The notes under the pieces are model-generated. The model worked only from the letters and a program-made list of their open reading frames with translations. It ran no database searches and was not told where the DNA came from. Shown piece after piece: positions 1 to 64,000 of a DNA stretch of 64,000 nucleotides (position 1 is the stretch's first letter; each line of letters begins with the position of its first letter). Origin of the DNA: Larus michahellis. Lineage: Eukaryota > Chordata > Aves > Charadriiformes > Laridae. Location: assembly GCF_964199755.1 (NCBI RefSeq), contig NC_133901.1, forward strand, positions 45,105,418 through 45,169,417. The letters are read 5' to 3'. The position numbers and the translations under genes were made by a program.

Positions 1-580
1 CTGACTAGAAGAGATTTTCAGTAGCAGAACTGAGCACAGAGTACTCAGATGTGGCAGTTACTGTTTTTCTAAGGGTTATGGAATACAATATGAGAATATC
101 ATACAAAAAGAGAATTAAGATTTATCTGAATTAATAGAAGAGAGGACCAAGGAAAAGAAAAGCAAAGGCTGAAGGGAGAGGTCTGCATAAATGAGAAGCA
201 CTTGTCATGCAAGATCTTATCAGATGTTTCGTCTCTCAAATGTGCATGAGAAATGAATGAAAATGAAAAAAAAATCATGAGAGAATTCTACTTTTCAAGA
301 GATGAAAAAGTAAAAGGAAAACACAGTTATATCATGCAGAGCGAACTTCTTCCAGCCCCTTGCTAGGGAAGACATGCATTTACAGATTTTTTTACCTATC
401 CCTGTAAAACCACAACAGACACTTGGAAGCACAACATAGATCCCAGAATTAGGGGAGAGACAAACTGAAGAGGCAGCTGACCTGAACTGTGAGCAGTACT
501 CCTGTGTTACTTCATGCTCAGTTGAGTTGCTAAGATAACCAATCTTGCACGGGTCGAATGCAGAATGTTTCCAAGAACTG
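1..580. other. Upstream flank of MAT1A, no gene seen
   Basis: AT-rich sequence without a convincing reading frame or splice-flanked exon. In the human map DYDC1 lies beyond this side of MAT1A, but no part of it is recognisable here. Proximal promoter elements begin around 539. Confidence 0.5.
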
Positions 581-581
581 A

Positions 582-594
582 GTTAATTAGTGAA
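582..594 (+). promoter_or_regulatory. Possible HNF1-like site upstream of MAT1A
   Basis: The stretch GTTAATTAGTGAA matches the HNF1 half-site GTTAAT exactly and the second half only partly. It sits about 100 bases before the TATA box of a liver-expressed gene, where a hepatic factor site would be expected. The match is imperfect, so this is suggestive only. Confidence 0.25.
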
Positions 595-680
595 ATATCC
601 TAAAGTTAACTAACTCCCCTGCCAAGAAATGGGCTCTTCCATTTTCCTCACATGATTATCTAGGCACTTTCACTTTTCCA

Positions 681-686
681 TATATA
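681..686 (+). promoter_or_regulatory. MAT1A: Putative MAT1A TATA box
   Basis: TATATA lies about 255 bases before the MAT1A start codon, with a CCAAT pentamer at 539-543. A start of transcription near 710 would give a 5' untranslated region of roughly 230 bases. Seen in sequence; the role is inferred. Confidence 0.5.
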
Positions 687-938
687 GGAGCAGCTCAGGG
701 ACTGACAGATCAGGCTAGGTAGGGATACAGACTTCAGGCACATGCATACTCCTTGCGTGTGTACACAGATGCAAGCATATGCTGATTTCACACACTGAAA
801 TTCAGGTTGGTGTAAGAGGTAGCAAGTGAAGACAGCAGTAGTCCTGCAAATAAAGAACCTTCTCCTTTAAAGCAGACACTAAAGGTAGAACTTTTCAACG
901 ACTGTTTATAACAATCCATCAGGAAAAGCATCACAATC

Positions 939-3900
939 ATGAATGGGCCAGTGGACGGTTTATGTGATCACACACTGGATGATGAAGGGGCTTTCATGTT
1001 CACATCGGAGTCGGTGGGAGAAGGACATCCAGGTAAGAAACCAGCTTTGGCAAATGCATTAAAAAATAGTATTTTTATTTAAAATGTTTTAAAAGCCTGA
1101 AGAAGAAGTCATATTCTATTAATCTTATTATAGAAGTTATTTGTAACAGGGTGCTTTTTACTTTATTTCTATTGGACCTTGTCCATATAGACTACAGAAC
1201 CGCTATAACTAGGGTGCTTCCAACAGGAGCTTACGTGCCTATGCAGGGTGTGTATTACACTGAGGAGGGCAGTGGGGTGTATGGTTGCTGCTCCTTCCTT
1301 TTAATCTGAATTTATTTCAGTATTGCTGTGGAGGCACAACTAGATTTCTGATAGACTCAAGTTTCACATATGGAGAAGAATGCATACCTTGCTTCTCAAG
1401 TTCCATCTCTTTACAGGCCCTCTGAAACTGTCCTGCATATATGCTATGCTCTAAAACTGTCACCCACGACAGCAATATATCTAAGCAGGCTATTTTAAAG
1501 CTTTTAAAAATCAATGGTCCCAGCAGCTGTATGTGGCACAGTTGCTGACTTTTTTCCCCCCATTCCATCATCTGATGCAATATATGGAATTGCTTAAGCA
1601 AATAGTGGACAGTTATTTGCTAAACTTTATGTATGGTCAGCAGAGCTTAGTTCAATTTTATTGAAAACAAATGTTCATCTGCCATAAACACATACCTTAT
1701 GTCAACAGCAAATGTGCCCCCAAATGAGGCCGGGGCACAATAGACTGTTTGATGTCCTGAAAAGTCTATTTATTTTAGAAGCTGATTTGGTGTCCTGTAC
1801 CTTTTGCTATAATAAGGCTTTTTCATGTCTGTACTCATGTTATGTGAGTAAATCATAAATGGGTGGAATGACATAGCAGAGAATAGAAAGTTCAGCAGTG
1901 AGAATTTTATGTCTATAATTCTGATACTTTTCTATAATATTAACTTATTACTGCAGATCAAACCCATGGCTGATGCAATTGAGTACGTCTCTGTCAATGT
2001 CAAGGCAGTTACATCAGGTTAAGCCAGTTGGGGTTCTTTCTGACATAACGCAATCAGAAAATCACGACAACATTCAGTCCTTAGGACATAGGTCTCATCT
2101 CAAATTTATATATAATTATATCCAGCGTCTGTCATGCAAAGTAGTTTTGTAGGATAAATAATATTATGCGATATGGTAATTTTAAATTGATAATGGTATT
2201 TCCAAAGATGACAGGTCACAATTTATGCTACTTTAATCATTATTTTTAATCCCCCTAGGGCAATAATAGATAAGTCTCAGAACAGAAAGAGTTCAACTGA
2301 GTCCCCAGGTTTAGCTTTGTCCCTTGATTTCCTTCGTTTACCAATTCTCTTTTTGTCTTGTTTTCTCTTTTAGAATTTGGGCTCTTTTTTAGTTCGTATT
2401 CAGATTCCCTTCTTTATTTCAAAAAAGTCTATTGGCCCTCAGTAGGCCTTTTTCTAAGCCCCATGAGCATTATTTCCCTCCCGCGCTGAAACACTTGCAG
2501 ACCTTTGTTAAACAGTGTTACCACTTGTTAGATTTGTGTACAGCCCTTCATCTGGCAGAGGCTGCAGGTACTATGAGATGCGAAGTGGCAACCTGAGAGG
2601 CTTGAGTGAAAAACTGAAATTTTCTCAAGATGTTTTCAAGGCTGTGATGCTTATACTTTCTTAAACAGCCTAGGTCTTCATGTAGGGTACTGAAAACTCA
2701 AGCGCCTGTGACGAAGGAAAGGTACAGATTTTCCAAATCAAGGGAGGACAGGTTGACAGTAAGTAATTCTGGGTGGTCCTGCAAACTCTTGCTCCTGAAC
2801 ACAGCCCAGCAATAGGTCTTAATTGTCTCAGCGATAGCTTTAGTTTCTGACAGCAAATTGGCCACCTTTACATCCTGGCCAAACCCCCTTTTCCCTCTCT
2901 GTGGTTTTACACGGGCTATGTAGACTTGCTATTAGGTTTTTATCATCCAGGAAGATGTTGGCTATTTCTTAAAATGGGACCCAGTGTCTTAGGCTGTAGT
3001 TGGCCTTCTGACATTATCAGTAGCACTAGAATTTTATTGTGAGTTTTGAGTTCCCCTGTTTGATACCAAATGGATAATTTGCGTGTTTCTGATTATTTCT
3101 CTTCTGTATGTAATAGTATAATTTTGCTAGAGGGCATTATATGAAGTAAAGATCCTGAACCAGATCTTTGTCTGGTGGAAATTTGAATTGTTCTGATTAT
3201 ATTAGCTGAGGACTGAGTGCTTTAATGGAGACCTCCTTCTTAATAAACAAAGCAGGAGAAATTACATGCTTATTTATTTGGGTATACAGAGAACTGCCTC
3301 ATACCTGTGCAATGCCTAAGAGTTGTGTGTCACTAAGAAGTCCAGATTCCACAGAAGCAAGTAATAGCTGGAAATAACATACAGGTATTACCTATGCTCC
3401 CCAAAGGCTTTATAGAAGACTTTGTTTATCCCATCTTCTCAGTCCAAATTCTTCAAAATCACTTGGGTATAAAATTTGGGACTTCCTTCCAGGTCTTTAA
3501 TTTTGGCATTTAGTAGGGTAAATTCCAAACTCTCTGAAGATTTACATATGACTTCTTCATTTCAATATAATGAAAGCACATAGATAGCAGCATGGGAAAG
3601 AAAAAGATTTCAGTGGTTTTTAGATAGCTGTTTTTCGTCACTGCTCCAGTTTGCTTTGTCCAGTAGTGTCTGTCCGTGCTGCACATTGGTTTCACTGTGC
3701 TTTGAAAGGTGTTGTGTGTTTCTCTGACCCACAATGTCGTAGAGGTACCAAACTACTTAAGAACAATTCCTTCCCCTATCTGGTGTGACTTCGGGTGGAA
3801 TTGCCTGCAAACAGAATGTCATTCAGTTTTCCAGTAAGTATCAAGGAATCTCTTTAAAAATATAAGAGAAAACATCTGTTAAAAGCACCCTCAGTTTTCC

Positions 3901-6900
3901 AACCATATTAGAAACATGTTTATCTTCTGGATATTCAGAGAAAAAAAACACAAAAGAAAACAAACGAACAGAAAATGCAGATCTTTCCAGCAAGTTGATG
4001 CTTGCATGTCTTATATCTAAAGTTATATATACTTAACAATGTCAAACATTGTATATACTTAGCAATATATATAATATTCCAGTGAACTGTGTATTGAACA
4101 AAGAGAACAGATGTACAAGATGTTTAAACAGTGTAGTGTTAATATTGAAGTACCACTGCAGTTATCAATTAGGACTCCTCAAGAGTCTTTTAAAATAGGA
4201 AAAATGTAATACAGCACAATTCAGCTATTCGAATTCAGCTATTCGAAGTCTTTCTAGTGAAACTTTTTTGGTGGAAAGCTTATTTTTTGATGAAGTGCTC
4301 ATGATAAGTATCTGAGTTTGTTGACTGTTTTAATTTTTTAACAGAAAACTGAGAATTCCTCAGTTTATCATATTTTGAATATGTATTTTCACATTCTAGT
4401 TTAAAATGATTTTTTAATGTTGATATAAATAACATACCAAATTTTATTTTGATGATTACAAGTTTTTAAGAAAATCAAACTTCCCTTTTGAGATGTTCAA
4501 TGTTTATTATATTTACTACACCATCAAAGCCAAAAGTGTGGTTGTACCTGTTTGTTGTGCTTCAAAGGGCGGAGATTTTTTTAACTGCAGTTGTTACTGC
4601 TGTTCATAGATTTTGTGTGTGTGTGTGGTGAATCCATGAAGCTGAATTCTTGGGGAGGTCCTGAGAACTTGCAGATGTCATGGCTCTTACATAGTCTAGA
4701 TTCACATCACAAACTTATGTCCAACTATCTGGAAAACTGAAGCTCCTTCTAATTATTAGAGATCATTTTTGTTGTTGAATGCCTCCTTTACTTCAGAATT
4801 TGACAACTGGGCATTTGAGTAGGGTTTATCATCAGCTCCCGTGGACTCATTCATTCCTTTTATAGTTAGCAGGAGCTGTTTTACAGCTGATTGGCACCTC
4901 TGCCATAAGGTTGGGTCTGTGGGATGGTTGGATTTCACAAAAAGAATTCATGGTTATCTAATACTTTTCTACTCAGTCAAGAAATCCTCAGCCTAGACAT
5001 CCCTTTTGCAATATTCATCCTATTGGGTAGTAATTCACTACATGAAGGTATGCATGAACTGAATTCTTACCTATTACGTCATTTTTTTAGACAATAAGGC
5101 CTCACCGGGGGGGGGGCGTGGGGGGGGGGGGGGGTTGGGGGTGTCCATTATGCTTTCCCTGTTTCCAAAAAAGAAGGAACAAAAAAAGAAAGGAAATATT
5201 GGACAAACAAGTCCTGTCACCTTTAGCAGCTAATAAGAGAAATGGGATGATTGGGATGGGAAATTTAAATAACAGAATGAAGGGTGCACGAAGCTGCTAA
5301 GCATTGCTAAAAATAGAACGCCTGGTTTTATTTTACACTAGAGACCTTTACTAATAGACGTGCCTTTAATTTAATGCATTAATCAGCCAATCATCCAGCT
5401 AGATTTCTCTTTCCAGTCTTGATAGATATGTCTGTATCTGTATTTGGATCTAGTTGTACTAGAACTGTTGGTTGTTGCAACAACGATTAGATATGACTGG
5501 CAACTGTTGTTAAACTGATTTGTCTTAGCCTATTTTAATCTGAAGATATGCTATCAGCATAGTGGATTAAATTCTTCTGATTTACTGTTTTAATTGATTA
5601 AATTCTCACATATATTTTAAAGACCAGAACAGACCTCTCATATATAATCTGGTCTGACCTCAATACACAGGTAATAACATTTCGTGCAAGAATTCTTCCA
5701 ACATGCCAGTAAATTATGGTTTAATTTCATTCATACCTTTTAAAAAGATATCCAATTTTCATCTAAAGATTTGAAGGAACAAGGAATCCTTTCACTGGAT
5801 TCTCACCCTTTTAAAATATTCCTTTTTGAATCTGTATCTGTCTCTCTTTAATTTCCAGCTCTCAGCTGTAGTTACATTATTGTCCATCAGGCAAAAACTT
5901 TTCTCTCAGCATATTATTTTTAGGTTCTTAGAGACTGTGATCCCAATGCCTGTAAGGATTTCCTCTGGTAGGTTGCCTTTCCTTCAGCTTTTCAAAACTA
6001 GATTGCTCTTGATTGATTTCATGCTGTAAGACAGACTTTTCTGATTTAGGGGCATTCTTCTCAGTCTATCTTAAACCTTCCTGCAGCTTCTTAATGTCAT
6101 CTTTGGAATACCACCACCAAAATTCAGTATTTCTGTAGCAATGTCACAAATCCTATTGTATGGAGATAATTTCATTTCTATGGACGACTGTTCATCTGGT
6201 TTTCTATCATAATCTTTTCAGAGTAACAGTTTTGTAAGACAAATTCTCCCCTTCTGTAAATGTGGACTATGCTTTTTGTTCATGAATATTTGCTGTGTTA
6301 TTTCTCTGAGAGGGATGCAAAAGAGCTGCTTTTCTATCTACCGTAGATACTAATGATACAGTTCATACAAAAGAAAAAAAAACAGCCATGAAAACATCCT
6401 GTTAAATCATCCCTTATTGATTTCACTGCCTACTATGGCTAATGCTCCCTTGAGACATTTAGTGAAAGTTTTAGTTCATTAATTGATTTCAACCCCAGCA
6501 TGCAAAACCAACATAAGGTTCTTTGTACCAGATAGGAACCATGAGGAGAAATGAGGATGAATTAGTCATATGGGATTACCTGTGCCCTTCTTAAATGCTT
6601 TGGAAAGTATGTATGTAATATCCCGGTATGTGCCATACAGGGAACTTAGACAAGCATGGGACGTTGGCATCTACTGCAGGTGAGATGTGCTTCATGTGGA
6701 GCAAGGACAGGGATAAAAGTTGTTCCTGGCATAGAAACTACAGGTGGTGGAAAAAAGATTACAAAGCCATCTCAATCACTATGAGTTTACTGCAGGGCAT
6801 TGGACCTGCACTAAGAAGGTCATCCTATCCCAGTTGCTCTGTTGTCCCACCCAGGTAATCAAAAATTACATATTTTCATCAATAATTTTTGCTCTTATGC

Positions 6901-9900
6901 TTGAAAATACAGCTATATTTACTGATAAAAATAGAAACTTTGAAGAGAGCAAACGGAGATACATTTTAATCACCCCTGCCACCTGTGTCCCCAGTCTTGC
7001 TAAACAAGGTTCATTTGGACTTCTAACTGAATTGCAAGAAAGGTGTCTGATTCCTGGTTTTGGTAATAATTGTCTCAAATTTAGTAATCCATGTACAGTT
7101 CTTGCAAGGCTGAAAGTTCCAATGCAACTTACATTTGCTAATTGTCTTTTGCGTTCGTTTTTTCTGTTTTGAAGAGTGTCAGAATCACATCGGTTCTCTA
7201 GTCTTTGATTTGTCCCTCTTAGATAAATGTACACCTTCCTCATAAAAATAAATGAGAATTTATTTTGACTTGAGGTTAAACGTATTAAAAGGCTCTAATG
7301 ACATACTCGTACAAAACTTTGCTTTCCAACAGGTTGTGTTGCAAACGTCAAGGTAGGAGATTATTTTGCCACACAGCATGTTATGGCAACATCTAAACAT
7401 AGTATACAATACTAGACTTTTTTTAAGAACAATAAAATAAAAATATATGAGGAAAATGTAGCATTTTCCTGTGGAAGGCATTGCTGTGGGTGCTGCCCTT
7501 CTGTGTTCATTAGATTAGCTACATTATGTGATTAAGATTCATTATTCATTAAGAAGGTAAGAAAAGAAAGAAAGAAAAAGAGAAAGATTATTATGATAAA
7601 CCTGAGCTGAAACCTTAGTATTTGGGATGTAACTGAAGATATGTTCAAGATTTACCTCAGGCAAACTTCAGTTGGTAACCCCTTCTTGCTTCTGTGTGTG
7701 CTGCTCGCTCCCCTGCCTTAGGGGGGTTGGAGGGATTATTAGGAGATGGCATTGCAGGATGGTAGGAAGCGGTGGGAAGTAGCAAACCAGAAACAGGCAC
7801 TTGACTCTGAGCTGTGCATTATCTGTATTAATCTGAACGCTTTCTCAGGCTTTACCAGCAGCGTTGGTCAGGTACATTCTAGCTTTCTGCTGGGGAGATG
7901 GAAGGTGATGGTGGAATACCACCTTGTTAGAATACTTCTGACGTGGAGCGTGTGCTGTGTTGGCTTGCAGTGTTAGAGAAGGAGAAGGCTGGGAGTAAAA
8001 CCTCAGCCTCTCAGGTAATTCTATGCATAGCGTACTTGTTGCACACTTAAGTGCAGAAAACTACAGGTAAAGTTGTAGTCACCGTTAGTTTACAACAGTA
8101 AGCAATTCCCATTGTATCTACTGACTTTTCTTGCAGGATGTTTCATATGTCTTTCTATTTAGATAGCTTAAATACTCCAGTAATAAACCATAAAATAATT
8201 CCTTGCTGAAATACCTGCCTATTCAAAGTGATGCAAACCCTCCATGTTTTGTACTGAGTGCTATGGTTTTGAATCACAACTTTGATATCTTGCAGATAAA
8301 ATCTGTGATCAAATCAGTGATGCTGTACTAGACGCCCATCTCAAACAGGACCCGAATGCCAAAGTTGCTTGCGGTAAGTTGTTTGCTGCTTTAAGTCATC
8401 AGTCAGTCACCGTTCTTTCTTTTATGATCTTCCTAAAGACCTCGGTGCTAACTCATTTTTTCTCTCAAAAAAATACATAAGAATTAGTGTCCAAGACGAG
8501 GAGAGATGGGAATGAACAGTACAAGTTTTTATAAAGACTGAAGGCTAAGCAGGCTGTATAAGGGTAGGATAGTTAATTTTGTGCGTGGACTAGATTTTCC
8601 TGGGAGAAACAGATGTTTCTTCATTACAGTGGATTTTTGAAAGAATAGTTGAATGTTTTGTTGAAAAGTTAATTTACTATATTTAATAAAGTACTGTTTT
8701 TTTCAGTCCAAGTCACCATAACTGCTTATTTTTTGAAATCTCTTCAGAAAGAGTTGTACCATCAACTCTCAGGTTCACGTATTATGTAACTAAACCCCAT
8801 CTTCAGATTATTCCTCCTGGGACTGGAGGCAAGTTTTCAAAGTAGTTGGTCACTGGTGAGTTCTATTTAGCCTTAGTACGTACCTTAGAGTGATTAAGTG
8901 GATTTAGAAATCACAGTTTAATGCTATATTTCCCTAAAGTCTGTGCATATCACTGAATCATGCTCAGTGTTTGGACCTTCCCATTTGTAAATTAGACACA
9001 TTAGTCCTTTCCTTACTTTCAGATTATGGTGTATATGAAAAGAATTTGTTGTTGAAGGGGCCAATAATGCTGAAAATATGGGTAGAAAGGACTTAAGCTG
9101 TATATACCCAGTACATCTGGGTATAATCTGGGTAAAACCTGGTATACATCTAGGAAAAATCACCATCATCACAAGCATAGTTATTTGTCTTATTGGGATG
9201 GGTCATTCTGCTGTTATAATTCCGTTTTCATCTCTCTTTTCAGAGACAGTATGTAAGACAGGAATGGTGTTGCTTTGTGGGGAGATCACATCTCGTGCTG
9301 TTGTGGATTATCAACGAGTTGTCCGAGATGCAATTAGACATATTGGCTATGATGATTCAGCTAAAGGTTGGTGGAAAAACTCATGAAATCCTTGAAGAGC
9401 AAGAAATAGGCAACTGCAAAACAGGTCTGTCACCATTTCCATGTATGGGCTTTAGGAAGCCTGATAAAAACTGAATATCCTGTGTGAATGCTGCTTACAT
9501 GGTGCTACGTGATACGCTTTCTGGCTTTACCCAGTAAGTAGAAAAACCATCATACATTAGTTAAAACTGAAAGGGAGTTGGCAGAATGTACTTTGGACTG
9601 TGGTATTAGGCCAGAATGGTTAACTGCATCTTGAGCCACAGAATCTACCACTCCTCCAAACCTGCAAGAACTTGAATCGTGGTTATTCATTTGGCAAGCC
9701 AAATGATGCATCTTGGTGCAAAAGAGAGAGAAGAAGGAAGCTCCTTCATTTTGTTGTACCATTATATATTTGTACTGTGGTAGCATCTTGAATTCTGTGT
9801 AAGGCAGGTTCTCACTGTGCAAGGTGCTTTGTTAGCTCTGAACAACTCCTCCTACACTGCCCAGTGTGCAGCCCAAATCCAGTTTGTATGATGCACAAAT

Positions 9901-12900
9901 GATAAAAAAGACAAAATGCTTTATATACCAGACACATTTCATTTTCTAATTTGCCATGTATCTGTTTATACATTACAAATATTCTGAGTTTACTGTTACA
10001 GTGGAGTGTATCTTTTAAGAGCTTTTGGTTAAAAAAAGTTGTTTCCTGCAGTCCTTTAATTGCTATTGAATTTACAGGGACGTTGTGGAGGGAGAGTACT
10101 ATACCAGCACATCTGCAGGTTACCTCCACCATCAAGTAACAGCAGTGCTTTCAGAAAACGCTGGCAAATCTAGTAGGTCATAAATCTCCTTTTTATCCCA
10201 ACTGCCAAAAATTATAAAGGGAGATGTGGTGACCCAGTGAAAAACAATTTCTATGCAGAAGTAAAACAAAAAGATAAACCAAACAATTGCACACAGAAAT
10301 ATAACTTTTCTTCTCCACATAGCCTACGTAAAAGAGGGTGAGGAGCATTCTTCAAGTGGATCATATGCATATGGACATGTATGTATGTTGTACTGGCTGA
10401 CCATGAGTTTGGTCAGCAGCTACAGTTCTAGGAAAGGTTGGATTTGGAGAGAAGCAAGTTGCTATTAATATACCTAGGAACAGGTGGAAAATTTTGCCAC
10501 GGTCTTCTGTAAGTCTTTCAATTTCTTTTTAAAACCTTCCTTTTGTTCTTTGAAAGTAATGTAGAGTAAATTTCTACTTCCAGGTTTGCTGTGAGACTTG
10601 AATCTGCTTTTTTTTTTTCTCTGTTTGTGGCTCTCCTACAAACTCCTGCAAGAGACTTAAATACACACATTGCTTTACATGTATTACAAATAATGTATCA
10701 GAGAGCAGAGCCTTCGGTTCCTGAAAACATCAGCTTTTAGAAATTTATGTAGAAGTTTTTAATACTATTTATTTAGGAGAGGTTCACGATTTACTTTTTT
10801 CACTAGTTTTCTGCAGTTAACAATTCATAATGTGAATTGGCTTGGCATAGGGTGACAATGCAAGAGAAAACAAGCAGTAACAAGCAATAAAGGCAACCCT
10901 ATAACCCCCCCCCCTTCCAAAAAAGGTTTCAAGTGTTGTATTGACAAAAAATTTCACTAAAAATAGCAGTTAGGTTTTGAGTTCTGAATGCAGTATCCTT
11001 CGGAATGAAAATTTTTTCATATGGTTCCGTGTTACTTTCTTTAATTGTGACAGAAAAAGCTAATTCACCACTATTCTTTTTTCCAAATAGGCTTTGACTA
11101 CAAGACTTGCAATGTTTTAGTGGCACTGGAACAGCAGTCACCTGATATTGCCCAAGGTGTTCATTTACACAGGAATGAAGAGGATGTTGGTGCTGGAGAT
11201 CAGGTAGATGTAACATCACATCTAAAACATCAAAGCTATTGAATGGAAAAAATTTACCCCATCTTATTGCCCTATTTTCTAAATCAAAACCCATGTGAAG
11301 ATTTCCACACTTCCATCTTGGGCTACCCCAGAATAAAACCCATGTATTTATTAAAACAGCTGGAAGTTCTTTGAGGTCAAACTTTTGCCTGGTGTTTGTT
11401 ACAGCACTTCATGCAAGTTAGGAAAGCTGTGGCAGTTTGTAGTAGCTTAGGATGTGTCCTTAGAACTCAGGAAGGTTTTTTGCTTATGTATTTCATGTTT
11501 TTGTTGAGTAGCTCTAGCTTCATTAGACCATTTGTCTTGCAGCCAGACTTGTCTTGTAAGATGGAATAAACAAAGGATCTGTTTACTTTCACAGAACTCG
11601 TGAGATTTTACACAGCATAAAATTAGGCGATGTTTCAACTGTCTTCAGCATTAGTACAATGAAGGCAAATATGCCAGAGTACTTTTAGTTCTCACTTATT
11701 TCCCAGAGGCAGCTATTTTAATAGGTGTTCCACATAATTAAGGCTGTCCAAGCTGCATTTCTATGAGCTAAATAACACATGTAGATAATTATGGTATGTT
11801 CCCAAGAGAAAGATGCTAACATAAAACCACCATAATCTGACTGATGCCAATATGAGTGAGTTTAACATTTACATTAGTTATCATTAGTAGTAATATCTAG
11901 TTTATAACAACGCTGTTGAGAACCATAAGTGGAGCTATCAGAGTCCAGGAGCAAAGCTAATATTGTTCAAAAAACCCTTGAGGACTAAATTAAAATGCTT
12001 TTATGCTGTCATGGGGACATAATACTGCATAACATGAAAAGATATCTGACTTTCTTTGGCACTTTGTTGGCCTCCCTTCCCATTGTATCAAAGTACCTTC
12101 CTGTCTTTCCTTTTTTTTTGGTCACAACATACATTGGATGAAGAGAAAGAAAATGCTGGTAACTCTGTTTAACAAATGATAACCTGATGCAGGGAACATG
12201 ACTGAATAAGAGCAGAAGCTGTGACTAGAAGCATGTAGCATTGAAAATCTGAGGCAGGTGCCATAAACTGTTGAATCGTATGTCCTTCATGGAGTATTCA
12301 CATCTCATTCCACTGAAATTTCAGATGCAAGCTGCAGTACAAGTGTGTCTGTATTCATACATAAAAGCCTGTACAACCTTTCCAGGCTAATTATAACACC
12401 TTTCCTATGACAGAAATTTTTTTGCTCCAACATATTTTTATTTCTGTGAAATAACCTGATTTTTTCACCAAAACTTCTCCCTTTTTGTCCAGGTTTCCAG
12501 CTCAACATGGAAACCTTCAGGCTTTCAGTGAAAAATTCTAGGAACGTGGTTTGTTTCTCATTACACTGCAACATGTTGGAGCCTGACCTGAGTTTAGGCT
12601 TCTTGCACTGTAAAGTAAAACAGTAGAAAGTAAACCAGAGGGTACTGTTTACTCTTTGCTTCAGATGAAATCTTGTTGCCTTTGGTTGTGATGCTTTTAA
12701 CAGTGATTGAAGCATATCTTCTCCTCCTGTAGGGTTTGATGTTTGGTTATGCAACAGACGAGACAGAAGAATGTATGCCTCTAACAATTATTCTTGCTCA
12801 TAAACTGAATGCCAAGTTAGCAGAGTTGAGGCGTAATGGAGAACTTCCTTGGCTGAGACCTGACTCTAAGACACAGGTAAATACTGCTAGAGACAGTCCA

Positions 12901-15900
12901 GATCATTGAAAACGCAAACATTTTCTTTGCAGAAATCTTAAATATTTTTAAAAACAGCAATTGATGGTGTTCAGAGTATCGGGATAACCTACAAGTAGAA
13001 GATATATAAACTACAAGTAGCAGATATAACATTTCCACTGCTTATAATATTGTCTCCTTGACTGTTGGAAAATGGTTAACCTATATCAGAGTGCTTGGAG
13101 CACTTAAAACACCTACCAGTGAAGAAACATTTAACCCTTCAGACCTAAGTGGTCTGTACTTTTTGAAAAAGCGATGGGAGATCCAAAGGATTGATTTTGT
13201 ATTTAGGGATTTGGGTTGGTCTTTTTGAAGATGTGCTGAAAACATCCATTTCTGAGGCTTGGGAGTTTTACTGGAAATCCCAATGGAACTACACATTTGG
13301 ACAATTTCATAGAAAATCTGGTTGTCCATATTGAGTCTTTTTATTTATTTATTTTTCTCAGCACAGCAAAAATGACGAATGAAAAAATAGGCTTCATCTC
13401 CCATACCTTGGCAACAATGTGAGCAGTGATCACTATAACATCAGCAATGACATTTGCTACAATTTTGCTCTTTGTATAGCATGACATTTGATGTAGACCA
13501 GTAATAGGTTTTATAGCAATTTTGTTTTTTACTTCCTCCATCTCCCTGTTCTGTTCAGGTCACAGTTCAGTATATGCAGGAGAATGGAGCAGTCATCCCG
13601 GTGCGTGTTCACACCATTGTGATATCTGTGCAGCATGATGAAACCATTTCATTGGAGGATATGCGCAGAACCCTGAAGGATCGTGTGATCCAAGCTGTTG
13701 TCCCTGCAAAATACTTGGATGAGAAAACTATTTATCACCTTCAACCTAGCGGACGTTTTGTTATTGGAGGGCCTCAGGTTTGTGTTGTATCATTTTGGTG
13801 CTTTTATCAACTTGCCTTTGTCACTGGGTGTGTGTCTTAAAATAAATGCTCAGCTTTTTGGCATGCCTGTCCTAGGGAGTAAAAAGCAAGCCGCAGTTGT
13901 GGGGGAAGCACTTTGTGTGCCAAAGTAACCTCTGAGGGCATGGTTGTATCACACGTGTTGTGACTAGGCAGGCAAGTTGAGCAGAATCTTATGTTGCATG
14001 TGGAATGTACAGCTCTGGGTTTCCTTAAGCTCTCCCAACTACAGCACTGAGAGAGACATGCAATCCTTTCTCATGAAAAGCACTCTTTACAAAGAGATGG
14101 ACAAGAGAAGGTTTACTTCTCTTACAGTGAACCTGGTTTTCAGGTCCGTATAGCTCACACTGTTCTGCCTGACACCAATGAGAGCTGAAGGTGTTCATCT
14201 GTTCTGAAAATCAGCCCCTAACAGGCTTCTCATGGTACAAAAATAAATGTTGCTTTTGCTTTATCTAGGCAATGGAGGACCTGGGATTTATAATTTGATC
14301 ACAGAAGTCAGGCAGAACTTCCACTCTCTGTAGGATCAGGACTTCTGAGGTTTAGTTTTTGGAAAGAAATTCACCATTTCCAAAGTTTTAGTCTTCAGTT
14401 CACTATCACAGCAAAACTTCAAAGCTCCTTCCTGAAATGAAGTCAAATTTTACAGCAAATCCAAGTAGATATTGTTTTTCCTTTGCTGTTCAAGTTCATT
14501 AATTTACTGAAATTTCCCAGAATTATTTCTAAGGTGCTGTGTCTTTTTGACATTAGTGCCACGGAATAAGTAGGAAGGTGATGAGATGAATCATTATAAT
14601 AATGATTATACAATCATTGACATCCTAGACTATGGACAAATGGAGAGGCAAACTTGAGCTTTAACTTGGAGCAAATAAACCAATGCAGCAATCACAGCTA
14701 CGTATAAAAAGAAGGCTACACATATGAAAATTTTCAGGTGTGCACTGAACTGCACCAATTTAAAAATGTAATATAATTGCATTTGGTAAGCCAACTGTGA
14801 ATACCTTTTCTACTCTTTTTGCTTTTTCTACTGTGTATTTCGTATGTTTGCACATACACAGAGGCACGTTGCAGTGTGTGTTTGCAGCTTTTTAAACCTG
14901 GGACAAGTTTACTTAGTATGGGTCAATCTGTCTGTCTGTCCATGGCCTTACAAATGCTATCATCACTTGTGCAATTTACAATAACGTTGCGGCAATCAGA
15001 AAATAACTGTTTCTTTCCTTGTCTTTTACATCTTGAACTTTCTGATTACTTTTTATGAGTATTACTCAGTTTTATTTTTAACAACGCTAGCTATAGAAGG
15101 CATTTTAATCTCCAGTTCAGTTCATCCGAGGAAGACACATGTATTTCACTCGGGACGTTCACCTTATGTTTTTGAGCACTGTAGTACCTTGAATTCTGGC
15201 TATGGCAAAATTAGCAATTCTGCTGCTATCACCATTTTTCGAACAGCAACACCCACTGGTACTATGAAGACATTACAGCTCGTTTCAAAGGTGGCTTCCA
15301 CAGGCCTTACAAATGCATTTGTGCTCTTTCAGCACCTTTAAAATGAGAGGTTTTGGTGTTTGTTTGTTTGTTTTTTTCCCTTTCACCGGTCCATTTCTCT
15401 TCCTGTTACTTGGTTCTGCAGTCAAGTCATGATGGCACATGAGGCATTCTTGTTGCAATTGTCTGTGCCATCAGAAAGTTTTGATTCAAGCAGAAGAGCC
15501 TCAGGAGGACAGGATCCTTTAAATAAGCTCAGCTATCTGCAATTCAGATTTACATTTTGCTGCTTTCTTAGCAGCATGGAACAAACAGTGCCAAAGGTTT
15601 TCTTCTGTGTAGACAAGACACACAGTCTTTCTAAGAAAAACTTTGACTCTCCGCTTGTGTTTGCCATGCAAACGTTCCAGCAGTTGAATTTTACTGACAT
15701 GATATTCCACAGAATTTCAAACCTGCCTGCACAGGTGGAGACTGAATTTCAAATTTGACCATGTTTCCATTCACACTGGAAAGATTAAGCATTTGGTAAA
15801 TTGGGAGGGTTAGGCAATTAAACAGGTACTGATCAGCTAGCCAAGATCAAATGAAAATATGAAGTACTTGTGAGGTGCAATCAGGATAGCTGTGTAGGCA

Positions 15901-18381
15901 GCTAGAAGTTTATCTGCACTTCCTTATTTAATATTTTAGAATATTCACAATTTAGAATATTTAGAATATTCACAACAAGTACCTGTTATTAGAAAGAAGT
16001 AATCCTTCTTTCTCAATTACCTGTAACTGCTTACTACTCCATACCTGTTGTGTATAGTTTAAATTAGACTATAAATATTTTGGGATTGAAAATGTGGGGT
16101 TTAGTCCATATTTGTACGACAGTCTCTGTAATGATACCGCACTGGAAGTGTTGGGTGCTTGCTTCCATGTAATCATAGAATCATAGGGTTGGAAGGGACC
16201 TCTGGAGATCATCTGGTCCAACCCCCCCTGCCAGAGCAGGGTCACCTGGAGCAGGTTGCACAGGAACACGTCCAGGCGGGTTTTGAATGTCTCCAGGGTT
16301 GATAAAGTAGCACTGACATACCTTTCAATGGTAAATACAAAAAAGTCATCTACTATTTCATATTCACACAACTTCAGATTTTGACCAAAAGATATGAAAG
16401 CCTGATTATTACTTTTTTAACACTGTAAAACCTGTCAATACTTCCTATATGGCACATAAATTGTTAGCAATATTCTGTATTCAGTTTGGATGTGGTAGAT
16501 ATGTCACTTCTAAACCAAAGTTCCCATATTGTCTGGAATATTTACTTTTGAAATAGGCAGTGCATCTGTAGCTATCTGTGTATAAACCTGTTTACTTGAT
16601 TGCAGTTGTGAATGGCTTGTCCTATGAATCTGGCTTTCAAGAACACTTATAGCCACCGTTGTAGTTTGGTGAGACAAGTTCATTCCTTCATCTTCCCCAC
16701 AGCAATCCATATGTGGTGAAATTACACCTTCTTCTAGCCTTCTGAAGGATGCATAGCATTGTTTGAGACTTATAATAAAATGGATTGTAAAATGGGCGAA
16801 TTCTTTTGCTGATTCAGGGAGATGCTGGTGTTACTGGTCGAAAGATCATTGTGGATACTTATGGTGGCTGGGGAGCCCATGGAGGTGGTGCCTTTTCTGG
16901 CAAAGACTATACGAAGGTGGACCGATCAGCTGCGTATGCAGCCCGTTGGGTGGCCAAGTCTCTTGTGAAAGCTGGGCTCTGTCGCCGTGTTCTGGTTCAG
17001 GTATGGTTTTGCTATGAATGTTGCTTTTCTCAAAAGGATTTTTCCTTTTCAATTTTACCTTGAACACACATTGTATGAGACACTGTAGTAGAAGCAGTCT
17101 TGATCATGACTTGGGGTTGAAGAAAGGAAGACCTTGACGTGCCTGGTTCAAGACCACTGTAATGTCACTAATAGGCTATCGCCTTCTCGAAGCTCAGCCT
17201 TTTCATTTAACTTTCATTTCATTGGCTGTTTTTCTGGACATTTATTGAGCCCTCAACCCTCTGACACCTATCATGGAAATAAACGTGGGGTAACTGGATA
17301 ATGGAAAAGAAAGTTACCAGAGACGTCAGCATAAGTTTTATCTTTTTTTTTTCTGCAAATACAAATTGCACAAATATGGGAAATGGAGGAGATGATGCCT
17401 TTAGTTTTCCTAAGATGGTTCATGAATGAATTCTTTCTTCTGTTGCACACTTTTGGCGACTGGGGTACCGAGTTTATTTGCTGACTATGGTGTCTTTTTT
17501 GCCATAGGTTTCTTATGCCATTGGGGTAGCTCATCCACTATCCATTTCACTGTTCACTTATGGAACTTCCAAAATAACAGAGAAAGAGCTGCTGGACATT
17601 GTGCACAAAAACTTTGATCTTCGGCCTGGAGTCATTGTCAGGTATAGAAACACACAAAAAGGAAAATATCTTGGTGATCACATCCCAGAAATGACTTCCT
17701 GTAAAACCATTAGATGTTACAATGTAAGAGTCAGGCTCTTGAACCAGCATGGGATTGTTCCATGCAGTACAAAAGAGACTTTTCTCTCATTTTGTCATTG
17801 TCAGTCTTCACAGTTGATACTTTTTATGGATTTACCAGTGTGCCGTATCTTTTAAGACAACAGATGTACTTTTCAAGTTTCGTATGAAACATAAACATTT
17901 CATCATCTGGCCTCATATAGTATGTGGAATTTAAATAAAATAAGATAATTTTTTTTATTCCAATAATTTTAGGTTACTTTGCTGTGAAGAAAGATATGCT
18001 TTGTTTTACAAAAGGAATTGAAGGTTATTTCACCTTTTCTGTTAAAATTATTAATTCTCAATAACAACTTTTGCTGTAGCCCTAAAGTACTTCACATTTA
18101 AGTTTTGTTGTCGTTGTTACGGTTCTCCATTGGACATGTTCACTGGTATGCTTGCATCTCCACAATATGCATGCCTGACTAAGGGCATGAAATGGATATC
18201 AACGTCAGGATTTTAATTTTAGTTATCATAAAGTATCTTAATGTGAAAAATTTTCTCTTCTTTTTATTATACACACAGGGATTTGAACCTAAGAAAGCCC
18301 ATTTATCAGAAGACTGCATGTTATGGTCACTTTGGAAGAGAAGAATTCTCGTGGGAGGTGCCTAAAAAGCTTGTGTTTTGA
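939..18381 (+). CDS. MAT1A: S-adenosylmethionine synthase, liver isoform (methionine adenosyltransferase 1A), nine exons
   Basis: The enzyme makes S-adenosylmethionine from methionine and ATP in the cytosol, mainly in liver. Coding exons: 939-1032, 8296-8373, 9244-9366, 11091-11203, 12733-12876, 13559-13777, 16818-17000, 17508-17641 and 18279-18381. All have GT/AG borders and join in frame to 1191 nt, giving 396 residues plus stop, the family's usual length. Visible motifs are GHPDK (29-33, ATP site), GAGDQG (132-137) and GGGAFSGKD (279-287). Cys35, Cys61 and Cys69 of the mammalian liver enzyme are present. The N-terminus ([11 protein letters not shown]) and C-terminus (KLVF) are typical of MAT1A rather than MAT2A. 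Two oddities: residue 121, Cys in rat MAT1A, is Gly here, and residue 125, Asp in the mammalian enzymes I recall, is His. The start is the only ATG giving the conserved N-terminus. Identification is near certain; exon edges are by eye. Confidence 0.97.
4218..4245. repeat. 14-bp exact tandem duplication in MAT1A intron 1
   Basis: Two adjacent exact copies of AATTCAGCTATTCG. A small local duplication with no evident function. Confidence 0.8.
5107..5141 (+). repeat. Interrupted poly-G tract in MAT1A intron 1
   Basis: Runs of 10, 15 and 5 guanines are separated by CGT and TT. The tract can form G-quadruplex structures in principle. It lies in the 7.3 kb first intron, which otherwise shows no exon. 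Confidence 0.85.
5618..5682 (-). mobile_element. Degenerate old retroelement fragment (possible CR1/SINE tail)
   Basis: The phrase 'aatctggtctgacctcaatacacagg', preceded by 'aagaccagaacagacctctcat', resembles an eroded antisense tail of the old sauropsid interspersed repeats. Those typically read 'gatcatctagtctgacctcctgcataacacagg'. Recognised by pattern memory only, and strongly diverged. Confidence 0.3.
16171..16300 (-). mobile_element. CR1 LINE 3' end (antisense) in MAT1A intron 6
   Basis: The segment begins with AATCATAGAATCATAG, the complement of the CR1 terminal octamer-type repeats. It continues with 'ggttggaagggacctctggagatcatctggtccaacccc' and 'agcaggttgcacaggaacacgtccaggcgggtt'. 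This is the familiar avian CR1 3' untranslated end in minus orientation, truncated at its 5' side as most copies are. Confidence 0.9.
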
Positions 18382-19018
18382 CACTATTAATCACCCTTTA
18401 AAAACAGAAAGTAAGAGAAGTTCACTAATGATGAGGATGCTTCCAAAAATCAAATCTGACAGCTTTGTATTCAACAAATGGAAATTTAGATTTTAAATGG
18501 AAAGAAAGAAAAAGATATTTTTCTTGGAAATTGATTTTTTTTTTTTAACCCTCAATGTCTTTCATTATCTAAGATATAAAGGACAGTCTTTTTTAATCAA
18601 TACAAGACAAAAAAAAATACAGTTTACTTTTTATTGCTGCTCTGTTGGTTCTTCTGATAAAGGCAAAGTATGACTCAGGTACGCAAACCAATGGCTGAAC
18701 CTCAAACCTTTCATGGCCAAAGGCGAAGACGACTTTCCCAACTCTGACTAAGGATCAGCAGATCTCTTGCTTCTAATTAGACAATGGGAAATTCTGGGGT
18801 CCAATTTCCTTACTGGAGTTAGCATTGCATACAGCTGGGGGTTGTTTTGATGGGAGAGGGCTGAATATCACAAAACTGTATGTTAGCCTCTTTCGTAGAA
18901 GATGTTGACATATATGTAATATTTAAATTACCTTCACTGTGTGTGTGCTCTTACTATTGTGTTTCAATTACCTGTGGTTTTGAAACATAAGTGTTCTCCT
19001 ATAAAACAACAATCATAG

Positions 19019-19339
19019 AATAAAAAGCTTTTTCCTACCATGTATGTAGAGGTGCCTCTTTTTCCATTTTTTTAATATCGCTGTGTAATGGTCCATCTCA
19101 ACTCGCATTCTTATATTCTTGTAGGATTTTAATTTACCAACATAATTGAATTTCATTAGATTTTGGAATTGTGATATGATTTCATCTTTTACTACGTGTG
19201 GGATCACTCTTTAGTCCTTGTGATTAGTAGAAAAAATATTAGGTTTTTATCTTTAACACTTAGATTTTTCTTATAGAGTAGTCTCTCATAATATTTGCTC
19301 CCAAATGTTAGGTTTGATGTAATTTTGGAATAAAATAAA
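19019..19339 (+). other. MAT1A: Candidate MAT1A polyadenylation signals
   Basis: AATAAA occurs at 19019-19024 and again as an overlapping pair at 19329-19334 and 19334-19339. These would give 3' untranslated regions of roughly 0.65 and 0.95 kb after the stop at 18379-18381. Use of either signal is inferred. Confidence 0.5.
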
Positions 19340-19344
19340 GTGCG

Positions 19345-21640
19345 TAGAAATAATTGCAAAACATCAACAAATATATATATAGCATGAGATTAAAATTTGG
19401 ACCACTACCTTCTGCAGCAGTCTCTCCCGGAAGAACTAGCCGCTAGATGGCTGTGCGTCCCTCCACGGCTGTGGGAGCAAGCCTGTGCAGAAGCACGTCC
19501 CTGTTTGTGCCAGTTCTTGGCTACTGCCTCTGGGTACCGGTCCCCTGGTACTCCTGGTGGACACAGTGACAGCCGCTCCCTCTGACAGGTCGGGGGGGCT
19601 GGTGTGATGGTGGCTTGGCTGGGATCCACACTGAGGACAAGGAGGTGTCTGTGCTCACGTGCTGTATTGTCCTATAAAGTGGCAAACTGCTTTTTGCAAA
19701 GGACTGTGGATTACTCTCAGGTTTATTTAAACTGTGAGGGTTTATCCTCTGTGACCAGTTTTGTTGTCAATCAAGGATGAACTTAGTCCTGCCATACAAG
19801 GGTTACCTGGGTGTGGCCCCCAAGACTCACTTAATCCTAGCATTGTGGTTTAAGCAGCATCCTGTTATATCTTCTACACTGGAGAAATGCTGCCACCCCA
19901 TGTTTCTCTCCTAACTACATTCCTTTGTACAGTGTTGTCCAAACAGATGTTGAAGTGGAAAGAGCGTGCCCAACTGTGATGATCAGCAAAGAAAAGCTGC
20001 CATTCATTCCCTTCCAAGTATGTCACAAACACGACTTCAAGCTGTTCAAGCCAGAAGTTGCTCCACTTTATTAACATGCTTAATAAAAGTGCTATTAATG
20101 GTGCTAATGTGCTACATGTACTGTGTAAATTGAGATGAACAAGCAGTAGGTTTGCACATAGCTCCTGATCTCTCAATGATTTATAGTATTAATCAATGGC
20201 CCTCCTTGGACACCTGAATACATTTTGGCAGGAAAATACGTTAAAGTCCATCCGCATCTTAAAGAATGTATTGGCAAAAAATTCCCAGGGACTATTTTCC
20301 CAGCTGCATATTGCTCATCGTACAAGGAAAAAGATTGTTGTGTGTGTCAGCCTCAAAAATGTAAACTGTTTGCAACCTGGTCCTATTGGTCTGCCCAGAA
20401 ACATAAACCTTGGCCTTCATTATTAAAGACTTGTTTTGCTAATGAACTTTTACCAGCCAGTAATGTATACAAAGGCATTTTACTAACACCATTCATGCTG
20501 CCACAGAACTGTTTTGTGGAAGTGTTGCAGCCCCACACACACCTGTTTAGCAAGTCATCCCTGAGATGGCATGAGCCCGTTGTTCATGTGGTGGAGGCCT
20601 CACCGTGGGCTTCACTTCTTCAGGATCTCCTGGCCGTAATGTGTGATACTGCAACTCGCAGAAGCAAGCGAATGAAAAAAATAAATAAAAAGAAACCTGA
20701 AAAAGCACCGTATAAATATATGTCTTGCATAAGGGAACATGAAAGCAGAATGTCTCTGTCTCAACTGTCTGCAGACAAAACAAACAGTTCTGCTCTGGGG
20801 GTGGCAGTAACAGCTGTGACAGGGTTTGCTGGCAAGGGAGCATGTGTCGGGCGGGTTTGGTGGGCCGGTGAGGCCAGCGCGGGGACTTGGCAGTGGCCGG
20901 CGTGCCACAGGCTCTTGGGCCCTGACTCTGAAATCTGCAGTTTACAGGCTGAGGTCAGTCGGTCACACCCCCAGCACCTGAGCGTTATCTGGATAATTGG
21001 ATTCATCTGCTTGTAAATGTATAAGGTAGAAATGGTTGAACTTTTGTGGCAATTTTCCTAGCTGTTCAGCCTCTCCCATGAATGGATATAAGCCTATGAG
21101 TTTTCTGACACCGTGAAAAAAGCGCCCCAAGACCACAAATAGAAATACTATGCAGCTGCTGATACAATATACACACAGAGAGCAGGGGGTGATAGAACCC
21201 ACACGCTGAAAGCAGGTTCATGTTCTAGGACTCTTTTTTTGTGTGTGGTTTGTTGTTTTTTTTTCCTTTTCATTTTTTCCCTTTTCTGCTGCTGTTACTG
21301 CGTTGTTTATTCTGTATTTAATAACTCAGAATCTTGGAATTGGAAACTATAACTTGCTCTCCTTACCAAGTAGCAAAACTGGATGCTACAGGATGCAGAG
21401 CACATCCTCTTGGTCCAAATCTCTTTAGCCATCATTTGATGCTCTGAGGTTTCTCTTGGACCATGATGTACAGTGTCGAGCCCTGCAGGTAAGGCGTACT
21501 TATGTTTTCTGTATGAATGTATGTCTGCGTGCGAGCGAGAGACAGACAGGCAAACACAGACAGATGGGTGGGCAGGGAGAGAGCAAGAGCCTGCAGGAGT
21601 GTGCATACACCAAACATGTTTACAGTAAACCAGTTAATCT
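19345..21640. other. Intergenic stretch between MAT1A and the sushi-like gene
   Basis: No exon I can support. There are GC-richer islands at about 19.4-19.6 and 20.8-20.95 kb. A 263-codon open frame at 20225-21016 has no family motif, signal peptide or convincing splice context. The last few hundred bases before 21.9 kb become GC-richer and may include the promoter of the next gene. Confidence 0.4.
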
Positions 21641-21922
21641 GAAAATGTCCCGGTGGGGCTGGCAGCAGCAGGGCAGCCAGACTGCCTCAGCACGATAAGG
21701 AGAAACCTCCCCTCGCCCTTCCTGAGCCATGCTGGCAAACTCTCCACTGGCTTCCCAGCAAGTTGGGCAATATGTGCATCCCCTTATCACAGCGCTGCCC
21801 CGGGACGAGGCACCCTGTCACCAACTCGCGACCCGCAGCCCGGCAGCTTCGTGCCCGACTCCAGTGCCTCAGCTCTTCGGCTCCACAAGCAAGTAACGAG
21901 CCCTTGGTCTCCTGCAGAAAAA

Positions 21923-24900
21923 ATGCTGTTCAATCCCTGCCTGCTCTGGAAAACACTATTTTTTGTAAGTTTAGCAGTGCTTCTTGCAGGTAAGATATTG
22001 CTGTTCTTGAATAGGACTAACAATTTTTTAAAGAGTGGCTGTCTTAGAGAAATGAAGTATCCCACTTGGGAACCCAGCCCCGGGTGGACACAAACAGATG
22101 ATCACATTGCTAACTGTTTAGAATAAGTCAATATTTGCCCAGTTTATTCACATTTGATCCTTGGTTGCCTCAGGGATACGAGGTAGCGCTAGGACCGCAG
22201 CATAGTGGCACAACTCCCATAAACAAGTAGCGTTATGCGGTATTTGGGGTTTGCTCATGTGTCGGGAGGGATTATTTACCAGCTATGTACCTGCTGCTCT
22301 TTGTCTTTTAGCTTTTACTGAAATCGGAGCTTTCGCCAGTCCAGACGAATGTGAAAGTGCAACCATAGATGATGTGAATGAGAGTATTGAGGTAAGAGGC
22401 TGGCCCTGCCTTGCAGGCACCTTCCGTGGTGTTGGGGTGGCCCAGCCCCATCTGCCACCGCCCCGGGGTATCGCTCTGCCAGTGCCTGGTGTCAAAGAGA
22501 AGTACATGGAGGGGAGGGGAATGAGATGGAAAGGCACAAAAAGATTAATGTCATTTGACCTGCCATGTACTTGGCCCTGCTACTGAGAGTCAAATTAAGA
22601 AAAAAACACATCCTTATAGATGTATTTTCCAGTTTTGCTTTGCCCCAACTACATAAAGTGGTTTGAACATAAACAGTTACGTCTTTTGCCTTACATGCAT
22701 ATTGTTGTTTTCAATCCCACTTTCAAAAATTAAGTGCTAAATGTTTTAACTACAAATAAAGAGAGTCAACTGAAAGCCTGTGTTTTACGAGTTAGTGCCC
22801 CTGTCTCCTCTATGCTCGGCATATCATAAGGGAGCGACCAGACAGTGACCCTGAACATGGCAGAAATGGTAAAGAACTACCAGGACGAAGCCTATAAAAA
22901 AATTTTGACACATGGTCGAGACAACAGCAATACAGACCTAACAGCTGGAGGTGGGTCCACTATCAACATGCGCTGTGAACTTCTGCCTGGAGCGCCGTCC
23001 TCATCACACGGGGGCAGAAAAAAAGGCTGAGGGCAGCACTTCCCGAGGAGATTTTCTCCCAGCGTTTGACATTTTTTCTCCCCCCGAGACTTGAATTACG
23101 TTATTTTCTTTGTGTGACTGATGCCCATCACCTTCAACAACGTTTCTGTAAGCTTCAGGCTGAGAAGCAGAGTTAGCCGTTGCTGGCTAGTGCTTCAGCA
23201 GCCGCCACCAAAAACTGGACTTGTTTTCTTGCACCTGTGTAAGATCAAAGTAACTGGTGTCTGTTAGGACATTGTGTTTGGTCATGGGGTTTACTACAGC
23301 TCTGCATTGTCCACACATGGTCACACACATATACACACACACAAAGTCTGCAAGATAACAATAACAAACCAATGTTCGGTATAGAAAGATGATACATACT
23401 GTTGTTTACAAAGGCATCTTTTCATATATATAGGAAAAAAAATCCCACCCCCATACCAGTCATCCCTCTTGAACTCAATATAATGGAAAAACCCTACCTA
23501 GCCACTGTTTTCAAAAACATTGTGGGGAAATTAGTGTTACGTAAAGCTATATAATTTTCAAGATGGTTCTTGTTCTGCATTTTTAAAAAGCAAAGGAAAA
23601 AATGTTTGACCACTTTCATAAATTAATTCTAAGGCCTTTTCTCTTCAACTTAGCCTTTTTCTCCCCTAACTCCATAGAAATATTCAAAATGCTTTCATGA
23701 AATGATGACCAAGGGTGAAAAAGCTTCAATCAATTTCCTTGCCTGGAGGCTGCAAGAAGCACTTGATCTCCTGCGCCCTGTTCAAGAGAAATGTGAGGCC
23801 CCTCCTGCACCGATGCTCCTCTTTGCTGGCTGTTGGACAAAGTGGCAGTGGAGAAGCTCTAAGAAAATTTCTTTAAGTGTCTGCATTTCTTGAGGCGGGG
23901 TGGGGGGGGTGGAAATAAGATAAAAGATATGTTAGCAACAAGCCAGAAAGCCAGGGCGTTTAACCACTGTGCTGGCAGGTGTCTGGGAGGCACCAGCGCC
24001 TGGGGTGCCACCATCCTGCAGCCCAGCTGCCGATGCTGAGCAGCAGCCCAGAGCCGCAGGGGGAGCAGGGCTGCTCTGCCCTCCGGCAACTGCTTCCGTG
24101 GTGTCTGCGAACAGGCACTTCAGTCATCGTCTACCAAGCAATTTGGGTAGTTTTTGACACAGTAGTACCGAGTTGGCTGTGCTGCGAATGCAAATACCAC
24201 TTTTAAAGTGTAACTGAGGCTGACAGGGACTCCGTTGTCACAGTAACAAGTGATGGAAAAATTCGGTGTTGCCAAGAAAAACATAAATGGTTTTAAAGAT
24301 GCTTACTTTGACCAAGTCAGCTAGTGGGGGCACTTACCACCCATGCCCAGGTCCTTGAGTATGCCTGTGGTTTGCTTGGGAAGGGGAGACTTGTATACTC
24401 ACTTTCATTCTGATGTGTTGTTTTTTCTTTTTTTCTTTCTTTCTTTCTTTTTTTTTTTTAATCCACTGGGAAGTTTGCAAGCAGCTCCCTCCATGCCCGC
24501 CCCCACCAGCCCCTCGCAATGGCGGGCTGGTGTGTGTCACCATTGGCAATGCTCAGTACTGCAAACCCATGTGCAACAAGGTAATAGTCATGGTTTACTG
24601 CTGCTGTATTGCTGACACCAGTCATTAATTTACAAGTGTTTATTGTGTAATGCATAATTTTCCTTGTTATACTTTTTTCTTTTTCTTTTTTTCTTTTGGG
24701 CAGGGAGAAGTTGTAGTGTTTGTATTGACCTTCACTGGCTGAATGTTTTGTCATCTTACAGTTACCATGATGTAGCCTAAGACAGCGTGTGTTTGTTTTT
24801 TCCCTATTTGTGTTTCCCAAGGGTTATGACTTTCAGTTCCTCAGAAGAAGCAGGCTGTATGAAGTATGTGGCAATGCCACCGGGTTCTCCTGGACAACGC

Positions 24901-25935
24901 AGCTTGTTGGGGGAAAGGCACTGGCTGTTTGTAACCGTGAGTGTTTCTCAGACACATATGGTCGCAGGGACGGGAGGCTCAGTCTGTTAGGTTTAGAAAA
25001 AGGAGGAAAGAAAAGTTTCTCTTTTCTTGGTATATGGGACACTGTGAGAGTGGACAAACTGCCGAACCAGAAATCATGTCAGTTTTAAAATTACCACAAA
25101 GGCCTGGGCTGGTGAGCTTTCAGCTTGGCATAGCAAATATGACATGTATGCAACGTTTGTGGGAAGATGCACTTTTTAAAAAAAAAACAGTAAATAAGTA
25201 TCATCTCACCACAAACCTTACCTTGCACAAGGGCTGTGTGCCCCGCTGGGAAGATCTTGCAACAGTACTTGCAGAACCTCAGCAAAATTGGCCACCACTT
25301 GCACTATTCTGTGCGCGTACATACCATGAAAGCCAGGTGCTGGCCCCCAGCCAGCGCTGCTGCCGTTTTCATGTGGCAGCCCAAGGGTTTTAAGGCTGCT
25401 CCCATTGCGCCCCGTGGACAATCAGTGACCTGAAACAGGCTGTCTGACTCCGTTGTTATTGCCTTAATTTAAAAATAAATGTGTGTATACATACACAAAA
25501 AGGCCAGCCTATCTCTCCTATGGTTAATGGAAAATATTTTACTGTTGACAGTGCCCTGTTGCTAGAGTAGTTGTTTCCCAAGGTTTACCAAAAGCAATCC
25601 TGTAGGCACTTTTACTCCAAGTTGAAGTCTTTAGTCTGGAAAACGAGAATGCCGGCGCTTGTTTAAAGATGAGGACAAAGGTATGCTAATTCAGCTGTTT
25701 TTAGTTAGTTAGTTAGTTTTTGTTGTTGTTATTTTTGATCTTTCCAGCCTCTGAGATCGCCATCAGTGGAGCTGAATCTGCCTATTTCCCTACCAACAGC
25801 ACCTGTTTGCACACACTAGCCTTCACCGAAACTCAGACAGAGCAGCTAAACGTCTTCCTCAAAGAACTTGGTGAGAAAGGCATTGACGGCTCCAACCGTG
25901 ACAAGGAGGCTGATTGTGTCATTTGCGGTTACTAG
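21923..25935 (+). CDS. Small secreted cysteine-rich protein with one sushi/CCP-like module, unrecognised family
   Basis: Five exons join in frame: 21923-21989, 22312-22391, 24482-24580, 24822-24936 and 25748-25935, giving 182 residues. A hydrophobic signal peptide (MLFNPCLLW..., cleavage likely near Ala31) leads to an acidic linker with Cys36. A sushi-like module follows (54-119): CPPPP..NGG, MCNKGYDF, a W at 106 and cysteines at 54, 80, 98 and 119 in the usual 1-3/2-4 places. An extra close pair, Cys67 and Cys76, is unusual for a CCP. The last 60 residues form a separate region with Cys140, Cys177 and Cys180, ending CVICGY. Sequons are N45-E-S, N100-A-T and N137-S-T. The start was chosen because it opens the signal peptide and has A at -3. 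The frame stays open upstream to 21653, so a longer N-terminus is possible. All junctions are GT/AG with compatible phases (1, 0, 0, 1). I cannot name the gene; extracellular binding or innate immunity are only guesses. Confidence 0.75.
24421..24460 (+). repeat. Pyrimidine (CTTT/T)n tract before exon 3 of the sushi-like gene
   Basis: A long T-rich run with CTTT repeats lies just upstream of the acceptor at 24480-24481. It serves as the polypyrimidine tract, and its simple repeat nature makes its length likely to vary. Confidence 0.8.
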
Positions 25936-28900
25936 CACCAAAAACACTTGTGCCACCAACCAGCCATCTGCAATTTGACATGGGTATTTCGACAAGAGAA
26001 GCAGAGCAATGAAATCACTGCTAAGATGTGTAAACATAGAGCTTTTATTTAGTTAAAGGACTAGAGATCATAGTCATAATCTGGCCTCAGCTCTTGGGTA
26101 CAGATATATAGGCTAACAGCTCATGGCAGAGGCGTTTCAAAGAATGAAGATCACTTTTATGGCTTAAATTTGTCTAGCTGGAATTAAATAAGAATTAGAG
26201 TTATTTAATGGATGCAGTCATTACCTAAACACAATGATTGTTATCAGAGATCATCTTCTGTCAGGGGTCATCTTTACTGAGAAAGGGCTATACTTTTAGT
26301 TGCTTTTACAGTTGCCAGCTAGTCATGATTGTTGCTCTGATGACCATTAAAGCAATGCAAGTCACAACAGTTACCAGCTGTAGGGGTATAATTCTTTATT
26401 CACACACCTGCTTGGTTGGGGATTAAATCAGGCTGTACATACAGCTGTTCAAGGTGCTGTGATTTGCATAAGCTACAAACTTGCAGTTTGTTAGTGGGAC
26501 AACTCAAAGAGTTTGCCTATATTTAGCACCTTGAGGACATCCCACAGAAAGATACAGCCTTTAGGAGTCAAAAAGCGCCTTGTATGCTTGCTGCAACCAG
26601 GCGAAATGATAGGAGAAATGTGACATCTTGGTCCAGTACAAAATGTGAGAACTGGCATTGCCCTAAACTAGCAGATATTTGCATCACGTCTTCTCTGCCA
26701 AAAAGGTGAAGGAGGTGAGTGTTGAGGGACCTGGATGAGAAGCTCTCTGGTTCATGTGACAGGGATCAGCTTCAGTCTCTTCTGTTCCATCCCTGTGGGG
26801 CAATGCCACGGTGGTTCTGGAAAGAAAGTCCTATTGACACTTGTTTCGCTCTAACAGCGGTGCAGGGCTGCAAGCGCTCTTCTGCGCTCACACATCCTTG
26901 TGCTCCCTGGGTGTACGCGGCACACACACCTGCGGGGCCTCCCTTAGGCAGCGGTTGTGGCTACCACGAGCTATGACTTCACTTTGGGGCAAAGTACAAA
27001 AGTAACGGAGGTCTGGCTGTTAATAGAGTTGGGACAGGCCACATGTAGGGTAGAGCTCTAGGGCTTTGGGCTGGGCGCTGGGCTGACCAGATGAGATGTT
27101 CTGGTCTCAGCACAGTAATGCCAGGGCAGCTGCTGGTCCTAGCCCAAGCTTTCCACAGCTTCTGGCTCTTCATCCTCCCCATTTTTTCCCCCCTCTTCAT
27201 TCTATTTCCAAACCTGTTCTAAACCTGTCTAAACAGGCTGTTTCTAGAGTTAGCAAAAATTTGTCATCTGATTTTGTAACAGCTTTAAACATGAACTAAT
27301 ACCCAAGTGATTTTTTTGTCATTGATTCTTCTCATGAAATACAAAAACTTGTCCCTGCTCCAATCCCCTTCCTTCTGTGAGCTCTCCCTCTTTCACATCC
27401 CCCCTGCACATGTATGTACTCTGGAAAACCAAAGGCACAGAGTAAGAAGTGTAAAGAGCAGAAAGCCCGGGCCACTGGCCACCTGGCACTTGGTGCAAGT
27501 GAAGACCAAAGGCCAAAGTGCTAGAGATACAGTTTATTTGTGGAGCTGTAGCTACAGAACAGACATGTACGTGAATTGTTACGAAATCTAAACAAAAAGC
27601 TTAGTTACCGCTTGCTTGGTTTTAAGTGGAATCCATGCTTGGGGTTTTGTTTTAATTTTCTTCTGTTGAGCAAACACTGATGCCGCAGATCTGAAGACAG
27701 CCAGATCATCTGTTTGTGTTTCCTTTCTCTTCTTTACTTTTTCCCTATGCCTGTGAATCTCTCAGACACAGACAGCATAGTTACACGATACATTATGTCT
27801 AATTGACCTTTACCTCATTAATCAGTTAAATGATTCAGATACAGAAAATTACACATTATTTTTCTGACTCAGAATCCAGTCATTACAGGCAAAAAACCCA
27901 TGGGTTGTTTTTGGGCCCAGAACCAGTCAGTCATACGACTATGAGTGTAGCAGACAATTACACCAACAAAGGCATGAGTTGGCTGCTTTAGCTGCTCATA
28001 AACCGTGAGGCAGTAACTCAGGTCACTGTGTTGGAGACAAAGGTGCTCTAGTCTTAAAGAAAAGCAAGATTTTTCTTCAATCACTGGTGGGTTTGTTTAT
28101 TTCTGCCAAACAAATAATCTCTATCAAATTAAATTATAACGTCTTTGGGTCTTTCATTTCCAGCCAATTTATTACGAGCTGATGCTCAAACAGAATATCT
28201 GAAGCACTGAGCACTTTCCATTATAATTTTTCTATTGGTGCTAAAAAACATTTTTCTTTGAGTTATATTAAGCTATTCCAGTGGCTTTCCAAACCAACCA
28301 ACAAAAGAAAAGAAACCCAATATTGGATTTTATGAAGAAATCAAACCCATTGCTCTTTTAAACTAACAGAAACCGTTAAATCTGTGCATCAGAAATCCTG
28401 CTAATCTGTGTCCCATAAGGTGGAAGAATCAGGCTGGAAAGCTTTAATTTGATGTTGCATGAATTTGATATTAAGATGGAGATTGATTTTATATTTTTTT
28501 TCATAAACTTGCAGAGAAGCAGTTTTGTTGTATTTTTTATATATCAGAAAGGGAAGTTAAACCAATAAGCCTATACAACACAGCTAAAAACTAAAGGAAA
28601 CTTAATCACAATATTTCCCAGAGTAAATTTGCATAACATAATTTAGGCAAATAGTTGCTGTACATATTAACGTCGACTCGGTGTCTGGCCAGGCATGTCT
28701 GAGCATCGTGCTGTCCCTCATGCTCCTGCTCTAACCCCAGGATGGGGAGGGCTTTGTGTTCTGGCACTCGGGATTTGCAGGGAGAGGAACATTCATATAG
28801 ATGGAAAGAGAGGAAAAATATTTTAGGCCAGTAAGTTTTCAGATCAGACAAAAGTAGCACAAGATCCTCATTTATTGCACAATTCCCTGTTGGGTTTTTC

Positions 28901-29384
28901 TAGGTTTGACAGTACAATCAGAGTAAACCAGTGCCTCCCCAGAGCACACCTCTGGCTGTCGGTATGTCCACCTGCACAACTGTCAGTCACCTCAGCTGAA
29001 GGCCTTGGCAATACTTACAGCGTAACTATAGAAAGGCAGGCTTTCTTGATGTTAGTTAAGGGAATACAACGCTGCATTATGCTTGCTTCTCTTTCAGTCT
29101 TCCTTTCAGTCCATTGTAATGCAAGAGAAGAAGTCAGTCTAGGAACTAAGCCAACAACAGTAATTACAATATAGCCAAAAAATGGAAGGCAAAGTGCTGA
29201 GAACCGTAGTAAATGAAGACAAAATTATACGCAATCTCTTTTCACATAAACTTATCAGCAATAGACTGGGAAACCCATCATTTTTGGATGGATCCTACAC
29301 AGTAACAGTCATCCTCAGAGATGTTATCATCCTGAACCATCCTTCACAGGGATGGGTGGTGTTACAACTTTTACCGGGGCTGGC
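25936..29384. other. Intergenic stretch, no supported gene
   Basis: I see no splice-flanked coding exon. There are scattered short frames only. TTTATT at 28871-28876 reads as AATAAA on the minus strand and could end the candidate small membrane-protein transcript that lies above it. Confidence 0.4.
26183..26188 (+). other. Possible polyA signal (ATTAAA) of the sushi-like gene
   Basis: The variant hexamer ATTAAA lies about 250 bases past the stop codon at 25933-25935. It is common by chance in AT-rich DNA, so weight is low. Confidence 0.25.
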
Positions 29385-29549
29385 TCACACCGAGCCATGC
29401 AGCGAGATCTGTGGCACACGCTTCATTCTCCAGATCACCACCGCAGCGGGGGGCAGAAACATGAGAAAACTCATGATCAGCACTGCAGCAAAAATGACCA
29501 GCAGTATTTCCCATGGGGCCAGGATTGTTTCCAACATGGTTTCCTCCAT
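29385..29549 (-). CDS. Candidate small single-pass membrane protein (54 aa), or last exon of an unknown gene
   Basis: On the minus strand an acceptor-like sequence (TTTTTTGCTTTACAG) precedes an exon beginning at 29564, and 60 codons run open to TGA at 29387-29385. An internal ATG at 29549 has a G at -3 and G at +4. It would give a 54-residue protein: an acidic N-terminus (MEETMLE), a hydrophobic segment at about 15-40, then a basic tail (WRMKRVP). This is a type III-like micropeptide layout. Alternatively the 60 codons are the phase-0 last exon of a longer protein. A 126-codon frame lies on the opposite strand and is equally uncharacterised. No family is recognised and no upstream exon was found; chance is a real possibility. 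Confidence 0.35.
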   Translation of the reverse strand: MEETMLETILAPWEILLVIFAAVLIMSFLMFLPPAAVVIWRMKRVPQISLHGSV

Positions 29550-29564
29550 TTCAAGAGCCTGAAG

Positions 29565-32500
29565 CTGTAAAGCAAAAAATACACTGCATTACTTTCTTGC
29601 AAATAGGCATTATGGCTGTATAGGTGTGTGTGTTGCATAGGGCTGTCAGCCTCTTTCACCTATTATTTTTTCATCCTGAAGAACAAACACAGTTTCCCCG
29701 GCTGCAGGGCCTAGAGGAGCTTCTGCTCTCTCTTTCTATGTCCCCTCGAGAGCCTCTGTGGAGCATCAGCCTACCTTTCCATTTTGGCTCAGTTGCAGTC
29801 GCTGATTCTGGTGTAAGACAATATGTCCACGCTGAAACACCCTTCCTGACTCTTGGGCCAGCCTTTGTCACCTTCTCTTTAAAATTATGACTTTTAAGGC
29901 CCTTCCTTCCCACTTAGAGCATCATTACACAAAATGATGGTTACACTGACGTGTATCAAAGCCAAAGCTGAGAATAAAAGGATTCAATGGAAAGAAGGGA
30001 GAACTGTAAGTCATCTGTCATCAGAATGTGTACTTTATCTCTTTTTTTTCCTGTAAAATAGGCTTTAGAAACTTTTTGCTTGCCAGAGAGCTTCAACAGA
30101 TGTTCAGTAAAAAATTACGTGCTTTGAAAATGGCTACAGATATATTTTAAAGAAACTGTTAAATCTTTTGAAAACTAATTTCTGTTTGAAATGGTTTAAT
30201 CAAACAAGTATGAGCTTAAGATGCAGGGAGGTTTAGCATCCAGGCACTGGGGCATACATGCAGAGCAGAAGCAGAGATAGTAAGTCTCAAGTCTTTAGTT
30301 TTGCAAAATAGAAAAAGAAAGAGTAGACCAGCCAGGAAGGAGTGGGACATGGAGCCAGGACTGTTAACAGGTGTGTCCTAGTTAGTCAAGGGCTCAATGC
30401 AATTCCTTCAGCACAGGAGCCACACACCTGAAAGCCATAATGAAGCCATAATGAAGGTGAATAAAAGGTGGTAGCCAGGGATTAAGCAGGCTTTTTATCC
30501 CCACAACCTCTTGCCCCTGTACCCTGGCAGTAAGGAGGTTTCTTGAGGGGCTGCAGTGCTGCCTTTGGCCTGGGAATTTGGCCTAGTTTTCACCAGAGGA
30601 GATCTCAGGTTTGTCTGTCACTTTTCATAGTGGGTGCTATACTGGGTTTCTGTCACTAAATCATGATCCTTATGAGAAGGAGAAGACTGAAACAGGGTTG
30701 ATATAATATGCTTATTTGGAGAGAGTAGAAGAATATGAGCATATATGGGAAACTAGTGAGCTACCAGCAATTTTGTACCTGGCTTAATGGTGTTAAAATT
30801 GCCCTCAGCTCAGAGCTTTTTTGCTGTGGCTTGTGAGGAGGAGCAGCAGATGTCTGGTCACAAATCCTAGAGGATTTAGGTAATGATATTCCTTAACGAA
30901 GGCTAGCAATCTGTTAGGCAGACTCTAGATGGAGCTTCTCTTAGCTGCCGAATTAACTGGACTCTGCTACTCAGTCAAACCTTGGCTCTCTGGTGCCTAC
31001 CTTTCTTTCATATTTACCTTCTCCTCTTGCTATTGAGGTGCCAGTTCAGCTTTGTTTCTAGAGAGAGACACATAATTTGACAGTGGAAAATATGTTCTCT
31101 CTCCAGGCTCAGTTGTGCCTGCCTAGCCAGGGTCAGTGTCTGCCTTGCAACAGTACCAAGACCTTTTGAGAAACCTCAGCTCTTGCAAGGTTGTGTCAAG
31201 TTTTACAGTTCTGATTAATGTCATGTCTTGCAAACCTGGGAAAAGTATGGAGAACAGGGGTGAAGCTCCCCTAGCTCAGGGCCTGGGGCATGCTGATGGC
31301 TGTGTCCCTGCCAGCTAAGCCACATATCTGTGGCAGGATGGTTGATGGTCCTGGAATGCTGCCCACCAGGTTGGCTCCCTGCAGCCAGCTGTGCTCTGTG
31401 TCTGGTGTCACCTGAGCTACAGAATAGCTTGGTTTTCATCTGGTCAGGCCTGCGGCTCTGACTGATGGGGCTGTGCTCTGGAACTCTTTAGGCTGCGTTA
31501 TATTCTGACCTATCTTGCGGCACTCTTGATATTTTTTTTATTTTCTCCTCTGTGGGTGGATGAAGGTAAGTGTGAGGCTGTTCACAACCAGGGGAGGCAG
31601 CTGTGGGAGAGGGATGTTTGTGCTCGGGGAGCTGCCTTGTGCTGCTTCATGGCTGCACGCAGCTGCTGCGCTGGGAACAACAGAGGTAGGCCTCTTGTCC
31701 TCTAATTCAGTTTTCTTTTTCCATGAATTAATTCCTTTAAATATCTTCATTTCTGACTTGCTTTGTGGTCTCTTGTTCCTGCCTTTTTCTCTGTCAGGCA
31801 TTTTCTGTTAACCTCTTGCTTCTGCTACTTTTGCTTCCTTCTTCAGCTTTCCTTTCAATGCTTGCTGCTCGTTACTTCATTCTCTTCCTCGTTCTCCTCT
31901 TCCAGTCTGTTGCAACTCCCCTGTTTGGACAAGCAGTTATGCAGCCATAGTTTGCATGGGAAATCCCCTGTCCCCATTTTCTGCTCTAGTGATCCCTCAC
32001 TGAGACCTGGCTAAGGGGAAAAAAAATAATCCAGTGAGAGCATCCACTGCTGGTGAGGATGAGAGCAGAGCACTGCCCCTTTCCTTAAATCCTGGCTGTG
32101 AGGGAGGGTCACACCAGTTAAACTGCCACAAAACAAACGTCCAGTGATCTTCAGCTGAACTATATACCATGTTGTGTAAGAAATAGGCATTCTTAGACAC
32201 CCTGGATGCTGAGGATGAAGGAAAGCTCTGTTCTCTTCCTCTGCTGAGAAAGTAAATCCTACGGTTTGAGGTGAGGAAGGTGAGTTCACGCAGACAAGAG
32301 AGGCTCCATGGGGAAGGCACCCCTCTGTTTCATCCTTTGGTGAAGAAGACATAATGTGTCACTATGCTTGGATAAGAAACCGCTGTCCTGTTAGCTGTAC
32401 CACTGTCAGTGAAACAAAGGTCAGACAAAATGGCTCTACATGTGTCTGCTGGGGGAAGCACTCCCTGGGAGGCCTTGCTGGGTTTCTGTCTGCCTTGGAC

Positions 32501-35500
32501 CTTCTGAGGAGCCAAAATGCTCTGCAATCAGAAAATAATAGTGAGGGTGATATTGCGGAAGCAATTGGGAAGTGATGGAAAGGTCTGTGATAGCGTGGAG
32601 ACAGCTTCAAGGAGTCAAGGCTGTAAAGAGCAGCAGTTCATTTGCCAAGGGCCTTGTTCACCTATTGGAGCTGTTGACTACATTTGCTTTAGCTAGAAAT
32701 GCTGCTGATTGATGATATAATTATGTAATGTCCCCAGACTATTAATTTGTCCTTCACCCGCCCATTCTGTTCTTTCCCTGCACTCATGTTCTCCTGTTTT
32801 AAGGCTCTGGGCTCTCAGCTTGTGAGTGAGTGCTGCACAGCTTGGGGTGCGTATGCAGCCTGCTTTGGTCTTTTGGGGACTGAATGCATCACCAACTCTT
32901 CGTAACTATACCTGTATGATGAGAGGGTCACGTCATACATCATATATTACATAATTTTCAGTAAGATGCATCATAAATCAGGTACACTCACGACAGTGGA
33001 ATCCATCCCAAACAGAAACAGGGGCACTGACAAGTGAGTCCGCTAAACTGCGGTGCTGTGCAACCAGCAGTACAGAAGCTGGAGGCCATGACTCAACGAC
33101 CCTTCCCAGTGTTGCTTGCCTGGGTTTCACTCAGCACAGCTGTGAAAGAGCTGGGACTGCTGCTCAGTTAACGAGGTGTTTCTCACATTGACAGTGTTTG
33201 ATGCACACAGGCTGTGTGGTTAAATAATCTTTCCAAACAGTCAGTATCCCTGCCAACTTTCTAAAACTCTAAGCTTTGATTATGGGAGGGTATGAATGAA
33301 TCAAAATAGCAGTCAAGCAAACATGGCTCTAGAACTACAAAAGCAGTGGTGTTTCTCTCAGCATAAAGAAACACTGTCTTTTGCAAGTTCTTTATCTCAA
33401 CTAAAATCCTCATCAGTGAACATGCGAGCATATCAAATCTGGTCTCTAAACCACAAAATATTTTGCAGTGAAGGGTGCTCTAGATCTGTCCCCTAAATTT
33501 AACAGCTGGGTAGAGGACTAAAACCTCTGCAAGGACTGGAGCGGAAGGCAATAAATGACTTTAGAGGTGTATAAAATAATGAAGGCATTTAGGGAGGGGG
33601 AAAAAAAAGCCTTTTAGAGAAGTGTGATTTCTGGTTATACCTTCCATTTCCAGTGTTTCATTTAAGATTTGCCTGAAGCTACACAAATTAAAGTTGTTTT
33701 TTTTTCTTAACTATAGTTGATGGAGGGCCTTTTTGGACCCTAAAGAAGGGGTCATCTTATCACAGAGGACAAAACCCTTCCTTAGAAAAATCACAATTCT
33801 ATCCTTATACCCTCCCCAGAAAACAAAATTGTAACCTTGTTATGTAGTTCTGGAAATGAAGCTGCTATGCTTCATTAACTGCATATGTTTAATGAAATCT
33901 AAAGTAGGCCTCGTAAAACTGTATGTCTTAGATTGTGGATTGCTTCACTGCTCCCCTTATCTTAGCACAGATCTATTTATGAATTGTAGTATCTTAAAGA
34001 TCATGGCACACAACTGTTGCAGAGGCCTATAAGCAGAAAATAAAAGACTTGCAGTATTTAGCTGGTGTACTTGTCTGCCAGCTCACAGCCTGCTGCTATA
34101 TAGGAAAGCCAGAAAATATCGTTTGACCATTTGATTTGCAGTATTAACTCTTGATTATTAGCAAAAACCAAAACCACATATAGGCAGACAGGGTGACTTG
34201 CTCTTCGGCATGGGCTGCCCTCTTCCAGTGAAGCAGATGGGCAGGGTGCAGCCGAGACAGCTGTCTTGTGGCTTCTGCCCTGCAAGGAATCTACCCCAAT
34301 CTTTCCCCACCAGCTGAAACTATTCGAGTGCTTGTCCTGCCTGCTGCAGCATTGCTGTATTGAATGTAATCTTTGATTCTAGCTGTAATGAACCTATGCT
34401 AAAAAGTCTGTGCATGAGTCTGTGCTAATCTTGCTTTTTTTTTTTTTCCCCTCCAAGTTACTCATGAATATCTTTTGATTTTAGAGAACTATCAGTAGGG
34501 AAAACCTTATGAAAACCCACATGTATTTATCCCCTATCTCAACCAGGGGGCCCTCAGTGTGTCATGAGGCTGAGTACTGAAAGTAGCAATGCTGTTATGC
34601 CAAAAAGGCTGATTTGCAGTCTATAGAAGAAGTGTAAAGCTCTAAGACGGCCTTCTGAAGCCTACAGAGGTCATTGTAACATGAGAAGGTCCCCGAGCAA
34701 GATGCTTGTGGGAGGTGGTGGCCTCCCGGTCTGTTACTTGGTCTCAGTTGTGGTTCCTCTGAAGATGTTTGGCACAGGGTAGAAAGATGATCTGAACTGG
34801 CACTTACTCGTATAATTTGTCTACCTCCAAACTTCAGAGTAGTTCACTATCATGTATTAATTTTTTTCTGCCTCCTTGGAAAGGTCACAGATCTAGTACC
34901 ACCGTCTCACCTCTGGAAACAGAAAAGCAAGTTTTAAAAGTCTTTGGGACACTAGTAAATTCATAAGTGCAGCCACTAAAAGGCAGAACGGTGTGCAAGG
35001 CCTGTTTCATATCAGTGAATTGAGTTATATTTCCTCTTGTTTCCATCAGAATATTCTGATTAGTAACTACAGCATTTAATGTCAATCAAAAAGCACCTGA
35101 GAGCAAAAGAGACTCAGTTGGAAGCAAACAAGAAATGTGGGTAAAGACTATTTGCCTTTCCTCTTCAGTTCCAACAGAAAAGCTGCAATTCCTTCATCTC
35201 CCCTAACGCAGCGTTTCAGGTTTACACCCATGTTTACATGCTTTTGGAAAGAACTGGTTCTGTTTAAATCTTGTGACTCTTAAATGATTTCTGGAGTTGG
35301 AATACTTCAGGCAGGTAAGAACCTCAGTGCCTGCAACAGAACAAACTCCTCACTGGAGAACTACTCAGTGCTCTTACTGAGTAAAAACCTTGCTGCTAAA
35401 TATTTGTAAAGCAAGCACAAACATGCCTCAGGCTGACACTTGCTTATAGGCTTGTGTGACTGAGTATTTATGGAAGCACATCAAGGAAATTAGACCCTTG

Positions 35501-38500
35501 ATTAATGTCTAAACAGGTGAATTCAGTGTTTAATTTTGTGGTGGGTGGCCTGCTCTAAGATCTTTGTTTCTAGTGTTATTTGAAACTCTTGGCAACAGCA
35601 TCAGGTTCTACCCCAGATGTTCTTGTAGGCAAGAAAATACTGACAAATGCAGGCATATGGATCTCAGTAAGTATCATTTGCAAACACCTGGCTGGAAGCA
35701 CATATTGGGAGACTTGGTTTTGCTGCTGTCCCTGAAGCAGGTAGCGTGGTATTGGTGTTTATCATGTATTTTGTCACGTTAATCACAATTCGCTTGATGG
35801 CATCTTCCACACTCCACTTGGGGGGGGGGGAGGAGGAGGGAAGAGGAAAAACTGTTCCTACGTCAAAGAAAATGGTTGTGGCTTTAAGAAAGACCCATCA
35901 GCCAGGACAAGTTTTCTACAAGAGCTCCAGGCCTTCCATTGTACTACTTACATACAATTATATATGTACCATATATATCAGTAATATTTGAGAATCAATC
36001 CTTCCCTTTTCCACACCCAAAGGCAGGGTCTTATTCAGCATAAGCTTGGATTTTCGTTATTACTGAAACCGACTGAAGCTAGAACAGACAGTACAAAAGA
36101 ACTTCTACATAATACAGTTGTATTGGGACTTTTGGGAATATCTTGGTCACAGACTTACCTCTGTGTAATCAAGTGACAGTGCTTAATCACTAGTTTGCCT
36201 GTTGGAGATTAATCTCCTGGTGGAGATGGATGCAGTTGGATTGGATGAAAAACCACAATTAATAGTACTAAGCAAAAATATATATCTGAAATGTTAAAGA
36301 CTGAATGTCTGAATGAAAGACTTAGTTATCTCTTTACACAATCATTTTTGATAGTTTAGCAGGTCATCTATTCCACTAAAATATACTAATTTAGTATATC
36401 AGATAAAACCAGATATGTGATACTGAGTTTCCGGTATGTTATACAAACAGGGCTTATAGTTCTTTATGTGGGGAGGGTTTTCATTATCTAGATGTGAGAG
36501 CTGCCCAATTAGATACACAGATCGACTCCCAGTTGCTTTAGTACAACTGGAGCTGCAGAACACTTGCCATTTTGCAGATGTGCAAACACTTCTTCTCCCA
36601 GGCATGTACTTATTTTAATGGAAGAACAAGTCAAAAGGGCTAAACCGGCAACAGTAATGAACTTGTTCTGCTTCCTGTTCTGCTCAGTCAGTGATTTAAA
36701 GCTTTAGCCTTCAAGTAGGGAAAATGAGCGTTACTGTGTACTTGCTCTCTAACATAACTGCCAACTTCCTATTAATATTTAAAGATAATTATACATGTAT
36801 AGACTAGTTTTCTGAAGAGGTCATCACTGCTGCAATGCCTGCAGTGTGCCTCGTAATAGTGTACAGCTGCAGAAAGGTGAATTCCTATGTCACTTCTGTG
36901 ACTGTGTTTTGTAAGCAGAGGCAGCAAACAGTAGGAACGTGAAAAGTTCTGAGACCTGGATTTCTTGCACAGTAATTGACTAGAAATGAGGGTGATGATG
37001 AAGAGAGAACTATTACTGCAAGTTGAAAGTGTCACTTAAAAATCCTGTAAAAACCAGGAACCAAATTCATGAGTTTAGTACCTTAGAGAAAAGGCTGTAT
37101 TTCAACTATGTAAAAACCTCAGAAAGATCTAGTAACACTGCTCTGATCCCTGGAGGGCCAAACCTTTCAAACCAGAATAGTGTTATGAAAATGTTCAGAA
37201 TCATAAATTATTAAGAGATATCACTGAATTTGTTTGTATTATAAATGTATCCTCTACAAGTAACAACTGAACACAGTGATAATTATAAATATTTCAGTAT
37301 TCATTTTTGAAAGGATTTCAGCCTTTATAAAGCATGCTGTACTTTTAAGCAGAACCTGTGTACGTTTAGCTTTCCATGTATCAAGTCTCCACATTCATTT
37401 CTAGCTGCAAATCTAGGACACAAATCTAGCTTAAAGAATTAAAAAAAAAAAGTTTGGATGCAGAAATCAGATGCATAAAACTTGGGAGGAGATGTTAAAA
37501 AGAAAGGTATAATGAAGATAGCATATTTAATAATGCAAAGTACTGTAGCACACTGCTGGGGTTTTGCTGATCATGCACGTAGTTGCAGTATGTTTCACCT
37601 CACTTCCAAAGTAAGCAGGTGACTACCATGAAAGTTAAGATGCAACAAAAGTGTTTCTCTGCTGCTATTAAAGTATGCATAAATCACTTTTTCTGGATAT
37701 GTAAATTCTGATTTTTCTATTTCATCTAATAAGGTGTCTTTATGTGGTATCTTAAGAGTTCCTGGCATATAAGTTTCCTGACTTTTGAATGTATTGCAGA
37801 GGGGGGTGTTATACACCTGTAAGTCAAATAGACTTTTCCTGGTCTGAAATATTTAGACTTTAAACACTTTAGAATAAACTTACACAAGCTGATGGTTTGC
37901 TCAATTAAAAAAAAAAATAAAAAAAATAAAGATTGCCTTATGCAGTGCACTTGCAGACATAACTCTATAAACCATTTAACAAACTATTTTGATACTAGTG
38001 AACTTAAAATAAATTACATGAACAGCAACTCTGTATTTTCCTCTTCATCCCTTCCCTGCTGACAACCTCGTAACCAAATTAGAAATAATTTAGTTATCCC
38101 CTTATTTTTGCAGGAAGGCCAGCAAGTGGTTGAATTTGAGTTGAATGTTTGCATCTCTCTCAACTTGACTACCTGAAATAAGTAAATAAGTTCTGGCTTT
38201 CTCTAAAGCTTGCATGGTCCTGCAGTCATTCAGCTCTTTTCCATCCACTCTTACCTGCTCAGAGTCCTCAAGGTGTCTTGCAGGTAAAATGGAGTCGCTT
38301 TGTCTGGGCGTCCATCCTCTGCTGTCAGGCAGCCGGCGTCTGTGTTAGAGAAGGTGGTGTTCAACCTGCCAGACAAAGCAGGGAAGGTGAGGGCAGCGTC
38401 CCCTCGGCTCTGCGAGGCTCAGGTGAGCGCAGCAGCCTGCACAGGTACTTGTTTGTACAGTGGTGCCTCTATCACCTCCCACTTGGTGTTCTTAAAGTGG

Positions 38501-40818
38501 CACAAGCTTTTCCAAAGAAAGGATGAAGCCGTTCTGCCTTGACAACAGTTTGCTCAGGATCAGCAAAACAATAGCTGTCTGTTCACACATGCACAAGTTG
38601 CTTTAGGAGACAGTCACTTGTAGTGAGAAATGATGGTCCTCTTCTTGCCAGGAAACCACTTGGGCTTTCCTTGTAAATCATCTTATTTACCGAGAAGTGA
38701 ATAATCTGATAATAATAACAACCAGTTAGAATCTGAGTTATTTAATGAGTAGCACATGCAGCCATCAGCACGTGAGGCCTGATACCCCTAAGGCTATTGC
38801 AAATCCAAGGGATTCATACACCCAACTCTCTTCCAACTATGTATGTTCCACAACCCACTTGCTTCTTACAAGCTTAACTTTATTTAAAAATTTGAAAAAT
38901 CATGGTAATAGTCAGGCTGTTGCAGAGTCTGTTGCATCGATTAAAAAGCACATGGAAACCCTTTCAGTGGCTTTGCTAAGTCAGCTCTGGCTCCGCTCCA
39001 CACTGTTGTGGAGGTGGCACCACACAGTCCCTGAGAAATTACCCTTTTATCTGTACATGGTACTGCATCTAGTATTTGTCTGATGACAAGGAAAGATGTG
39101 AAGGCCAAATTGCGGCCTGGGTTAAGAACCTCTTGGTGGGGACACTGAAATCTGTGCAACGCTCTGTCTTGCAGTGGAGATAGCCAAAGGGGTGTAAATT
39201 CAGACTTCAAGCATGTCCCTTTAGACCTCAAAGTCAACTAACTGGCAATAGATTTTTTTTAAACTCTTACAAAACACAGAAAATATGAACTAGGATATTT
39301 TTAGAGGAAATAATGATTACTAAGAATAATTTTTCGTGATGGATAATTAAACAATTTTCTGAATATTTGTTTGGGGGAAAAAATGTTTTCCCCTGTACGA
39401 GGCAGCATCAGCACACTTTCCCCCCCAAAACCAAGTTCCTTTTTAAGTTTCTTTGCGAGAATTCTGATTATCCTGTTTTTCACTAGATTTTAAGATTAAT
39501 ATGACTTTAATTTTACTTAATCCTGGTGTTATTGTCATTACTCACCTTTGGAAGTGATGCTCTCCATTGGCTGGAAATTGAACATCACACAGTTTGGCTT
39601 GTCAGCAAGTTGTGTGGTCCAGTACACGCACAAGTACTGGTAAATACGGGGTGAATGATGGCAGTCTTATAAGGCACAGCTAGTATTTGAAGTTAGGATA
39701 GGGTGGATTAGGCTTTTAAAATAAGTTCATAAATGTTTCAGAAAATAACTTTGAAGTAAAGAGTTGCCAGCCTTGGGGAATCCTGTCTTTCTACAAATCA
39801 GATGGTGCTGTGCTGTCCTTTTGTTTGGATTTAGGAAATAAATTAGGTGCCCAAATGCTAAACCAATCTGCTTTCCAGGCCAAGATTGCTGGTTCTGGAC
39901 CTGCCTGCTGTCAGCAGGGTTGCTAGAGGGAGCAGCTTCAGGCAGGGTGAGAGAGATTTGCTTGCTTTGAGGTTTTAGGGCCTCATCTATTACCAAAAGT
40001 AGCTAGAGTGTCCAAAGCCGGCCAGCATCTGTAGCTGTGGAGTAACACACTAAGTCCTTTACCCACTTCCCTGACAGACCACAGGAGAAAGTGCCTGAAC
40101 ATGAGGTGGTGGGGGAACATTTCTGCTGTGTCACACATTCATTAGACTGACACCGAAGGCAGACACTTTCTTTCACACATCTGGATTTAACTCAACTTTT
40201 GAGATGACTCTCTAATCCCCTAGAGATAAGCAGGAGAAAATAAAAAACTTACCATGTCTTTAAATGTTTGAGGGGGTCCAGCTTCATTCTTAGGCTGATG
40301 TTAATCATTGTAAACTTCCTAAACTTTGTTGGAATACGATGAGTGGAAAACTACTATATGAGGCGATGTCTGTGTTCCTGTTTCCTTGTGCTCATGGCAG
40401 AGTTAGTTTCACAACAGCAGTCACGCAAGGCGGAAGACTCTGAGTGAGCCCATGGGTGCAGGCAGACACTGGTGACCTGCAAAACATTTGTAAGTAAGAG
40501 TAAAAAGAGAGTTTGAATGTGGAACAGTGCCTATGGACTCCTGAGATCCCATTTCCCCTCTGCATATCTGTTTCAATGGGTTTAACATAACAGTCTACCT
40601 AGACCTTACCTGATAAAGGATTCAGTAGTTTATATTTTGGCTATGTTGTCCAGAAATAGGGCATTAGTTAACAGCTTGTAGATCTCCTTACTTGGCAAAG
40701 AGATGCATTGGATAAACTGAGGACTTTGCTCACAAAAGCTTTCTCTTTGCATATGTCGGGATAACTTTACAGATCCTGGAACAGGGAAAACTGGTCCTAT
40801 TTAGTATGTGTTATTATC
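29565..40818. other. Long intergenic stretch, no supported gene
   Basis: About 11 kb with only short, unremarkable frames on both strands. A G10 run followed by purine-rich sequence lies at 35821-35849. A 58-base splice-flanked open segment at about 38332-38389 (+) is coding-like but isolated. None of the human neighbours expected near here (ANXA11, PLAC9, TMEM254) is recognisable by eye. Confidence 0.4.
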
Positions 40819-40943
40819 AAGGCCAGGTTGGATGGGGCTTTAAGCAGCCTGGTCTAGTGGAAGGTGCCTCTGCCCATGGTAAGGGGGTTGGAACTAGATG
40901 ATCTTTAAGGTCCTTTCCAGCCCAAACCATTCTGTGATTCTAT
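40819..40943 (+). mobile_element. CR1 LINE 3' end
   Basis: The segment reads 'aaggccaggttggatggggctttaagcagcctggtctagtgg', then 'ggttggaactagatgatctttaaggtcctttccagcccaaaccattctgtgattctat'. This is the characteristic avian CR1 3' end with its ATTCTRTG-type terminus, in forward orientation and 5'-truncated. Confidence 0.93.
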
Positions 40944-42254
40944 TGTAATGAAGGATTTGAATATTTCTGGAGTGAATAATTAAGTAACCTGCGGAGGTAG
41001 ATCACCTGCAGGCACCAAACTGTTCAAGCAGAAAGGTGTCTTGGTTTGACGTTAGCCCTGCTGCATTAATCATCCTAAGTAGACACCTGTAAGATAAATT
41101 GCCTAGTTTGCAGAGAGTAACAGCAAGAATGATTCACGGGCCATGACATCAAGCAGAGGGCTGAACAGAGGCCAGGAAGATTCATGCCATGTCACAGAGC
41201 AGGTGGTGAGAACATGCACTCAAAATATTTGAGTAATTAAATTTAAGCCACTGCAGCAATGTTGTGCATGGCCAGTTGCTGCTCTGGAATTACAGCAACG
41301 TGCACAGCTACAAGGCTCCAAGCGGTCCCTTTGGTGGCCCCTGCATTCACACCAGCTGTGAGCTCGCCTTTGCTCCCCAGTTACCTTCATACTTTGACTG
41401 TTCCATCTCCCTGTCACACAGAGGCTGAGAGGAGCTGGTCTGGCCCTGGAGCCGGGTACTTCCTTGCTCAGCTCTCCACAACCAAGCTGGAACTAACAAA
41501 GCACAAATGAGTGTGACTAATAGCCAGGCGTTTGGGTTTATGTATATGGAGGCATGCCCAGATCCTCAACCAGCTTTTCTACCATGTCAAGGAGCTTATG
41601 CAGAGCCTTCATTGCCTAAGCTATGTTGAAGTCAATGGCCCCAGAGTAAGGAAAAAGAATAATAGGCATTTCTGGATGCATGTGTTGCACTGCACATTTG
41701 TGAATCTAACCTTGTGAATACTCAACTTCAGCAGGTGACTGGACTCCAGTAAGAAAGTTGTTCAGAGAGCTTTGTCTCAATCCTTTAGCTTGAGCTGGAG
41801 GGTGCAGACTCTGAGCAGCTTCTGCAATGAGCGCAGAATATAGGCTGCTTCAGAAATATAGGCATCCACCAAGCTCAGCCCTATGGCAATACCAACGAGG
41901 GTTTGCCAAGAAGCCTGTGGTGCCCAAAAATCAGCTGTATCCGAATCCCTCTACTATCTAGCTTAACAGAATTGGCCTTGTCATGGCTCTACTGATCTTC
42001 CTAAACCCCACGGGCACTGTAACTCCTGTTGGCTCCTGTGTTTTCTTTCACACACATCCCACATGGCATTCTTGTGCTACCACTTTGAGTCAGGAGTTGC
42101 TGAGGGGCTCAGGACAGGTGGCTTCTGGCCACCAATTTTCAGGTATATGAAGGTTAAGGACCTGCTGACTCTAAAGCTTTCCTATAGGAAATGTAAGGTG
42201 GGTGAGACTCCCCTTTGTGCTCATAGCTCTGTGTAACCCTAGCAGCACTGCTTA

Positions 42255-42390
42255 TTTCTTCTTTCAGGGGACCCGTTATGGGTGAAGATTTCTTCTTTCA
42301 GGGGACCCGTTATGGGTGAAGATTTCTTCTTTCAGGGGACCCGTTATGGGTGAAGATTTCTTCTTTCAGGGGACCCGTTATGGGTGAAGA
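42255..42390. repeat. Four exact copies of a 34-bp tandem repeat
   Basis: Copies start at 42255, 42289, 42323 and 42357 with no differences. Each contains a TTTCTTCTTTCAG segment (acceptor-like), a short GGGACCCGTTATGG core and GGTGAAGA (donor-like). The period is not a multiple of three. It lies about 450 bases beyond the stop codon of the lung-lectin-like gene. The perfect identity points to recent expansion or an active minisatellite. Confidence 0.95.
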
Positions 42391-42842
42391 TGGCCAAAGA
42401 AATGCAGGCTGAGCAACAGCAGGGGTAATAGAAGTGTCAGTACAGATAGGTTTGGTGAGCTAAACTTAGAGAAAGGGATCAAAATACACACAACTTAGAG
42501 GCTTGTGGGTAAAGGGGTGCTGAAAGTTCTTGTGGCTGTAAGTTACTTCAGGTATGTGCCCAAGAAATCTGCTTTTTGCTCTTGTAATAAGTAGGAGCCT
42601 GCAGGTAGGAGTATGAAGAAACTCAGTGAGCAATGACTACCAGAACAGACAAAATGGCCACTGCTTTCATGATAAGTAATTTCCTCTTTATGGTTGACAT
42701 TTTTTAAAAGACAGATCAGGCTAGGAAAGAGTGACTTTTCTTTTTCATGCTGCATTATCTGATTTCACTAGCTGCAAATGAAGAGGAAAGGGATAGGCAA
42801 GCGTATTCCAGGGAGCCCGCTAGACAGCAGCAAGGGGAAGCA

Positions 42843-44841
42843 CTAAAACTGACAGACAATAAGGTGATTCTGGTTGCACTTTCTGTCATTCCAAGTGCCA
42901 TCAGTGTACATCTCCACACATTCCTCTTCCCCTTTGCCAGAAGGTTCATGTAAATACCAGTTAGTATAGGTCAGCTGTGTACCATCCAGGAACTGGAATT
43001 TGCTTGGAATTAGAGATTCTTTTATCCCCAGGTAGGCATAGGTGTTAAAACTTTTCACAAAGTACAAAATGGCATCATTCTCGCCTGGGTTCCTTGGAGT
43101 GGCAATAGACCCTCCAGCCTCTTTGCATTTTTTCATTGTAGCATGGAAATCAGCTCTTTTCCCATTGGTAGCAAATATTTTTCCTCCAGATTCTGTTATC
43201 ATCTTTTCCAAGTGGAGGACTGCAAGGTGAGGTAAAAGCCGTTAATATTTATGCATTGTTTTGCGGTCACCTTGCTGCCAATTGTAATTCCTGCTACTTT
43301 CCTACATAACTTCAGATTAAACCCAGGAAAAGGTAAAGGAGAGGACAATTTGAAATGAAAGATAAAAAAAAAGAAAAAAGACAACCACCAAAAGTTAGAA
43401 GAAATCTGAAAAGATGAGGGGAGGTGAAAAAGGGAAGAAACATAGGTATACAGACAATGAAATAGGACAAGAAGAAAAGAGGTTGGAGGAGTGAAGGAAA
43501 TGAGGAATTCTACATTTGGAAAAAGTATATTATTATTTTCTTTGAGACACTGTATAAGCCCTCTGAGATGTTTTGCAGTATACAAGGTTGTATGTCAGTC
43601 CTTGAGTGACTAGGATCTTAGATGTGATCCGGTTGTGATTGTTTTGTTATGTTCATAGCATTCGGTTTGTTTGTCTATTAGGAGTAAGAGGTGCCCATGG
43701 AACTCTTCTGCATAGGCAGGAATTCTAATTGATAAATTTCTGGCTCTCCTGCCAGCTTCAGAGCTGTTACCTAGGTATCTCCCACTAGTTATGAAAAACT
43801 AATTCCCCCCCTTCCATTTGAGAGCTATCACTCTCCTATCTACTAATGATCAAAATAGAAATGAAATGCAATAAAATTGCAGAAAATTCTGGCTTTTTCC
43901 TAAGAAGCCATTTTGTTGTTCATCTTGTTTATGCCCACTAATCCAGCTACAGCAGAAAGTAAAGGCAGGTAAATTACCTCCTTCGAGTCTGGAAATCCGA
44001 TGTTCTAATTGACGGATAACGTCTTCCACTTCATTATCAACCATCGGTAGGAAACCTATGAACAAAAGCAGTTGTTATGCACTTTGCGTTACAGTTTGAA
44101 TCTTGGCTTTCAAGATAAAGCAGAAATAATCGTGTGAAATTAATATGAATTTTTTGAATGTTTATTTGACTCTATTTTAGTTTACTGCTGAGATTTAAAT
44201 TGGGAATATTTTCAGGCATTGATCCTTGGAAGGATAGGGAATACATTGCTGGAAACTACCTGCAGATCAGTGATGTTTATGGAAAATTTGTATTAGCAAA
44301 TTGTTGGTCTTCACTCTATAAGTGAATGAGCCACTCCAGGCAAAACACTGGCATTTGTGCAGTAGGTTTAGTTATTTTTAATTGTGTCTAGGGATTGCTG
44401 ACAGAATCTTTCAGGCTGTTCAAGCACTTGCTTGCAGGTCCAACCTAATGCCTAGCAACAAGTTTCTTGTGTTATGGGAAATGATACCCTTCTTTCTGTG
44501 ACTTGAACCATTGCATCATTAAGCAGGAGACATTTAAGCGTCTTACTTTATACAGGGAATTAATACAGATCTGTTGATTTTCCACCAAGTAGAACCCACA
44601 TCAGATTATACAGCATAGCACTGAGTTTACAAAGCATAAAAATGGAACACAACAGTACATCTGGATGAAAATTGAGACGTTAACTGCATGTACCTGGTAT
44701 AAATCCTTGATCTATCCCATCTTCAGGCAACTGTGCAAAACTGGAGAGTGGAAAACTTCCTGCTGGTTTACCTTGAGCACAGCATGGGAACAGCAAAAAA
44801 GCCACTCCTAAGATTTTGTGGAACAACCGTGGAGACCGCAT
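42843..44841 (-). CDS. SFTPA2: Lung-lectin-like collectin without collagen region (chicken cLL/SFTPA2-like)
   Basis: Three coding exons on the minus strand, 44841-44694, 44055-43978 and 43219-42843, join in phase 1/1 to 603 nt, giving 200 residues. The order is: signal peptide (1 to about 22, ending FPCCA); a short linker without Gly-X-Y triplets (23-50); a heptad-like coiled-coil neck (51-76); and a C-type lectin domain with Cys107, 176, 190 and 198. The Ca-site motifs are EPS (167-169) and WND (185-187). Neck and lectin exons have exactly the lengths (78 and 377 nt) of those in the neighbouring SP-A gene. An upstream in-frame stop just before the ATG fixes the start. Chicken lung lectin is known to lack collagen, which fits. 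It is probably a secreted trimer that binds glycans. The symbol follows chicken usage and does not imply orthology to human SFTPA2. Confidence 0.88.
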
Positions 44842-44891
44842 TATTTAAAGCCAAGAGTAAAACAGACTGTTTTACTCTCCAGTGTAGAGTC
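44842..44891 (-). other. SFTPA2: 5' untranslated part of the lung-lectin-like coding exon
   Basis: A strong acceptor (a long run of T followed by AAATGCAG on the minus strand) ends just before 44891. This would put 50 untranslated bases ahead of the ATG, joined to the short first exon near 45.48 kb. Confidence 0.6.
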
Positions 44892-45472
44892 CTGCATTTA
44901 AAAAAAAAAAAAAAGCTTCTGATTTTCGCTGTCTGGGTTTAAAGTTTTATGTATGTTAAGTTTTGCCCTCAGTGACGTGAATGTTATTGATGTAGCCGCA
45001 AAGTTAGGTTATTTCAAATAGTTAAAATATTTTCCAAAAGACTCAGTCTGCTAGTCTACAAGAGTTTAAGCTACAGAGTAAAAAACCAGAATATCAAAGC
45101 TATTTTTTGTACAGCAGATACCATCATATGCACTTTTCCCATGCAAAAAACTATGGTTTCAGCCATCATTTTTACAGGCGAGCAATAGACATGTCTGCTT
45201 CAGTAAGAGAAAGGCTGGTTAAGATAAACTGGAACATGCTGTCTTTACCAATTGGTTTAAAAGGAAAACAATTGTTAAGGCTTATTTTTCCATTTTAGCA
45301 TTCATCTTTTAAAGTATCTTCCCTTCAGATGATCTCCTCTGTAAAAGTTGGTGAAAGTTTTGATAAAAATGTTGAGATAAGAAAAAAAAACTATAATGGA
45401 AAGGTTTGTGATACAGTCTAAGAGGATTCAACATAATTTAAGTGGAAACCTATTTAAAGATGTTCAACTTAC

Positions 45473-45494
45473 CTAGCAGCTCCAATCTGAAATA
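45473..45494 (-). other. SFTPA2: Predicted short untranslated first exon of the lung-lectin-like gene
   Basis: Minus-strand ATTGGAGCTGCTAG is followed directly by the donor GTAAGTTGAA, with a TATA box about 30 bases upstream of 45494. The SP-A gene shows the same arrangement and the same ten donor bases. The exact transcription start is inferred. Confidence 0.55.
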
Positions 45495-45516
45495 AGAAAG
45501 ACTCGTTAAATTGTCT

Positions 45517-45524
45517 AATTTATA
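45517..45524 (-). promoter_or_regulatory. SFTPA2: Putative TATA box of the lung-lectin-like gene
   Basis: Minus-strand TATAAATT lies about 30 bases before the predicted short first exon. Its position relative to the donor matches the TATA box of the adjacent SP-A gene. Confidence 0.55.
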
Positions 45525-48500
45525 GGGCATGTAACTTGAGATTCATCTTGTTACCTATAGGAAATACAAATAGCATGTAATATAATATGAATTTGCATAT
45601 GAATAGAAAGTTAATGAACTTTAACTTGAATGATGGGGGTGTGTGTTTTCTTCAAGAGGTAAACACTTAAAATGTGAGGAAAATATTTAAGGGTACTTTC
45701 CTGATTTGTAGAAACACTTTCATGTGTTTTAAAAAACCCAGCCCTGGAGCAGAACAAAGCAATTTCTCAATACATATTTGAAATACGCAACATTTCCACA
45801 GAATGGCTGTGTAAATGTTACATTGTGAATGCCACTGAAGATAAGCCAAAACAAGGAGTTCACCTGAAATATAATATGCACAAGGAACACCACCATCATT
45901 TTCATTACAGACCGAGGACTTATCAGTGATAATGACTTGATGTCTTATAACTAAATAGAATATCATATTTGTGGCAGCAAAGCCAAAAGACAACGGTACC
46001 TCTGCAGCATATGTAGATGTAACAGCCACAGAAGCACATACTTAAATAATTCACAGAATACTCCAGGGGAAGTTTATAAATCATAAATAATAACAGTTTT
46101 ATCCAACAGAACAATGAACTTCCAGTAAAGCAAGAAGCTTCTCTAAGTGAGTCCTGTAAGTACAGAAGCCTCAAGACGCAGAACATTGCTGAACTAGAAA
46201 TGCATTGCCATTCACCTTTAAGTTATTCTCACCTGAGAGTTGTTTCTATCTGATGAAGACTTTTAGGAAAGGAGTTTGAGGCTCTGCTCCAGTTCAAACG
46301 AACAAGATGCGGGCACATCATCCTTGTGGTGTCAGGCCAGCATCCTGATGTTACAGCGAGACTAACAACCGAGTTCGCTGAGGAATAGGTGCTTTGAGAT
46401 TAAATGTGGAACATGAGCAACATCCATATTAGTCTAAGATGCTACTGGATCTAAGCAAGCCTAGATGGCCTCCATAGGCACTTTGCACCTGTGCCCTGCA
46501 CCTTCATACTTAGTTCAACAACTGATGTAGAGTCCTTTGTCGTTGGCATTGTGCCCACAGAAGCCTGATTAATTCCTGCAGCATGTTTATTAAGTGCCCT
46601 GGAAAAGGCACCAATCCTGTGAAAAATAAATAAGCGGTACCCAGGTGCATGTACCTTGACAGAGGAGGGCTCTTTTAAATTTGCACGCATAACCTTTATT
46701 TAAAGTTTCTTGTTAAATTTCAAGGTTCTTAGCTTTTGAGTGTTTGACCTAATGCTTGTAACATTCTTTTGGCTGAGGTTTTCTAATTGTTTTATGGAAA
46801 AAAAAAACCCCAAACCAAACAGCCAACAGAGAACATGAGACAAGCCATTACCTGGGAGGTCCAGATGAGCCCTAGAAAAGGTCATTGGCAGAACCTGGGC
46901 CTTTGCATCTGTGGTGAGAACTAGCACTTCAACTGCATCTGGAAGAAACTGCAGGTTAGGCGAGTGTGAGAAGAGGATGAGGCTTGGCCTCCATTACTGG
47001 GTTTCACATGCTGACTTATGGCCTGGGAAACCAGCAGGGAGACAAAAGTTTTCTTTGTATAATAGACTGGTGAGAAGAGCTGATGTAGATTTGAAAAATT
47101 CTAAACTAAGAGGCTAGAAATTAAGCTAAAATAGATACTTAAAAATACTTACTTTTTTTCTACGCTTGTTTGATTGCCTAATAGAATATTCTATAAAGCT
47201 ATCATGATTTATAAACTACTTTCTGATCTTGCTTTGAGAAGCATATCACAGAGGCTCAACACGATTCAAGGATACGGATCTGATAATGAACGAACAGTTT
47301 TTGAGTATTGAGGCAACTTTTCTTCTGTTTCCACATCTATCATTAAGAGGTTTTATAATTTAGTGCTAGTGAAACAAGTGAAGGATATTTTGAGAGTAGA
47401 TTATGTTACACAATGTAGGCAGTAGGTAAATGCAAAACATACTAAGGACAAAAGTTGGTCAACACTGCTTTCTTAGCTGCTTCAAGAAATACAGGCACAA
47501 GAGTTGAATTTCAGTTTATGAAAGTGGGTGTGTGTTCCGTCCCTCAGCCTGTTAGCCCTTCCTTTGTATACTTATCCTCCTGAAAGTTGTTGTTTTTTTC
47601 CTTCATGGTGCTAGTCACACTGCAGATAACCTTGAAAATTCTTTTCTTATTATCTCAGTTTGTATTTAAGTGGCCTCAACCCCACTTATGTTTTCTGTTT
47701 ATGTTGATTTTGTGCTGTTCTGCTATTGTTTCCATCCTACCTTGCTACCACCTTGTCCTGTGCTTTCTGCATTTGCTTTTCTCTTCCAAAGAATTCTCAG
47801 ACTGGCCCCAGCAGCTCCCTTATGCCTGGGAATACCAGGAAGAGCACAGAGCATGCAGGACCCGGTGTCTTCCTTTCTCAGAGGAGGCTGAGGCTATTTT
47901 TGCTGAGCTTTAAAAACAGGAAGCAAAGAATACAGCAAGATATGGACACCTGTGATGGCAAACTTCAATATGGCTTTTTTTTTTTTTAATTATGAGCAGC
48001 ATTTTAGAGCAGAAAGTCTTAATTTTACCTGTAGACAGTGTGATCAATGCTTGTAAATGCTATCACCACCTTGCTCCACTGACTTAAATCATGCATGAAG
48101 GATCCAAGTGGAGGTCACTAGATTTCTCTGATATGTCACCTGCTGCAACTCAGCTGAAAAACACAGAAAGAAATAGTTTTGTGTTTCTAACAAATAGAAA
48201 GCAAGACAACGTCTTGTCTTTTGAATAGTTGTTAGTAGCAAAATAGTGGGAGAGAGAAAAAAAACCCTCATATGAACCAGATGAAACTATTATTTCATAT
48301 ATTCTGCAGTTATTCTCCATTACCTGCAGAAGGAGGTTAAATTGTTCACTACGGTCTTTACTACCATAATTACCATTGCTGCAGCCTCCTCAAGGGTTAA
48401 GGTTGCTGTACAGTTCCTTTTGGCTTCTGAGTCACAAGGGCAGAGATGGGTGAAAGTTTCATTCCAGATTTTACCTGGCATCACACCTGGCTTATCACCC

Positions 48501-50555
48501 TTGAGCCAAATTCTACAAAATCCTGGTTTTCTAACAGGGACTTCAAATCAAATCCAAGTCTCCTTATTGTTTTTAAAGGTGCTATTCTAACTTCCAAGCA
48601 TCCTGTATTGATTGTGTTTTAAACCCAGGTATGTTTGTATAACTGCAGGTTAATATGATTTTATAACTGTACATTTCAACTCCTGATAACGAAAATCACT
48701 TGCAATCTGACACTCTTTGAGGTCCAGACAGACATGTCGTACCATTACACAACACTCCTAAGAACATTGTTTTCCTCTGGTTCATAAGAATTGTAATAGG
48801 GCCATTAGTCTTTCTACCGCTTCTCAGTGTGGTTTCAAAGCCAGCTAACAAATTTCCTGGTGGAAAATATTTCTTCTCCTATTTGTTCTTACTGTTCTTC
48901 TAAAGAAAAGCTGCAAATACATGTAAAATGTATGGTTAACCTTTACCCTGCTTTGTATTTGCAGCACTGCTAGGACATTGTGGCAGCAAGTACTGGTATT
49001 TTTCCGCCATGTATGTTTTTTTTCTCTCAAAGAGAACAGAGAAATAAATCATTCTTCTTTAAATTTGGCTTTGAAGTTAAAAGAAATAAATAAAGGAGGC
49101 ACTGGTCCCAATTTATACAAGATAAGGTAGCCCTGCCAGTTACTATGTTCACATAGGGTTGAATTTGAACTCCATTTTCCCAAGAACCATGGGGCTTAGG
49201 TTTTTAAATCAAATTTCTACAAAATCTGGAAGCCAGAGAAAAATACTTAGTTCCTGTAATTGAAGGTCAATTTCTTTACATGTGGTAGGCATTGACAGGG
49301 GCAGGGGAGAGGTTTCTGAGTGCTCAAAATTGCTAATAGTATTTCTAAGCTAAACACCTAATTAAATTATACAGTTATAAAAGAGGATATCACCCTAGAC
49401 CAGAGAGAATTATCTCTGAAATCAATATCCATAATTTTTATGGCCAGACAAAACTCTCACTGTTAAATATACTGTAATAACAATTGTAGTAAATTTCTCC
49501 TATGTGACATGCAATCCATTTTCCTTCAGGAGGGACTGAATTTTTATGACCTTTTAACTTGTACTAAGATCTTAATTCTCAAAATTTGCTTTTATAGCAT
49601 TTGAGAAGTAAGTTATTTTCTGAAGTAAAGACCTTACTGGTAGATTGCTTTTCTGTAGCAAAGTATTATAAATTAAGAAAAAAAGACAAACTTGGATTTT
49701 TTCCTGGTTTGGTCATTATGCACCAGGGATTATTTTTACTCATTGCATTTTTAAGGAAAGATTTTTATCAAAAATTATTTATCTTATTATAACAGAACAG
49801 AGAAACAATTTATTCTGTTTCTTCTTGCGCCTGACCTCTCTGTCCAATAAAAAAAATAAAATCCATTAACACATTAAATGCAGAATATGGATCTTTCACA
49901 AAAAATAGACTGAAATGCTTGTAAGTGTCTTAAACAGCATTTGAGGGTTTAAATTGATAGGGTTATACACACTAAAAAAAGCCATCTAAAAGAACAAAAT
50001 AACAATTTCTGGATACTTTTCTATTCCTCTCTGGAACTGCAAAGAATAATCAAGTAACATTCTACTGAGTACGTACCTTCACCAGGATTTTAATTACCAC
50101 ATATGAATCCCATGAGATACAAGTGCATCTCAAACCTGTCTGTAGAATATTGCATTTATTAGGGAATTTTATTTCTTCCACATATGATGGTTGACATTGG
50201 ACTTTTTTTTTTTCTCTGAAGTTCAAATTTAGGACATAAAAGTCCACGCAAAAGAAGGCAGACAGAGTTGTTTTTTTTTTTTATAAAGAAGCTAGGAAAC
50301 TGGCAGATGTCCCCTTGATATCTTCAGTTTTATATGCGAGGCATAGTCAAGAGTTCTAATGCAGAACAAGGAGTGCTGCTTCAAAATGGTCTAAGGGGAA
50401 GGCTGGAGCATAGCAAGAGAAGAGCTGAGTAGGATGCTATGTGGAGATATTTTGTGAAAATAACTGAGGAGTTTCATTCAATTACTTGAAATGTTACAGA
50501 TTTCAGTGCGAACCATAGAGGGGAAGGTGCTGCCTAGCAGTTCTTTGACTGGATC

Positions 50556-50589
50556 CAAGGAGTTTTTATTTTCAAGGAGTTTTTATTTT
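50556..50589. repeat. 17-bp exact tandem duplication
   Basis: Two adjacent copies of CAAGGAGTTTTTATTTT. No function apparent. Confidence 0.8.
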
Positions 50590-51681
50590 TAAGCAGCATG
50601 TGTGTTTGATTTGTTTTGGTTTTTTTTCTAATGGTAATGGCTTAAGCAGAAAGAAATTGGACTCTTAGACCTACCTTAGATGTTTTGCTTATTGATGTAA
50701 TAAAAATCAGCTTTTGATTGAGAAAATAATCTTATTTTCTTAATTGGGCAAAAAGCACCCAAGCGTCTTGAAGTCTAAATCTGTTTAGAGATTGGTGATA
50801 CATTGTGTTAAGCCACTTGTAAGACTTTACATATTAAGGATTTTAACAAGAGATTTGTATAGTCATTTTGTAAACACAAATGTGGTGGAAATACACTGTT
50901 GATTAACTAAAGAAATAGGATGCTCTAAACCTAGGTGGAGATCTATGTAAATGAATATGTGAATTTGGTTCAGATAATAAAAGTTCATGTTATTTTTTTT
51001 GGTCTTTCTCCAGCATGATGCCTTCTTGTGCCAGGTAATCATCTTGCTCTAACAAAGAATCCGTACAGTTGAAAAATTCAAAAATTGCTAACAAGGTTTA
51101 CTCATTAAAATACTAATAATTACAACACAAGAGGCAGAGGTAGTTTTAAGCAAACCTTCAACTCTTTCTAGCAGATTTAGTGCAGCTGGTCAGAGCTAAG
51201 CCTCGGAAAATTAAAAGGTATCAGTTTAGCCTTATCTTTTCTCAAAGTAACCTGAGAGTCAGAATTTTTGTCATGGCATGTTCTATTTGAACATGGTCAC
51301 ATTTGAAATTTTTGGCTAAAACGGGATCATTGTCATAGGTTTCCAAGGAAGCTATTCTGTAAAGTGGGTTCACACTTTAGAATCTATCCAATGTGGTACT
51401 GGGTCTACTTTTCCCATTTCAAAGTCCCTGTCCACTCTCAGATCAGCTGGAGTGCTGTATGCGATGCTGGACACAAATCCTCCACTGCCAAAAGTATCCC
51501 CTTATGTCCTCTGTCTGAAGACAGTAAAGCTTTCCTACTTGACAGGCCTTGTGGGACAAGGGACAACACTGCTCAGAGTCAAGTCCAGGTTCCTATGGGC
51601 TCCCTGCACAGAGCCAAATGTAGGGGTGGAGGAGAAGATGAAGCAAAACTGTTTCTGCATGTATTTTAATGACACTGCTTC

Positions 51682-51712
51682 CTTTTTTTTTTCTTCTCCC
51701 CCCCCCCCCCCC
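51682..51712. repeat. Poly-T/poly-C tract
   Basis: A T run with TTCTTCT is followed by 15 consecutive cytosines. It can form G-quadruplex or i-motif structures. It is also a typical place for sequencing-length error. Confidence 0.8.
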
Positions 51713-52735
51713 GTCAGGTGGTGTGAAAATGATAATGGATGGACCCAGGACTTCCTCACTGTAAGGTATGTGTGTGAGAATTGGCTACTTATGGTACATT
51801 ACTGAGCACCCACTGCTTGCCAGCTTCCCAAACTGAGTAGCGGTGAAAATACTTTGTGAAAAGATGCTTCTTGCTTCTAGCAGCTTTGAGTCATGGTCTG
51901 ACTGTGCGGTTGCTTGGCATGACATCAGCAGAGAAATAGTTTGTGTTTGAACTGATTGAACTTCCAATCTTACCTGCTCCCCAAAATAGTATGGCATTGT
52001 TTAGTGGTTTAGGAGAAGACAGGTGGCCTTCTACACTGCAATAGTCATAGTTTTATGAAAGAATGCAGTGTTCTAGCAACAAAATAGAATCTTTAGTATT
52101 TTATACATGTATTTCTATGTCTACATGGATCTAATGCAATGTTTATCTGTTTTATAGAGAGTAGCTTCTGAAACTAAGAAAATTAATTGTAGCTGGTACT
52201 GTTAATATTTTTATAAAACAAAAGTGAAATATGGATGCCGAATGACTCTGTGCATGCTTCAATATGAGACAATACAAGCCAGATAGTACAAAGAGACATA
52301 CAGAACCTGAGATCATAATTGCTTCAGTGAAGTCAACCTCTGCACATCTCTTTTAAGGCAGATACTATTAAACGCTTGGAAATGCATCCAATATGAAGCC
52401 ATGGGCAATTTTAACTGCAGGCTTTTCTAATATCCCAAATCAAACCTTGGAATTCTCCTCAAATCTTCAGAAAAGCACAGTGCACAGAGACGGTTTGCCA
52501 TGAAAAATTGATCCTGAGCTATTTCCAATCCTCCAAAAGAGATAAACACGTCAGATGAGGCACATTTTAATTAAGTTAATCACCTACTACATTTGGCATT
52601 TTCTTAACAATAAAAAATACCATACTATGATTAATTTTAGGTTTTCTGACATAGAATAATTGCAGATATTGCATAAACTTGAGACACAAGATATTTCATT
52701 GTCTCCGTACTCTGAGGTGGCTGAAAGGCCATTCT

Positions 52736-55196
52736 TTAAAATTCACAAATTGTGAGGCGATACAGGTTGCATTTTTTGTCATTCCAGCTCCCATCAGTAT
52801 ACATCTCCACACATTTTTCTGTCCCTTTGCCGTTAGGCTCATATTGGTGCCACTTGGTATAATTCAGAGGCATGCCATTTATATACTTAAATTGACCTGA
52901 AGTCTCACCCTCTTTAATGCCCAAGTAAGCATATTGGTTATACTGTTGCACAATGCTCAAAATAGCTTTATTCTCCTCTTCATTCATGGGACTTGCAATA
53001 GTTCCTCCAGCCTCTTCACAGGATTTTACTGCAGATCCAAAATCCACTTTCTTCCCATTGCTGGCAAATATTTTCTCTCCTACTTCTCTTATTTTCCCAT
53101 TCAAAGCAAGCACTGAAACATGGAAAGAAAAAGCCTAGTTAGCTTTTTTAATTTCTTATGGCATATATTGATGAGGATGCAAAGCAAGAGGAATCAAGAG
53201 ATGTGGAGAAAATTAAAAGTTGTAGGAGGAACAGAGGTCAAGAATGAGAGTAAAGAATGAAGAGGAATAAAGATCTTCAAAATTTTACCAGTTCATGAAG
53301 TATATTGTTGTGCTGTTTGTGACCATCTGTTATCATCTTCTCCAAGACAAGGATGCCCCACTAACATTTGCTACATACACTGTCAGCCCTGTTATATTAA
53401 GTGTAGTCTCTAAAGAGGATCAATCTGCTCCAAATTTGAGCAAGTGAAACAGAAAAATGATAACTTTTGTGAATTCCTTCTCAGTACAAAAACAATTTAC
53501 CGCCTTTAACAATCTGGCTGCTGATAGATAAAAATGCTAGCATAGTGGTGCAAAGCTGAGGAATTCCCAAGAATCCATGTGGAAAGCGCAACATCAGTTA
53601 GAACAATTTTTTTTTTTTAATAACTCAAATTTAAATAAATGCATATTAGTGATCCTGTGAGAAATATGCTTCTCCAGGAAAAGTGAGCCCTGACGCTCCC
53701 CTGCTTTGGATGAGAAAATGGAGTTTTGGGATATAGTACCACTTTCAAGTGAGATTTCTTTCCTGCAAGTCATGACTCTATATTTAATTTTGCCTAGTGC
53801 ACTTAAAACTGATTGTGAGCTGAAAAAGTAAAAATGGGAAAAATTACCGCCTTCAAGTCTGCAAAGTCGGTGTTTCAAATTTACTAAAACATTGTGGAGT
53901 TCAGTGTCCAGCGAATCAGGCAGACCTACAGAGATAAAAACAAAAGTTATACAATCAAGCAAAACTAGGCTGTGTCGATAGGAATAACTCCTTGGATAAA
54001 ACTAATAATTTTCCAAAACTAACTAGCATGCAATCTATTTTTTTAAGATCATCTGGTGTAAAATAAGTATTTTCGCAGTATTTTTCCACACTATTGTTAA
54101 CCTATATTAAAGCAAACAAACAAAAAACTCCAACCCTCTGAAATGCTGACAATGACCCTCTGCACAGAAGAAAATGATTTTTTCTAGTTTGTAGCCTTAT
54201 GTTTATCATGTCTGTGAAAGCAGCTTTGCCACAAAGAATTTGTTTCATTCTAATATTGTTAGTGAAAAGGCACAAGGGAGATTTTGGGGAGGGAACAGTT
54301 TTATGGCACCATGCCATTTTCATTTTTATCTTCTGGGTGGATGCTTTGTGTTTTTTAGTGGGATCTGATTTTAACAGAAACCATAAACACTGGGATAGGA
54401 GGGTTTCTGCATAGATTGTGTGTAATAGAGTCCAGCCAGCTCTGCTTGGTAAAGATGTGAACGCACTGTAAATGTAGATGCTTTTTTCATACTAATTTCC
54501 ATGAGTAACAAAGTCCCACATGTAGAATAAAGTTACTAGTGTGTTCCCATTATTTACAACTAAAACAAATGGCAATGTAGGAGCACAAAATATCACTGCA
54601 TCTCCCTTTCTCCAAGTTGCAATGTTGCAACTCTTACTGCACTTCACAGTCATTAAAATACACATTTGACTCAATAGAGAGAGTCTATTTGACTGACAGA
54701 ACATTACATGGACATCAGCCTCTTTCACATGGTGGTCCAATATCCCCTTTTTCTCCTTTCTCACCTGGCAGATAAGGGAGAATATCTCTTCCAGGAGGCC
54801 CCAACAGGCTTCCAGAGGGTCCTATGAGACCTGGAAAAGATAAGCATAATTTCCTTTCAAATGTATGCATATTCTGGGAGCTTCAGGATGAAACAGAACT
54901 TAATCTCAAACTGGAACGTGTTGTATCTGTGGATAATTTTAGCTGTGCTTTAGCCTTGGTAATGGACCTGGAGAAAGCATTTCTACATTGAAAGAAAATT
55001 ACATAGGGCAAAGTGTGTTCCTCACCAGAATAATTTTTCAGATACCATCTTTGAATACTAGAGGAATGTGCCAGAAGCCTTTTAATTACACTTGTAAATA
55101 CTGGAATAACATTTTCTTCGTACTAAAGAGAAAGAAAAGCTTCTGCTGTGAAAGCAGCAATTCTCTTTGGAAAGTCAATGGAATAGCACAACAAAG

Positions 55197-55230
<34 letters not shown>

Positions 55231-55605
55231 AAATATTTATACGTTTAAGTATTGATAACCTGTTAATTTCCCCTCTTCTCCCAGAGGAGAGAGGAAGCCT
55301 ATCTTTTAGGAAAAAAAATTAAAGCTACTATTTCCTCCATTCAGTTTTCCCTCCTCTGCTTAATGCAGAGGGCACATGTCCTTCTGTGTTAATTGTTTTT
55401 ATTCATGCAGCCTTCATGAAAAGGATCTGTTGCAAAATAGGGAAGTTGAATTACCCGGTAGGCGTGCTTGTCCTTTCAGATCATCTCTTCCAGGCAGTCC
55501 AGGGACACCAGGGAGCCCAGGAACTTCTGGACATTTAGGCAGCGCATGGCAAGTCACTAGCAAAGCAGCTACTGCCATGAGCATGTAGGATGAGTAAGAC
55601 AACAT
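52736..55605 (-). CDS. SFTPA1: Pulmonary surfactant-associated protein A (short interrupted collagen region)
   Basis: Four coding exons on the minus strand, 55605-55455, 54830-54765, 53925-53848 and 53112-52736, join in phases 1/1/1 to 672 nt, giving 223 residues. The signal peptide is 1-21. Cys25 could form an interchain disulfide. A short collagen-like stretch (30-73) has Gly replaced at 42 (Asp), 48 (Arg), 67 (Ile) and 70 (Tyr), with one extra Leu at 60. A neck coiled coil (74-98) carries Cys94. The C-type lectin domain has Cys130, 199, 213 and 221, EPN (190-192) and WND (208-210). EPN predicts mannose-type binding. N182-Y-T is a sequon at the place of the mammalian SP-A CRD glycosylation site. 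The C-terminus (LTICEF) is the SP-A signature. It is secreted into airway lining fluid, binding surfactant lipid and microbes. Confidence 0.93.
55196..55222. repeat. (TA)n microsatellite in SP-A intron
   Basis: About thirteen uninterrupted TA units lie between the first and second coding exons of SP-A. Confidence 0.9.
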
Positions 55606-55620
55606 GATTGCTCAGGCCAG
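55606..55620 (-). other. SFTPA1: 5' untranslated part of the SP-A first coding exon
   Basis: The minus-strand acceptor TTTTCTTACAG ends at 55621, leaving 15 untranslated bases before the ATG. This implies an upstream untranslated exon, found near 57.65 kb. Confidence 0.65.
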
Positions 55621-57649
55621 CTGTAAGAAAACCCACGTATTTGTCAGTTAGTGATTCTGTAAGAAGTTGTAGGTGTTGGCTTATATAATTGAACAACTTC
55701 CCCCCTTTCCCTTCTTGTAATTTACATTCTTGTTTAAATAAAGTCTATAGTTTAGGTCTAAGAGATTTCCCAGATTTATTCTGCTACAGTTGCATAGCTT
55801 ATACACAAAACTGCTTCGACTGATAGAGATTGGTATGCTCGTTACAGAATGACAGCTACACATTTGGGAGTAGTGAAGACAAATCATCCTTTTTGCTATC
55901 ACTGACTATTTGTTGGATTAATCCTGGAGAAGTGATGGGCTCAGATGTAACTGATCACGCTTAAGCCATTAGTTGTCTGTAAGGGCTATAATCACTCCAT
56001 GAAACATAGATGCATATGCTACCAACCTGAAAGGCACAATCTGTTACAGTGGCTGTTGTGATGGTTTGGAGCTAGTTAGCAATCTCTATAAGCACACTAC
56101 TATTTAAGTACATTTATTTCAAATAAGCAGACTAATAGAGTGTTTTACACATGGGCAAATTTCTATAGCTCAATTGACCTTCCTATCTTGTTTTGAACAG
56201 AGTTCTACAAGCTTGAAAATGTCAGAGTTAGTCTTGTAGAAAACGCATTTTTGATGGTTGGCAATAGGCCTATTCATCTTATTTTATCTGTTCAGATACA
56301 ACATTAAGTAGGGTTATAATCTCAATGCCGAGATATCATGACTAAAAAGCACTCTGAAACTATAGATCATGGGTTTATGGGTTTACAAAGCAGCTAGTGG
56401 GTATGAAGCATTGGTAACGCAGTGGGGTTATAAAACCTGAACTCATGGACCATAAAACACTATGGCATGGAGATATCCAGTTATTGGCATCATTCACTTA
56501 AAATAATCAGAGAGATAAAGAAAGCTTCAAGATGCCAGAATGGGTATCCCTTTCTAATGAGATGACCCTGATGGGTTGACTCTCATACGAAGCATACAAC
56601 TTCATACCCATGACTTCACTTTTCTTTTGGCATGAATTAGAGAGGATCACGTGCTGTACTCTCTTAAAAATGTCCATCCTTAAAAAAAATTCAGAACTGA
56701 CAAGATCATTTAATTGACACATAATGATACCAGTTTATTATTATTACCATTTATTAAATGGATACACTAAAACTGGTCTGAGCTTTAAAAAAAAAAAGTA
56801 TTGTTTACATCTTTGAGACTGACTATCATAGGAGGCTTTTAATATTCTTCTAAATCTGCATCAATACCAACTATTTTTAAGGGCAAAGTTCACCTGTTTT
56901 CCTAGAGGAATGTCTCATCAAAATCATTCAATGGTACATACCTTTGAACATAAGAATATTCAATTATGTCATAAATTTCAGCATTTTGCTGCATATAGAA
57001 TCTGTTTAAGTAATAGCATTGTCTGTTCCTCAGGGTCGAGAACTTCCATTTTAACAAGTGGAAATTTCAAATGTGCCTGAGAACACACATGCTGTATTAA
57101 AAGTGCTGTTGAGTTTCGTGTGTGAATCTGAATTGTCTAAGGTTGTTTACCTTTTACTATATTGAAGGCTAGCAGACACCTCTGACAATGCTGGCCAATG
57201 ACTCAGAGAGCAGATTGTTAAAGTCTCTAACAGAAACCTACCTTAGGTAGCTAGCAATATGTACGTCCCTGAGATAAGGCAATGCAATTACAACAGGTAT
57301 TCTTCGTCTGGTACTGATCATTCAGGGAATTACATTTGAATGGACTACTGCATCCAGCTCATAATTGGATTATGATGCAGAGTCAGAGTCCTGATCAGTT
57401 ATATAGCAAAATGGAAAAAACGGCTCTTCACTTTTAATCCACTTTTAATGACCTTCATCAGTCATTACAATCTGGTGTCCTTCAGGCGTCTCCTCATCTA
57501 CTAAAATTGCTAATATAAGCACAGTAAAAAAAATACTAATAAAGGAAAACTTAATTTTAAAATGTAAATATGACCACGGAAATGAAAAGGAACAGGTTTG
57601 CCTTCTAGCTGAAGTTCCTTATGATTTATTAAAAGGAAATTCAACTTAC

Positions 57650-57670
57650 CCTTCTGCTTCAAAGCGAAAT
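57650..57670 (-). other. SFTPA1: Predicted short untranslated first exon of SP-A
   Basis: Minus-strand sequence ending GAAGCAGAAGG is followed by the donor GTAAGTTGAA and lies about 25-45 bases after a TATA box. It parallels the first exon of the lung-lectin-like gene. The 5' end is inferred from TATA spacing. Confidence 0.55.
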
Positions 57671-57693
57671 GAAAGAGCAGGTCACACAAGTCC

Positions 57694-57701
57694 CCTTTAT
57701 A
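57694..57701 (-). promoter_or_regulatory. SFTPA1: Putative SP-A TATA box
   Basis: Minus-strand TATAAAGG lies just upstream of the predicted short first exon and about 2.1 kb from the start codon. Confidence 0.6.
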
Positions 57702-60700
57702 CAGTGTCGTGTTTGTTAAATGACACCGCTGAAGTGGAGACTGGATAATGAGGGCATGAATGAGCGTTTTTAGTTTTGCTTACACACTTGTTATGCAAAT
57801 ACTGAGAACAATTCTAGGAGCTGAGAAATTTCTTTTTCTTTTATAGGAATAGAAAGCCAAAGTTGGAGAAAAAACAATCTAGAACTAACAGATAACTCCA
57901 GATTTGTAGACACATACAAAATGTATAAAAATTTAAAGAAACTTGCGGTGATTCCAAGTGATGTAACAATTTTTTCTTGTTTTAAAAAACAAAACTGGCC
58001 TATGACCACAAGTGGCTTTTGTAGAAGGAAAGGTGCTCTTGTTCATTACAGAAGCATGTTACCTTCCATATAGAGTCTGACCTGATAATCAGAATTATTT
58101 TTTCCCATCTCTGTATCTGATGTATTTACCTTACCTTAATATAATTTTCTAGCTGTGTGCACAATCAATGTTTCTGGGAGCATCTGGTCTCTTTTGCGTG
58201 TAGAGTATAGCTCTATAGCTCCTCACTTGGTCAGAGATGGATCCTCGAAAAATCCGTATACGTGCACAAAATATTCAAGGGGACGACATTTTCAAGTAAA
58301 AAAGAAAACAGAGGTTTTGGTCCTCTGATTTCCCAGCAATAAAGATTGGGATCTCGTGAGTAAACTCTTCCTGGTTCTGATGCCTTCTACTGTAAGGACA
58401 TTTATGTTTGATCCTAGCTGAGGTTTGTTTTCTGAACCTCAGCAAGCCAATACATCAGTCCCTCACACGTAAGACAGCAATACCTCTGCTTCACAGCTTT
58501 TCTTTGTTTTGCCAGTTTACACCGTGGTCTCTTAAGGACAGAATTGTTTCTACTTTTCATTTGCATTTTACCAAAACTACCTAAGGTTTGTCATGATCCC
58601 TAACTGTAGCATCTTTCTACCTAGCAAAATTCACAGCTGCAAGCTAACATATTTAGGCTCCTTGCTCAACAGAGAGAGATGTCTAATACCAACTGTCTGA
58701 CCTAGCCAAAATAAAATACCAAAAGAGAAGATATATCTAGGATCCCCTTTAGAAATAACTTAGTCACTTAAATCCACCTCCATTCACAACTGCGAGCCTT
58801 GTCCTGCAGTTAAAACCACTCAACATGGTCTGTCCTCCCTTGCACACACACAAAAATATGGCAAATTGAAGAGATATCAGTGTCCTTTTTAGCAAATAAC
58901 CAATTAACACTCACAAATGTATGTTATAAACAAACTATCTTCAAGTCCTTCCTCTAGCTGATATGCAGCAAAGCTTTGAACACAGGTTAGCCATTTTACA
59001 AAACCTCTATCCCACTAGTTGAAGCTATTTCCTTCTGTAGTCCAAATGAGGTAGATAAAAAGAACTGGTGTTAAATGTATAAGATGTGGATTAGATAGTA
59101 CCTGGTAGGTAAAATACCAGGCAATTCAACACAATCAAGACATGAATAATACTGTTTCTGAATGGCAACAGACCTCTGGGGTACCCACAGCTCTAAGAAA
59201 TTTCTGCAGTTGCAACATAAAATGGAACTTAATGGATCCAGATTTTGGGAAGCAACATTTAAAATCATTAGGTGCTCAAGTTCTTGGGAATCTAACTTGC
59301 TGGAACATAATCTTATACAGATTCGGTTTCTAGGCCACTCTACAACAGTTGTAATGGTTAATACTGTTCTGTGATATCACTACCCATATGCATCCTCCCC
59401 ACACACGCGCATGCAACTTTAATACAAGAGTAACACTATGAATCTTTGCAGATTTGTACTATTTCTTCCACCTAACACAGTTCATACTTAAAAATAAATA
59501 AATACATAATTAAATGGAAAGAGTAACCAGAGAAGTCAGTAAAGCCCCACTAGCTACACACTATCTCTGTCCAATTCAGGAAAGTGTGACATGAGCAAAA
59601 CATGGCTGATAAAGGCTTAAGATGTATAAAAGTTTTATAAATTATTATCTGTTACCAAACTTTCAAAGAAACATACATTTGATAGCAGTTATTCTCCCAT
59701 GACTCAGATTATACTTACACAATGGAAGCTGATAAGAAATTTAAAACGTGGTCCAACATGAGAGATTACTTAGTCATTAGATTTACTTTCCTTAGTTAAG
59801 TGGCAGATAATTAGGGAAAACAAATATACTAGAATAAGAAAGAAAGTAAGTAAATATTTTTTCTGCAACCTGGCGTCGCTGTAGAATAGCTATCAGGCTT
59901 GGTATTCTGAGATTTACAGGTAAACTTGTGTGGTAATGGCTGAAGATCTTTAGCTGGGCTACACGCACAAAACCCAGCCAGGGAACTCTAATGGTTTCAG
60001 TGGGCCCCAGATACTGCATTCTTCTTTCTGTCCTTAAGCAGAACAAAAACATTCCTTCTGATGTCCCCTAATGTATTAAATATGTTGTGTCGTTAATGCC
60101 AGCAAATTAAACCCAAACCCCACAATGGCCTGCTCAAGTATCAGCAAAGGAGAACTTGGAAAAAAAACAGAATCTGATTTTCAAAGATGCCATGTACCCA
60201 TAAAGACTGCTTCTTTATATAGCAGCTGTGCACGCTACCCTCAAAAAAGTCATTTGAAAACTAATAACTGCCAAGGTGGTTTCAAAACCAGAACCGATTT
60301 TATATAGCCTTCAAAGCTCTATTTTTCAGAAACAAGGTGAACTCTCCATTTTGCTCAGCACACTGTTTTGAAATGAGCTGATTACGAAAAACCTTAACAT
60401 AGCCCAAACTGCATAAAGCTATTTCACTCTTTCACGTAAAATGCAGTGCTATACAGCCACATTAGTTTATTTTAGCAATCTGTGAGACATTAATCTTAAA
60501 TGTGTCACTGTGCTGCAAGTTCCTGATATCAGCTCTCTGAGCTTGTCCTTGGCACAGCATCTGTGTGGTAAGCAGGTGTGGTAAATTCTCCATCTTTACC
60601 TTGTTCAAAACAACATTATTTTTTTTATATTTGCCTAGTATTTCCACTGTAATCCATTTGCTCTGCTGCTACAGATCTTCAAATCACCCAAACTTAGGTG

Positions 60701-63700
60701 CCTATAGTCAGTTCTAAGAAGACTCATTGGCATCAGCTTAAGCCCTCATCAGAAATACAGGGAACAAAACATACGTCACCTATTAAGTAATGAAACGATA
60801 CAATGGGTAAAGTGCTGCCTCCTCCCCACCTGTGGTTTAACTTTATTGAGACAAATCCAAACAATAAATGTGGGAAGGTCAACGGTTCCCCTGCCTCTGT
60901 AAAAGAAGAAACACTGAAAAAAAATCATTTTTATGCTAGTTTACTGTGCATTGATGCAGGAATAGGATGAAAAATATAGAGAGTATGGTACCTTACTACA
61001 CTGCTAATACTGAAATGATACAAGTTCTGCTGTGGGTAGGTCTTAAAATTTGTATTATTGCTGTAAGTACAGCACACTAGACTTATGCCACTTTAACTTG
61101 AGGATAAGCATACTGCAGGAAGAACGTAATTGCTTATGAGACATATTTATGAACAAACATGGTATCAGTGACATGCTGTCAGCTCAATAATACACTGTTA
61201 TTTAGGGGAATGGATCAGGGCAGAGATTTCTAGGTTTAAGTGTAAACAGGTAGATGGAGGAGAAGAAGGAATGCTGAACGTAGATGACAAGGTTCCTAAA
61301 GAGAGGGCAGCAGAGATAGGGAACAGAGCTTGGAGTAGCGTATTTTAAACAGCTGGCTCCACCAGACGGTACTGAACAGCCCTTGCATAGAATTGTGCTT
61401 GCAAAGTACAAAAACCACAAGCTTAGGGGAAAAAAAAAATAAGGAAAAAGGGCCCTTATGCAATGAAATAATAATAAAAAAAACCCTCACATCCCTTTCA
61501 ATCTATATTCCATTCTAGGAAAAACAAATGCAAACTATACTATCAAGAAAAGGGGTGATCAGTTTTTTCAGAGCTTTTGTTAAAAAAACAGGCATAAGTC
61601 TCTCCCACCAAAGACTTATAACCTTAGAACTATGTTAACAGAAGAACTACTTGTCCTTTGTTTTCAGATTATATCTGATTTCCTCTTTCTCATAAACTTG
61701 AAGTAACTGAATTCAATTACAGATCTGTACTCAGCATACTACAGGACATCAGCAAAGCATCCCCTTGGATTATATGAAAATGGTGACAAATGACTTGACA
61801 AGTCATTTTGACTAAGCCATTATTTCTATGTCTTGAAAAAAAAAATGAGAGAAAAATGAACTAGAGCACATTAAAATAAAGGCAGGAAGCAGCTCCTGCT
61901 TTGACGTAACATGGCAGATTTTTACACACCGCCTTCTTCCTTCAGGCAGGACAAGTATTCTCATTTCCTCCCTTCCCATATTCTCTGTCCAGGTTTAGTA
62001 AAAATTTAACCATACCGTAGTCAGCTTCTGTCTTCTCCTTTTAGAAACAAACGGAAACCCATAAATAATCTCATTCTAATCTCACAACCTAAGAATGATT
62101 TCCAGAAGGTCTGTATCTTACCTGTTTCACAGCTAGAGAAACTAAAGTTTAGAGAGATGCTATCCCTAGGATCATTGCGGAAGCCCGTTTTTTTCCAAAG
62201 CATCTATTCACTTTTCTGTCCTGTAGGCCTGTATCGACTCTGTAATTCCTCCTTGTACCTCCCACACTAAGCACGTAGCCCTCTATGGGAATACTACACA
62301 GCAGTATGGGAGATGATTCCTAATTCTTGGTCAACAACACAACAAAATCACCCACTGCAGCATCAATTAGTGGTATCATAATGGAGAAAATATTACTTTT
62401 TTTTTTACTGGAAATAGTGCAAAGAGTAATCATTGAGGTGTCCTGCTGCATTGTGTTCCCATGGAGATGAACTGTACTGTGTGCCTCCTATCAAAAGTGG
62501 TAATAGGAAGCAATTTATGCTTGAACAGCCACTGGCCAACATTGCCTTGGAAACATATGCTTGTAATTTCTATCTTGCCCTTATAAACAGCCACCTGGCC
62601 CTTGTTATCAATTTAAAATAAAGATAATCTAGCCTGCAGACAGCAAAAAAAAATCCTGCTGAACTGCAATTACGTTGTTATTGCTGGGAAATGGCCCATC
62701 TAATGTCTCACTGATAAGTGTTACAACATATACATCCAAAAAGCATTGTCAACATTTTATTTGCAACTGAAATTCAAAGTCCTTGGGATAAACTTGCTAT
62801 TGAAAACACATGGCAGAAAATACAACGTTACAGATGAAAATAATAAACTCACCAAGCTGCTGTTAAGGTCTGGTGGTCACAGTAGAATGAAGCTGCTTTG
62901 CATCTTACTGAAGGGACCCCAATTGGCAATGAATTCCCACGAAACACCACATAGCGTGGTTGTCATTGCTGTTATGAGCTGAAAATTAAGACAATAGGTA
63001 TTACAGAATTTCATTTTGCACAGAACTTTTCAGAAGATTGAACACACAATTCTGCATGTTTTAGCTGGTTGTGTTGTTTGAAGCATATGGTATTTAATAT
63101 ACTGAATCTGTTTCTTTTGTAAAGGCACATTTTTAGATTCTAATTAGTGCAAAAGTTTAGGGTAACACTTTATATCTCTTTGGTAGCAGATAAGATATTA
63201 AGGTACTTTATTATTTCAGTTTCCGTGCAAAGCAGAGCTCCTGAGCAGCTGAGTGGGCTGGTGCAGCGCATCCATCCAGCTCCTGCAACTCAGCGTGGTG
63301 CCTTTGTGCTTCCCCTCCAGAGGGGAGGATCTCGCTCCCCAGGGGCAGGGGGGATTGGGCAGCAGCAAGCGGTGCTGCGGGGCCCCAGCCCTCCCTGTGC
63401 TCCGCGGCTGCATCCCGCTCTTCCTTACAGCAGCAGCCTAACGCAGCGCAGGCATGTGGCCCTTCCTACAGCCACTGCAGCCCGTAAATCCCCGTCAGCG
63501 TCAAACCAGCCATGGCGGGCATTGCCGGCAGGACAGCAGAGCGCTGAGATGCCAAGGAAAGGCCATAGGCTGAAGTGCCCAAGAAAGTAGATTAATCTCC
63601 TTACCTTTTGTTGATACCTGAGCTGACGTGACACTATACAAGGTGCAGTTATTGCAGAGGCTTCAGTGTAGAAATGTTCTTGGAAGATTCCTGTAAGGGC

Positions 63701-64000
63701 CAAAGAGGAAAAAAAAGGCTCAGCTACATACATATATTTATTAAAACCCTTTTCCTTTTAGCCTGAGCATTCCCTGACTGCAGCTGGGCATCCAGAACAG
63801 AATATTCTGGAGTCTTAATGCTAAAGAGAGTTATTTTTTAGTTTTCTGCAGTAGATTTGTTTATTACTAGGTTAAAGTGATATTTTGAAAGATACTTATA
63901 GTTTTACTTTTTAATTTACTCTTTAATTACAAACCAGTTTCCTTGCTGAGTTCTCTGGAAGACTTTGCAAGAAAATAAACACAGCTTGTCAAAATTGTTT
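57702..64000. other. Flank upstream of SP-A, no supported gene
   Basis: No lectin, collagen or other recognisable exon is seen on either strand. A GC-richer island at about 63.2-63.55 kb has overlapping open frames on both strands (up to 147 codons) but no family signature; it could be a promoter-type region of a gene outside the window. Confidence 0.4.

Follow-up and report, generated by a model that had tools for sequence, protein, structure and literature searches.

The CCP/sushi (SCR) modules of Pfam family PF00084 are characterized by the order of four cysteines (C1 to C4), a Pro and an Asn-Gly after C1, a C-x-x-G-Y motif after C2, a Trp between C3 and C4, and a common fold, and they are typically flanked by phase-1 introns. 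Known complement regulators use two or more such modules in tandem, the CCPs of C1r and the MASPs occur in proteins with protease, CUB or EGF domains, and IL-15 receptor alpha is a receptor with a membrane anchor and a single sushi domain.

A further system of relevance is the zebrafish gene si:ch1073-126c3.2 (Entrez 555816). In excerpts of PMC4829857, its product appears as an uncharacterized plasma protein with a 3.12-fold male bias; its liver mRNA is also male-biased and is lowered in oestradiol- or 11-ketotestosterone-treated males but unchanged in females, and SHBG is likewise male-biased. An excerpt of PMC3547925 ranks the gene 22nd in male zebrafish liver (7303.7 TPM), with complement, plasminogen and apolipoprotein genes as its neighbours in abundance. 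As far as these excerpts go, the gene therefore encodes a liver-secreted plasma protein in zebrafish.

The window analysed here is a stretch of 64,000 nucleotides from the gull Larus michahellis (contig NC_133901.1), for which an earlier note had proposed an unnamed spliced gene of secreted type on the forward strand at positions 21923-25935. This gene is real. When rebuilt from the sequence, it comprises six exons encoding 223 residues (Table 1), 219 of which are identical in P0001, an annotated protein of Rissa tridactyla (LOC128910888), with the runner-up relatives at 88% identity. Such agreement between a reconstructed reading frame and an annotated gull protein is far beyond chance, and 162 family proteins, described below, further corroborate the gene.

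Table 1. Features of the gull gene and its surroundings in the window
Feature	Position	Strand	Size (nt)	Borders and phase	Content
Open frame, 278 residues	20180-21013	+			Between the methionine adenosyltransferase gene and the gull gene; no Pfam match
Exon 1	21923-21989	+	67	Donor CAG|GTAAGA, phase 1	Start codon, most of the signal-like stretch
Exon 2	22312-22391	+	80	Donor GAG|GTAAGA, phase 0	End of the signal region, C36, sequon N45
Exon 3	23678-23792	+	115	Acceptor CCATAG|AAAT; donor AAT|GTGAGG, phase 1	N-terminal helical part, C54; absent from the first model
Pyrimidine tract	24421-24459				Long, directly 5' of exon 4; followed by three AGs (exon starts 24474, 24482, 24485)
Exon 4	24474-24580	+	107	Donor AAG|GTAATA, phase 0	First half of the CCP-like module: C89, C95, C108, C117, C121
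Exon 5	24822-24936	+	115	Donor ACC|GTGAGT, phase 1	Second half of the CCP-like module: C139, C160, W147, sequon N141
Exon 6	25748-25935	+	188 (with stop)		C-terminal helical part: sequon N178, C181, C218, C221, stop TAG
ATTAAA	26183-26188	+			First of three candidate polyadenylation signals (others 26346, 26422); motif match only
Lectin terminal exon	42846-43241	-			C-type lectin, Lectin_C E 4e-21
Lectin terminal exon	52739-53134	-			C-type lectin, Lectin_C E 2.7e-25; nearest in PDB is surfactant protein A
Collagen-like segment	55417-55611	-			Hydrophobic start, then short run PGLPGVPGLPG; no Pfam match

The first model had five exons, four of which are correct. Its third exon (exon 4 here) starts 8 or 11 bases late, because the later two of the three AGs that follow the pyrimidine tract were misleading, and the preceding 115-nt exon was skipped. 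Since exon 3 ends in phase 1, it is the first AG that lies in phase. The 182-residue product originally proposed, which corresponds to the acceptor at 24482 (that at 24485 would give 181 residues), is thus replaced by one of 223, and its ten mature cysteines by 12. That the five-exon product is a genuine separate splice form is very improbable: both later acceptors are in frame and a few bird database models lack the exon-3 residues (P0033, which begins inside an intron), but these residues are present in all 12 aligned birds, P0001 and 11 others, and the form would require exon skipping together with a shifted acceptor, at the cost of C54 and C89. Other features described for the product persist in the rebuilt one, including three sequons, an atypical CCP-like module in which two further cysteines lie close together, the C-terminal end CVICGY, and a hydrophobic N-terminus that resembles a signal peptide and whose residues 1-22 can be aligned with P0001.

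Within the window, the proposed location also holds: the gene is flanked by a methionine adenosyltransferase gene on one side and by SP-A-like lectin genes on the other. Methionine adenosyltransferase exons lie upstream on the forward strand, their PDB matches to the type-1 isoform being narrowly ahead of those to type-2, and two collectin-type genes seem to stand in tandem downstream. The collagen-like segment on the reverse strand may be the first coding exon of the SP-A-like gene ending at 52739, and the open frame upstream of the gull gene is probably chance or 3' untranslated sequence.

Three protein searches (92 of 92, 120 of 151 and 65 of 65 rows listed) gave at least 166 distinct proteins, of which four (P0089-P0092) are unspliced reading frames from bird-like DNA and the remaining 162 listed are family members. 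Sorted by hand from organism names, with fragments and isoforms among them, these comprise 41 proteins from birds, 4 from turtles, 1 from a crocodilian, 27 from amphibians, 70 from ray-finned fish, 12 from sharks and rays, and 7 without an organism name. Six of the last share 69-92% identity with a member from a bird, toad or fish; the seventh, P0140 (213 aa), is about 40% identical to the turtle proteins, falls outside the named groups in the tree and has an altered final CG, and may come from a lungfish or coelacanth. Two members occur in a few species (Bufo, Acipenser, Neogobius). The relatives, including those from fish, align over the whole length with a conserved CCP core and the C-terminal CG, and birds share the cysteine pattern, whose absence from other birds the earlier note had named among its grounds for dropping the gene. 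The family already has database entries, at NCBI as 'uncharacterized' proteins (many birds) and si:ch1073-126c3.2 (many fish), and at UniProt, for some members, as 'Sushi domain-containing protein'. Fish proteins bearing the second name align over their whole length and have the same CCP cysteines, and so belong to the same family; the zebrafish record itself is absent among the matches listed, and the link to the zebrafish gene is the shared name on other fish. The plasma protein described in the excerpt of PMC4829857 accordingly supports the view that the product is secreted.

In an alignment of 163 rows (the 162 family proteins and the window product), C95, C108, C117, C121, C139, C160, C181 and C221 are each present in 159-163 rows, and C36, C54, C89 and C218 vary. 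C36 and C54 are both present in 117 rows, both absent in 16 and discordant in 10, and the corresponding numbers for C89 and C218 are 105, 45 and 7. In a tree of 89 rows, C89 and C218 are each missing from all 18 amphibians and from 5 ray-finned fish. Independent changes on the tree number 4 and 5, and in the three pairs that could be formed C218 on average went with C89 in 1.7, opposite to it in 0.0 and showed no difference in 1.2, which are too few changes for a test. The commonest residue averages a share of 0.73 in the CCP core, 0.34-0.37 in the N-terminal part and 0.49 in the C-terminal part, and the core of 35 birds is on average 88% identical to that of the window product. The sequons at 45, 141 and 178 are found in just 25, 54 and 44 of the 163 rows, respectively.

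The central module carries the CCP pattern. Across 53 rows, C95, C121, C139, C160 and W147 are invariant and G124 and Y125 are conserved in at least 90%, reproducing the C1-C4 order, the Trp and the Gly-Tyr; P and NG after C1 are shared as well, and the module lies between phase-1 introns (introns 3 and 5). Structures predicted for the gull protein and a ray relative consist of a helical N-terminal part, a CCP/sushi-like fold with the extra cysteine pair, and a helical C-terminal part, and their closest structural matches include CCPs of C1r, MASPs, factor H, CD55 and CD46. Profile methods give a different picture: the five-exon product matched no Pfam family, P0001 (98% identical to the six-exon product) had no match to Sushi (PF00084), Sushi is absent among the 25 families listed of 28 matched by 53 members, and a profile-profile comparison with a small profile of 8 CCPs gave a probability of 1.1%. 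Unlike usual PF00084 proteins, the gull protein has the extra pair C108/C117 and a single CCP-like module between two predicted helical parts; it differs from C1r and the MASPs in having no protease, CUB or EGF domain, and from IL-15 receptor alpha, a membrane-anchored receptor with whose sushi domain no sequence relation was found. C95-C139 and C121-C160 would form the canonical CCP disulfides, C108-C117 an additional hairpin pair within the module, and C36-C54 and C181-C221 may pair likewise. A C89-C218 bond would pull the C-terminal part back against the base of the CCP module, making the three parts one compact unit.

Two trees, one of 89 rows (88 chosen members and the window product) and a more careful one of 90 rows, were used to trace the descent of the family through five groups, namely cartilaginous fish, ray-finned fish, amphibians, turtles with the crocodilian, and birds. 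The groups jointly need 4 label changes in either tree, the minimum possible for five groups; taken singly, three need 2 changes in the 89-row tree, and the deep branches are weakly supported. This group-wise arrangement fits one vertically inherited gene. By sequence comparison, the family extends across jawed vertebrates, with mostly one copy per species. No mammal, squamate, lamprey or invertebrate is named among the matches listed (120 of 151 in one search; clusters by their representatives). Together with vertical descent, this points to separate losses in the mammal and squamate lines, at the level of protein databases and from searches run without a positive control. The suggestion of a sushi-like, vertebrate-wide gene lost in mammals thus gains support, the mammalian loss at that database level only.

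Overall, we consider it probable that the gull gene represents, in birds, an old vertebrate family encoding a liver-secreted plasma protein. The CCP sheet bears a nearly invariant, basic stretch, YCKPMCN-GYDF-FLRRSRLYE, whose conservation suggests a putative binding site; the gull protein would circulate and bind a partner through this face, and, by analogy with zebrafish, liver expression and a similar control by sex hormones may apply to birds. A fuller version is about as likely as not. In it, the protein would go back to the ancestor of jawed vertebrates as a plasma protein whose helical N-terminal part, six-cysteine CCP and helical C-terminal part are clamped by disulfides into a single unit of a new type; its conserved basic CCP face would serve a function in blood that sharks, fish, frogs, turtles, crocodilians and birds have retained and that the mammal and squamate lines lost independently.

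A more specific role as a regulator of complement or the lectin pathway, in which a one-CCP plasma protein binds C3b/C4b or a collectin-associated protease, is unlikely, even though complement CCPs are among the closest structural matches, the zebrafish relative is of liver and plasma origin in the partial sources, and downstream, at distances of about 17 and 27 kb, there are SP-A-like collectin genes. The single module is at odds with the tandem arrangement of complement regulators, and neither a shared fold nor nearness to collectins in one window is informative on function. Slightly less credit is given to the idea that a steroid-responsive or reproduction-linked carrier is concerned, with male bias as its main biology. 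The bias in zebrafish plasma and liver, the lowering by oestradiol in males and the similar bias of SHBG agree with it; however, in the same excerpts 11-ketotestosterone also lowers the male level and leaves females unaffected, so that the gene is not simply androgen-driven, and the sex bias is recorded in one species only. Least favoured of these, and improbable, is a cytokine-related role, either as a soluble binder that resembles the one sushi domain of IL-15R-alpha or as a helical cytokine carried by a sushi domain of its own. Sushi domains of the cytokine-receptor type rank below complement CCPs in structural comparison, and the barely probed helical parts yielded no cytokine fold. It would also be uncommon for a cytokine or decoy receptor to be among the top 25 transcripts of zebrafish liver, as the relative is in the available excerpt.

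If the favoured interpretation, a liver-secreted plasma protein of old vertebrate descent, is correct, most vertebrates would have a blood protein, abundant at least in zebrafish liver, that people and mice lack, and this would account for its still having no name. It would also raise the question of what partner the strongly conserved CCP face binds and what has replaced it in mammals and squamates, and the former could be put to trial in zebrafish and chicken.
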